DNA of 64,000 nt from Rhizophagus irregularis (lineage: Eukaryota; Glomeromycota; Glomeromycetes; Glomerales; Glomeraceae): assembly GCF_026210795.1 (NCBI RefSeq), contig NC_089442.1, positions 434,001 through 498,000 of the forward strand, in the 5' to 3' direction. Both the position numbers and the translations under genes were made by a program. The notes below the pieces were generated by a model. That model worked only from the letters and a program-made list of their open reading frames with translations, had not been told where the DNA came from and did no database searches. Shown piece after piece: positions 1-64,000 of this stretch (its first letter is position 1; each line of letters begins with the position of its first letter).

Positions 1-25
1 ATATCAACAGAAATTTATTTATTAT

Positions 26-664
26 CCTGATATTAGGTGAGTTATTGTAATTGCAATGAAGACTTTTTTACGATTTAGTTCATGGGTCTGCACACGTATA
101 TATATGTCTAAGGTTTTCCAAATATATTATCTGTCGGGATTCTTTGTGAGTCTAGATGAAATCTGGTATATGTGCCTGAGTAAGCGTGGATGAGCGTTCT
201 GATATCAGCCTAGTAATTCAATAACTCATTTATCTGAGTGATCATAGGATAACCTTTTTTATTTCTATTATAGATCATTATCGATTATTTAATTATCTCC
301 AAGTTACTATCATAAAGACCAGGTAGAAATCCAGAAAATTCTGTGTCCAAAAAATATCCCTGATATTAGGTGAGTTATTGTGTTTAGAGCTTTAATTGCA
401 ATGAAGGCTTTTTTACGATTTAGTTCATGGGTCTGCTCACGTATATATATGTCTAAGGTTTTCCAAATATATTTATTTGTCGGGATTCTTTGTGAGTCTA
501 GATGAAATCTGGTATATGTGCCTGAGTAAGCGTGGATGAGCGTTCTGATATCAGCCTAGTAATTCAATAACTCATTTATCTGAGTGATCATAGGATAACC
601 ACTTTTATTTCTATTTATAGATCCGTAATTATCGATTATCTCCAAGTTATTATCATAAAGACCA
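26..664. repeat. Two-copy tandem repeat, period about 333 bp
   Basis: Two nearly identical units lie in direct order, about 26-322 and 359-664. Both run from cctgatattaggtgag to a shared end at ccaagtta(c/t)tatcataaagacc. The second unit has about 12 extra bases (around 387-398) and a few substitutions. No open frame is conserved between the copies, so this looks like duplicated non-coding or transposon-derived DNA. Confidence 0.85.
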
Positions 665-1590
665 TTTATTAATAATAGCTTTAAGCAAAAGTTTTTATAA
701 ATTAACTTAATTAAATTTTTACTTTTTAAATTTTTTTGTAATTAGTCAATTTTAAATTTTATTAAATAAAGAATAAAATATTGCATTAATATTTACAAAA
801 TTATTATTTTTTTTTAAATCATGTTACATAAAAATTAGTTAACTTTAAATTATTAAATAAAGAAACAAAATATTATCTGTTATATTAAAATTTACTAAGT
901 TGTCCCTGAGATGATTAATTTTGAATTCGTCAATTGTGATTTCATTATTATATAATAAAATTCGCTCGCCAATTACAGCCGAGAATAAATGTTTAATAGA
1001 TTCGCCTAAAATATAACAGTCTAATGAAGTAACCATTCTGAGATATTACTGTAAGTAATATTATTATAATAGGGAAAGAAGATAGTATTTTATATACTTT
1101 TCCGAATACATCGTGACTAATATGTGTTATTTTAAGTATTTTAAACACATCGCAATGAGTAAAATATATTATTTTATTATGTTTAATAATGTGACTGTTA
1201 AGACTTAAGATATTACTATAATAAATTTACATTAAGCGAGCTTCTGGTTTTTGAGTTTTTCTGGTTCAATTTTTCTTAATTTTTTTTTTAAAAAATTTAA
1301 CGAATATCACTAAATAAATATTCTCTTTTTGTAAGGAAATCGGAAAATTTTTTTAGGAAGCCAGTTTTTCAGTTATTTGAACAGGAAATTCGGCAAGTAA
1401 AAAAAAAAATTCTTTCATATTTTGGCGCTTATTTTATATAATTTAATTTAATTTAATTTATAAAATACTACCGATCCTACGATAATATAATTAATAACTT
1501 ACATCCTATATTATCAAGAATTTAGTATGTATTATTCCTAGATTAGAAACTTTACAATATCTTTAAAAATCACAATATGATATCACTAAG
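665..1590. other. AT-rich spacer, no gene seen
   Basis: Very AT-rich DNA with homopolymer runs and a short ttaat-type tandem repeat near 1440-1460. The only open frame (minus strand, 845-1036) has no recognisable domain and no neighbouring exon. Confidence 0.6.
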
Positions 1591-1722
1591 CAGGTCGAGT
1601 TTGCGTAAAAAAATCAGGAAATCTTTCCTTTTATGGATAATGCCTGTCCTGACCGAAATTATCATCATAATTCCGGCACCGAAAAAAAATGCGTGTAGCT
1701 AATAGTAAAAAAAAAAAATATT
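1591..1722. mobile_element. Degraded copy of the 21.0-kb miniature element
   Basis: This stretch shares ordered blocks with the element at 21040-21272: gagtttgcgta, then atctttcctttt, then ataatgcc, then ataattccggc, then aatgcgt followed by tagta and an A run. The outer terminal repeats are lost, so it is a relic of a non-autonomous DNA transposon family present at least twice in this window. Confidence 0.7.
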
Positions 1723-1974
1723 AAGTCAAAATTTTTTTTATAGTCAAATATTTACTGAACTTGAATCTAATGGTTTTTTATTTTTTAAAATTGGTTTAAG
1801 AACAATAACTTTATTATGATTGGTAGAATAATAATATAAATCATAAAATTTTACGTTACAAAATATTGTATCTGAATCAATTAAATTAATATTATATATA
1901 TTATTTTATATAAATTAAATTATAATAAATTAATAAATTATTTCATAAATCCCATTCAAACTCGATTATTATGA

Positions 1975-2885
1975 CTATATGATTGAAAATCAATAGAATA
2001 TTCCTTTTTCATTATATTCTTTAATTAAACTTTTAATTGATGCTTAAATTTCACTTTAAAATAATAATTTCCAATATATAATTTAATAATAAAGAATTTT
2101 TATCTTTCCAATTATCAAGAAATAATTTTATATCTTCAAATTTAATCGTATTATGATAAAAACAAAATTTAAATTTAAATAAATTATTTGATGATGATTT
2201 AGTTAATATCGATATTGTAAAAAATTCATTGGATCCCAATTAAATTCATTATTTTTATCTATTTTAATAATTAATCCATTTAAAAGTTTACAATTAATTA
2301 ATAAATTTTCAATTTCTAAGTTAAGAGTATTAAAATTGAAAATATTGTTAAGTTAAGATATTTTAAATTTGGACAATTTTGATAAATTGTTTTAATAAGA
2401 ATCTTAGCATCATAAAATGTGCTGATTTCTGAATTTCTTTCGTATTTTCAATTAATCTTGCTAAATACTTTAGATGAAACTTTGCAACTTTTAAAAATTT
2501 TAAAACGAGTAATGATAAATTTCAAAATAATTCGAATCATTCCATTTAATATAACCATCAATAAAGTCAAATTCTAAACTTAATAAGTTTGTAAGGTGAG
2601 AAAAAAATCTTGTAATAGGCTTTCATCCAATTTTCAAATATTGAATAGTATCTGCATGTTTAATCAATGATACTTCAAAAGTTTTGTAAATTGATTCATC
2701 TTCTATCATACTGACAAACTTAACGTCATTTAGATTTTTTTGTGTTTCAATTAATTTAATAATATCATTCACATCAGTAAAAACTCTAACACTTAATTTT
2801 TTAATTGATTTGCATATTTAGCCAATCCTTCTAAATGATATTGATTAACTTTGGTAGGCCAAATTATAATATAAATACATTCAAT
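1975..2885 (-). pseudogene. Decayed F-box/LRR-type protein gene
   Basis: Reading the minus strand gives consecutive pieces of one protein in order, separated by stops and frameshifts. YHLEGLAKYANQLKN lies near 2850; a segment ending FEVSLIKHADTIQYLKIG lies near 2640-2790; TNLLSLEFDFIDGYIKW lies near 2560. Then come NLEIENLLINCKLLNGLIIK near 2300, IKFEDIKLFLDNWKDKN near 2120 and SLIKEYNEKGIF near 2000. From memory of the family, this order (NL..V, LIKHADTIQYLKI, NL..L.INC..L.GLIIKI, LK.FL.NWK) is typical of the very large F-box-like family of Rhizophagus. The N-terminal F-box itself is not visible and no uninterrupted frame remains. It is a pseudogene. Confidence 0.8.
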
Positions 2886-5317
2886 AACCATTTAAACCTA
2901 TTTTTGTATAAAAGTATAAAATTGTTAAAAAAAGCTTTGAAATAAATATACTTAAATTATTTTAACAACATTTCAGAATTGGTGAAAGTATAATTGACAC
3001 ATAATTTAATAGTAAAATAAAATAGGCAAGTTCAATATAATTTAAAATGAAGTAATTAATATTTAATATATATATATATAACTACAATACAGTATACTGT
3101 ATATTTCAAATTATTTAATTTTATAAATTTGTAATTTGCTTCCTCTCATAAAATTTCTTCATAAGTGCAATTGGCTTTAATGCATAAATTCTTGATTATT
3201 AATATGAAATACACCAGTATAGATTTACAACAAATTTTTCTGTAATTGCGCATAATGAATTAAACATGAATTACAGGTAATAATTAAAATTAAATGGAAA
3301 CTCTTTCTATATAATAACAATTTACCTTTTTCTGATTTTAAATGATTTAATTTGTGTTGCAAGAAGGCATAAATTATGTGAAAATAGAATATCATCTGTC
3401 ATATGATCTAGCATATGATTTTGTTAAACATGTCAAACCAAGAATATCTTTTTTTCCCTAAAAAAAAACATTTGATGATTTCATTGGCTGATAAATATCT
3501 TAAAAAAATCTTCTAGTAGATGCCATAAAACCTTTATTTCTCATAGTAATTACTGTATGACCTTATTATTTCAGTAATGCAATCCACATCAGCTATAAAA
3601 GGAATCCAAATGTAATTGCGTTGTAAAAGAGAGAATATAGAAAAATGTTTGCAAGTGTAAACAATTTAATTTACCATGTAGAATTGGCTGTCATGATTGT
3701 CATGCATCTATACAGTAACAAATGTTTAAATAGAGAATAGTAAGATAATAAAATTTAGTCACAAATATTAAAAAAGAATCTTTTTAATATAATGTAGTAT
3801 TTTATATATAACAATTAAATAACTGTTCTTAAAAATTCTATCAATGATCAATTATATGGAAGCAATATATTCTATTTCCATATGATTTGATATCCAAAAT
3901 CCACATTATATATATACATATCAACTAGTGATTGTTTGTCTGTTGTGGAACAATGGAGCAATAGTTACTGATCAGTCATCCTGCCCGTTTCTATCTGGAA
4001 GACTTAGTTTTTTTTTAATTTTCTGTGCTACCGTTAGCAATTTAGACCTAATAACCTAAAGACAAAATCTTTATATCCTTTATTTCTTGTCTCAAACATC
4101 AAAAAATTAGATATAATATTAGGAATATTCTTTTTTTTTGATAGATTGTCTTTGAGCTACTTAACATAACAGAAAAATACAAGAACAAAAAATACAAGCG
4201 GCCAATTTGTGAGAAGTGTAGTCTCACTGTAAGAATAATATAGTAATGGATTCATCGTTTTTATTGCCAGAGTTAGTAAAGGAAATTATAGAACTAACTA
4301 TCATATAAAAATTCATTGTACAAAATTCTAATGAAGGTATGTTAAATTGAATCTTAAACACATTTTGCGGTTTGCGGCACAATCAAACTGCGTAAGTATG
4401 GTGAGCTTGTTAGATGTTTAGATTTTTTTCATTTCAAAGATATCAGGATTAACGAACAATCTCAGAGACTAGCACTATAATAATCATGGTATTTTTTTCG
4501 CAAATAAAAAATTTTTATTACACTTGACCTCATTCACAATAATTTGCACAAATATTTTGTTAAAAATAATGTATAAGCCCGAAAATGTTTATACTATTAA
4601 AGGAGATTAGCATCGTTGAGCATTATTTTTTACTTCAATTCAAAATATTGTATGACGTATGGTATGGGAAATACAATAACTCTAAAATCATCCGTCCCGT
4701 AACATGAAAAAGTAAAGTTCTACTGTGATACATATATTTTTAGCGAATCTACTAATAATCCAGCCAAAAAAAAAGTATTCTGAAATTTTTATTATTACAG
4801 ATTTAATCGGTTGTTAAACAATCATTTTCCCAGCGATGGGACCGTGACCCAAGGAATAGTGGAACTGCGCACATGTAAGAAGAATATATGACAGTAATAA
4901 ACGAAAACCAATATTTATTCATTTATTTTTTTTTTTTAAAACAGTATCGCATTTATTATTTATGATCAAAAAAGAATACATGAATGTAAAAACACCTAGA
5001 AAGAAGCAGACAAAACCTAACTACCCTCTATAACTGAGTTCAATCTAGTCTAAAAAAAAAAACTACGATAATTCTAAAAAATTAAATTGTTAATTTTTAA
5101 ATCTATCTGTTGTGTGTGTTATATGTAATAGCGCTACTGATCTAAAAATTTATAAGTTTTTTTGAATTTTTTTCTTATTTTCCTATGTTTTCTAAATTTT
5201 CTAAAATTTTCCCTAAAATACTTAAAGGAAATAGGTATAACATCTCGTACCAACGGATTAAACGGATTAAAGATAGAATAAAGTTAGATAGTTCAAACAA
5301 CATCCACGTATATATAG
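2886..5317. other. Spacer with no supported gene
   Basis: AT-rich DNA with TA microsatellite runs near 3067-3080 and 3908-3920. A short frame at 4246 (MDSSFLLPELVKEIIELTII) ends at once and has no convincing continuation. A phrase near 4840 (accgtgaccc) is faintly similar to one near 55120, but no element boundaries are visible. Confidence 0.5.
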
Positions 5318-5559
5318 ATGGATCAGTATCTTACTCAAAATTCTTCAATTCAACAGGATTTTAAAAAATGGGATGAGGAAGAAATTAACATGATGAAAAA
5401 AACTCTTCATAGATGTATTCCGTTAGTTAGATTTCATTGTCAAGAAATTTCATAGTTCCACAACCACAACCTCCACAACCTTCACAACCTCCAAGAACTC
5501 CCATTATAAGAAACCGAGACGCATTACCGGGAATAAATAACCACCATGTTGACATATAA
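5318..5559 (+). pseudogene. Remnant of a BTB/BACK/TLDc-type protein gene
   Basis: ATG at 5318 opens MDQYLTQNSSIQQDFKKW, followed by EEEINMMKKTLHRCIPLVRF and a stop soon after. The W..E...MK.TLH.CIPL.RF phrase is typical of the BACK-like middle region of the large BTB-TLDc family of these fungi. A +1 shift then opens a proline-rich stretch (PQPQPPQPSQPP) running to a stop at 5557-5559. The BTB and TLDc domains themselves are absent, so this is a 5'- and 3'-truncated, frameshifted fragment. Family assignment rests on one short motif. Confidence 0.55.
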
Positions 5560-5611
5560 AATCATAAAAAAACAAAAAACAAAAAAATTAATACATCGTA
5601 ATCTTCCTAAA

Positions 5612-7368
5612 AATTAAAATAACGTGTAATTCTACATGACAATTTAACAAAAACAAAATTAAAATTGGAAACATTAAGAAAAAAAAGCTCTAAATCAACG
5701 CTCTTGATGGGCTTGAATCCAAAAAATCGTCCAAAACTTGTCCGCGTGTAGTCTTCAACCAAATCTGAACGCTTATCCAAAAACCTTGATCTTAAATTTG
5801 TTTCAAAATGGGACAAATTTGTTTATTCACTATCAGAATCATCTCTTCATCCCTGCGCTGTCACTACGCATTTTTTGTTTTCGTTGACTTCATCTTGTTC
5901 CGTACTCGTTGTTCCTTTCTCTTCTTGATTCGTCTTATTCGTCATTTTATCTAAACTTTCGCTAAATTTGTTATTCAAATCGTCCAGCTCTTCATGTTCT
6001 TCTTTACTTCTAAGTATCGTAAAAGAGGACCTGTTAGTACATCTACGAATATTTCACCTTTAGACTTTGTGTGTGTAGGAACGCTAAATTTGTTGATTCC
6101 AGTCTTTCTATAGACTCCATCCTTTCCTATTAATTCCTTTTGGCTTTTCGTTTGTAGTCCTTTCCCTATATCTTCATCCATTGTAGATCTGTATATTGCC
6201 TGTAGCATATCATTTTCATTGTTGAAATATATCAAAATGTATTTAATTTTGTTAATTTTGATGATTTTCGCGAAATGACCACCATACTTCTTTAACTATA
6301 TTAAATTCCAATTGATCATTTTACTTTTCCTTATCCTCTAATTATTTATACGCTTGCCAAGAATATCTCTCTTTTTTTTTCTTTGCCTCAAGCTTTTGCG
6401 TGAAAAAGTACTTTCGTTCGTTTCTTGATATCGCTATATTGGAGCCGCCTTTTACGAAAGTTTTTTCCATTTCTTTTGTTAATCAGATCCTAGCTCGAAC
6501 TGTTCCGTACTTATAATTCCACTTGACCTCTAGCCTTTCTACATATCCAACTTTCTTGAGAGTCTCATAAATATCAACATCCTTCGGAAAATCGTAAAAC
6601 TTAAGGTCACGTGATTGTTTGGCAAAATATTTATCCAAATCATCATCGGAAGTTGTTTGAACCGGAATTTCTTCGATCTTCCCTTTTTTCTTTTCTTGTG
6701 TCGATGATTTCTTTTTGGACTTTGTATGTCGATTGTGGCGTTTTGTCTTACTTTCTGATTTACCAGATTTACCAGATTTGGATGTACTACTCGTTTCATT
6801 ATTTCCTAAGGAATTTTCCCCTTTTCTTTTTTATTTTCTCGTAATTCTATTCGTTCCTGCTGTTATCTCTAAATCTTTTATCTTTTCTTTTAAGCAGGTT
6901 CACTTCTTCCTCTTTTAGCTTGATTTCTTGTATCTAATCTTCTAAATCTTTTTCTAAAGACCGCATTTTTTCTTCCCAGTCTTGTGATTTTTCTTTGTTA
7001 TGTGAATGAGAAGAAACTATTGGTTCCTTTGTTGCTGCGGTTTTCAAAAAATTCTCACGAACTATGTCTTCTAATATCTTCTTTATTATTTCACTTCCCA
7101 GCTTTATACATAATAAACTCGCAAGAATAACTGAAACGTCTCTGTTTGAACACTTGTCAGCTAATATTTCCCCCATATACCTTACAGGTTTGTAAAAAGT
7201 ATTGCTACCTAAGTGTTTTCATTCGTATACCTCCAGGTCGAACTCGTCTTGGTCAACATGGTAAAAGTCACCCAAATAATTGTATTCCAGATCTTTAAAA
7301 CCTAAGTAATATTGTTCTAGGTATCTTGTTATACTCTTTCCGTTTGGGAAAACTTTGGCTTCAGTCAT
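5612..7368 (-). pseudogene. Decayed gene of uncertain family, possibly transposon ORF1-like
   Basis: Minus-strand reading starts at ATG 7368 with MTEAKVFPNGKSITRYLEQY, meets one in-frame TGA at 7219-7221, then continues open to 6934. Further fragments follow in shifting frames. One is Lys-rich (KKKSSTQEKKKGKIEEIP), near 6650-6720. Next is LKFYDFPKDVDIYETLKKVG with VERLEVKWNYKYGTVRARI, near 6490-6620. A piece beginning MIYFNNENDMLQAIYRSTMD lies at 5975-6235, and a C-terminal acidic stretch (SLDKMTNKTNQEEKGTTSTE) lies near 5900-5960. The 'fragment + KYGTVRA' part is reminiscent of RNA-recognition-like segments in LINE ORF1 proteins of this lineage, but I cannot prove that. No reverse transcriptase or zinc knuckle is visible. 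At least one stop and several frameshifts show it is inactive. Confidence 0.55.
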
Positions 7369-8197
7369 TTTGTAAGTTTTTATATATAAAATTATATTTT
7401 ATTCTTTCCTAAAAAAATTGGTATGAAAGATCGTCGGCAAACGAAAACCAATATTGCTGCCACAGCCGGCGATCTGTAATGTGTCTAAGGAACTATCGAA
7501 TTATCAAATTAATGATTACTAGCGATATTTGTAATTATCTAAATTTGATATAAATTATATATTAATAGTTATATTAAATATAAGTTACAGAAACGTCGGA
7601 CGTCGGACAATTAGTATCCGTGTGTTCCCTATTATCGCCACGTGACTGACGATCTTTGTAACAAAACCACATTTTGGATTTCTCCAATGATGGCGACCTC
7701 AGTATTTTATTACAAAACTATTTATTATGTATAATTTCTTCATGTTTTATATTATAGTTTAAAGATAAATAAATAATTTAAAATAAACAGATTTGTCATT
7801 TTTAAAAAACATATTTTCATTTGAGATTTCCTTATATATATATTGTATGTACATGTACAACCACGTACAAAAAAAAAAATAAATAAAATTTGAAAAATTT
7901 TTTATGTCGAAAAGTGATCATTGCTCAATTAACTCTACATAATAAAAAAATTTTTTTTTTTCTGCAAGAGGCTGAAATTTTACGTACAGCCATACGTATT
8001 TATGCATGTGTTTCAAAATAAAAAACTCAATTAACTTTTCACTAAAAAAAAATTTTTTTTGTGCAAGAGGCTGAAATTTTGTGCACAGTTACACACGTGT
8101 TTTAAATAATAAAAAGTATATAATCGCAAATGGACGATATAAAAAAAAATAATAATTTCTTTGGATATAAAATTATATATTTATAAGCAATTAACAA
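7369..8197. other. Spacer upstream of the channel gene
   Basis: No gene. The phrase gcaagaggctgaaatttt occurs twice (7964 and 8063, about 99 bp apart), each preceded by a T run, so a ~100-bp unit is duplicated here. The last part holds the presumed promoter of the channel gene; no clear core element stands out beyond AT-rich tracts. Confidence 0.5.
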
Positions 8198-11100
8198 ATG
8201 AGTGACATTTCAGTAATCAACATTAACGATGATGCTGACAAAATCGATGCTGACATAGGGATCGGAAAAGATTCGATTAAAATCGAAACTATCGAAAATC
8301 GATAAGAATCGATTTTAAATCGAATCTCGAATAAAAATCGAATCTACTTATTGTGGCGCAGTTTCGTTAATTTGACCGTAAATTATTATTTGTTCATAAT
8401 AGTTAATTTTGGCCAAATTCATAATTCCGCCCGCGAATCACGTGACGAAACACAAACTTCCTAAAAAGGAAATTTTATCTCCCAATAAAATTCAAGTTTC
8501 CATCGCACAAGGTTGTACAAATTTCCAAAAAAGGAACTTTGTTCGTCGATCACTGTAATTTTTGTAATCACGTGATATGTGTTTAAACACACCTATTATA
8601 AATAGTATAAAAAAAAATCGGTATTTGCGAAACGATTAATCGCGATTAATCGATTTTAGAATCGATTCTAATAATGGGAATCGATTCCAATCCCTATGCT
8701 GACAAAATCGATGTTGATAAAATCGATGTTGATAAAAATGATGATAAAATATTTACCTTCGATAGTGAACTACATAATGGTGAACCTATTACTTGGATAG
8801 AAATATCACCAAATGAAAACTACCTTATTACTTATAGTAAAAAAGATGGTTCAATTGTCGGTTGGAATGTTAAAGATAAAGATAAGGTTCAACTTAAATT
8901 TGATCAAACTATTAAAATTTTTAAAGATATTGAAATTTTTGATCTTGAATATGGAATCAATGAAATCGAAAGTTTGTGTGTTTCTGATGATAAGAAACTT
9001 GGTTATTGCCATAGTAAGTAATATTATGTAATTATAAGCTTATGGTAATTGATATTTATTTTAAATATTTTTTTTTTGTAGGAAATAAAATCGATATAAT
9101 CGATATGAATAATAAAGATAAAAAAATTGCATTAAGTTTTGATATTGAAATTCGTCCACACTATTGTACCTTTAATTTAAAAGGTGAATTTATTTTATAT
9201 AGTGGAGTTAACTCTTGCTTCAACGAGCATGAAATTATTTGGATTTATTCCACACAAACTAAAAATAACAAATGGGAATGTAAGAGATTTTACAGGATAC
9301 CTATTTATCGTCATAATATTATTAGTATATCAAAATATGATAAAATTTACGTGGTTTCAGATGATTACATTTATGAATGGAATATTAATACTGAAAAAAG
9401 TGTAAAAATATTTGATAATAATAAGGATAGTAATGAAGTAATAAATATTATAAAATTATTTTCAAACCAATTGATGTTAAATTATAATTAAATATATTAA
9501 ATATTATTTATTTTGTAGATTGAAACGGATCATATCGGAATATTCAGTAATGAAAAGTTTAATATTTTAAAAGTCAATGATAAAATCATCGTTTATTCAA
9601 TCGAATTGGGAATTACTATTGCTTCTTTGGATATAAATGATGGTAACCATTTTTAATAAATTTTATTTATACTTTAATTATTACTCATATTAAATCACTA
9701 TTTTTTTTTTATTTAGATATTCAACTATATAATTTTATGAATCGTACTGGTTTATTTCTTTTACCTTCTTCATTCTATTATACACCGGATAAAGAAATCA
9801 AATATTGCTGGAATAGTAAATACATAACTAGGTTTAATTGGTGTAATCTTTTATTTGATAAACAAACTGATGAACAAACAAAGTTTGTGTTTGGAATTCT
9901 AAATGAACGTGTTTGGAAATCTAAATTTTACGAAAATATGCCAAAAACTAAAGTTATTGAATGTGATGATGATGACAAAAAAACTTACATTAATAAGTCA
10001 AGGCTTTTGAAAGATGGAGTTGCATCATTAGCATCTGCAATTAAAAATCATAAGTTAGAATTAATTGATGACATTTATAAAAAATGTATGACTTATTTTA
10101 ATGAGGATCCAATAAACAATAAGTCATTTTTAAGCATTATCACTTCTGCAATGCCATTACTAGATGAATATTATCCAGAATATATTCTAAAATATTCATC
10201 AGAAACGAATATGATAATAGATTCTTCTTTTTATAGTATAGAGCATCAAAATAAAAATTTCCATCTTTATTCTTTTTTTCAATCTCCTCAAATAGCTAAT
10301 TTATCGAAATCTCTTTTATGGACAAAATACTATTATAAACTTCATAAACTTTATCATAAAGCTAAAAAGACAAATTTATTAATATTTATTTTGTTAATTA
10401 TATATTATGCTATTCAAGCTTTAATAATACTTCCAACTTTACCTCTTTATTTGGCTACATTTTATATTTTATCAAAACACAATTTTATTAATTATATTTA
10501 TACTCCAGATGTATTTTCTGGTGCTTATTTTTGGGCTGTTGATTATGTTGGAGGAGAAGTTAAATACTATATATATGAATATATAACGACAACAACACCA
10601 ACAATTACTTTTATGATTCCTTATATTAATTTTGTTAATTATTCAAAAGATTATAATTGGTTCTTAGAATTAATTAGACCTCAACCTAGTCCATTTACTA
10701 AATCAATAAATAGAAATATCTACAAATCATGGAATGGTGAAGCATTAATTAATTTTAAATGGAATACTTATGGAAAATATTATTATGCAATGATTTGGAT
10801 TTTATTTATGGCTTTACTTGGATGCTTTACTGTTGCTGCAACAATTCCTCAGCGATATATCAATGAAGAAGTTAGACAACAACTTTTTATTGCTTCGATT
10901 ATACTTGGATTTATTCATCTGATATTTGAAATTCGTCAATTTTTTTATAATATTACTAAGTGGTTCTATAATTTTTGGAATATTTTTGGTAAATATAAAT
11001 GCTTAATTTATATATTTACAATATTTTAAGAAAATGAAATTAATCATATATTTTTTAACATTTTAGATATAATTGCTTATGTACTTTCAATTTATACTTC

Positions 11101-12370
11101 TATTTATTGGCTTCAAACAAATGATAAGAGCAATAATTATCTAATTCAATTACTTTCTTTTTCATGCTTATTTTTGGATATAAAGTTTTTGTTATTTTTT
11201 AGAGCATTTGAATATTTTGGTATATATTTTGCAATTATTATTAGTGTTGGAAAAAAGATCTTTTCTTTTTTAGTAGTCATATTCATTATTATAATAAGTT
11301 TTGCACACGCATTTTATATTTTATTATCACCAAAATCTGAATTTTCACTTGAACAGCATACAAATAATAATGATCCAAATAATCCTTGGAATTTAGCTCC
11401 TAGTTATAGTCAAGTAACTGATAATGATGGAAATATAAACTCCAATCCATTTACTATGATTCAAACACCTGATAAAAATACAAACATGTTTATAGATATT
11501 AGAACTTCTCTTTTTGCTATATATTTATTTTTAGCAGGTATAATATATTTAAATCTTCATAATTATGTATAAGTATTTTCTAATATTTTTAAGCAATTCT
11601 TTTTTTTTATCAATAGGTGATTCAAATGCATTATCCAATTGGTCATATGCAGATAATCCATCAATTGCAATATTGATTGTTTTATTTTCCCTCCTAATTG
11701 TTGTATATCTTATGAACTTGTTAATTGGATTGCTAAATATTGCAATTGAAGAAGATAATAATAGAGTCTCATATTTGATACAGAAGGCAGAAGTAAATAA
11801 TATTAATATTAATCATTCTATTTTTTATAAATATACTAATATTTCTCAATTTTTATTTTTTAAAGATTTTGGCTGAGATTGAGTTATTTTACCTATTACC
11901 ACATCAGAGACGTTGGCAAACATGGTTTCCTGAAGTAATGTATGTAATTTTGAATTTTTTTTAAAAAATAATGTTATGATTTATTAATTAGTCAAATTTA
12001 TTTTTCAAGACATTATTATGCTGATGCTGATAAGACTCAAATAGAAATTAAAAGATTGATTAAAGAGGGTGAATGGGATAATAAGGAATTCATAAAGACG
12101 CAAGAAAAATTATTAGAACAACTTCAAATTAAACGTAATCCTAATGGAAATGTGGTAATATCAGAGAAATTATCGGCGTTAGAAAAATTAGAAAAATCTC
12201 ATTGTGAGATATTAGAGAAATTAGATAAGTTGGGAACATTAGAAAAATCTCATTGTGAGAAATCAGAGAAATCAGATAGGTTGGAAATATTAGAAAAATC
12301 TCATTGTGAAATATTAGAGAAATTAGATAAGTTAGAAAAATTAATTCGTGATCCGTCTCCAAACCAGTGA
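8198..12370 (+). CDS. TRP-like ion transport channel with N-terminal propeller-like domain; exon 1 disrupted
   Basis: Eight exons fit with canonical GT-AG junctions and preserved phase: 8198-9013 (containing the 8256-8696 insertion), 9082-9437, 9519-9642, 9717-10988, 11067-11537, 11617-11792, 11866-11939, 12010-12370. Without the insertion the protein would be 1066 residues. The N-terminal ~280 residues look like a degenerate WD40-type propeller (WIEISPNENYLITYSKKDGS, FRISK-type and FSNEKF turns). A cytosolic region (LLKDGVASLASAIKNHKLEL) follows, then hydrophobic segments around 10375-10490, 10790-10850 and 10890-10940, continuing through exons 5 and 6. These end in a pore-like segment and a last helix (VVYLMNLLIGLLN) like the S6 of TRP channels. 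The C-terminus is a coiled coil. The original ATG frame now stops inside the insertion near 8306. An ATG at 8674, within the right end of the inserted element, is in frame and would give 1057 residues. Expect a plasma or vacuolar membrane cation channel; the gating signal is unknown. Confidence 0.85.
8256..8696. mobile_element. hAT-like miniature element (441 bp) with 8-bp target site duplication
   Basis: The insert begins TAGGGATCGGAA and ends TTCCAATCCCTA, an imperfect terminal inverted repeat (tagggatcggaa against tagggattggaa). It is flanked on both sides by TGCTGACA (8248-8255 and 8697-8704). An 8-bp duplication with T/CAG-G-type ends is characteristic of the hAT superfamily. The interior is rich in aatcgat-type palindromes and has no transposase frame, so the element is non-autonomous. 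Removing it and one duplication restores an uninterrupted Asp-rich reading frame in the host exon. Confidence 0.9.
12191..12343 (+). repeat. 51-bp coding tandem repeat in the channel tail
   Basis: The phrase gaaaaatctcattgtga begins at 12191, 12242 and 12293, exactly 51 bp apart, encoding three 17-residue heptad-like units (LEKSHCEILEKLDKL type). The repeat keeps frame, extends the C-terminal coiled coil and may vary in number between strains. Confidence 0.85.
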
Positions 12371-13566
12371 AAACTCATTTGGGAATTATTTTTGCAAATT
12401 AATCAACAGGAAATTCAGATAAGAATGATAGATATGGTGCACAGGAAATGTGGAATGAACTTACAACATTTATAGTTTAGAAGAAACTGCCATTTCAAAA
12501 GTGTCAATTATTTAAAATTAGTATACTGCTCAATATAAGCAAAATATGGTATAGCAAGCTAGACAGCCTGTAATTGACAAATAATTTTAATATCTTTATT
12601 TTATTTTATTTTTTTGTTTATAACTTTTAAATTATATAAATAATATTTAAATAAAAAAATATCTGTCATACTTCTTGTAATTGAATAATAGCATTTTTAA
12701 AATTTTTTAACTAATCTATATAAAAAAATTCTCGTGCAACTGGTTACGTTTATGTTAACCTGCATAAATATTATTGAATTGTGATTTGTCTGCGCGTATG
12801 GGCTGGTTTTTTGGAATGCCAATTATTCAACGTACCTGACACACCTCATTTGACATAGGCCGGTCCTGCAATGATGATTTGAATAATTTGATTGGCTGTC
12901 GGATCACGTGTACGTTCCTTTTTTTTAATTTTAGTACTCACGTGTACGTTCCGATGGCTAATTAATCATGATCGCCGCTGCGGTCAATCGCATCTCTTTT
13001 TTTAATATTTTTTTTCGGTCTTTTTTAGACTGGATCTTTTTTTTTTAATATTTTACTTTTTTTTCGGTAGACCGGATCTTTTAACCGAAATTTTAATAAT
13101 TTTTAATATTTTTCATTCCGGTTTTTTTTGCAATTTTTTTCATTTATTTTTTTTATACATATTTTTTTTATTACCATATATTGTGGTTAGTAAATGAGTA
13201 TCCCTGCCAGAATTAAGCGATTTTGGCCAGAATTATGAGGACCTTGGCCGCCATTAAATGCAAAAAAGGGGTCTTAAATACGATAATTTATATATGTATA
13301 AGGTATATTATCGTTATCAGTTGTTATTTACTTTAATCTTTTAGGCTTTAGATCTGGATACTAATATCTGGATCAAACACTGCAGTTTTACGGTAAGCAT
13401 GATTTTTTATTTTTTTTTATAATTTTTTTTATTTTACTAATTTTTTTCTATTTTTTTCTTTTTTTCGCTCTTTCACTTGGATCAACATATAATTAAAATA
13501 AAAACGTGTTAATATTATATAAGATCTAATTTATTTAAATATTAAAAGCAAAGATTTTATTGTTAT
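12371..13566. other. Spacer with an exon-like 48-bp segment
   Basis: No complete gene. Runs of T and repeated phrases (gaccggatctttt / gactggatctttt near 13030-13080) suggest decayed repeats. A 48-bp segment at 13345-13392 lies between a T-rich tract ending ttttag and a gtaagc donor, is open in one frame (ALDLDTNIWIKHCSFT) and looks like an isolated internal exon with no partner seen. Confidence 0.4.
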
Positions 13567-14011
13567 ATTGGTTTAAACTCATTTAATCCTGTTGCAACGA
13601 AACAGGTTACATCTAGTCGTATAATAAAAAAATTATTGACGAATCTTAATTCCCTCAGTTTTAAGCAATTGGTTACACTATTTTTCAGCCAGGGTTGTAA
13701 TACAGATTTGGTTAGTTATTTTTTAGGAAATATCACCAATTTGTATAACGTCGTAACCTTAAATTACAAGTTATATATTGATCAAATTTGTGAAACTAAT
13801 ATATGATGGTGCAAATTTATCATTCTAATACACTTCGGAACAATTGTTCTGTAATACTTAAAAAAAAAAAAATTTTTGGGATAATTGGCTCAAAAGTCAT
13901 TTAAGGGATAATTAATTTGCAAAAATAGTTCCACGAAATGTATTTAGTAGTTTTCACTGATCACGAATTAAATAAGATAGAGAAATTATTGGAAGAAATG
14001 CATGCTAAATA
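13567..14011 (+). pseudogene. Unrecognised decayed coding stretch
   Basis: From about 13567 a frame of roughly 79 codons stays open to a stop near 13806, without an ATG at its start. It includes KLLTNLNSLSFKQLVTLFFS and LVSYFLGNITNLYNVVTL. A second short frame, MYLVVFTDHELNKIEKLLEE, ends at 14011. Codon-like composition and lack of stops suggest former coding DNA, but I do not recognise the family. It could be the end of a lost transposon or host gene. Confidence 0.35.
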
Positions 14012-14469
14012 ATTTTTAATATTATGTTAGTTTTTATAATTTGATCACTGAAATTATGGATAGTAATGTATTATTATTAAATAGACCAGTTTGTAATCAA
14101 TTATAAGAAAATTACTAATATAGATTAAATAAATTTATTTAAATTTCCTAAATTATTAATTTGATTTTTTTTTAAAAAAATAAAATAAAAAGATTGATAA
14201 TATTGAAAATTTTTCATTAAAATAATGCAGTATTATTTATATAATTAATCTTAACATGAAATGAAAATAAGTAAAAAAAATGACATGGAAATTAGTACAT
14301 ACTTTGAGACAATATTTTTCCGGAGTTATTAACAAAATAGGAAAAATATTATCAGACTATAAACATGTCCATTTTACTTTTTTTCATATCATTTTAGCGT
14401 TTTAGACAACGAATATTACAAAAGATTCTTTTTAAATTGAAAAAAAAAATACTGAATGTCGTATAATAT

Positions 14470-15006
14470 CTAAATAAGGATTTCAGCCTCTATAACGAAA
14501 ATTACATTCGGATATTTGCTCTTTAAAAAATTTAGGACATGATCATAGACCGTTATTGTTCCCTTTATGGAAAATATCTTTCGGAATCTATTATTATAAT
14601 TATTCAGTTGGAATTTATTATCAATAACAAAAATTATGAATAGTAACTCTATTATTTCCTGCACTTAACACATAAATATTAAGAGGTCCCATAAGAGAAC
14701 GTACTTTACCAAAGGTAATAGATTTTAGCGGTAGTATATAACAGATCAATTCCACTAATCTTGAGTTTAGGTCAAAGAAGTGGTTCGTTTTTACGCTACA
14801 ATAATAACAAGTATTTATTTAATTCGATTTTAACCGGCGACTCTTCTAAAACGGACAGAACAGGTAACGTTATTTCTAAACAAAATTATATCATAGCAAG
14901 TGATCAGGATCAAGCAAACACTATTTTTTCTAACCCGTGTTAATTAGATGTCATTTACGCAGGTGTTGATCGACCTTCTATTGGTATTCTTCAAGTATAT
15001 GGTTAA
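14470..15006. other. Short open frames, probably decayed coding DNA
   Basis: On the + strand a frame open from 14761 to 14943 contains SLGQRSGSFLRYNNNKYLF. After the stop it continues as LDVIYAGVDRPSIGILQVYG up to about 15005. On the minus strand 14470-14664 is also open. The + strand series, interrupted by one stop, looks more protein-like. No family recognised, and no start or splice sites I can defend. Confidence 0.3.
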
Positions 15007-16650
15007 CGAATTTTCTCTTAATGTACAAACTGTATACTGTTTTATTTCTAGCAAAATGTTATTAACAAAAAAAAAAAGAAAAACATCCCGCTTGCTATTA
15101 TGATCCATTTGAAACAAGTGTGACCTTTCTTAATACATCTTGCTAATAAAGATGGATTCTTAATAGACTTTTGATTTAGTAAAAAAAAATAAAATAAAAA
15201 TAAAAATTTAAGCAAAAAAAGAATAACCTAGTTTTGGTTTTATTAGATTGTGATTTCTGATCCTCAGAAAATCTATTCAGTTGTACGATAGACTTAAAAA
15301 AAATAAATAAGTAAAATAAAATAAAAAGTCACATTAACAATTTGTACAAAATAAATGAGAGAATATATTCAAACTTACATTAAAAAAAACTATCCTAAGG
15401 ATTAATATGGCGTTTTGTATGATCTACTTGCAGTAAATCCTTATACCTGTGTAATAATGCCACCTCCAATATCACACCTACCATGATTAATTCTTCCAAC
15501 TTGCAATACCAATACCAACAGTTGACCGAAAAAAAAACAACCATTTGATAAAATCTATTGGAAGTTTGTTAAATGAAACATGAAAGAAATTCGAAAATAT
15601 AATGTACGATCGTTGATCGTCGTTTAAATTCAAACTAAAATTTTTAACGATGATTCATATCACAAAGAGAAAGATATCTATTTATTACTGGATTTCAACA
15701 ATTTAATTAAAGGAAAATATAAAAATAATTTTACAAAAGTTAAATTCTATAAGTAATATTAAATTGCTAAAAGAAATTGGCTTGAATTTATTCAATACAG
15801 CTTAAGCTTAAAACAAGCTTCTCAAATGAGCTTGACGGTGTCAGGATTACCGATTAAGCTACCTTAAAATTGATAAATTAATTAATTTACAATAATCAAT
15901 TATTTAATTCAGCCAATTAATTAACCGTTACAAATTTTAATTTCGTTTTGACAAGGTTTTTAACCCAATTAAAATATTTTAGAAATTTAATTTATTATAA
16001 AAAAAAAAAATACAATATTGGTAATAACGAAGAAAAAAGAAATTTCTTCACAAATAATAAGTTACACATGCATAGGTGTGTTGAAAATGGAGTTTAGCTT
16101 AGAGTCTTAATAAATAATTTTAAAAACAACCACTTATAATGATATTATTATTAATTAAATACCAATGAGTTATTTTTATTTAATTACTTTTAAATTGGGT
16201 TTTATTTAAGAATGTTATTTATAAGCAACAATGTCATGCGACACATAGTAAATAAAAATTGTGGGCTCGATATAAGTTATTAAAAATAAAAAATTAATCG
16301 TAAATTAAATTATTAGTTTATATTTTTATGATTTGTCATTTTTTTTTTTCGAAAGTGGCACAGCAAATTTTTAAAAAAATCAATTTTAGAATTTTATTCA
16401 CGAAAGTTTAAAGTTTATTTTATCAATAATGTTCATAAATCATCATGGTCATTACTAAAGTTTCCCAATTATAATAATCATAAGATAAGAACTGAAAATA
16501 TATTTACAAATTTTTAATGAAGAATATAAATATCTTCATTTAGGTAATAAGTACAAAATTATGTAATCCTTATTTATTCTGTTAATAGAATTGTAAATGT
16601 AACATATTTATAGCTCCAAGAAAGCTTCTTCATTTGTATCATTCAATATA
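15007..16650. other. AT-rich spacer, no gene seen
   Basis: Homopolymer-rich DNA with A runs near 15067-15090 and 15180-15220. No open frame with recognisable content on either strand. Confidence 0.55.
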
Positions 16651-16752
16651 GACGGATTTGGCTCACTTGATGATCGGAATGTCGATCATTTTTTGCTAAA
16701 ATTAACGTTAATTTTGGCCAAAATGATCAACATTCCGATCATCAAATCCGCC
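16651..16752. repeat. About 100-bp near-perfect palindrome (foldback element)
   Basis: The left arm gacggatttgg...tgatcggaatgtcgatcatttttt is mirrored by the right arm aaaatgatcaacattccgatcatcaaatccgcc around the centre taacgtta (16704-16711). The arms differ by a few bases and a short insertion on the left. Such a foldback is typical of a tiny MITE. It sits about 180 bp upstream of the kinase start codon at 16935. Confidence 0.75.
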
Positions 16753-16934
16753 CATATGTCGATTATATTTTGATCTGCATTGTACTGTATGTTATGTTAC
16801 AATGGCGTAATTATTATAACATGATTTTCAATTTGATTTAAATTTTGTAACAATCATCGCATATTTGTGTAATTGTTTTGACACCTCCTCTTCCGATTTT
16901 TTTTTTTTTTAAAAAAAACAAAAAAATTTAAATC

Positions 16935-18956
16935 ATGTCATCTCAAGATGATATTATATGCAAAAGCTGTAATAAAATATGTACAGATATTCAGTTAAAA
17001 TGGTGTAGACCATGTGCAATAAATAACTTAAAAAAAAATTTCACGAACTGGACTAGTGGAAATGAAAAGATTGATGAGTTTATTCAACAAATGCAATTGA
17101 AAATAGAAAGTTTTGATAATATAATTGTTGAATGGATACCTTATGAACAATTCAATAATGTTAAAAAAACAAAGAAAGATGGTTTTGCTACAGCAATATG
17201 GAAGGATGGTTTATTAAAATATAATGAAGAAGAAAGGACATATAAAAGAATACTATCTAATATAGAAGTTTTTTTAAAATGCTTGAACAATTCACAAAAT
17301 GTCATTAATGAATTTTCAAATGAGGTATGAAACTTCTATTTTTTGTAATTTAACCCTTAAAAGTACTTTTTTATAACAACTTTTACATTTATTAACAGAA
17401 ATATTCCATTAAAGTAAGTGAAATTGATGAATTTGATATTCCTAAAGTATATGGAATATCCCAAAATCCAGATACAAATGATTATATTATAGTACTTGAT
17501 AATAGTTATTATTGTAAAGAATGTGGTGAAATATATATGGAAAGATGGTCAAAATGGTGTAGACTATGTCAAATAAATAATTTAGAACTAAATCATAGTG
17601 GAAATAAAAAAATTGATGAATTCATTCAAGAAATGCAATTGAAAATTGAAATATATGATGATATAATTGTTGAATGGATACCTTATAACCAATTCAATAA
17701 TGTTAAAAAAATAGGCAAAAATGGCTTTACTACAGTAATATGGAAGAATGGTCCATTAGAATATAATAATAATAAAGAAAAGTTTAATTATGAAAGAAAA
17801 CCAAATAAAAAAGTCACTTTAAAATGCTTGAATAATTCTCAAAATGTTATCAGTAACTTATTAAATGAGGTATAAACTTCTAATTTTTGTAATTTAATCC
17901 TTAAAAGTACTATATAATAACAACTTTTATATTAAACAGGCTAAAGCATATTCCATTAAAGGACCAGAATATGATTATGATATTCCTAGAATATATGGAA
18001 TATCCCAAAATCCAGACACAAAAGATTATATTATTATTCTTGGTGGTTTTTGTGAAAATTGTGGTGAAATATTCACAAATATATATTATCAATGGTGTAA
18101 ACCATGTGACTTAATACAAAATTTTGCTAACTGGACTAGTGGAAATGAAAAAATTGATGAATTCATTCAAGAAATGCAATTAAAAATTGAAAATCCAGAA
18201 TATAGAATTGTAGAATGGATACCTTATGACCAGTTTAATATTATTAAAGAAATATGCAAAGATAATTTTGCTAGAATGTATTTGGCAATATGGAAAGATG
18301 GTCCATTAGAATATAATTACAATGAAGAAAAGCATAAGCATGAAAGACAACCTAATAAAGAAGTCATTTTAAAATGCTTGAATAATTCACAAAGTGTTAT
18401 TAATGACTTATTGAATGAGGTATTGAGACTTCTAATTTTTGTAATTTAATCCTTAAAAGCACTTTATTATAACAACTTTTACATTTAATAGGTTAAGGGA
18501 TATGATGATATTACTGAAATATATGGAATATCCAAAAATCCAAATACAAATGAATATATTATTGTATTTAAAGATGGCTATTATTGCAAAAACTGTGGTA
18601 AAATATATACAGATATAGGTTTTGATTGGTGTAAATCATGTCATATAAATACTTTAAAACAAAATTTTGTAAATTGGACTAGCGGAAATGAAAAAATTGA
18701 CAATTTTATTCAGAAAACGCAATTAAAAATTAACAGTCATCATGATACAATTGTTGAATGGATACCATATGACCAGTTTAATAATATTAAAGAAATAGGT
18801 AAAGGTGGATTTGCTACAGTCTATTTTGCAATATGGAAAGATGGCCCATTAGAATATCAATTTGGTGAAAATAAACATGTAAAAACACCTAATAAAGAAG
18901 TTGCTTTAAAATGCTTATATAATTCACAAAATATTACTAATGAATTTTTAAATGAG
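16935..18956 (+). repeat. Four tandem copies of a zinc-ribbon plus N-lobe exon unit
   Basis: Exons 2-4 are 471, 480 and 465 bp and are separated by 70-74-bp introns. All begin with a segment ending YGIS(Q/K)NP(D/N)T(N/K)(D/E)YII and all end in ...NEV at a phase-0 GTAT donor. Intron sequences also resemble each other (ttttgtaatttaa, then taacaactttta). Duplication of a whole exon plus intron unit therefore explains the array. Confidence 0.85.
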
Positions 18957-19900
18957 GTATGAAATTTATTTGTTTAGAATTTATTAAACACTTCTTAATA
19001 ATGATTGTTTTTACTTTTTGATAGGTTGGTGCATACTCTATTAGTTATAATATAATTCTCAGAATATGTGGAATATCCAAAAATCCAGATACAAATAACT
19101 ATATTATTGTACTTGAATATGCAAATGGTGGAAATCTTGATAATTACAATAATAATATCATCAGGAATCATAATTGGAATAGAAAATTGTATGTACTAAG
19201 TGAAATTGTTACAGGTCTTAAAAAAATTCATGAAAATGAAATAGTTCATCGTGATTTCCATACAGGAAATATATTGGTATCATTTCGTAATGATGCTTAT
19301 GATGGCCATGGAAATTCTATTAGTAATATATATATTTCAGATATGGGATTATGTGGAGAAGTTAGTAATATAGACAAAACAAACATTTATGGAGTTATGC
19401 CATTTGTAGCTCCTGAAGTATTAAGAGGAAAGCCATACAATCAAACAGCAGATGTATATAGTTTTGGTATGATGATGTATCATATTGCAACTGGAAGACA
19501 ACCTTTTGCCAATTGTGCTCATGATAGTGTTTTAGCATTAAATATATGTAACGGAATTAGACCTGAAATAAATGAACAAGAAGCACCAAAATTTTATATT
19601 GATTTAATGAAAAATTGTTGGGATCCAGATCCAGATAAGAGACCAAGTGCTATTGAAATTCATAAATTGGTCATAGATTTTTTCCGTAGTGATCATGAAA
19701 TTGAAAGGCAAATTGAAGAAGCAGAGGAATATAGAAAAACAAATTTTTTATCTACTGGAAATAGTCAATCAATTCATCCACAAGCTTATTATACTTCTCG
19801 ATTACTCAATCAATTTACAAAAGAACTTCCAAAACATGATGATACTTACAATATTTCAGCAGAAGTTATTGATTTTACAGAGTATGTAACATTTACTTAA
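16935..19900 (+). CDS. Zinc-ribbon protein kinase with multiplied N-lobe units
   Basis: Five exons join in phase 0: 16935-17324, 17399-17869, 17940-18419, 18492-18956, 19025-19900, giving about 893 residues. Exons 1-4 each encode a C-x2-C...C-x2-C zinc ribbon (CKSC/WCRPC, CKEC/WCRLC, CENC/WCKPC, CKNC/WCKSC), a linker (IDEFIQEMQLK) and EWIPYDQF leading into a kinase N-lobe. Only the fourth has a full glycine loop and lysine (IGKGGFATVY, VALKC). The first two are degraded (KKDGFATAIW, KNGFTTVIW); the third keeps a partial loop. Exon 5 carries a full C-lobe: hinge YIIVLEYANGG, catalytic loop HRDFHTGN, DMG in place of DFG, VAPEVLRGK, TADVYSFGMM and CWDPDPDKRPS. The fourth unit plus exon 5 should be an active Ser/Thr or tyrosine-kinase-like enzyme; the first three units probably bind partners. 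An alternative last junction (19885 to 19952) would replace the tail and end at 20095. Confidence 0.8.
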
Positions 19901-20095
19901 ATTATTGTTTATTTTTATTGAAAATTTATTAAATTATAAATCATTTTATAGGTTATGAAAATAAGTCAATTAGAATATGCATCTTCACCAAATATAAAAA
20001 TATTTTATGAACGTTCATCTAAAAAATATAAGTATAAAAGATGTAACACAATTGTGAAAACTCATGTTATAATTATACTAAACTTCTTATGTTAG

Positions 20096-21039
20096 ACACG
20101 ATGTAAGTCTAATATAAAAACAATTAACACAATTTTATAATTAGGATAATATTTTTTTTTATTGATATCAATGTATTTTGTTCAACACTAATTATAGAGT
20201 ATATGTAATTTTTTTTTTTACATAAATAAAAAATTAGTTTGTAATTGAGCAAATAAAATATAATATTTGAAAATATTATTACCTGATATTCTGTTAATTT
20301 TATGGTGATTAAAATGTTAATAATAAATATACTAGCAATTATCAATTTTTTAAACCTATTATTGGCGAATTATTGCCAATAATAGCTTCAATAGTGGATT
20401 TGTTGCTAACATTTTCTTTCAAAATAATAAAAATTTCCTATTATGTGGTTATATTTTGTATATTAAAATTATAATATACTTAATTACAGATAAATATATT
20501 AAAGATTAAATTATGAAAATATTGTGAAAATATTTATCAAGACGGAATGCAAAAAAAATTGATATTGTAATTTATAGAAATATGGTATACAATTTAAAAT
20601 ATATAATTTAATCTAGGCTGGGACTTTATCATTACTCTCGTCAAAAGAAAGAATTTGTTAATCTCTCACCATAATATAGAATTATTACATCTTTTATTGC
20701 TAATTAAGGGTAGTAAATAAATATTTAATGACTATATTAATATGCTTTAAATTATATAATAAGTTTAAAAAAAGAACCATACTATATATATATATATACA
20801 TACAGTATATATATATATTAATATTTTTTTCAAGCATCATCGCTTGGCAAGTTCCTTTCTACGATGTTTACTTAAGATGAAATCGGAGAAACTATAGTCC
20901 GGAAGCCAATATGTTAACTTTCAACAGTATATATTGGCTTGAATTAAATTTAATTAAAGAATAAAAAATTTATCAAAATTCTCATTATAAGTATCTTTTT
21001 GTAAATGTTTATCATAATAAAAATTAAGATGATGCCGAT
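20096..21039. other. Spacer with two small hairpins and a TA microsatellite
   Basis: No gene. A 10-bp stem with 8-base loop (TATTATTGGC / GCCAATAATA, 20357-20384) lies about 450 bp after the kinase. A second inverted repeat (AAGCCAATAT / ATATTGGCTT) lies around 20901-20942. TA runs occur at about 20783-20820. Confidence 0.55.
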
Positions 21040-21272
21040 AGGACCCAGAAATATATATAAAAGGGTCAGGTTTGAGTTTGCGTATTTTGAACTAAAAAAT
21101 CATGAAAATCTTTCCTTTTTTAGATAATTTTTGATAATGCCAGTCAGAATTTTATTTCCTATTATAGTAACCGACTGGCATTATCATAATTCCGGCCCTG
21201 AAAAAATGCGTACAGCTCATAGTAAAAAATTTTTTTCATCACCTGACCCCTATATATATATTTCTGGGTCCT
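21040..21272. mobile_element. Miniature inverted-repeat element (233 bp) with 8-bp flanking duplication
   Basis: The ends are strong inverted repeats: AGGACCCAGAAATATATATA at the left and its near-mirror ending tttctgggtcct at the right. ATGCCGAT flanks both sides (21032-21039 and 21273-21280). An inner inverted repeat (gataatgccagtc / gactggcattatc) lies in the middle. The open frame 21131-21364 crosses the element and is not a gene. A degraded relative is at 1591-1722. The 8-bp duplication points to hAT-like mobilisation. Confidence 0.85.
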
Positions 21273-21280
21273 ATGCCGAT

Positions 21281-24200
21281 TCAGATAATTTGAAAGCGAA
21301 TGTACTGTACTTTGTACAGGAGAAAAAAAAATATGTAGTTCGAGAATTAAGTTATTTAAATTGATAGATAATACAAAAGTATTTGAGAATTAAATACGTA
21401 ATTTCATATAAAATTTCTTTGATGTGTTTATTATACTATCAAATAAGAGTATAATAACATAGAAATTTTTTTTACAAATCAATGGATGAAATCAGGTCAT
21501 AACGAATCTTTAACTAAGGTGATTTCTAATGATATTAAAAAAAAAAGTTGTTATTAATAAGGAGCTTAAAAATTTCATAATCTTTTAAAATTTGAATAGT
21601 AAAATTCGCCTAACTTTGAAATTAATAATAAAATTATAATCACCTAAATTTCTTTAAAATATTATAGGCAAAAAAAAAATAAATTTAAACCAAAGTCTTA
21701 GTAAAAAAGTATAGTTATTAAAATAGACTTTAAAATAGAAAAATTACAAATTGTGTAGTATTAATTTTCTTTAATCCTGTACATTAGAAGTAATTTATTT
21801 ATTTGTAAAGGACTAAAAGTTTTATAATGAGAAAAAAACTATCAGACATATGGTTTTTATAATGAAAAATGTCAAATACCATCACGCAGTGATCATCACC
21901 GCACCAGCATTATCAAATATTGGCGGGCGGAGTTTCATGTCATTTTTAATTTTGCCCAAAATTCTACCCTAATTCAGGTAAGATGATAATCTCTAGAGGT
22001 GATATTTAGCAATACTATTTTAAAATTTGATTTATAATTCGGTTTAGGGGAAATGGACAATATATACTATTAATAATATAATTTATAAAATTTAATGCTA
22101 AAATTTAAGTGGTAATAATCTCATATTGTAATATTATAATAGAAATAAATACAAATCATTACTATACACGTACATTTAAAATAAAATTTACGTAATGTAA
22201 TTGTAAACTCTAATCAGTTAAATCAGTTTGGTAAGCCTCAACTAAGCAAAAAAAAAAATATATTCAAAATCAGTAATTATGGATCAACAGTTATTTTTCG
22301 GAAAAAGCCCAGTTGCTGTGTGGTCTGATAAACAAAAATTTTTGCACTGCCACATTTCATTATGAGAATATTTAAATGACCCCTCCCCCCTCATTTCTTT
22401 TAAAAAATCTTCCCTCCCTTTAATTCTTATACTATCATATATACTATTTCTAAAAAAAATTATGTAATTTATATAATAAAGTTAAACTTTATGATTATTA
22501 CTTAGAATATTAAAATTATCAGTATTTACCTTTTGCAATTTTTTTTACATAGTAGGACAACAGGTCTAAATTTAAATGAAATTTAAATATAAATATAGAT
22601 AAATTTTTACTTATTATAAATTCCCTTCCTCTTAATATTTAATCACTTCATTTTTCTAAAATAAAATTTGAATATTTTATAAATCCCAAATGTTTTTCTT
22701 AAAAAAAGAAATAATTTTCCATTAACAGGTTATCCAATTTCATACAAACTCACTTGGATACATAATTACCAGTATTTATGTATTAGAAATATCAAACCAG
22801 CTAAATATTTCAAACATTTGTTATAACATCACCATCAAAGTTTTATGCGAAGTTCTCAACAGGCTGTGCAAGGCTCGTAATCATGGTACTTCTTACTTGA
22901 AGGATTTGCATGACATTCAAGATGGAGAATAGGGTCCAATATTTAAAAATGAAATTTGAAAATTTTATTGAAATAACAAATTTTCTGAAAAAAAGAAATA
23001 ATTCTACATTAGCAGGTTAAGATCACTTATGCATATGATTACCAAGTATTTATGAATAGAAGGTTTATTATGGAAATATATAACCAAAAACAGCAAGCTA
23101 TTATGATGCAAAGCTTGTTAATATTTTAACCAATGTCTTCAGAATGTAAAATTTTCAAAGTTTTATAAACTGCAATAAACAAAAAGCAAGTCATAGAAGC
23201 CAGAACATTCTAGTGGAAATGAACTAAAAATGTCACAACAAAACCAAAAATTGTTTTCAAACTCTTTTATTGTTACATAAAAACACAAGAAATCAAAAAA
23301 ATTTTTTAGTAATTAACAAATTAAACCATATTATTGCAAATAAACACTTTTTTACAAATTATACTAAAAGATCCAAATGACAACATGGAAAAAATAAGTT
23401 CTTTTTTTAATTAAATTATTAGAATTATCTAAAATTGTATGCAAAATTTTTGGCATTTGAGCAAATTTAGAATCATGTGAATTTTTCTTTTATGGGATTT
23501 TTACATACAAATTATATATTGTTTAAATACTCTTATTTTCTATATCTCCTATTTTCATATAATTGATCAATTTCTACTTCAAATTTCTTAATGCAAGATG
23601 AAAATCTGAATGCTTGCCTAAATTAAGTTGTTGGTATCACAACCATAAATATAATAAATAATAATCATGGCCAAAATCTCAGAACATAAGCAAGCTTAGA
23701 ATACTAAGAGAATTTAATTGCAACTTAAAAATAAATGTAAGGAATCAATGTCATATTGAAATGAAAATTATCAGTACTGTTGAAGAAAAATGAATAAATT
23801 ATAGACATTATTATAGATTTATCTTATGAGGACATTAAAACTATTACAATACTTAACACAATGATTACAATTTGCCAGGATTGGTAATATTGTAATAAAC
23901 TTTATAATTGATATAACTGAAGTCAATTAATCATAGAATTGCAGTGAATTTGGTGTATACTCACATTAAACCCTGATACTCGTTAAATTATATTATAATT
24001 TATTATTCTTATTTCCATTACTCTATTAAATTATCTAATCAAAATTTAGGGAATTGTAAAGCAATTCTCACCAGTAAAAAAATTAAAATTTAATATGCAA
24101 TTTAAGCATATATTCAAATTATAATTAAACAAAAAAAGTCAAAATATATTAAAAAGAGTGGAAATAACTAAACTTTAGAAATTAACAGCAGCACCATCAT

Positions 24201-24748
24201 ATTAAATTTCAGAATATAATGATTTTGAATTAGCAAAATCTGGTAATATAAGTGATAGATAAATCTTATCATCAACTTTACATTTAGGTAGTACTCATTT
24301 TTTTTATAAATAATTTTGACAAATATCTGATAAACATTTTAATAATTTTTTATAGTCAGAAGATGGGATTTGCAAAGAAAATACAATTTATCAAAAATAG
24401 AGTAACTATTAATTATTATTAAAACAAAGTTCAATTTACACTCATATTATTAAGTCTTTAGGAGATTATATCAAAGAATATACTTCAGTTATTCAAATTT
24501 GAGAATTATCTACTAAAATTATGATTATAATATAACTTTACTACTATATCACTACTATTATCAATTTAATATGGTATATAAAAAAAGAAACTCTTTCTCA
24601 TTAATCATTTGGTCAAAAATTTTTATTAATGAGAACCAACAAAAAATGTTAGATAGTCTTAATTAAAAGTCTTAAATAAGAACTAAAATGTAGATGCACT
24701 TCACATAGAAAGAGTTTGACAAATTTTTTTTCAAAGAAACTGATACTT
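21281..24748. other. Decayed spacer with a degenerate 285-bp direct repeat
   Basis: Directly after the element at 21040-21272 a short open stretch (NLKANVLYFVQEKKKYVV) ends at 21364 and may be coding debris. The phrase aaaaaaagaaataatt(t/c) followed by ccattaacaggtta-type sequence occurs near 22703 and near 22988, about 285 bp apart, with diverged sequence on both sides: an old tandem duplication. No gene recognised. Confidence 0.45.
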
Positions 24749-25060
24749 TTATATAAAAACAATATTTGGATTTACACAATCAGCTGCTGGTCCATTAGAA
24801 TAGATTAAAAAATTATTAACTTCAATTACTGTACATACCATTCTCGTATATTCTTTGTGAATTAACTCTAGCACATCTAAACCAAATGCTTCCACCATTT
24901 TAGTGGAGTAAGAATTCAGTATTAGCACAAGAATTGATGATAGTGATAATATTTCATGGGTATTCATTTCAACATAAAGCCCTTTGGTGTTAGCATATGA
25001 TACAGCTTCATTAATATATCTTCTGAATTTAGCTGATATGTAAACATCATTTAAGAACAC
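24749..25060 (-). CDS. Unrecognised 103-residue open frame
   Basis: The frame begins MFLNDVYISAKFRRYINEAV and runs without interruption to NPNIVFI. Its composition is protein-like (LSLSSILVLILNSYSTKMVE, FGLDVLELIHKEYTRMV). I do not recognise the family. It lies among decayed transposon-like pieces, so it may be an exon of a degraded element rather than a host gene. No partner exon was found with confidence. Confidence 0.35.
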   Translation of the reverse strand: MFLNDVYISAKFRRYINEAVSYANTKGLYVEMNTHEILSLSSILVLILNSYSTKMVEAFGLDVLELIHKEYTRMVCTVIEVNNFLIYSNGPAADCVNPNIVFI

Positions 25061-25123
25061 GGAATTATGTTATGAAATATTCAGTTCTCAACGATATCTT
25101 TTATAAAGCTCTTTTGATGTGTG

Positions 25124-25388
25124 CATTACATAACAAAATGATAGTAAAGAGTATGGTCATGATTCAGATAATAATTACACATCAGAATCGTCAGAATCAT
25201 CAGAATATACAGCCCGAAAAATGAATGAGAATACTTCAAGTTCTGAATATTCAAGTTCTGTTGAACAAGACAGATACACATCTCCAACTCCACATCCCTT
25301 TGATGACTCTTTTACTGATGAAAATATTGTTATTACTGACATTTCTCTGCGTGAACCATCATCAAGTTTAGTTTTAGAATCTCTTTAA
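25124..25388 (+). pseudogene. Ser/Glu-rich coding remnant
   Basis: A frame without an ATG stays open for 87 codons and encodes a disordered, Ser-rich segment (SESSESSEYTARKMNENTSS, then PTPHPFDDSF) ending at a stop at 25386-25388. The position, about 1 kb before a hAT-like remnant on the same strand, suggests it could be the low-complexity N-terminal part of the same dead element; that is inference. Confidence 0.35.
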
Positions 25389-26025
25389 AGGATACACCAA
25401 CAATTATCCAAGGCAAACAAAAAATACAGATGCTATTCAAGAATGACTTATTCATGCCCAAACCAAATAAATAATTATCGTTATTTAAATTTAGTCATAT
25501 AATAATTAATGATAAAAATAGAATTAATATTTGATGAAATTGAAAAAGAAGTAATGCAAAATAATAAATATAATGGAAATATTCTAGTTATCTATGAATT
25601 GCTAAATAACAGAGCTTATAAGTTACAAATTATGGATGGAAAATTTTGAAGGATCCTGTAAATTCGGAAGAATACATCAGGATTTAAGAAGTTTCAACAT
25701 CACTTCCAGCATCGTGATAGATCCTGCACTCATTATTATCCACATGAACTATACTATCAGATAATTTCAGTATTTTCTGGGATTGGTATAGCTCTCTGAA
25801 TTTCCTGCTATAACATACACCCAATATACCCAGCAGTATTTAGAAGAATTATCTATAAATATTCGTTTGATGGGTGCTGATAGGAATTACAACAAGTAAG
25901 AACAAGTAGTTAAAATATTAATGGAGCAGAAAATAGTGGAATATAATATGAAATATGAAAATATAGCAGAAAATAATATTAGAATTATTAAGAATAATTA
26001 TAAATTCATAATTGAAGTCAATTTC

Positions 26026-26150
26026 CCATCAAAACCTATTTAATCATCATCAATACTGACAATACCTGTTCAATTCCCATCAATACCTATTCAATTGTCA
26101 TCAATACGAACAAACCCTATTCATCACCATCAATACCTATTCAATCACCA
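26026..26150 (+). repeat. Degenerate minisatellite, ccatcaatacctattcaatt units
   Basis: Four to five imperfect units of about 20-30 bp containing catcaa(t/a)ac and ctattcaat follow one another. Translated on the + strand they give Pro/Ser/Ile-rich sequence, so the array may be decayed coding DNA. Confidence 0.6.
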
Positions 26151-26369
26151 AAAAAAGAAAATTAATGTTACTTTTTTAAAAGAAAACAAACTGGAATTAT
26201 AATTTCTCTTGATTTTTATATTAAAAAAGAAAATTAAAGTAATAGAAAATAAGAATAATTCTTACCTGAAGATATATAATACAAACACAATTACATCATT
26301 TTAGTTACTCCAAAATTACTGAAGTTAGTATTAATCAGTACGCCAAAATGAAATATATTTTAAAGTCAT

Positions 26370-26771
26370 ATGAAGATTTGCCATTATCTTCCTATAATTA
26401 ATTATTCAATATTTCTTATATATATTATTGTTAGTCAAGAATTTTGGCCACTTGCAAAAATGGATAAAATATTTCAAATAGAAATACCATTGATTCAAAG
26501 TAATAAAAGAAAGAAGTTAATTGAAGAACTTAGAAAGATAGTTAAAATTCTTGAATATATTAATCATAATATTTTAATTAATATCCAATTAATAGAAAAA
26601 ATAAAATATATTAAGGAACCTTTAACTAACTGGAATCAGACCATCTTTATGTGTGGAATTCCATTCAGAGTGATTGAAAATCCATATTATGTCAATATGA
26701 TTAAGAATCATTGATCAAATTATAATCCATCATCATGTGATCGCATTTCAACTAATTTATTACAAGAATAA
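26370..26771 (+). pseudogene. hAT-type transposase remnant
   Basis: The frame from 26370 to 26714 contains FMCGIPFRVIENPYYVNMIK. Reading on past the stop gives SNYNPSSCDRISTNLLQE and a stop at 26769-26771. From knowledge of the family, the phrase CGIPF.VIENP...(I/L)K...YNP.S...(L/I)S..LL is the conserved start of the catalytic region in hAT transposases and domesticated hAT-like proteins (RNase H-like fold) of these fungi. The catalytic core, C-terminal dimerisation region and BED finger are not recovered intact. It is a dead element, but it shows that hAT transposons, the likely movers of the 8-bp-duplication miniatures in this window, were present locally. Confidence 0.7.
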
Positions 26772-28990
26772 GGATTATGCACAGATTTCTGTATGCTAAA
26801 CGCTAAATACAAATATGCTAATGGCACATTAAAAGGACAGATAGAAATAAGGTTAAACCTTTGCTTTAGCTGTTATCATATAACTCAAACTCCAAATATA
26901 CAGTTTAATTAATAATAAGTCAATAAGCTTGAAAAGTTTAGATGAAAAATGGAAATTATAAAATAGAAAAACTTTCATAATAGCAAAATCACATTAAGAT
27001 ATTGAAATAGACTATGTATTACAGAAATGTACTGGTTTCATTCAAAATGCTAGGGTGTAATTAATAATTATAAATGCAATATAGTAACAATAATTTTAAA
27101 ACCTGTATAGGCATTATCTGTGAAGTAACAAGCTCCAAACATCAGGATGAGAAGTATATACAAGGGTTTATTGGAATATTTGCCACAAAAGAATTCATAG
27201 ATTTAGACATTAAGTTGTATGCTGGAAATGGATAATAAATCAAATACTATAAATCTCCAGTTTGAGATCAAAAAACCACTAAAAAAATTTTTTAATCAAT
27301 AAAAAATTAAAATATAGAGGTATAACAATTTCAATATTAAAGTTATAAAGTTGACTAAGTATAATTTGGCAAATAATAGGAAAACAAGAATGGGAAATGC
27401 CAATTGGAGAATTTTCCGGAAAACCATAAAGAATGGGAAATGCTAATCGGAGAATTTTCAGGGAAACCATTTAATATTGATGTCAACAAAGTTTATAAAG
27501 ATAGATATACAAAAACAGTATATGTCAGTACTGTATCTGCAAAAACTATGACAAATAAGATGCAAAAATAGGCATGGGGTTGTAATAAAAAAAAACTTCT
27601 TTGAAAAAAATGGACAAAAATATGCATAGCTGAGATCTTGTGAAATTTGTGAAAAAACAAAAAAAAATATGATTACATAAATTTGTAATTTTTTTTTCTT
27701 CCATTTGATGGATCAAATTTTCAGTTTTTTTTTATACATATTTCACAAGTAATTTAGAGAATGTTTTAAAATGTATGAAGGACATCTTAGATTTTCATAC
27801 ATTAAAATTATTAAGTGTTTAATACTGATATAATTGAAGAAGAAACAAATCCAAATATTAAGATGAGAAGCATAAGATTTAACTATTATATGATATGAAT
27901 ATTTCTCAAAATTTAAAACAAAGAATTTCAATTAATATTTTTTCATATAATATCAAATTTGCAAGATAACTTTTTCAATATACATTATATATTTTTTAGG
28001 AGCAACTTCTTGAAAATGATAACTATTAAAGAAAAATAGAATACTTTATTTCTATAGTTGCTATTTATACATATTATTTTTGAAACAAATCCAGCTCAAA
28101 TTTACAAAACTAGAAAACCTATATACTATTAGAAAATTAAACAAGTAAAAGGTTGATACGAAATTTTCAACTCAAAAGAATTAAGAAGGAAAAAATGCTA
28201 AAAGAAGTATATAGCACTGTAGACAATATTTTACATTCAGAGCTTACTTACCAAATATTATTATATATTTGTAAGATAAATAAAGCTTGATAGTAATTAT
28301 GTAAATTTTAATGAAAGAATAATTTTCAGGATTATTAAAAGATGTAGGAGTTGGAACAATAGCTCATCCAGAAACCAAGATAATGATAAAAAAAAGAATT
28401 TAAAATTTTTATGTGAGAGTGATTAGAACTTATAAAGCTTATATATATTTTCTGTCCCTATTAGAATAAATTTAAGTTGGAAAAGGATGAGAACAATTCT
28501 AAGACCAACAAATTACTGAAGATATTGACAAGGCAGAAAATGTTCTTATGTATCTGATTGAAACATACTTTTTTGCTAAAGTATGGACAAAAACAGGCAT
28601 CAAAAAGTGCAAAGAGGACATATGAAAAGTTAATCCAAGTAGTTAATACAGAAATTGAGTACTGGAAAAAGCGATGAAAACCTGTGCTCGTAATTTACTT
28701 CAAAAACTCACATGTTTAGGAGTTTGACTTGTTAAAGTCATAAAGGTTAATAATACATCAAACCTCACCATTGCTAAAAAATATTACCAATTTCACCTCG
28801 TTTCAGAAGATAAATACTGAAATAAAAATATTTGAGGAGAATAGGAGCAGTTTGACAAAGATATTGTCACCTGTGTTATCAATATGTTAGACAAAAACCT
28901 TGAGGAACAAATTGATGCCATCAAGGAGCAGTTAAAAATGTGGGGCACACTCACAAGCAAGCAATCAGTAATTCCCCTATTTGACTAAAT
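26772..28990 (+). pseudogene. Series of decayed coding fragments, family unknown
   Basis: Several + strand fragments look like former protein but are broken by stops. At 27387-27470 a 42-bp unit (EWEMPIGEFSGKP / EWEMLIGEFSGKP) is tandemly duplicated, the second copy continuing as FNIDVNKVYKDRYTKTVYV. Near 28530-28625 DKAENVLMYLIETYFFAKVW continues with TKTGIKKCKEDI. Near 28890-28985 LDKNLEEQIDAIKEQLKMWG continues to a stop. They may all belong to the transposon whose hAT-like part lies just upstream. I cannot name a function. Confidence 0.35.
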
Positions 28991-30590
28991 TTTAGTTAAC
29001 TCTATTAGAGTATTGAACTTTGAGTCCCTCAACATTGAATAACTAACAATATCATGTATACCATTATTATGACGTTTATAATCCACATAATTTTTAAAAT
29101 TGATTTAAAATTTTACAATTATAAGATAAATATTATTTAAAAAATTAAGATGTTTTCGCTCAATGGTGGAATCAAAGCGGGAGCGCATGGTTTCAGTATT
29201 CATGTTAGGACGCGTTTATACACACGTATGACGATGTCTTTAAAAAGAAGTGAGTAAAACTGTTTAACTAGAAGAGGAGAGCTCTTATATTTTTCTTAAA
29301 TTCAGAAATGAAGAATTAATCATTAGATTTAATTTGAAATAAATGAAATGACTTAAATGAGGGTCAAATCTGGATCAGCGGATCGGTGGTCAGGTTCAAA
29401 AATTTATTTTGTCCCATGTCTTATGAAAACAGCAGTAATCCCTTCCCAATGATCACTCGACCAAAAAACTGAGAGAAAAAAGCTGGGAGTGCTATGGAAA
29501 GTAGTGAAAGATATGTATCTAGAAGCTATTATGAAAGTTTATTTTTTTTTTTTAACATCCAACTTGTTTGTCTTTCCATTTCTGTATCCAGAGATATAAT
29601 TTATTTTTTAATTTTTTTATTTTTTAAATATTTCTCCATTAAAAAATATTTTAAATAGATTCTTAAAATGTTTAAATCATTATTTTTTAAATATTTTATG
29701 TCTTATCAATTATAAAATTCGCGATCATAATTAAATTTTTTACATATTAATTATAAAACCAGAAGATTTTACTACAAAAATGTCATTTACAATTATTCTT
29801 TGAGCATAAAAAAAATCAAAATAAAGATGATGGTTAATGAGTCAACAGTTAGGGAAGTTATATTAAATGCTATAGTGTCTTTCGAAGAAAACTTTATTAA
29901 GTTGGGAGATGAGGGTCAATGTGTTTATTGTTATTAACGAATTAAAAGTAACATTTGGTGTAAAGATGTGAGGAAGTAATAGAATTGAAACAAAAGAAAG
30001 GAATTTCAAAAAAAGATAAAAGAATTAATATTGAGAGAAACAACAAAGGATATGATTAATATAGAATCTGATAGAAAAGAAATAAAAAGACAACAAACAG
30101 AAGAAAACAATTTAAAAAACAAAAAAGAAAAGAAAAAAAATGATCTTAAATTATAACAGAACAAAAAAAATGATGCATAGCATCAGAAGATTATTTATTT
30201 AGATTAGGTTACGTAATGTGTTTAATTTTTATTTTTAGGTTTTGGTTTTTTTTTAGATTTTAGTTAATTTTTATATAGATCGATTAGTTATAGGGTTATT
30301 TTTAATTTATTTATTAATACCCCTAAATATTTTTAGGTTTTCATAATATAAAAATTTTATCAATAACTCGGCAACCTGGCTTTAATTTTTTTTTTCTAAA
30401 ATTTTGTGAAAATTTTTTTTTCAATTTTTAAAAAATTCTCACCCGGTATAGTAATAATATAAAAAAAAAATTCTTTTTTTAAGACTTGACAAAAACTGAC
30501 CCGGCTGACATTTTTGCCAAATTTGTATCGCCTAATTAATAAAGTGCTTTATTGATTTTTAAAAAAAAATAAAAAAAGTAAAGATAACGT
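28991..30590. other. Spacer with a small decayed frame
   Basis: Near 29831 a frame MMVNESTVREVILNAIVSFE runs to CVYCY and a stop, and Lys/Glu-rich sequence follows to about 30150. No family recognised. The rest is T-rich non-coding DNA. Confidence 0.35.
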
Positions 30591-31860
30591 CATTCGTCAG
30601 ATCAACGCAAAAGGATTAGTAAGCGCAAGGAAATCTATACAAACCCAAGTTGTAGATCTGCTGACAAAACATAGTACCGAAGCACGTGACATATTAATTA
30701 CAACAGGTGGAGCAATAATGATATAGTTGGTGTATTAAAAACATTAGGTCGTGTTGTCTAAATTTACTAAAAAGAAACAATATAAATATCGATCTCTTAT
30801 AATAATTATCGCAGATACAAGACATGTTCAAGTATATAGCATATAAAAAAAAAGTTCCCGATGATTTAAAAAATTTATCTTTCTCGGAGATTTATACGAA
30901 ACTTAAGATAAATTTATCTTTGCGAAGCAGAATTGTGATTGAAGGACAGAGATGTATTTAATGCTTATCTCAATATGGAGTTAGAGTTAGGAAGGCAATT
31001 GAAAATAATTTGAATAGGGAAATGAATTACTAAGTGATTCCTCCAAAAAAGAAAAAATTTGATGATTTTTTATTTACGGACAACAAAAACAAAAATCGGT
31101 GTCGTCAGGTTTGTCTAAGAAGGTGCTATCGCAGTAATCATTAATAGTACAAGATAACACAATAGAATTTTTGGAACCAAGGTTGGTGAAGATGAAGTAG
31201 TGAATAAATATAGGCAAAGGTTCTTGTACGAATAAACATCTAAAATAATTTCATGATAAACTAAAGATTAAAGATTATACTGCATCGGAGGTAGTAAGTA
31301 CTGTATAATTAATGAAAAACGAAAAGATAGTCAAATGAAGAAGGTAGAACATAAAGTTAGCGTTCAGTATACGAGCGGGTCAAGAAAGCCGACGAATGAA
31401 GAATTTAAAGAATTTCACGACGACGTTAATTTGGCTTGCATTTCACGTTTACCAAAAAATTAAGTGAAAGTAGACGAAAAGTAGGTACAGAACGAACTAG
31501 TAATGAAGTGCGCAAGAAGATCTGAAACAATCACGTAACAGAGAAAAAGAATAAAAAGAAGAAACTCAAGAGTTCGGGAAAATGCTCAGTAAAAGCTGAT
31601 GCATTGAATAAATATAGAAAGGCAGGTGATAAGACCGATCGATTGGGATCGATTAAACATATTCACTGAAATGACATTTGATTGGACGAAAGTGCTTTGT
31701 TCATAACGGGACGAACAAACAGAACAAACAAAAGAGTATAGAAATTCGGTATCGAAAGAGGTTTTCGAACAAAAGTTAAATGAACGTTATGATGAAGATG
31801 GTAATCCAGCGTCATATTTAGTTTTTTTAGCGTTACGTTTGAATTATTCAATGATGTTAA
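30591..31860. other. Higher-GC decayed coding-like region
   Basis: This stretch is less AT-rich than its surroundings and holds short open pieces on the + strand, such as INAKGLVSARKSIQTQVVDL near 30604 and NKYRKAGDKTDRLGSIKHI near 31606. Every frame is broken many times. Composition suggests an old mobile element or inactivated gene; no domain recognised. Confidence 0.35.
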
Positions 31861-32597
31861 AAATTAATCTTAATTCTTGAATAATTTTTCAATATGTGAT
31901 AGATTACAAATGAGAATCTTTAATAATAATTTTCAAAAGTATTTAAGATAATTTCAGTTTTTTTATTTTTGTTTATTTTTGAGACATTTTACTCTTTACA
32001 GAGAGGTTCAATAATTGTATTGAAAGTTAATTTTATTTTAAAAATAATATCAGATATTGCATTAATCAAGTTAAAAAAGTTTAATATCGTAAGATTCTTA
32101 TTGATATTTTTATTCCAAGTTATTCGTTAATGTCTTTCAATGTTGCTAAAATGTTGACAGTTAATAAAACACAAATTAAGGTTTCCGCAATAACTTTATA
32201 CCTAACGATTATCGCAATTTTCATTAATCTGTGAGCTGCAAGTAACGTAACTTACAAAAGATCTTTTATCTTTCTCATTTTGGAATGTAGTAAAACTCGA
32301 ACGAGCTATTGTTAAATATATATAGGTCAAATAGACGTGCATTTTTTTAAGCTCTATGTAATTAAGTTAATGTATACTGGTTGGGGTTAGCTGTATGTAA
32401 ATGATGATCTTTCAGATGTAAATACCTATTATGTCACATGTTAGACAATCAAAACTTGGAGCGATCTTGATCATGTCTAACCTAATATGGCTTAGAAATT
32501 AGTAGAATCTTTACCAAAAAAAATAAATAATAACCAGTAATCGCGATTCATTAACTTGTTATGGCAAAGCCTTGAATAAACAATAACATTAAAATCA
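31861..32597. other. Upstream region of kinase-Sel1 gene A
   Basis: No gene. The last 150 bp contain the phrase cctaatatggc(t/a)ta(g/a)(a/g)aatta (about 32479-32500), which recurs upstream of gene D near 57280, so the two promoters are homologous. Confidence 0.55.
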
Positions 32598-32624
32598 GGT
32601 AGCACAAACAAAATTTTTATATAA
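32598..32624 (+). promoter_or_regulatory. Core promoter of gene A: GGTAGCAC plus TATATAA
   Basis: ggtagcac at 32598 is followed by TATATAA at 32618-32624, 70 bp before the ATG at 32694. The same pair, at nearly the same spacing, precedes genes C and D, which supports a functional TATA box. Confidence 0.6.
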
Positions 32625-32693
32625 AAGGTCATTTGACGATAAAAAAACAAAAACAAAAAAAAATTTTTTGATTTTTTTTTTACTTAAACAAAA

Positions 32694-35404
32694 ATGTCGA
32701 TAACCGAAAAAAAAAATAATAATTCCAATTACGTTGATTGGATAAATAAAGCAATCGAGAAAAATTTTATCACATATTATGATCATACCGAATTTAAAAA
32801 TAAAAAAGAAATCGAAAATAATAATAATAATTCGGTTGGAAAAATTTTTAAAGTAAATTGGAATAACACTAACACTAATTTAGTCGTGAAATCATCATAC
32901 GATTCTGATGTTAAAAAAATTATTAATGAGGTATTTTTAAAAATTTTTAACATTATTTTTTTTTTTATATATATATAATTAATTAATAAATTCACGAAAA
33001 ATCTTTTAATTTATCAAATTGTATAACAAATAGCTCAAAGCGCATAAAGAAGTTGATTTTCATATAAATATTTTAAGAATTTATGGAATTTCAAAAATAG
33101 AAAATCAGTATTCGTTAGTTTTGGAGTACGCGAATGGTGGATCTTTGTATTCTTATTTAAAAGAGAATTTTACCATTCTTGAATGGGATGATAAATATTG
33201 TTTAGCGTTACAACTCGCAGGTGCTATAGACTTTATTCATAATAAAGGTATAATTCACTGTAATCTGGTATGTATTAATTATTTAAAACATTTATTTTTG
33301 TTATTATATAAATTAATTATCGTTATTACTATCCTTTATATCTTAGCACGAACAGAATGTATTGATACATAAAAATAATATAAAAGTTGCAGATTTTGGC
33401 TTATCTAAAAGGGTGAATGAAACATCAAATTATTCTAATAAAGCGTTAGATTTTCTGCCTTATTCAGATCCAACAAACTTGAATGTTACGTATAACATCA
33501 ATCAACCTCGTATAACGAATTTCAAATCAGATATTTACAGTATTGGAATTCTTCTCTGGCTATTATCAAGCGGTCGTAGACCTTTTTATGATGAAGGTAC
33601 AAAATACGATATAAATTTAGCCATGGATATAATAAATGGAAAAAGAGAAGAAATTATTAAGGGTACGCCTGTTGAATATAGTGATATATATACAGGTAAT
33701 AAATTTTACGCATCACGACATCACGATCGATGGGATGGGATGATTTTATATGATAATTAATGATATAAAATTTTATTTTTAGCGTGTTGGTCAGATGATC
33801 CTGATGAAAGGCCTTCTTTACAAATAGTAATTTCATGTCTTCAATCAATAATTGATCATTCCATCAAATCTATTACAAATGAAATTGAGAAAGAATCGTT
33901 AAATAATGATTTTGATAACATGATGGATAATTATGATTTATCTCTAAATGACGACAATCCCTCAAATCTTGTGTCAAATAATTTCACTGATTTAAATAAT
34001 AACGTTGAAGAAAATGTTGATAAAATAATTGACTACGTTATCAAATTGCATGATGAATTTGGTTACACTATTACTGAAACAGAAGAAATCATTAGACAAC
34101 TTTTTGAAAGTATTAGTAAACCTATACAAATTAAAATTTTTGATTGGCTTATTAAAAATCAAACATCATCTAAATATATTTTCTTTTGTGGCTTTCTTTA
34201 CTTTAATGGAATTATTGTAAAAAGAAATGAAGATAAAGCATATGGTTTGTTATTAAAAGCATCAAAAGATAATTATCCTATTGCTCAAGTCTATTTTGGT
34301 AAATTGTACAAAGATCCTAAAAAATCCTTTTATTGGTATCAAAAATCAGCAGAAAATGGAAATAAACTTGCATTACTTTATTTAGGAAATTGTTATGAAA
34401 ATGGAGAAGGAACTAATCAAAATTTTGAGAAAGCAATCTTTTCATATAAAAAGGTAGCAAATAATGGAAATAAAAAAGTGCAATATGATTTAGGTTATTT
34501 TAATCAAAATAGAGAAGGAATTGAACAAAATTTAGAAAAGACCATTTATCGGTATAAAGAAGCAGCAAAAAATGGAAATAAAATTGCACAATATAAGTTA
34601 GGATATATTTATGAAAATGGTAAAAGAATGCAAAGAGATATAAATAAAGCAATTAAATGGTATGAAAGATCAGCTAAACAAGGGTTTAGTTATGCGCAAA
34701 CTAAGCTGGGATATATATATGAAAATGAAGAAGAAATTGACCAAGATTTAGAAAAATCAATTTATTGGTATACAAGAGCAGCAAAAGGTGGAAATAAAAT
34801 TGCACAATCAAATTTAGGATATTTTTACGAAAAAGGTAAAGGAACGCAGAAAGATATTAAGAAAGCAATTGAATGGTATGAAAGATCAGCTGAACAAGAG
34901 TATGGTAATGCGCAATGTAGTCTGGGATATTTATATGAAAAGGGAGAAGAAATTGATCAAGATTTGGAAAAAGCAATTTATTGGTATAAAAAAGCAACAG
35001 AAAATGGTTACGAAGCTGCGCATTATTATTTGGGTAAATGTTATCAATATGGTATTGGTATTGAAAAAGATGAAGTTAAAGCATTTGAGCATTATAAAAA
35101 ATCAGCTGAAAAAGGATATTTAGGTGGGAAATATATACTTGGTTATTGTTATGAAAATGGTATTGGAACTAATATAGATAAAGAAAAGGCGATTGAATTG
35201 TATAAAGATGCTGCTGAAGGAGGATATGAAGATGCAAAAAGAATGCTAGAACTCCAATCATCTTACGATAGCTTGAAAAAAAATCATTCAATGGCCGAAT
35301 CACAAAATTTCTTAATTCCGATTTGTTGTTCTATCTTTTTATTTTGTATATTTTGTAGAATAATCCTATACATTTTAAATTGTATTTTCAAAGTGTTTTT
35401 CTAA
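32694..35404 (+). CDS. Kinase-Sel1 repeat protein A (pseudokinase, C-terminal membrane anchor)
   Basis: Four exons (32694-32930, 33034-33267, 33347-33695, 33783-35404) join with GT-AG sites in conserved phases to give 813 residues. Residues about 1-300 form a kinase fold: N-lobe VVK lysine and INEV helix, hinge YSLVLEYANGGSLYSYL, catalytic loop HCNLHEQN where HRDLxxxN is expected, DFGLSKR, KSDIYSIGILLWLLSSGRRP and CWSDDPDERPS. The glycine loop is replaced by an Asn run (IENNNNNSVGK) and the catalytic Asp by Asn, so phosphotransfer is doubtful. After an acidic linker come about 10 Sel1 repeats of ~36 residues (KAIxWYEKSAxxGNxxAQxxLGxxYENG), a solenoid expected to bind partner proteins. The last ~35 residues are strongly hydrophobic with Cys (FLIPICCSIFLFCIFC), a likely tail anchor that the paralogues lack. 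Closest to gene D. Confidence 0.9.
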
Positions 35405-35577
35405 GTGAATTAAATATTGTTATATAACGCGCGGAGTCTTGATTTATTCTTTCTAGAATGTTAATTTAAGATTCAAATGTACATAGAATTTGTAAAGTTT
35501 GTACGCCTACAATATTTAATGGGTAACATGAAATTAAAAAAATATAATTTATGAAATATGAATATAAACAATGATTA
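35405..35577. other. 3' flank of gene A
   Basis: Contains gttatataacgcgcggagtctt (interrupted match to the 3' motif seen after B, C, D and E) only 14 bp after the stop codon, much closer than in the paralogues. Confidence 0.45.
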
Positions 35578-35579
35578 TA

Positions 35580-35895
35580 GTGTTCCGAAGGGTCGGGTTT
35601 TGAGGTATATTCGAACTCGACCCGAGCGTAAAAGTAATGACCCGGATTCGACTTGACCCAATTATATTCTGACTCGGATAACCCGGGTTCTACCCGTCAA
35701 GTTGTATTTAATATAAAAAAATTTAAATTTTTAGCTAAAAATATAATAAAAAGATTCGGGTCGCCAGGTCAAAGTAAAGGTATAACCCGACTCGACGGTC
35801 AGGTCAAGTTCATGGTTACGGTCATCAAATCGTGCGACCCAAACCCGACCCCTAAATACGAGTCGGGCGGGTTTGACCCGACCCTTTCGGAACAC
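35580..35895. mobile_element. Terminal-inverted-repeat element (316 bp) flanked by TA
   Basis: The left end GTGTTCCGAAGGGTCGGGTT is mirrored at the right end (...cccgaccctttcggaacac), and the element is flanked by TA on both sides (35578-35579, 35896-35897). Subterminal cgggt/acccg phrases repeat many times. It has no transposase, so it is a MITE; the TA flanks fit Tc1/mariner-type insertion. The open frame 35653-35898 lies inside it and is not a gene. Confidence 0.8.
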
Positions 35896-35897
35896 TA

Positions 35898-36722
35898 ACT
35901 GTCAATGAATTATTAACTTTCAAAAAAATGTCGTTAATTATTGGTATAAAATTCAAAATATTCGAATTACGATTTTATTCTCTATAACGTTTAAATTATA
36001 GTTATTTTATTCAGTAGCAAACAATTACGACTAGTTCGTTAGCAATAATTGTATCATATATTTGGTTTTAAATATTAAAACAATAACTTATTACTAAAAA
36101 CATTTTAAATATCTTGTAATACAATCAGAAAAGTTCAAAATGAGAAATTACAATTAAATTTGTACCTCCCTTTTTGTATTGATAGAATGTGCTAGATAAA
36201 TTTTTTTTTTGGTATTGATCTGTTTAATTATTTTTTTAAATAAGATATATGAATACCCGAATCTTTGTTTCGAATGTTTCGTATAACAAAGAAAAGTTGA
36301 TCAACGTAATACTAAACAAATGTGATTTTATTTCATGAATTATTAACATTCATTCATCCCATTCATCCTTAGTAGCACAGTTAAAATCCAGGTCAAATGA
36401 TTGTTTAAATCACTGTCTATTGTCTATGTCTATCACAATGTTTTGTTTTACCAAAAAGGAATATTTTTTGTGAAATTTAATGGTAATTCTTCATGAAGAT
36501 CAATGATAATAAGAAATGATTGTCAACGGAAAATTTTATTGCCGAGTTGCCGAGTTTGAAAAATTTGACTTAAAAATATACAGAAAACGACTATCTGTTT
36601 TAATTAATTTTTAAATTCGTGTTACAAACTTGAAACTATTGAAAAACTATATATAATCGACTTATTTTTTTTAATATTAAAAAAAAGTTTTATTTTCTTT
36701 TTCTTTTTTTTTTCTTATCAAC
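35898..36722. other. Upstream region of gene B
   Basis: No gene. TATATAA occurs at about 36648, 75 bp before the ATG. The GGTNGCAC element seen before A, C and D is absent. Instead a phrase gttacaaacttgaa resembles gtagtacaaaacttgaa upstream of gene E. Confidence 0.5.
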
Positions 36723-39654
36723 ATGTCAACGACTAAAGAACAAACTAACGATTCCGAATATGTTGATTGGATAAAAAAAGAAATTGAGAATAATAATATC
36801 ACATATTTTAATCATAACGAGTTTACAAATAAACAAGAATTTGAAAATAGTATCAGTTCAGTTGGAAAAATATTTAAAGTAAATTGGAGTAATAATGATA
36901 ATACTCGTTTGATCGTGAAAACACCTGGATTGAATGTTAAAAAAATTATAAATGAGGTATTTTAAAATTTTAAACAAACATATTTTGTAATAATTAATAA
37001 TTTCATAAAAATCTTTATTTTTATCAAAATGTATAACAGCTCAAAATACGGAAAGAAATTGATTCTCATATAAATATTTTACGAATTTATGGAATTTCAA
37101 AATTAGACAATAAATATTCTTTAGTTTTAGAGTACGCGGATGGTGGGTCACTGTATTCTTACTTGAAGAAGAATTTCACTAAACTTGAATGGAACGATAA
37201 ATATCGTTTAGCGTTACAACTAGCAAGTGCTGTAGAATATATTCACGATAAAGGTATAATCCATTGTAATCTGGTATGTATTATAATTTTATTTTTCGTT
37301 ACTTTAATTAATACACACTGCTAAATACATTATTAAAATTTAATATTTATTTAGCATGCTCACAATGTGCTAATACATAAAGGCCATATTAAAGTAGCAG
37401 ATTTTGGCCTATCTAAGAAGGCGACTGAAACATCAAATTATTCTGACGATGTATTGGGTACAATACCCTACATAGATCCAAAATATTTGAGTAATGTATG
37501 CGATATCCAATACGGGAGTAAACTTTATACATTAAATTTTAAATCAGATATATATAGTATAGGAGCTCTTTTTTTGTTATTATCAAGCGGACGTAGACCT
37601 TTTTATGATGATGAAAGTATAAAATATGATGCAAATTTAGCTATGGATATAATGATGGGAAAAAGAGAAAAAATTATTGGAGGTACCCCTGCTAAATATA
37701 GTGATTTATATACAGGTAATAAATTTACGTGTCAAAGAGAGATGCGATGATTTATATAATAAATTAATTATGTTATAATTCTAATTTTTTTTTTTTAGCG
37801 TGTTGGAAAAATGATCCTAATGAAAGACCATCTATTCAACAAGTCGTTTTATGTCTTAAATCAATGATTAAACAAGATATTAATGAGGAAAAAAATTCTA
37901 CTAAATTTATTAAAAATGTGATTGAAAAAGAACCATCAAATGAAGATTTTGATAACATGATGGATAATGATTATAATTTCTTTATAGGCGATGATTTTTC
38001 GAATTCTTTGATAGATGATGATTTTGATTTAAACATGAATGATATTATACAAAAAAATTTATTAATTGACATAACAGATTCGGATGACGTTGGAAAAATT
38101 ATTGATAAGTTGATAGACCATTTAATCAAATTGCATGATGAATTAGGTTATGGTTTTGCAGGAGCAAAACAAATTATTGAACAAAATATTAAATATATCA
38201 ATCAACCTTTAGACGACATTCTTGATTGGCTTAATGACAATCAAATATCATCTAAATATATTTTCTTTCATGGTTTTCTTTATTTTAATGGAATTATTGT
38301 AAAAGGAGATGAAGATAAAGCATTTGCATCATTTTCAAAAGCATCAAAAGATAATTATTCTATGGCTCAAGTTTATTTATGTAAACTGTATAAAGATCCT
38401 AAAAAAGCCTTTTATTGGTATCAAAAATCGGCAGAAAATGGAAATAAACTTGCACAATTTTATTTAGGTAAATGGTATGAAAATAATGAAAAAGATGATC
38501 TTAAAGCATTTGAATGTTATGAGAAAGCAGCAAAAAGTGGAAATAAAATTGCTCAATTAAATTTAGGATATTTTTATGATCATGGTAAAGGAACGCAAAG
38601 AAATAAAGATAAAGCAATTGAATGGTATGAAAAATCAGCAAAACAAGAATGTAGTAATGCACAACTTTTTCTTGGAATATTATATAAAGGAACGAAAAAA
38701 GATTTTAAAAATGCATTTTATTGGGTTGAAAAAGCAACAAAAAATGGAAATAGAATTGCTCAATTTTATTTAGGTAAATATTATTATTTTGGTACAGGAG
38801 TTAAAAAAGATTATGGAAAATCATTTGAATGGTATGAAAAATCAGCTAAGCAAGGATATATTGATGCGTTATATGCTTTAGGATATTTATATTTAAAAGG
38901 TAAAGGCACTGAAAAAAATTTAGAGAAAGCACATTATTTGATTGAAAAAGCGGCAGAAAATGGAAATAAATTTGCTCAACATCATTTAGGTGCAATTTAT
39001 CAAAATGATAAGGGAACGAAAAAGAATATAAAAAAAGCAATTGAATGGTATGAAAGATCTGCTGAAAAAGGATATAGTATAGCACAATGTAATTTGGGTT
39101 ATTTATATGGAAAAGGAAAAGAAATTGACCAAGATTTGAAAAAATCATTATATTGGTATGAAAAAGCAGCAAAGAGCGGAAATAAATTCGCACAATATAA
39201 TTTAGGATATATTTATGAAAATGGTATAGGAATACAAAAAGATATAAATAAAGCAATTATATGGTATGAAAAATCAGCTAAACAAGATTATGGTAGTGCA
39301 CAATGTAGTCTAGGATATTTATACGAAAATGGCAAAGGAATTAATCAAGATTTAGAAAAATCCATTTATTTGTATAAAAAAGCAGCAGAAAATGGATACG
39401 TCGCCGCGTATCATTGTTTGGGTAAATGTTATCAAGATGGAATTGGTATTGAAAAAAATGAAGTTAAAGCATTTGAGAATTATAAAAAATCAGCTGAAAA
39501 AGGTTATTTAAATGGAATATATAATCTTGGATACTGTTATGAAAATGGAATTGGAGCCGAAATTGATAAAGAAAAGGCAGTTGAATTGTATGAAGATGCT
39601 GCTAAAAGAGGAAATAGAGATGCACAAAAAAGATTAAAAATGATTAATTCATAA
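36723..39654 (+). CDS. Kinase-Sel1 repeat protein B
   Basis: Exons 36723-36956, 37040-37273, 37355-37715 and 37799-39654 give 894 residues. The kinase-like domain has IVK lysine, hinge YSLVLEYADGGSLYSYL, catalytic loop HCNLHAHN (Asn in place of catalytic Asp), intact DFGLSKK, KSDIYSIGALFLLLSSGRRP and CWKNDPNERPS. There is no GxGxxG loop (EFENSISSVGKIF). An Asp-rich linker (about residues 300-380) leads to roughly 13 Sel1 repeats. Repeats 4-7 include shortened units (KGTKKDFK) shared with D and E. No membrane anchor; it ends soon after the last repeat. The N-terminal exon is closest to gene E (TNKQEFENS, VKTPGL). Probably a cytosolic pseudokinase-type scaffold; the absence of both the glycine loop and catalytic Asp makes catalysis unlikely. 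Confidence 0.9.
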
Positions 39655-40567
39655 TTTACATTCTTTAATCAGCAGTCTAATCATATTTTATAACAGTTCG
39701 AAAAATCTGAACATCGTTTCTATTATTATATTATTTTGATTATTTTTTTTATTTTATAAATTATTAAATATTTTGTATAATCTTTCTATATTTTCATCAT
39801 ATTAATATTATTATCCTTAACAAAGTAAATATCATAAAATTATTAAAATGAAGTGTTCCATTGATTTAATATTAAAAATACAACTTAAAGTCATCTTGGC
39901 AAAGCATTTTAAAATTGAATTGTATAACGTTATATAGTAACGGAGTCTTCGTTATGCGATTCATGATTTGCACGAACTAACGATAATGACCGAACGTCAG
40001 AAAAATGATCGCTAAGGATGGGAAAAGTTCGCGGTTGAACGGTTCGGTTCGGTTCGATCGATGGACTGACTCAGTTCTTGCCATATCGTAATATGAAACT
40101 TTTATGGAACCGGAACCTGTTCATCCAATTCAGTCAGCCGCTCAATAACATCGGTTCAGAAGCTCAGAACCGGTCCTATCCTATATACTGCGCCCCTATA
40201 AAATTTTTTTTTAGAAAATTGATCACATAGTATCGGAATGAAACTAGCAAATGATCATTTATTGGAATTTTCCCAGAAAAATTTTTATAGGGCGCAATTC
40301 AGCCAAAATTAGCATAGCTAATTTTTGACTGGATTATCCTAACTCCTAATTCTAGAAAATTTGCCAGGTTTCGAGTTGTCAACGGTTGAACACTACAAAT
40401 ATGCCAAGTTATGAAAACAGGCTGTAAAAATATGTAAGATAATTAAAGCCGCAGAACTTAATTAATCCTTATCAACATGAGCAACAATTATTATCACATT
40501 AAATTTTTCAATTTATTATGTAAAATTCTAAAATCTTTAAAAGAATAATTCATATACAAATGTGGTC
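39655..40567. other. 3' flank of gene B, with a probable small inverted-repeat element
   Basis: At 39926-39975 lies the motif gttatatagtaacggagtcttcgttatg, shared with the 3' flanks of C, D and E. From 40014 to about 40183 the sequence starts aggatggga and ends tcctatcct (8 of 9 bases inverted), with cggttcggttcgg and gaaccgg phrases inside: a possible MITE without a clear target duplication. Confidence 0.5.
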
Positions 40568-41248
40568 AATTCTAAACAGGACACATGAGAGAAGATAGAT
40601 TTTTTAGTTTTGACTTGGACGGTAGCAATGTGAATAAATGTAGACAAACAGTTGTTTTGTTCAAAGAAACACAAAAAGCTAACGTTATGCAAGTCTTTGT
40701 GAATGGACAAGGTGACTATAGAGAATGCACTTTTCGGGAAGATGGACGCTCCACTGCGGGGCCTAGCCAGTTCTTTGGTGGAAAACGCTCTTTTCGGGAG
40801 AATGGACGTTTCACTGCAGGGTCTAGCCAATTCTGTGGTGACTGTTTGAATGTTTTGAGGGAAAGGGAGAAATAGAGTAGTTTTTATTGTTGTATTTTCG
40901 TTGTTTTTTTTGTTTTGTTTTGTTTTGAGATAGAAGTGTGAAATGCGTAAGGGAAATGGGTAGTTAGTAATAAAGTATCTATGGGTGGGATTTTAATGGG
41001 GTTTAACATTGGCGCTAATGCTTGGTTAAAAATTGTTAAATCAGGCGTATAAATAGTTAGTGTTAAATTTCTGTTTTATTTTGATGTTGCGAGTAGTTGT
41101 AGTGTTCTTGTTTGTATGTTTTGGTTTTGTTTTTAGTAGATAGATACTTTATTACTAGCAGATGCACGTCGTCTAGAACATGATGCGTAGTTTCTGCGAT
41201 CGTCATGTTATTAATAAAGTTTAAGAAAAAAAAAAATTCTAAACAGGA
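40568..41248 (+). mobile_element. Retroposed polyadenylated sequence with 14-bp target duplication
   Basis: The 14-bp phrase aattctaaacagga occurs at 40568-40581 and again at 41235-41248. Between them is a 653-bp, GC-richer, intronless unit. It begins 3 bp before an ATG (frame 40585-40875, 96 residues), contains AATAAA at 41213-41218 and ends in an A tract at 41226-41236. Long target duplication, polyadenylation signal and A tail together are the hallmark of LINE-machinery retrotransposition of a transcript. The frame includes a ~57-bp internal duplication (TFREDGRSTAGPSQF / SFRENGRFTAGSSQF). I do not recognise the protein, so this may be a retrocopied host mRNA, a SINE-like unit or the 3' end of a LINE. 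Confidence 0.8.
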
Positions 41249-41470
41249 TCCTTGATCGTACCATACTTAAATAGGCCAGGGAGGCACTCATATGTCGAGT
41301 TCTACATGACCATATATTTTTTTCAGAGCCGGTATTATGCATGCATAACATCCTACGACTCAAAAACTTGAAATAAGGTTTCAATTATCGTAAAATTATA
41401 TTGGTTATATGTAGATTCTATTCCGTATACAAATGACGAAAATCTTTCTGATCCCACTTAACTCAGAGGC
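41249..41470. other. Short spacer
   Basis: No open frame of interest and no repeat boundary seen. Confidence 0.4.
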
Positions 41471-41620
41471 CAGAGCGTATCCTTACAGTTAGTGCTTCGA
41501 CCCGGATGAAAACCGTCATCCGGATTACACAAAAAAAAAATCCGGATTATATCCTGGTTGATCCGGATTTTAAATCCGGATCAGATAATCCGGATAGAAA
41601 CCGGAAACCGGATTGGATTT
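41471..41620. mobile_element. Probable inverted-repeat element rich in tccgga
   Basis: Contains many atccgga/tccggat phrases in both orientations (for example ccggatgaaaaccgtcatccgg, and a run near 41551-41605). This is the structure of a small foldback transposon, but clear ends and target duplications are not visible. Confidence 0.45.
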
Positions 41621-41645
41621 TTTTTTAATTGCGAGCTACAGAGAT

Positions 41646-41975
41646 GCACAATAGCTCATTAGAATCGTCTTGTTGAGACGGATCGAATGGCGCTAATTTC
41701 ATCCTTATCCAATCACTGGATGCCGAGATATTCAACAAAACATATTGCAAGTTACGATACTGTGTCATTTTATGTTTTGTCGAATATCTCGACAACCAGC
41801 GATCGTATAAAGATGCACAATAGCTCATTCGAATCGTTGCATCAACTCGAATCTAATGAGCTTTAGAGCATCTTTCTACGACCACTGAATGTCGAGATAC
41901 ACGATAAAATGTCAAAACCTGCATTTTTCATTTTGCGATACTGCGCCGTTTTACGGTTTTTCGAATATCTCGGTA
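41646..41975. repeat. Two diverged ~165-bp direct repeats
   Basis: gatgcacaatagctcatt starts one unit near 41646 and another at about 41812. Both continue to a phrase like gcgatactg...ttttacg or cattttatg...gtcgaatatctcg. The units also share cactg(g/a)atg(c/t)cgagata. The minus-strand frame 41625-41828 is a shadow of this repeat. Confidence 0.7.
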
Positions 41976-42291
41976 TTATGATTATTTTCTTTAGGATTTA
42001 ATTTTATACATTCCTTTTCTTTTGTTTTTTCATTCTTTCAAATAGATTAGAGTCAAAATTGTATCACAATTGTATGTTGGAGAACCACCATTTATCTAAG
42101 TAAAATTTCACACGTGATCGGTAACAAATAATAGGGATGTGAAAAAATATTTTTTAAATGAGGGCGTGATCCAGGGTGACAAATTATGCAAGTCACGTGG
42201 GATGAAAACATGACAGCCCTGTACTCCAGAAGATCGACAGACTTTACTACGTTAACTTGTTCATAATCAAGACTATTATTTATTGAAAATC

Positions 42292-42314
42292 GGTAGCACG
42301 AATTTTGTATATAA
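42292..42314 (+). promoter_or_regulatory. Core promoter of gene C: GGTAGCAC plus TATATAA
   Basis: ggtagcac at 42292 and TATATAA at 42308-42314, 46 bp before the ATG, match the pair in front of genes A and D. Confidence 0.6.
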
Positions 42315-42359
42315 GGAAAACTTTTGGGCGCCAAATAATTTTTTTTTTCATTTACAAAA

Positions 42360-45300
42360 ATGCTGGAAAATGATTTTGATTATATTGGTTGGATAGAAAA
42401 AGCAGTTGAGGATAATTACATCCCGAATTTTGATCATACTAAGTTCATAAATAAAGAAGAAATCGGTAGTAGAATAATTAAAGCAAACTTGAGTGAAACT
42501 GACACAATTTTGGTCGTTAAATCAGGTGGACTTAAAGAAATTGTAAATGAGGTATATATTATATTTTTGGTATAATAACGTATAATCAATAATTTATATC
42601 TATCTCATTAATATGTATGATATAACAGCTCAGAATTCAGAAAGAAGTTGACTTTCATGCAAACATCCTACGATTTTGTGGAATTTCAAAACCAGATAAT
42701 CAGTATTCATTAATTTTAGAGTACGCTGATGATGGGACATTGTATTCTTACTTAAAAAAGAATTTCACTAAGCTTGAATGGGATGATAAATATCGTTTAG
42801 CGTTACAACTTGCAAGTGCTGTAGAATGTATTCATAATAAAGGAATAATCCATTGTGATTTGGTACGTACAATATTTGAGCATTATTTATTTTTACTCTA
42901 GCGTATATTAATTAATGATAATAATAATCTATCTTTAGCATGCGCACAATGTGTTAGTACACAAAGGCGTTATTAAAGTAGCAGATTTTGGCTTATCTAA
43001 GAAAGCAATTGAAGCATCAAATTATTCTGCTAAAGAAGTATATGGTTTAATGCCTTATGTAGATCCAAGGCACTTAGCCTTTGCATTTGATATTACATGC
43101 ACTATCCAACTCAGTATAATGGATTTCAAATCAGATATTTATAGTATAGGAGTTCTTTTCTGGTTACTATCAAGTGGACGTAGACCTTTTTGTGATGAAA
43201 GTATACAATACGATAATCGTTTAGCCATGAATATAATAAGTGGGAGAAGGGAAAAGTTTATTGAAGGTACGCCTATTAAATATAGTAATTTATATACAGG
43301 TAATAAATTTTACGCATCACGATGGTATCGAGATAATTTATATAATAAATTAAGATTTAAAATTATATTTTTTTTTCTAGCATGTTGGGCAAGTGATCCT
43401 AATGAAAGGCCATCTATTCAACAAGTTGTCTCAGACCTTAAATCAATAGAAAATAATGAAGCAGTATATTCTACCAAATGTACTACTAAAAATGAAATCA
43501 AAAAAGAACCGCCAAATAAAGATATTGATTACGTGATGGATAATGATCATTCTGATTTATTTATAGACGATGATTTCCCAAATTCCAAGATAGATGATGA
43601 CGTTGATTTAAACACGAATGATTTTATACAAAATAATTTAGTACTTAATTTAACTGATTTAACTGATAATGTTGAAAGAATAATTGATCAATTAATCGAC
43701 CATTTAATGAGAATGCATGATGAGATGGGTTATAGTTTTATGGAGACAAAACAAGCCATTGATCAAAATATTAAAAATATCAACCGACCTTTACTGGACA
43801 AGATTTTTGACAGGCTTATTAAAAATCAAACATCATCTAGATATATTTTCTTTCATGGTTTTCTTTACTTTAATGAAATTATTGTAAAGAGAGATAATAG
43901 TAAAGCATTTGAGTTATTTTCAAAAGCATCAAAAGATAATTGTCCTATCGTTCAAGTTTATCTAGGTAAAATGTGTAAAAATCCTAAAGATTCTTTTTAT
44001 TGGTATCAAAAATCGGCAGAAAATGGAAATAAGCTTGCACAATTTTATTTAGGCACATGTTATGAAAATGGAAGAGGTGTTGAAAAAGATTATTTTAAAG
44101 CATTTGAATGTTATGAGAAAGCAGCAATAAATGGAAATAAATATGCACAACTAAATGTAGGTAGATATTATTTTTATGGTACAGGTGTTGGAAAAGATTA
44201 TGATAAATCATTTGAATGGTATACAAAACCTGCCATACGAGAAAATAAATTGGCTCAATTTTATTTAGGAATTCATTATTATTTTGGTAGAGGAATTGAA
44301 AAAGATTATGTTAAATCGATTGAATGTTATGAAAAATCAGCTAAGCAAGGACATAGTTCAGCACAATATATTCTGGGACATTTATATGAAGTAGAAAAAG
44401 GAATTAAGCAAGATTTAGAAAAATCATTTTATTGGTACAAAAAAGCAGCAAAGAATGGAAATAGATTCGCGCAATTAAATTTAGGATATTTTTATGAAAA
44501 TGGTAGAGGAACGCAAAAAGATATGAAAAAGGCAATTGAATGGTATGAAAAATCAGCTAAACAAGAGTATGGTAACGCACAATGTAGTCTAGGGCATTTA
44601 TACGGAAAAGGGGAAGAAATTGACCAAGATTTAGAAAAATCATTATACTGGTACGAAAAAGCAGCAATGAATGGAAATAAATTTGCACAATATAATTTAG
44701 GGTATATTTATGAAAATAGTATAGGAACACAAAAAGATATGAAAAAAGCGATTAAATGGTATGAAAAATCAGCTGAACAAGAATATGGCAACGCACAATG
44801 TAGACTGGGATATTTATATGAAAAAGGAGAAGAAATTGACCAAGATTTAGAAAAATCATTATACTGGTACGATAAAGCAGCAATGAATGGAAATAAATTC
44901 GCACAATATAATTTAGGGTATATTTATGAAAATGGTATAGGAATACAAAGAGATATGAAAAAGGCAATTAAATGGTATGAAAAATCAGCTGAACAAGAAT
45001 ATGGCAACGCACAATGTAGTCTGGGATATTTATACGAAAATGGCAAAGGAATTGATCGGGATTTAGAAAAATCATTATACTGGTACGAAAAAGCAGCAAT
45101 GAATGGAAATAAATTTGCACAATATAATTTAGGGTATATTTATGAAAATATTATAGGAACACAAAAATATATGAAAAAGGCAATTGAATGGTATGAAAAA
45201 TCAGCCAAACAAGAATACGGTAACGCACAATGTAGTCTAGGATATAAATACGAAAATGGCAAAGGAATTGATCAAGATTTAAAAGAAGCTATTTATTGGT

Positions 45301-45584
45301 ACAAAAAAGCGGCAGAAAATGGACATGTCGCCGCGTATTATTGTTTGGGTAAATGTTATCAAGATGGAATTGGTATTGAAAAAAATGAAGTTAAGGCGTT
45401 TGATCACTATAAAAAATCAGCTGAAAAAGGATATTTAAATGGAATATATATACTTGGATACTGTTGTGAGAATGGAATTGGAACCGAAATTGATAAAGAA
45501 AAGGCGGTAGAATGGTATAAAATTGCTGCCAAAAGAGGAAATAAAGATGCACAAAAAAGACTACTAGAACTGAGTAATTCATAA
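42360..45584 (+). CDS. Kinase-Sel1 repeat protein C (catalytic Asp kept)
   Basis: Exons 42360-42551, 42629-42862, 42939-43299 and 43381-45584 give 996 residues, the longest of the five. Exon 1 is shorter than in the paralogues and the glycine loop is cut down (EEIGSRIIKANL). The catalytic loop is HCDLHAHN with the Asp present, DFGLSKK is intact, then KSDIYSIGVLFWLLSSGRRP and CWASDPNERPS. About 16 Sel1 repeats follow an Asp-rich linker. Between about 44524 and 45280 a two-repeat unit (72 residues, 216 bp) is tandemly repeated with near identity (QEYGNAQCSLG then KSLYWYEKAAMNGNKFAQ), a recent expansion. The third intron (43300-43380, 81 bp) is a multiple of three and contains no stop, so retention would add 27 residues without breaking the frame. 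Weak activity is possible given HCD and DFG, although the glycine loop is poor. Confidence 0.9.
44524..45280 (+). repeat. 216-bp coding tandem repeat (double Sel1 unit)
   Basis: About three and a half copies of a 72-residue pair of Sel1 repeats. The phrase gaatggtatgaaaaatcagc or aaatggtatgaaaaatcagc recurs at about 44540, 44756, 44972 and 45188, that is every 216 bp, with only scattered substitutions. Such young repeats are expected to change number by unequal exchange. Confidence 0.85.
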
Positions 45585-46160
45585 TTTATATTCTATAATC
45601 GGTATAATCATTTTTTATAATAGTTCGAAAACCGACAAACATCTGTACATCATTTCTATTATTTAATTATTTTAAAATTATTAAATATTTTGTATAATAT
45701 ATTATTTTTTTTATATTTCATCATATTAAATATTATCATACTTTTAAACAAAATAAATATAATGTAATTATTAAGACGATTATGTCTATTACTGTAATTA
45801 TTAATTTTAAATTATGAAATTTAATTATTAAATGAAAAAATTGTCATCTTGGCGTAGCAAGTATTTTAAAAGCGAATTATGTCACGTTTAATAGTGGCAG
45901 AGTTTTCGTTATGTGATTCAAGATTTGCACATACACAGGATTGAAATTTTGTGAGAAATGGTGATAGATAGATAACGAGTTATTTTATAAAAAAGCAGAC
46001 CAAAAAAATTGCGGAATCATATCTTTCAAAAATAACTGTTTTCTGCAAGCGTTCATAATAAATAATCTTTATATTACTTCAGTAGAAAACTGGAATGATT
46101 ACAATGAGAAACGTAAGATGATAGTACATGTGAAAATGATAATTTATTTACGTCTATAAA
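45585..46160. other. 3' flank of gene C
   Basis: Holds the family 3' motif (45873-45935: cacgtttaatagtggcagagttttcgttatgtgattcaagatttgcac) about 290 bp after the stop, aligned with the flank of B, including an upstream shared tcatcttggc phrase at about 45844. Confidence 0.55.
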
Positions 46161-46164
46161 AAAC

Positions 46165-46620
46165 TTGCAGCTATCCAAAATATATTAAGATCAGAATCAA
46201 GGCGCTCAGAAAGAATGTACTACTTTCCCAATTTCCTGCTCGGAAGTTATACGAAGACCTGCTCTTTTTCACACCAAAAAAGAAAAGAATCGAAGGCCGT
46301 ATCTCCCTGACCGTATTTTTCTTTTACTACTTGTATATCTAAAGATATATCTAACATTACCTGACATAAATTGGGATGTTGATAGGTTCCGCTATATAAA
46401 CTGCTTACACGGTTTGTTGCAACTAACTACGTCCTACTACTCAGTCTACAACTAAAATGCCCTTGTTCAGAGTACAAAGCAAATAAATAGTGGAACGGCT
46501 AATCAATAATACGATAACACCCTCAGATTATTATACACCAAGCACATCTTCACACAGCTTGTCGCCTCTCAATAAACTTCTTAAACTTCTTTTTCTTTCA
46601 ACTTAATTGATGCAGGGCTC
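46165..46620 (+). mobile_element. Possible solo LTR
   Basis: This GC-richer block contains a TATA-like tatataaactg at about 46394, a short transcribed-type stretch and aataaa at about 46570, the order of U3, R and U5 in an LTR. Terminal TG/CA ends and a target duplication could not be fixed, so the call is tentative. It carries no coding region. Confidence 0.3.
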
Positions 46621-47812
46621 CGAAATATATAGAGAATGTATATAAATATAGGTAATGATGATAAAAGCGATGATGTTTTGGAGTGGACATTATATTATAG
46701 TAATATGCAAGTATTAAATGTAATGAACTTTTTTAAATTAACACCTAATCATGAAATTAAAATATTTCAAGTTAAGGCTATTGGATAGTAACGGAATTTT
46801 GTTATTGAAAATTTATGAACGGTCCCGTCGAACCAATAATTTATTTTATTAAAGGATATCGTTCAGCATACTTTATGAATATATAATCGTAAGAATCACT
46901 TAGTCTTTGGTAATTAGTTGTGCGTTTCAACTCTTGAAATCTTTTCCATGTATTTGACTGTACAATACAAAAACACAAATATATATTTACTAGAAATTTT
47001 AGCTATTCGTACAGGTATTCGGTGTTACTTTAATTTCGCGAAAAATACTTTTAAAATGTCGTTATTTTATAATTTAGACTATGTAATTAATTATTTTAAT
47101 TATTATTTCAACTGAATATACTTTGTATACTCAAATTATTATTCATTCATTTATTATATATTCAATTAGAATCTTGAATGAGCGAACTACAATTGTATCT
47201 CACAAAATCTTTTTCACAGTAATATCTTTGATTGAAACTGGAGTTTACTGCGTATATCGGAAATCCTGACAATATTTAGCGTTAAAATCTCACTTTAATT
47301 TATTCAAAGATACTAATTTTGAAATAATCATGTATTTTTCCTAAAAAAAATTTCCTGATTCTGTAAAATTCCTTTTGATCAAGGTGTATTTTTCATAAAT
47401 TATTACAGCATTTTTAGGAATTCTGAGCAGCGAAATACTGTATGTCGTTAATAATGTTTCATGATTGGTAATTTCCTTATCCCTTATTTACTAGTTATTG
47501 ATTATTGGATAGTGTTTGCTTAATGGTTTTATTGTTTAACAGCACTCTGACTCATAAAAATTTGGATTATTGATGGGACTCTGGTACGATTATATAAAAA
47601 CATAAAAAAAAACAACTCTCATAGTTATCGATAAATAAAAGTTGTAAACATTTAGATGAAACCTGTTTGAATTTCAAGCGAGATGGAGATGTCAACGAAA
47701 AAATGTTTAATTTATAATATATAGATCATTGAAAATGAAAAATTTTATTTAGATTTCGAAAAAAAAATAATAACACAAGAGATAATATAATACAAGAGAT
47801 ATAAAGTGACAA
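46621..47812. other. Spacer, no gene seen
   Basis: AT-rich. A phrase near 46783 (ggatagtaacggaattttgttat) is a weak further match to the 3' motif of the kinase-Sel1 genes, perhaps a relic of another copy. Confidence 0.4.
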
Positions 47813-49105
47813 TTAAGCCTTTGGGTAAGTTTCAATTGCATATTGCTCAAAGGATTTAATTTTTGGGTGTAATTTCTTGGCAATAGAAATATCTTTAAGT
47901 TCATTATCCTTTCCAAAAAGTCCGTAATCTATAAACCATTTATGCTAATAAAAAAAAATATTTTTTATTAATAAAAGAATGAGAAAAAATTGATTATATA
48001 TTTATAATTTTTATTTACCATTTGTTTTAATTCATCAGTATCAATGAATGAAAATTCTTTTATGTCGTCATCGTTCAAAGTTCTTATTTTATGAGTTTTT
48101 CCAGTAACTAGATTAAGAATAAAAGTAATTGAGTTTACTAATTTTTTTTAAATAAAATTTAAGTATTATATAATAATTTGTATTTACCTTTGGTTAATAC
48201 ATCAGCCAAATGTTTCAAACCAACAGACTCAGCAGCAACAGGAACTTTTTTACCGTTCCATTTAGCTGGCCCCTCCTCAATAATTTTTGCAACAATTGGC
48301 TAAGAGAAAAAAAATTTTTTTTAATCCAGAATTTTTTTAAAAAAATCATTATAAAAATTATAAATAAACACGTACACCTGTATCACTCTCGACATCGATC
48401 ATGAATTGCATCATTCTCTGTTAAATAGGGAAAACAAACTTCAACTTCATTACCCTTATCGACAAATGGTGCGGAAATTCCTAAGTTTTGGTAGTAATAA
48501 CTGAGATAGACAAAATGTTGTATTTGGAATTCCTAATGATCTTATGTATTGTTCCACACGATTTTTACCAGATAAATTAATAATAGCGGGATATTTTCCG
48601 TCAGATTCAGTAGTAGAATCAGGAAGAAAACTATGTAATAATATTTATGTGTAAATTTCGATATGGAAAATAAAAAAGTGCGTGTAGAATCTTATACATT
48701 AAATTTACCTGTAGATTAACCAGTTAAATCCTACTTCTTTAGCGGCATCGGCAATCAATTTACCTTGTCTTTCTTCTTCACCAGGGTTTACACCAATGAT
48801 TAACTAAATTTACGTAAAATTATTAAAATAAAATTGAATTAATGAAAATGATTTAAGATTTGCGTAATTAATTATAGTACACAAAGTTATTACTTACTGG
48901 ATCCCAGTAACAATCCAAGCAATATCAGCACCGCTTAAAGCATTCTTAATATCCTCCTTGTTAGAGAGATCACATTTAACTACTTCATCAACTCCTTTAG
49001 CTTTTAACGCTTTTGCTTTATCGGAATTTGGGTTACGAGTTAATGCTCGAATTTTGTAAAGTCCTGTAGCAAGAAGTGCATTAACAACGGATCCACCCTG
49101 AGAAC
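47813..49105 (-). pseudogene. NmrA-like NAD(P)-binding oxidoreductase, frameshifted copy 1
   Basis: Minus-strand exons recover most of an NmrA-type protein in order. From 49105 come GSQGGSVVNALLATGLYKIR and KGVDEVVKCDLSN up to DIAWIVT, then IIGVNPGEEERQGKLIADAA and EVGFNWLIY (about 48725-48810). Next are PDSTTESDGKYPAIINLSGK and LGIPNTTF, then LGISAPFVDKGNEVEVCFPY (48440-48640), and EEGPAKWNGKKVPVAAESVG (about 48200-48300). The last pieces are TGKTHKIRTLNDDDIKEFSF (48020-48110) and a final exon, HKWFIDYGLFGKDNELKD to a stop at 47813. The family binds NAD(P)H through a TGxxGxxG Rossmann motif and often acts as a redox sensor or reductase. The first exon with TGATG is missing here. There are frameshifts where IVT should pass into WDP, before LGIS, and before FMIDVESDTG. 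It is inactive, or only recently so, given the high conservation. Confidence 0.8.
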
Positions 49106-49539
49106 CTAATTTTTTGGAAGGTGTTAACAAGTTAGCAATTGATCAATTGAAAAACGTTAATATATTTTACATTCTTTCTTGACCTTAGAAATCTCAGAAC
49201 TTAACCAAATTAACCAAATACTATTTTTCTTGGTATTACATTACGAATTCAATTACTTATTTAGAAAAATCATATTAATATTTATAAAGTAAAGAACAAA
49301 AAGAACCCTTAATTTAAAGATCCAGATATTATAATAGTACGGCTTAAAAAATTTCCCATTGACATCACCATAATGCACGAATTGTTCCAATTTAAGTTAG
49401 AATCAACATCGGGCATTATATCATTACGTCAAACATAATTGGTGTAACATATTACACCTTTCTTACGTATAAGTGGACAATTCTATTGGTCCTTGCAAAA
49501 TAGCGCAGCAAATTTTACATTTAATCTTAAGTTCCAAGT

Positions 49540-50667
49540 ATAATATTGCTCTGAAGGTTTTAATGTTTGGATACAGTCTCTTAGCAATAGTAATATATTG
49601 GAAGTTCATTATTTTCTCCTAAAGCTCCAAATCCTTTATATAGTTCTTAATTTATGAGTTCTTCCGATAACTAGATTAAGAAAAGTCATTATAAAAAATA
49701 TTTATAAAAATATTTATATTTTACCTTTGGTCAATACAACATTAATGTGTTTAATAGTAACATTCTCACTAGCAATAGGAACTTTTTTACCGACAACGAC
49801 CAAAAGAATCTAATCATTTTTTTAGAAATATAGGAATAACAAATTCAATCTCTCCATTTTTTATTCGAAATAAGAGGTAGGAAAATTCCAGTATTTTGCT
49901 GTAGAAACTGAGATACGCAAAATTGGAATTTCCAAATTTCCTGATGTATTGTTTTTACGTGATTTTTACCAGTAAAATTGATAGCTGTATACGTACATAC
50001 AGTATTATACTTACTGGGTTCAGGAAATCAGTAACAATTCAAGCAATACCAGACCACTTAAAGCTTCTTCTCTAACGAGTTAATGCTCGAATTTTGTAAA
50101 GCTCTGATTTGGAAACATTAATTTCACGTGATATACAATTGACGTTGACGGCTTTTGGGATATTGTTGAAAATTGAAAAATTTTATATTTTACCTTTTTT
50201 AGAATAAAATTAGTTATATATACGTATTAAATTAATTATTAGAACATTGTATTTTGTATTATTAATGATCGAATTAATTAATTATCAACAACAAATTATG
50301 GTAATACTAACCATAAAGATCTTTTAAATAATTGATTTTTCGTCATTTTAGCAGATCATTTTTCACAGTTTTAAATTAGGGGGTTGAGTAGTCTATATAT
50401 TACGGGCTGGATTCTCATCGTCGGTTACATACAAAAATAACAAAAAAAAATGTATCGTAATTGTGAAATATGAAACCAAAATTTAAATCTTGTAAAAATC
50501 CTAAAAAAAAAAATATCCGACGCGATAACATTTTTTTTTTATTAATTATTAGAAACGGGCACCTATATTGTGAGTACAACGTTGAGTTTCTTAATATACA
50601 TATTTAGAGTATTTACCAGTAGCTCCGCTTACGATGATTTATAAAGGTTTTGAGACATTATTAAAAA
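49540..50667 (-). pseudogene. NmrA-like gene, strongly decayed copy 2 with an orphan first exon
   Basis: Segments at 49540-50130 align in order with copy 1: ttagcaatag(t)aatat near 49581, tcatgagttcttccgataactagattaag near 49650, ttgctgtagaaactgagata near 49900, cgtgatttttacca near 49958, and taatgctcgaattttgtaaag near 50080. Most frames are broken. Upstream, at about 50630-50667, a first exon reads ATG-SQNL then, after a frameshift, IIVSGATG and a gtaaat donor. That is the Rossmann glycine motif missing from copy 1. So the 3' part of the gene was duplicated in tandem behind a single first exon. Confidence 0.7.
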
Positions 50668-52289
50668 AATTGCTTCAATATATATAATATACGTTTATTA
50701 AAAATTTTAAGCCATTTCTTTTATTATTAATCAATGTTCTTTTTTCTAAATTTTTATTTCCTCAATCGTTTCTCCCGAAACCCGATATTATATTCGTCTT
50801 TGTTATAAAAATGTACAAAAACTTATTCATATTCAATTATTAATCAAAAAAAAAGTTTCACCTGTTTATTTTATCAATCAATACATATACAGAATATGTT
50901 TCTTTCAAAAATTCCACTTTTTATTTTTAATTTTCTCGTTCTTGTTTTATCAATCAGGTTTTTTTATACATATAAAATTTATATAAACATTAAGAAAAAA
51001 AAATTTTATCCGACATTTTGTATCAATATATGTACATTATGTACTCGTTAATAAATTTTTTCGTTTCCATAACAATATTAAATTCTTAATTTTGTTCCTA
51101 ATTCCAGTAATTTGTGTGCAAAATTTTTCCATATATATAAATTCTTTTACGTGTTCATTTTTAATTTTTTTTTTATATTATTAATCAATATCTTGGCTTT
51201 ATTTTCTCAGTCATTTTGTGCCTCAGATCGATTCTTGCCACATCACGCACTTCAAATTAAAATCGTCAGATGAGGTACGTGATACAAATCATACAATTTA
51301 ACGATCATCTGCACGTCAGTACTTTATAAACGCAAATATTAACAGAAACACTTTAATACATAATAAATTTTTTGTTATAACCTTATTTACTTGCCAAAAA
51401 ATACAACTAAATTATTATAATTTTTAAAAATTTCAGTATTAGAAAATGTAAGAAAATGGGTAAATGGAATTTTTAATGTAAAAAGTACAGGAATGATAAA
51501 TTTTAATGGAGTAGAAATCAAAAAATTTAATGTAAATAAGTAGAAAACAACGTGAAGAACTAAGATTTAGGTAAAAAAGGACGAAATTTTAATGGACAAA
51601 GGTAAAAGAGAACATGAAATTAAAATAAAAGGGATGAAATTTTAGCGTAATTGAGTAAAAATTTTAATGTAAGGGAGTAAGAGGAATACAAAATTACGCG
51701 AGAGTAAAAGGATGTTAAATAAATTTAACTAGTGTTATTTTTTTTATTAGCATTAGCGCTCATTGATGAGCACAAAAAATTTTATAGTATTTTTTTTTTA
51801 TTGGCATTAGATAATCTTTATTTTAGTTGAACATAAAAGGTCTATGATTGGTAATAAGTGCCAAAATGATAGATCACCCATGGGTGATATAACCCATAGC
51901 CTTTTGCAATAGGTTACCTTTTGTAAAAGGCTATGATGGCGCGACTGTGAAACTGTTCGATGTTCTATCTTCGAATATCTTTTTTTTTTGTACAAAAAAA
52001 AAGGTACATTAATGTATGGCTAAAACAGTATATAAAACTTTTCAACACGCGTGATGCAAGCAAAATTTCACAACATATTTATTGTCACACAATATTCTAG
52101 AATATGATTGGTATTTAAACGCGTTCGGGCAAACAAGAATCCGCTTACGGCTTCGGACAATTATCACGAGTAAAAATGTACATCATTGGTTCAATGCAAT
52201 GTAACATAACAATCACACGATATAACAGCATATAATAAAAGTTTCATTTGGAACAATTTTTGTTAACTTGTTCTAAAAACTTGTTCTAA
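50668..52289. other. Spacer with degenerate repeats and a palindrome
   Basis: From about 51450 to 51720 phrases such as aaattttaatg and gtaa(a/g)gga recur irregularly, an old minisatellite. A perfect 16-bp palindrome (ATCACCCATGGGTGAT, 51873-51888) and a 14-of-15-bp hairpin (CATAGCCTTTTGCAA at 51895 with TTGTAAAAGGCTATG at 51921) follow. No gene seen. Confidence 0.5.
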
Positions 52290-53589
52290 ATGACTGTTCA
52301 AAACGAAGTTGTCCTCTTGCTAGGAAAAACCGGCAAGTTTTTACTTTTTCGTCTTTCGTTACTGTAAATATTAACTAACGCACGGCAGAGTTATTTATTG
52401 TAGGTACTGGGAAAAGCACACTTGGTAATCAGCTTCTCGGTAGTCGGGATAATAAACCTTTTACAGCTTCAGGCAGTACGGTAATATCTATGTTTCATAT
52501 TTTAGTTACATTTTATTGTATAGTACTCATGAAGAAAGTTATGAAAATATAGGAATCGGAAACGAAAAAATGTGAAGTAACAACATTGACAATTAAAGGC
52601 AAAAAATATGACCTTGTTGACACACCCGGAATATTTGACAATCGTGAAAATGTAGAAATAACAGAATTCATTCGTAAATGCGCTGGTGGGGTCAGGGCAA
52701 TTCTTTTGGTTTTAGGTATGTAAATAACTGTTACTTATTTGATTGTATATTTTATTAGCATTTGACTTTAATGAACTTTGTAGAAGCAGGAAGGATTACT
52801 GATGAAGAAAAGAATACTTTGAGCACCATAAGAAATTTTCTTGGAAAAGATGCGACAAATAATTTCATCGTTGTTTTTTCCAAAGCAGATCCGGAACGGG
52901 TTAAGGATAAACAAATAGATTGGAATAAAATCGAAATTCTTCGTTCTTTTATTAAGCAAATTGGGTATCGTTGGTGTGTTTCTCCGATGCATCCATATTT
53001 TTTTGAAGCTGAAAGAGAAACAAATGAAAAACGATTAATGGAGATCAAGGAATTAATTACCCATATACAAGTTCTATATACCACTAGACAATTTGAAGAG
53101 AACCGGAAAGAACAGGAGCGTCTAAAAAAAAAAGCGGAAGAAGAAGAAAGAAGAAAAAATGAAGAATATGAGAATAAACTAAAAGCGGATGCAGTAAGAG
53201 TTCAGCAAGAAAAGTTCCAAGAAGCGCAAAAGATACTTATAGAACTAGAGTACAAGCGAAAGAGAGAAGAACAAAGGAGAGAAGAAGAGCGAAAGAGAGA
53301 AGAACAAAGGAGGGAAGAAGAGCGAAAGAGAGGAGAACAAAGGAGGGAGGAAGAGAGAAAGAGAGAAGAACAAAGGAGAGAAGAAGAGCGAAAGAGAGAA
53401 GAACGAAGGAGAGAAGAGCGAAGGAACGAAGAGCTAAGGAAGGAAGAAGAACCAGGAATTATTGATAGTGTTATGGTTGGAGCGGTAATCGGAACAGTTG
53501 TTGGGCCAGGACTGGGAACAATGATGGGTGCCCTTGTGGGTCTTGCGATTGGCGTTGGGAGGAAGATCATATCGAATATAATGGCATAA
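52290..53589 (+). CDS. AIG1/GIMAP-type GTPase with charged repeat and glycine-zipper tail
   Basis: Four exons (52290-52332, 52404-52480, 52553-52715, 52784-53589) encode 362 residues. The P-loop is split by intron 1 and reads LLLGKTGTGKSTLGNQLLG. Then DTPGIFDN (switch II, G3), FIRKCAGGVRAILLVLEAGR, RITDEEKNT and FSKADPE (G4-like) identify an AIG1/IMAP GTPase. Intron 1 uses a GC donor (g|GCAAGT) with a normal AG. For intron 3 the acceptor at 52783 keeps frame, while the earlier AG at 52758 would not. After the G domain a 95-residue Glu/Arg-rich segment contains an 11-residue repeat (RKREEQRREEE), a predicted long helix. The last ~40 residues hold a hydrophobic glycine-zipper (GAVIGTVVGPGLGTMMGALV). 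Plant and animal relatives act in immunity and membrane remodelling; here membrane association through the tail is inferred. Confidence 0.85.
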
Positions 53590-53988
53590 ATTTTATTTCG
53601 ATAGATACATCATTGCGGATGAAGATCATGAAGAAATTATATAATCCATAATATGATTATTGTCATTATATTGCCATTAAAAAATATACTCTCGCATAAT
53701 ATCTTTCTATTTTTTGTTGAACAGCATTTCGTACTGATCTAAATCATAATAATATACTTAGATTAATAAGGTTTCATCCGGGCTGTGATTCGTACAATAA
53801 ATGAAATGGTAGAGTGATTAAAACTCTCTTTTTCACTCTTCGTACAAGTTTGGAGTTGTACAAAATCACAATCCTGGTTTCAACCATTTTTTGTTTCGAG
53901 AATTTAATCAACACAACTTTCCATCAGAATCGATTGTAGTGTAACTAGGAAAAAAAAAAATAATTCGTAGAATTATGCAATAAGTGAG
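53590..53988. other. Spacer with a weak tRNA-like stretch
   Basis: No gene. Around 53805-53895 the sequence tggtagagtgattaaaactc and tcctggtttcaacca followed by T6 resembles degenerate A and B boxes with a Pol III stop, but it cannot be folded into a convincing tRNA. Confidence 0.3.
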
Positions 53989-54982
53989 CTAATACTTTAA
54001 CGTTGTTTCTCGTATAAGCTTGGATTTTTCTACTCTCTCAAGTTTCAACCAGTCAGAGTTTGACATGATGATAGGTTTCTTATATTTGTCAACTCTACGT
54101 ACGATATGCACTACCCATGTACTACCCAATATCACCTCGAATTCAGCTACTATAAAATACTCATCCTTTGACGGAAAATTTAGCTGCGAATTTGAAAAAA
54201 CTAAAATGGGAAAATTACAAATGCCTACATAGGATCATTCCTACATCTCATTTCGGTGTTTAATGATTTTTTAATTACCGTTTAAGAGATAATAAATAAA
54301 ATAAACTACTTTCTTGTAACAAGTTCATTCAGGATAAGAGTTATAAGCTTTTAAGTTACGATTATTATCATCCAATTAAAATTTTGGTATTTATACCGAA
54401 TAATTTAGAATATCCAAGTAATACAACGTCATTATACACATGACTCAATTTACTGCGGAATCACACGTGCTTCGCTGACCAATTGTTGTGAATAACATTT
54501 CAGAAATCTGGATATCTGCTTCTTCTGGAAGGCAGGAAATTAGTCGGATGTGGTCTAAATCTAATTGCTAACAAGTAAAATATTTCTTTTGAACGGGAAA
54601 AAGTTTAGATCATTACTAAACGAGTGTTTTTCTTTACTGTGTTCTAAACACATTGCCTCAATCCGGTCTTCTATTTTGTGAGATCCTAGACTTCTTGTGA
54701 AATATATTTTTATTCGAATGCTTATGATAATCGTTAGTCGTAGAAATTTAAGAAATGTGGATAGAACGTATAATATAATACTAGTCACTACATAAGTACT
54801 ACATACGGGTCCGTTTTCTCCCGATGACAAAGTGATTCTTGGATCCAATTTTTCTTCACATGTATAATAACTTGGTGGACATTTATAATTCGAATTTCTG
54901 AGTCGTTTAATCTTGGTAGCACCACCTGAAACAATCTAAGATATCCCTCTTCTCTCAGATTTGAAAAGAACCTCTCAGACAT
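53989..54982 (-). pseudogene. Unrecognised decayed gene
   Basis: Minus-strand open pieces lie in order: MSERFFSNLREEGYLRLFQV to about 54788, an overlapping frame containing TSIILYVLSTFLKFLRLTII and GSHKIEDRIEAMCLEHSK to 54561. Then, after a possible acceptor at 54201, a 69-codon stretch with NFPSKDEYFIVAEFEVILGS and VVHIVRRVDKYKKPIIMSNS ends at 53989. Frame changes between pieces suggest decay or unrecognised introns. I do not recognise the family. Confidence 0.35.
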
Positions 54983-55081
54983 ACGTGGACTTAGATTTGT
55001 ATGGATTCAATGAAAGAGAAAGAGAAACAAGTTTATGTTCTTTTTTGCGACAAATATAAATTCACATGGCTTGTGCTATGA

Positions 55082-55339
55082 TTGTGGTGCAACGTCACGT
55101 ATTCTTTCACCAACGAGACTGTGACCCTGGGTCACGGTTGGCTTCCAAATAATAACGTGAAATTTATATGTAAAAAAATAGGTTTCACATATAGGATCAG
55201 AAAGAAACGACTTATTACAGTAGTGCTAGTAAAAACCATTGGAGACGAAGGGACAGTAGTTATCCTGAATTTTGAAAGAAACGGTTTCTATAATCACCAT
55301 GAGAACGGAACGAAATATGAACAGTACTCAAACAATTGA
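55082..55339 (+). CDS. Unrecognised small open frame
   Basis: A frame of 85 codons without an ATG at its start (TTG at 55082) encodes TYSFTNETVTLGHGWLPNNN and GDEGTVVILNFERNGFYNHH. A perfect palindrome (gtgaccctgggtcac, about 55121-55135) lies within it. It may be a fragment of an exon; no family recognised. Confidence 0.25.
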   Translation: MWCNVTYSFTNETVTLGHGWLPNNNVKFICKKIGFTYRIRKKRLITVVLVKTIGDEGTVVILNFERNGFYNHHENGTKYEQYSNN

Positions 55340-56225
55340 AGATAATAGTTTTTTTTTATTTCCTGCGTATTTTTACCAACTATAAAGCTACTAAAATATA
55401 GGAATAGTGCGGCGTTTATAAAACCTGTACATTAACTCTTTGTAGATATCACTCTTGTAGTTTAGGTTGATATGGACGTGGCTGAACCAGTAGAAGGGTT
55501 TGTTGTAAATAATACCATATCTGGTTAGTGAAACTGTGATGTGGGAGGTAACATATATTAATAAAGTATGGGCGGTTAGTTGGTATATAGATATTATAAG
55601 CTAGTATTCTAAGGATGAGAAAAGGTGTTAATATTGGGGAAGCTAGAATTATAAATTTTACGGAATCTAGCTTTTGATTAGATCTGACTGAAGGCCTATG
55701 TTGTAGTATGGTGTATGTACAGTAGGCTGCGTCCTGGGCAAGGGATAATAGTATGCGTTCGTTTGAACGGTGTGAAGTGTTGTTATCGGTTTAATGTTGT
55801 AATTGAATTTGTAACAGCAACTCACCCGAACGATTGATTGACTGGTTTGAAACTTCATGTAGGATTTATTGAGTGGGTATATGATAGTTGTTTTAGTGGG
55901 TTAAAGAATTTCGCTTAAAATGGACAGTGTTTCATGTTCTTCAGGATGAGCGATCTTTAAGGTAGTGTTGATTTAACATCGTTCCAAGTGAGTGCTAGAT
56001 ATGATGTGACTTGGTCCATGAAACATTATAGTATTTTTATTTTGGTACTTCTGTAGCTTTTGTAAGCAGTAGACAAGTAAATCTTGGATGAAAGTGAATA
56101 TGTTGTACCTTCTGACACTGTACTATTTGCAATAGTCGTGTTTAGTCAAAAAATAAATAAATAAATAAAATAAAAATAAAAGTAAAAATAAAAATAAAAA
56201 TAAAATAAAATAATTTAAAATTTAA
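55340..56225 (+). mobile_element. Probable 3' end of a non-LTR retroelement
   Basis: A G/T-rich, stop-filled stretch of about 800 bp, unlike its AT-rich surroundings in composition, ends in an A-rich tail of taaa units (56148-56215). This resembles the 3' untranslated region and tail of a LINE. A target duplication could not be identified and no reverse transcriptase is present. Confidence 0.4.
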
Positions 56226-56489
56226 AGGAGGATTCAAAGACTAAATCTAGGAATAGTGCAATAATCTATATGATAAAGTAAAAATATTCGATAACGTCCC
56301 GAAAATAATATCTGTCACGCTCTAGGAGCTAGGTAAACTAAATACCTGACCCGAAGGTCCGACAATAGCAAACACTAACTTAAGGAAAAACAACAACCGA
56401 AGGAAGGGAAATATTCCTCAAAAAAGTCCTACAAGAAAAAAATTATCTGCTGATACGGACATTTCTACACCATATATCTAGTATTACTC

Positions 56490-56560
56490 TACCACTTCAG
56501 GTTATTCTTTACGGTGTTTGGTCTGATGATCCTAGAAAAAGTCTTCAGGTGAGATGTCAT
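56490..56560 (+). pseudogene. Tiny relic of a kinase-Sel1 exon 4
   Basis: Translation near 56515-56550 gives VWSDDPRKSLQ, close to the start of exon 4 in genes A and D (CWSDDPDERPSLQ). It lies 0.9 kb upstream of gene D and may be the remains of another paralogue. Only about 11 residues support this. Confidence 0.35.
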
Positions 56561-56639
56561 AAAATTTAATACGAGGTAAAAAGTCATCCAAAGTTTTCTT
56601 TATATATTAAAATCATTTGATGTCCAGTTTTTTTGAGCT

Positions 56640-56849
56640 TTACCCGACGAATTAATGATCCCATAATTCATATCCTTCAATATATAAATTTTCATTTCTA
56701 TAAAGGGATAATAGCACTTCTTTTTCAATAGATGTAAAGTCAGTAGCTTCAGTCGCTGTCCAATAATCTTGTAATATGATGGTATTTAAAACTGACTTGT
56801 CGAAAGAACCAAGTTTGATGATGTTAGATAATATTATAATATTGAACAT
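56640..56849 (-). pseudogene. BACK-domain-like fragment
   Basis: The minus-strand frame contains FTSIEKEVLLSLYRNENLYI then EGYELWDH and a stop. The phrase (K)E.LLSL..R..L.I...ELW(D/E) is typical of the BACK region of BTB proteins in these fungi, where LIKWG would follow. The rest of the gene is absent. Confidence 0.45.
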
Positions 56850-57357
56850 AATCAGTTTTCGAGCTTTAGTATTTCACAAACAATTAAAAGGTTCGGCTTC
56901 TTTGTGATGAAATTGATGAGATGATCTTTCAGCCGTAAAAATTCAGGAGTAAAAAAAAAGGTGATGAGCGCTTATTACTCTTATTACGTCACATGTCATA
57001 CCATCAGATGATTTCTCTGTGTCACAGAATTTCACATAATAGGGCTATAAGCCTATAACTGGCCGGAGTTACGTGCAAGTGCATACCCCCTAAATTCGGG
57101 CCAGTTCGTAATTTTTCATTAAATTTTGCCAGAATTTGCGAATGGTAATGTTGGCTGACTTTGCATAATTCTGGCCAAATCACAAAATTTTGGTTTGTCA
57201 CACAGAATTTACCGCAAAAAATCATCGGCCCTGCATAAATTTGGTAACGATCTGACCATATTCGGTATAAATTGCCTAACCTAATATGGCATAGGAATTA
57301 ATAACAATAACAATTTATTATAGTCTTACAAAAGGATTAACAACAAAAACAAAAATC
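56850..57357. other. Upstream region of gene D
   Basis: No gene. Around 57030-57240 scattered inverted phrases (ggccag / ctggcc, cacagaattt) look like a decayed small element. At about 57276-57300 the phrase cctaatatggcataggaatta matches the gene A promoter region. Confidence 0.45.
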
Positions 57358-57381
57358 GGTGGCACAGACGAATTTATATAA
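57358..57381 (+). promoter_or_regulatory. Core promoter of gene D: GGTGGCAC plus TATATAA
   Basis: ggtggcac at 57358 and TATATAA at 57375-57381, 48 bp before the ATG at 57429, match the pairs before genes A and C. Confidence 0.6.
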
Positions 57382-57428
57382 GAAACCATTTGCGCTAAAG
57401 GAACACATAAAACTTTTCTTATTACAAA

Positions 57429-60310
57429 ATGTCGATAACTGAAAAACAAAATAGTAATTTAAATTACATTCGTTGGATAAAAAAAGCGATCGAAAATAAT
57501 TTCATTATATACTATGATCATACCGAATTTAAAAATAAAAAAGAAGTTGATAATAGTAATAACTCGGTCGGAAAAATATTTGAAACAAACTGGAATAGTA
57601 ACACTAATTTAGTCGTAAAAACATCGTACGAATTGGATATTAGAAAAATTGTAAATGAGGTATTTAATATTTTATATAATGTAATTACGCATATTTCAAT
57701 ATTTTTAATATTTTTACGTTTATCAAAATGTATAAAAGCTCAAATTGCAGAAAGAAGTCGATTTTCATTTAAATATTTTACGAATTTATGGAGTTTCAAA
57801 ATTGGATAATCAGTATTCGTTAGTATTGGAGTACGCGGATGGTGGGTCATTGTATTTTTACTTGAAGGGGAATTTCACTAAACTTGAATGGGATGATAAA
57901 TATTGTTTAGCGTCACAACTCGCAAGTGCTATAGACTTTATTCATAGTAAAGGTATTATCCACTGTAATCTGGTACGTATTAACTATTAAACATTTATTT
58001 TTGTTTTATATAAATTAATTATTATTATTCTTTATATCTTAGCACGAAGAGAATGTACTGATACATAAAAATAACATAAAAGTTGCCGATTTTAGCTTGT
58101 CTAAAAGAGCGAACAAAGCATCAAATTATTCTAACAAAGTACCAGACTTCCTGCCTTATTTAGATCCAAAAATTCTGAATAATGTATATACAATGAAATG
58201 TGAAAGTCAACTCTGCAAAATGAATTTCAAATCAGATATTTACAGTATTGGAGTTCTTTTCTGGCTATTGTCAAGCGGACGTAGACCTTTTTATGATAAA
58301 GATACACAATACAACATAAGTTTAGCCATGGATATAGTAAATGGTAAAAGAGAAGAAATTATTAAAGGCACGCCTGTTGAATATAGCGATATATATACAG
58401 GTAATAAATTTTACTTATCACGGTGTGTGAGATTAATTTTAATAATTAATGATGTAAAATACTCTTTTTTAGCGTGTTGGTCGGATGATCCTGATGAAAG
58501 GCCATCTATTCAAATAGTAGTTTCATGTCTTAGGTCAATTATTGATCATTCTATCAAATCTATTACAAACGAAATTAAGAATGAGGCATTAGATAATGAT
58601 TTTGAATATATGTTTGATGATTATGACTTGTCTATACATGACAACATCCCAAATATTGTGATTGATGATTTCAGTTTAAACACGAGTGACCTTATGAAAA
58701 AAAATTTATTACTTAATTTATCTGATTTAACAAATAATGTTGAAAAGATTGTTGACAAACTAATCGACCATTTAATTAGATTGCATGATGAATTGGGTTA
58801 TGATCCTACTGAGATAAAAGAAATCATCAGTCAAAATATTCAAGATATAAATAAATCTTTACAAATTAAAATTTCCGATTGGCTTATTAGAAATCAAACG
58901 TCATCTAAATATATTTTCTTTCATGGTTTTCTTTATTATAATGGAATTATTGTAAAGAAAGATGAAGATAAAGCATTTGGATTGTTTTCAAAAGCATCAA
59001 AGAGTAATTATCCCATTGCTCAATTTTATTTAGGTAAATTGTATAAAGATCCTAAAAAAGCTTTTTACTGGTATCAAAAATCGGCAGAAAATGGAAATAA
59101 ACATGCACAATTTTATTTGGGTAAATGTTATGAGGAGGGAAAAGGTATTGAAAAAGATGGTTTTAAAGCATTTGAATGCTATGAAAAAGCAGTAAAAAAT
59201 GGAAACAAATTTGCACAATTAAGTTTAGGATATTTTTATGATAATGGTATAGGAACACAAGTTGATGAAGAAAAAGCAATTGAGTGGTATGAAAAATCAG
59301 CCATACAGGAATATGATAGCGCTCAACTTTGTCTTGGTTTTCTATATAAAAGAAAGAAAAAAGAATCAAAAAAATCATTTCACTGGTTTGAAAAGGCAGC
59401 AAAAAACGGAAGTAAAGTTGCACAATTTTACTTAGGCAAATATTATTATTACGGTACAGGAATTGAAAAAGATTACGGTAAATCATTTGAATGGTATGAA
59501 AAATCAGCTAAACAAGGAGATAATAATGCATTATATGCTTTAGCGAATTTATATATGAAAGGTAGAGGCACTGAAAAAAATTTAGAAGAAGCATCTTATT
59601 TGATTGAAAAGGCGGCAAAAAAAGGAAATAAATTTGCACAACTTCATTTAGGTACAATTTATCAAAATGATAAGGGAACGAAAAAGAATATAAAAAGAAC
59701 AATTGAATGGTATAAAAAATCAGCTGAACAAGGATATAGTATAGCACAATATAATCTGGGATATTTATATGAAAGAGGAGAAGGAATTGATCAGAATATA
59801 GAATTATCATTGTATTGGTACGAAAAGGCAGCAAAGAATGGAAATAAGTTCGCACAATTAAATTTAGGATATTTTTATGAAAATGGTATGGGAACGCAGA
59901 AAGATATAAAAAAGGCAATTAATTGGTATGAAAAATCAGCTAAACAAGAGTATGGTAATGCGCAATGTAGTCTAGGATATTTGTATGAAAAAGGCAAAGG
60001 AATTGATCAAGATTTAGAAAAAGCAATTTATTGGTACAAAAAGGCAACAGAAAATGGCTATGAAGCCGCGTATTATTATTTAGGTAAATGTTATCATTAT
60101 GGAAATGGTGTTGAAAAAAATGAAGTTAAAGCATTTGAGCATTATAAAAAATCAGTTGAAAAAGGATATTTAAATGGAATATATATGCTGGGATACTGTT
60201 ATGAGAATGGAATTGGAACTAATATTGATAAAGAAAAGGCGGTTAAATTGTATAACGATGCTGCTAAAAGAGGAAATAGAGATGCACAAAAAAGACTGGA
60301 ACTTATATAA
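57429..60310 (+). CDS. Kinase-Sel1 repeat protein D (double pseudokinase)
   Basis: Exons 57429-57659, 57739-57972, 58043-58400 and 58473-60310 give 886 residues. The catalytic loop is HCNLHEEN (Asp replaced by Asn) and the metal-binding motif is DFSLSKR instead of DFGLSKR. The glycine loop is absent (EVDNSNNSVGKIF). Lysine (LVVK) and the NEV helix remain. These changes make it the clearest pseudokinase of the five. KSDIYSIGVLFWLLSSGRRP and CWSDDPDERPS follow, then an acidic linker and about 13 Sel1 repeats. No membrane tail. Intron 3 (58401-58472, 72 bp) is a multiple of three without a stop, so reading straight through it stays open, as in gene C. The N-terminus and exon 3 match gene A best (HE(Q/E)NVLIHKNNIKVADF). 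Confidence 0.9.
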
Positions 60311-60953
60311 TAAACTAATTTATAATTTATAATCTCTAATCAAATGAATTTAGTTCGAAAAAAGCCATCAAATAGAAATTTTATTTATTATTGATTTTTT
60401 TTAAAAAAAAAAGTCATTAAATATTATTAATTATCCTAGTATTTTTTTTTTTCATTTCATCATCTTAAATATTATACTTAACAATTAATAAATAATTATT
60501 AATCAATATGAAGATATCTATATATAAATTTATTTAATGAGTAAAAAAACACAACATAAATTCTTGCGTTATATAGAGGCAAAATCTTTGGTTATGTTAA
60601 AATGTGATTCGAAGACTTGAATATAAACCCGCGGCAATAAAATAATGAGTTGCAGTGCTTTATTATTACATTTATGTAATTTGTTTCTTCTGAAAATATT
60701 TCTCTCTCTTTTTTTTTTCATTTAAAATATTTTTAAAAATCTGTTGTATTGCGTTTTTACTCTAGACTATTATTCTATTTGCTCAGAAATACATGCGCCG
60801 GTTGCGCCACATGTCTATCATTACATATTTGTTTTGGTCTTACAATGCAATATGATTTAAATATGTAGTACAAAACTTGAACCCATTACAAATTACTAAA
60901 TAAACTTTTTTTGACATCAAATAAAATTTTTTTTTTTTTTCTCTTACTAAAAA
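60311..60953. other. Spacer between D and E
   Basis: Contains the family 3' motif (about 60565-60620: gcgttatatagaggcaaaatctttggttatg) and, near 60867-60885, the gtagtacaaaacttgaa phrase shared with the gene B promoter. No TATATAA box precedes gene E. Confidence 0.5.
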
Positions 60954-63641
60954 ATGTCAATAGCCGAAAGGCAAACTAATGACTTCAATTATGCTGATTG
61001 GATAGAAAAAGCAGTTGAGAATAATTATATCATATATTTTAATTATAACGAGTTTACAAATAAACAAGAATTCGAAAATAGCGTTAGTTCGGTTGGAAAA
61101 ATATTTAAGGCAAATTGGAATAACAATGATACCCTTTTAGTCGTGAAAACACCTGGATTGGATGTTAAAAAAATTATTAATGAGGTATTTTAAATGAGAT
61201 ATTTTAAAATTTCACATATTTTGTATAATTATTAATTTCATAAAAATCTTATTCATCAAAATGCATACCGACCACCAGCTCAAAATGCAGAAAGAAGTTG
61301 ATTTTCATATAAATATTTTACGAATTTATGGAATTTCAAAATTAGACAATCAGTATTCGTTAGTTTTAGAGTATACGGATGGTGGATCATTGTATTCTTA
61401 CTTGAAAGAGAATTTCACTAAACTTGAGTGGAATGATAAATATCGTTTAGCGTTACAACTTGCGAGTGCTATGGGATGTATTCATAATAAAGGTATAATC
61501 CATTGTGATCTGGTATGTATTAAAGTTTTTTTTTGTTAATTTATTTTATTCCTACTTTTTAAATTAATACAATTATTATTAATTAATATTTAATGCATAT
61601 TTAGCATGCTTACAATGTGCTAATACATAAAGGCGATATTAAAGTAGCAGATTTTGGTCTATCTAAGAAAGCGACTGAAGCATCATATTATTCTGACCAT
61701 GATGTATTTGGTATAATACCTTATATAGATCCAAAATATTTGAATAATATATGCAATATCAAACACGGAAGTCAACAACTCTATAAAATAAATTTCAAAT
61801 CAGATATTTATAGTATAGGAGTTCTTTTCTGGCAATTATCAAGCGGATGTAGACCTTTTTATGATGAAGGTACAAAATACGATATAAGTTTAACCATGGG
61901 TATAATAAATGGAAAAAGAGAAGAAATTATTGATGGTACGCCTGTTGAATATAGTGATATATATACAGGTAATAAATTTTACGTATCAATCAACGATGAG
62001 ATGAGATAATTCATATAACATGAAATTATATATATTTTTTTTCTAGCGTGTTGGGCAGATGATCCTAATAAAAGGCCATCTATTCAACGAGTTGTTTTAG
62101 ATCTTAAATCAATAATATATCGAGAAAATAACGAAAAAACATCATATTCTACCAAATTTATTAAAAACGGAATTGAAAAGGGACAATCAAATGAAGACTT
62201 TGATAACATGATGGAGAATGATTTTGATTTAGTTATAGATTTCGATGACTCTGGTTCAAACACGAATGATTTTACACAAAATAATTTAGTACTTAATTTA
62301 GCTGATTTAACCGATAACGTTGAAAGAATTGATAAGTTGATCGACTATATAATCGAATTGCATGATGAGAAAAGTTGTAGTTTTAAAGAAGTGAAACGAA
62401 TTATTAATCAAAGTATTCAAAATATTAATAAGTCTTTACAAGTTGAAAATATCAAAAATCAAACATCATCTAAATATGTTTTCTTTCAGGGGTTTCTTTA
62501 CTTCAATGCAATTATTGAAAAGAGAGATAAGGGTAAAGCATTTGAGTTATTTTCAAAAGCATCGAAAGATAATTATCCTATCGCTCAAGTTTATTTAGGT
62601 AAAATGCGTAAAGATCCTAAAGATGCTTTTTATTGGTATCAAAAATCGGCAGAAAATGGAAATAAACTTGCCCAGTTTTATTTAGGAAAATGTTATGAAA
62701 ATGGAAATGGTACCGAAAAAGATGATTTCAAGGCATTTGAATGTTACGACATAGCAGCAAAAAATGGAAATAAATTTGCACAATTTAAATTGGGATATTT
62801 TTATTATAATGGTATAGGAACACAAATAGACAAAGAAAAATCAATTGTATGGTATGAAAAGTCAGCCATGCAAAATCATAGTGATGCACAACTTTGTCTT
62901 GGATTACTATATAAAAGAGAGGAAGAAGATTTAAAAGAAGCACTTTACTGGATTAGAAAAGCAGCAGAAAACGGAAATAAAGCTGCACAATTTTATTTAG
63001 GTAAATATTATTATTATGGTACAGGAATTGAGAAAGATTATGGCAAATCATTTGAATGGTATGAAAAATCAGCTAAACAAGGATATAATAATGCGCTATA
63101 TGCTTTAGCGCATTTATATATAAAAGGTAGAGGCACTGAAAAAAATTCAGAAAAAGCGTATGGTTGGATTGAAAAAGCGGCAGAAAATGGAAATAAATTT
63201 GCTCAATATCATTTAGGTGCAATTTATCAGAATAATAAGGGAACGAAAAAGAATATAAAAAAAGCAATTGAATGGTATGAAAAATCAGCTAGACAAGAGT
63301 ATGGTATTGCATAATGTAGTCTAGGTCATTTATGCGAAAAAGGCAAAGGAGTTGAACAAGATTTAGAAAAAGCAATTTATTGGTATAAAAAAGCAACAGA
63401 AAATGGGTATGAAGCCGCGTATTATTATTTAGGTAATATTGAAAAAGATGAAGTTAAAGCATTTGAGTATTATAAAAAATCAGCTGAAAAAGGATATTTA
63501 AATGGAATATATATGCATGGATACTGTTATGAGACTGGAATAGGAACTGAAATTGATAAAGAAAAGGCAGTTAAATGGTATAAAATTGCCGCTGAAAGGG
63601 GAAATAAAGATGCACAAAAAAGAGTAGAACTGATTGAATAA
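60954..63641 (+). pseudogene. Kinase-Sel1 repeat gene E with a nonsense codon in the Sel1 array
   Basis: Exons 60954-61184, 61279-61512, 61605-61968 and 62047 onwards follow the family plan. The kinase-like domain keeps HCDLHAYN, DFGLSKK and KSDIYSIGVLFWQLSSG, but lacks the glycine loop (EFENSVSSVGKIF). About 7 complete Sel1 repeats follow. In the eighth, where the paralogues read AQCSLG, the Gln codon is TAA (63312-63314), a C-to-T change. Downstream the same frame is open to 63639-63641 and encodes three more repeats, one with an in-frame loss of about 8 codons (YYYLGN-IEKDE). The truncated product would have 698 residues; it could still fold as kinase plus a short solenoid. Exon 1 is closest to gene B, but the second half of exon 3 (GTKYDI, PVEYSDIYTG) is closer to A and D. 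Confidence 0.85.
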
Positions 63642-64000
63642 ACTAATTCATAATTTATATTCTCTAATCAATTTTATAATAAAAAGAAATTTTATTTATT
63701 ATGGTTTTTTTGTTTTATAAAAATTCAAATACAATTGTATTTAACAATATAAATATAATCAATTAATTATGAAGATGTCTATTGATTTGTTAATATAAAT
63801 TTATTTAATTAAATAAATATAGCATGGATTTCGCGTTATATAGCGGCAGTGTCTTCGTTACTCATTTTAGAATGTGATTCAAGGTTAGTTTATACACAGA
63901 ATTGAATTCTTGTGCGTGAATACAAGCGTCGATAAATTAACGAGCTATTCTCAGTGTTTTATTATTACGTATACGAATAAAAAAAAAAATTATTCGAGGC
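63642..64000. other. 3' flank of gene E
   Basis: No gene. The family 3' motif (about 63832-63885: cgcgttatatagcggcagtgtcttcgttac...gtgattcaagg) lies 190 bp after the former stop codon. Confidence 0.55.

Follow-up and report, generated by a model that had tools for sequence, protein, structure and literature searches.

Arrays of Kinase N-Lobe Repeats Ahead of a Single Predicted Terminal Kinase in the Genome of Rhizophagus irregularis

The genome of Rhizophagus irregularis very probably contains genes built as arrays of kinase N-lobe repeats followed by one terminal kinase. We also consider it likely, with appreciably less confidence, that these genes encode long kinases in which arrays of non-catalytic N-lobe repeats, grown by exon duplication, precede a single catalytic kinase. 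As for function, we suggest only tentatively that the repeats might serve as a multivalent interaction array or as an allosteric array acting on the terminal kinase. One such gene lies in the 64,000-nucleotide stretch of DNA that we analyzed (the window), where positions 16935-19900 of the plus strand fit a single gene model, predicted from the DNA, of 893 codons plus a stop codon in five exons. The predicted protein, with a calculated size of about 100 kDa, contains four zinc-ribbon/N-lobe units and one C-lobe. An earlier note on this DNA had confined the feature to 16935-19024, an extent that proves too short since the gene needs exon 5. The features of the gene are as follows.

16935-17324, plus strand: exon 1, with the ATG, a C4 ribbon (Cys 16959-17015), linker, β1-β3 and the start of αC; the Gly loop is degenerate (KTKKDGF) and β4-β5 are absent
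17325-17398, plus strand: intron 1 (GTATGA...CAG), 74 nt, phase 0
17399-17869, plus strand: exon 2, with the end of αC, β4-β5, ribbon, linker lacking its NWT, β1-β3 and the start of αC; the loop reads KIGKNGF, its second Gly lost
17870-17939, plus strand: intron 2 (GTATAA...CAG), 70 nt, phase 0
17940-18419, plus strand: exon 3, with the layout of exon 2; the loop reads EICKDNF
18420-18491, plus strand: intron 3 (GTATTG...TAG), 72 nt, phase 0
18492-18956, plus strand: exon 4, the terminal unit, with ribbon Cys 18585-18641, Gly loop GKGGF at 18798-18812, β3 Lys at 18909-18911 and the presumed αC Glu at 18954-18956, the last codon of the exon
18957-19024, plus strand: intron 4 (GTATGA...TAG), 68 nt, phase 0
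19025-19900, plus strand: exon 5, with the end of αC, β4-β5, the hinge and the C-lobe up to the stop codon

All four introns are of the GT-AG type, the lengths of all five exons are divisible by three, and retention of any one intron would produce an in-frame stop. The role of the final codon of exon 4 as the αC Glu is our assumption, taken from RAF-type kinases. An additional short 3' exon after exon 5 is possible. By eye, an imperfect inverted repeat with a MITE-like look (GATGATCGGAATG...CATTCCGATCATC) lies just 5' of the gene at about 16656-16755, and a second MITE-like inverted repeat, with arms like GGACCCAGAAATATATATA and TATATATATTTCTGGGTCC, lies 3' of it at about 21033-21280. Elsewhere on the plus strand of the window, weak matches to the C-lobe (20-34 bits) occur in five pairs (33070-33682, 37070-37708, 42662-43268, 57775-58561 and 61315-61946), which look like more distant kinase genes or their remains.

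The four units are arranged head to tail with a spacing of 541-543 bp. The later three share 62-74% DNA identity with the first over 278 nt, and a 76-nt repeat is common to introns 1-3. This agrees with the four-fold repeat of a zinc-ribbon/N-lobe unit described in the earlier note, and because copies of the unit are found at numerous further genomic loci, its repetition in the window is more than chance. A C4 ribbon, a linker and N-lobe strands can be read in frame in every unit; the linker had been described as complete throughout, but part of it is gone from the second unit. Given that the PF07714 match is split between exon 4 (positions 4-51; 14.5 bits, below the cut-off) and exon 5 (positions 59-256), the exon border falls inside helix αC, straight after the residues NE. 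Exons 2-4 open with the end of αC, β4 and β5 (YGIS.NP.T..YIIV), and β5 is followed within a few residues by CxxC..WCxxC, the linker and β1-β3, which places the hinge-to-ribbon join inside these exons. The protein repeat can thus be read as ribbon-linker-N-lobe up to the hinge, with the exon as a permuted form of it. A cut at the hinge, as previously proposed, is correct for the protein repeat but not for the exon, which ends in αC. Likewise, the repeated exon is complete in units 2-4 but not in exon 1.

When exons 4 and 5 are joined, residues 546-816 of the protein form a full kinase domain (PF07714 4-256 of 258, E 5e-41, above the cut-off). Among PDB sequences it resembles MAP3K9 most closely (E 2e-20), followed by PKC-theta and plant CTR1. 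This domain carries GKGGF, VALK and NE, followed in exon 5 by the C-lobe motifs HRDFHTGN, SDMG and APE, and it is predicted to be catalytic. The claim that only the last N-lobe of the window gene has a glycine loop is borne out by the four loops listed above. The ribbon scores 20.9 bits against PF08772 in exon 1 and 17.3 bits in exon 4, with a gathering cut-off of 24.9, and a score of 25.2 bits is reached for the joined window protein alone. The joined protein also gives an above-cut-off match of 39 bits to PF08740 (BCS1_N), which we regard as spurious. AlphaFold models computed from an alignment of the four window units have mean pLDDT values of 39.8 for exon 4 and 38.7 for exon 3, too low to be usable.

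The same arrangement recurs across the genome (146.7 Mb, 32 contigs). Searching with window exon 4 gave 4880 first-look candidates; the best 150 matches, one of which contains a stop, fall into 74 clusters, and 37 of these clusters have more than one listed unit, mostly at a spacing of ~500-600 bp or multiples of it. Together with two further searches, there are at least roughly 111 clusters on 25 contigs, a count in which the exon 4 search contributes 75 clusters by merged coordinates instead of 74 and the third search contributes 48 of its 150 rows. Contig C14 holds 57 of the best 150 exon 4 matches, 53 of them in the stretch of about 254-1201 kb that contains the window. We examined a first set comprising the window and 20 chosen multi-hit clusters (118 units) and a random set of 12 clusters drawn from the 53 others (63 units). 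All 33 are arrays with at least two scored units and one C-lobe downstream (21/21 in the first set, 12/12 in the random set). Within the sequence stretches examined, each array has one C-lobe, located after the last unit; the upstream repeats are N-lobes only, and no complete bilobal pseudokinase was found beside the kinase. Arrays of the first set have 3 to 9 scored units, counts that omit units scoring 100 or less (pieces at L009, L019 and L028) and, at L010 and L023, the units on the minus strand. Random-set counts likewise omit units under 100 (pieces at L032, L033, L035 and L037). Broken unit pieces occur at these seven loci, and the C-lobe is split into two open pieces at L014, L027, L035, L038 and L039. 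A strict motif pattern was found in the 33 loci 23 times for HRD..N, 30 times for DxG and 26 times for APE, the C-lobe of L031 being truncated by the end of the stretch examined. Tandem exon duplication, and the pairing of loop-less upstream N-lobes with one complete terminal kinase, both proposed for the window, are supported and recur in the loci sampled; an architecture that had been called unusual is, within this genome, common. At L010, the mapped array has a second array as its head-to-head neighbor (1-1543, minus strand), with about 500 bp between the first units of the two. A 1016-aa open frame at L041 (C16:256200-262700, minus strand), which also holds a CxxC..WCxxC motif, was considered as an intronless array and rejected; it joins 23 Sel1 repeats (PF08238, E 4e-270) to the first unit of an array.

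A search with exon 5 gave 4004 first-look candidates, of which 134 were scored, and identified at least 134 C-lobe places (139 rows). Half of these (67) are found no more than 4.5 kb downstream of a listed unit cluster, and the other 67 lie elsewhere. We had expected C-lobe loci away from listed clusters to supply single-unit genes as a control, but among eight such loci chosen at random none was a single-unit gene and seven were arrays. Five of the seven (L046 and L048-L051) are ribbonless: β5 runs directly into a WTSGN-type linker, and the period is near 455 bp. The eighth C-lobe, at L047, has no unit within 3 kb, and the listed units end about 6 kb upstream. Here, at C11:4205732-4211722 (partly in L047), ~6 kb separates a ribbonless array from its likely C-lobe exon, and this gap is possibly an insertion. 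A ribbonless unit, searched against the genome, gave at least 150 matches in 39 clusters, with stops in 2 of the 150. Many of the listed ribbonless units are on contig C16, where a C-lobe at 2481540 comes after a run of ten consecutive units (2476511-2480991); a ribbonless cluster of 10 kb on contig C2 has 12 listed units in a span that fits about 22. What stays constant in the repeat, across the loci examined, is the N-lobe and not the ribbon. Since the five sampled arrays without ribbons keep their N-lobe repeats, ribbons cannot be the whole point of the arrays.

An intact GxG loop is present in 39 of 40 terminal units and in 4 of 180 non-terminal units when all sets are pooled. For terminal units the counts are 21/21 in the first set, 11/12 in the random set and 7/7 at the off-cluster C-lobe loci; for non-terminal units they are 3/97 (first units 0/21, internal units 3/76), 0/51 and 1/32, where one terminal and one non-terminal unit of the random set end before the loop and are scored as lacking it, and where the off-cluster counts cover pattern-caught units only (39 in 7 loci, with some units of L048 and L051 missing). 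The exceptional terminal unit, at L033, is broken, and the next piece still reads EIGKG. Other key residues are retained more widely. All 21 terminal units of the first set have the β3 Lys, the presumed αC Glu and the four ribbon Cys (two CxxC pairs), and 20 of the 21 first units have each of these; the corresponding numbers for internal units are 70/76, 58/76 and 73/76. In the random set, in which some rows are pieces or misaligned, the β3 Lys is present in 9/12 terminal and 40/51 other units and the presumed αC Glu in 10/12 and 31/51. The four Cys are found there in 12/12 terminal units and in 45/51 non-terminal ones (8/9 first units, meaning those whose profile match starts at position 14 or later, as in 9 of the 12 arrays, and 37/42 internal units). 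Across non-terminal units, the Lys thus remains in 90/97 and 40/51, and the Glu in 78/97 and 31/51, of the first and random sets. Degeneration therefore extends beyond the loop, which upstream units have almost always lost, to the Lys and Glu, one or other of which is missing from some of them.

Several observations bear on whether the units of an array belong to one message. GT-AG junctions that keep phase 0 can be placed at 102 of 118 unit-to-next borders in the first set, with a median intron of 72 nt; acceptors were picked to fit phase 0, so this indicates that such a model is available and not that it is used. Placement failed at the other 16 borders, six of which have donors such as GTAC or GTTT that lie outside the script pattern. 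The introns appear short for promoters. No Met precedes the ribbon in window exons 2-4, and none does so in 84 of 97 non-first units of the first set; the remaining 13 have one, so we rejected the absence of Met as a clean rule. In a scan of the window and L009-L043, two units were found in one open exon at L042 (330 aa) and L043 (334 aa), and they are thus read as one chain. We disfavor an origin of these intron-less junctions as retro-copies of spliced RNA, given that the DNA retains apparent remnants of intron ends; simple deletion seems likelier. The full splicing of the array genes, like their folding and function, is something we infer from the DNA.

Junctions of this kind would also suit a splicing reservoir, in which cassette exons 2 to n-1 are skipped variably to yield proteins with differing numbers of modules, or pseudokinases wherever splicing joins the C-lobe to an N-lobe lacking the loop. 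Window exons that are multiples of three with phase-0 borders are what this requires, as any skip keeps the frame and rejoins αC to β4, and the units are alike. However, alternative catalytic N-lobes should keep the Gly loop, and 176 of 180 non-terminal units lack GxG; the shortness of the placed introns also speaks against it, and we consider this explanation unlikely. Dscam-type genes likewise carry homologous exons in tandem, all sharing a phase. The predicted fungal array genes differ from them in that the upstream copies mostly lack a catalytic loop and so are not equivalent alternatives.

We then compared selection on the upstream and terminal units. Omega was estimated by a simple counting method on non-overlapping nearest pairs of the first set, and the AT-rich genome and likely gene conversion make the values rough. 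Overall, internal units have an omega of 0.62 [0.56-0.68] (36 pairs) and terminal units one of 0.68 [0.57-0.80] (10 pairs); that of the first units, at 0.87 [0.61-1.50] (7 pairs), does not clearly fall below 1. Internal units thus look as constrained overall as terminal ones. At the Gly loop, omega is 0.90 [0.65-1.24] in internal versus 0.39 [0.26-0.78] in terminal units, with overlapping intervals; the values are 0.55 [0.42-0.75] versus 0.36 [0.18-0.62] for β3-αC and 0.29 versus 0.41 for the segment before β1. Ribbon positions other than Cys are fast, with omega values of 0.83-1.08 and wide intervals. Column identity differs most at the loop (0.34 internal versus 0.83 terminal) and less at β3-αC (0.58 versus 0.80), and is alike in the ribbon (0.50/0.57), linker (0.63/0.67) and pre-β1 segment (0.74/0.78). 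The internal units are thus not in free decay; it is mainly the ATP loop that has been given up, and β3-αC less so.

These values weigh on a neutral ratchet, under which an array tolerates in-frame exon duplications and drifts in length, its upstream units being passengers constrained only against toxicity or misfolding. Copy number does vary (3-9 scored units, a listed run of ten, a 10-kb cluster), broken units exist, part of the family is ribbonless, and Lys and Glu are lost from part of the non-terminal units, all of which speaks for a ratchet. Yet overall omega in internal units is below 1 and like that of terminal units, and stops are rare in the best-scoring matches of the searches (1/150, 3/150, 3/150 and 2/150, in lists biased toward intact copies). 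A purely neutral origin therefore seems to us improbable.

In the first set, 74/76 internal units and all 21 terminal units match the unit profile from position 6 or earlier in one frame, and none of the 21 first units does. The join from β5 to ribbon that internal units share suggests that the repeat goes back to a single recombination of the C-lobe exon with exon 1. In this scheme, β5 of the C-lobe exon would have been joined to the ribbon of exon 1, creating an internal exon with phase 0 at both ends, and unequal crossing-over, suggested by the shared junctions and the spacing, would then have altered exon copy number with the frame intact. The units look like mosaics. In their β2-αC half, 27 of 31 terminal units are closest to the terminal units of other arrays (terminals being 33 of 181 units), while in the β4-β5/ribbon half 28 of 33 are closest to internal units (118 of 181), ten of them in the same array. 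Such a pattern, together with the fast non-Cys ribbon positions, could mean that upstream ribbon variants are donor cassettes moved into the terminal unit by gene conversion, diversifying what the active kinase recognizes. The same mosaics are expected from ordinary unequal crossing-over, however, and ribbonless arrays retain many N-lobe units, so that we give this explanation little credence. An assembly error or pseudogene cluster, finally, is hardly credible in spite of frame breaks at some loci, as the arrays lie on many contigs, their units have diverged, most frames are open and omega is below 1, and as passages on the published 32-chromosome assembly report uniform read coverage, if it is the same assembly (PMC10234402); recurrence at many diverged loci likewise makes an assembly error improbable.

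According to the reading that we favor, the window gene would belong to a large family of genes, every one of which gives one long protein. Such a protein would have a variable number of linker-N-lobe repeats, with or without a ribbon, each ending at the hinge, and would end in a complete TKL-like kinase made up of the last N-lobe together with the sole C-lobe. We propose that only the last N-lobe must bind ATP because it alone abuts the C-lobe. The upstream units would have lost the Gly loop and yet stayed under selection as folded, non-catalytic modules that may act on the terminal kinase, for example through N-lobe/αC contacts or by docking partners. Isolated N-lobes are usually unstable, which counts against folded modules. 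A bolder version, which taken as a whole we hold to be doubtful, is that the N-lobe array is a new signaling device: a chain of pseudo-N-lobes, tunable by copy number, that would recruit partners and activate or restrain the terminal kinase via αC/N-lobe contacts or the fast-evolving ribbons, possibly at more than 100 loci and as a recognition-like repertoire of the symbiont.

Like the TKL-type kinases MLK1/MAP3K9 and plant CTR1, the terminal N-lobe and C-lobe of an array make up a full kinase domain. To our knowledge, the TKL kinases described so far pair every C-lobe with a single N-lobe, whereas the window array has four N-lobes for one C-lobe. In pseudokinase-kinase tandems such as JAK JH2-JH1 and GCN2, and in plant tandem kinase proteins, a non-catalytic copy precedes the active kinase as a possible regulator, and that additional copy is a complete domain with both lobes. 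In contrast, it is the N-lobe alone that is repeated in the fungal arrays, in 3-9 scored units in the first set and often with a ribbon. As a rule, kinases are inherited with both lobes of the domain together. In the titles and abstract openings of the literature searched we found no description of a repeated N-lobe layout.

Many genes that multiply only the N-lobe, with the ATP loop reserved for the copy that touches the C-lobe, suggest that half a kinase can serve as a repeat module. The arrays also bear on the large kinase repertoire of Rhizophagus irregularis, for which 2,533 kinase genes were counted on a 32-chromosome assembly, in passages on kinase counts that do not mention repeated N-lobes (PMC10234402). 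Automatic annotation may split or miscount array genes. At the same time, the arrays permit a clear test of the effect of upstream units on the terminal kinase.
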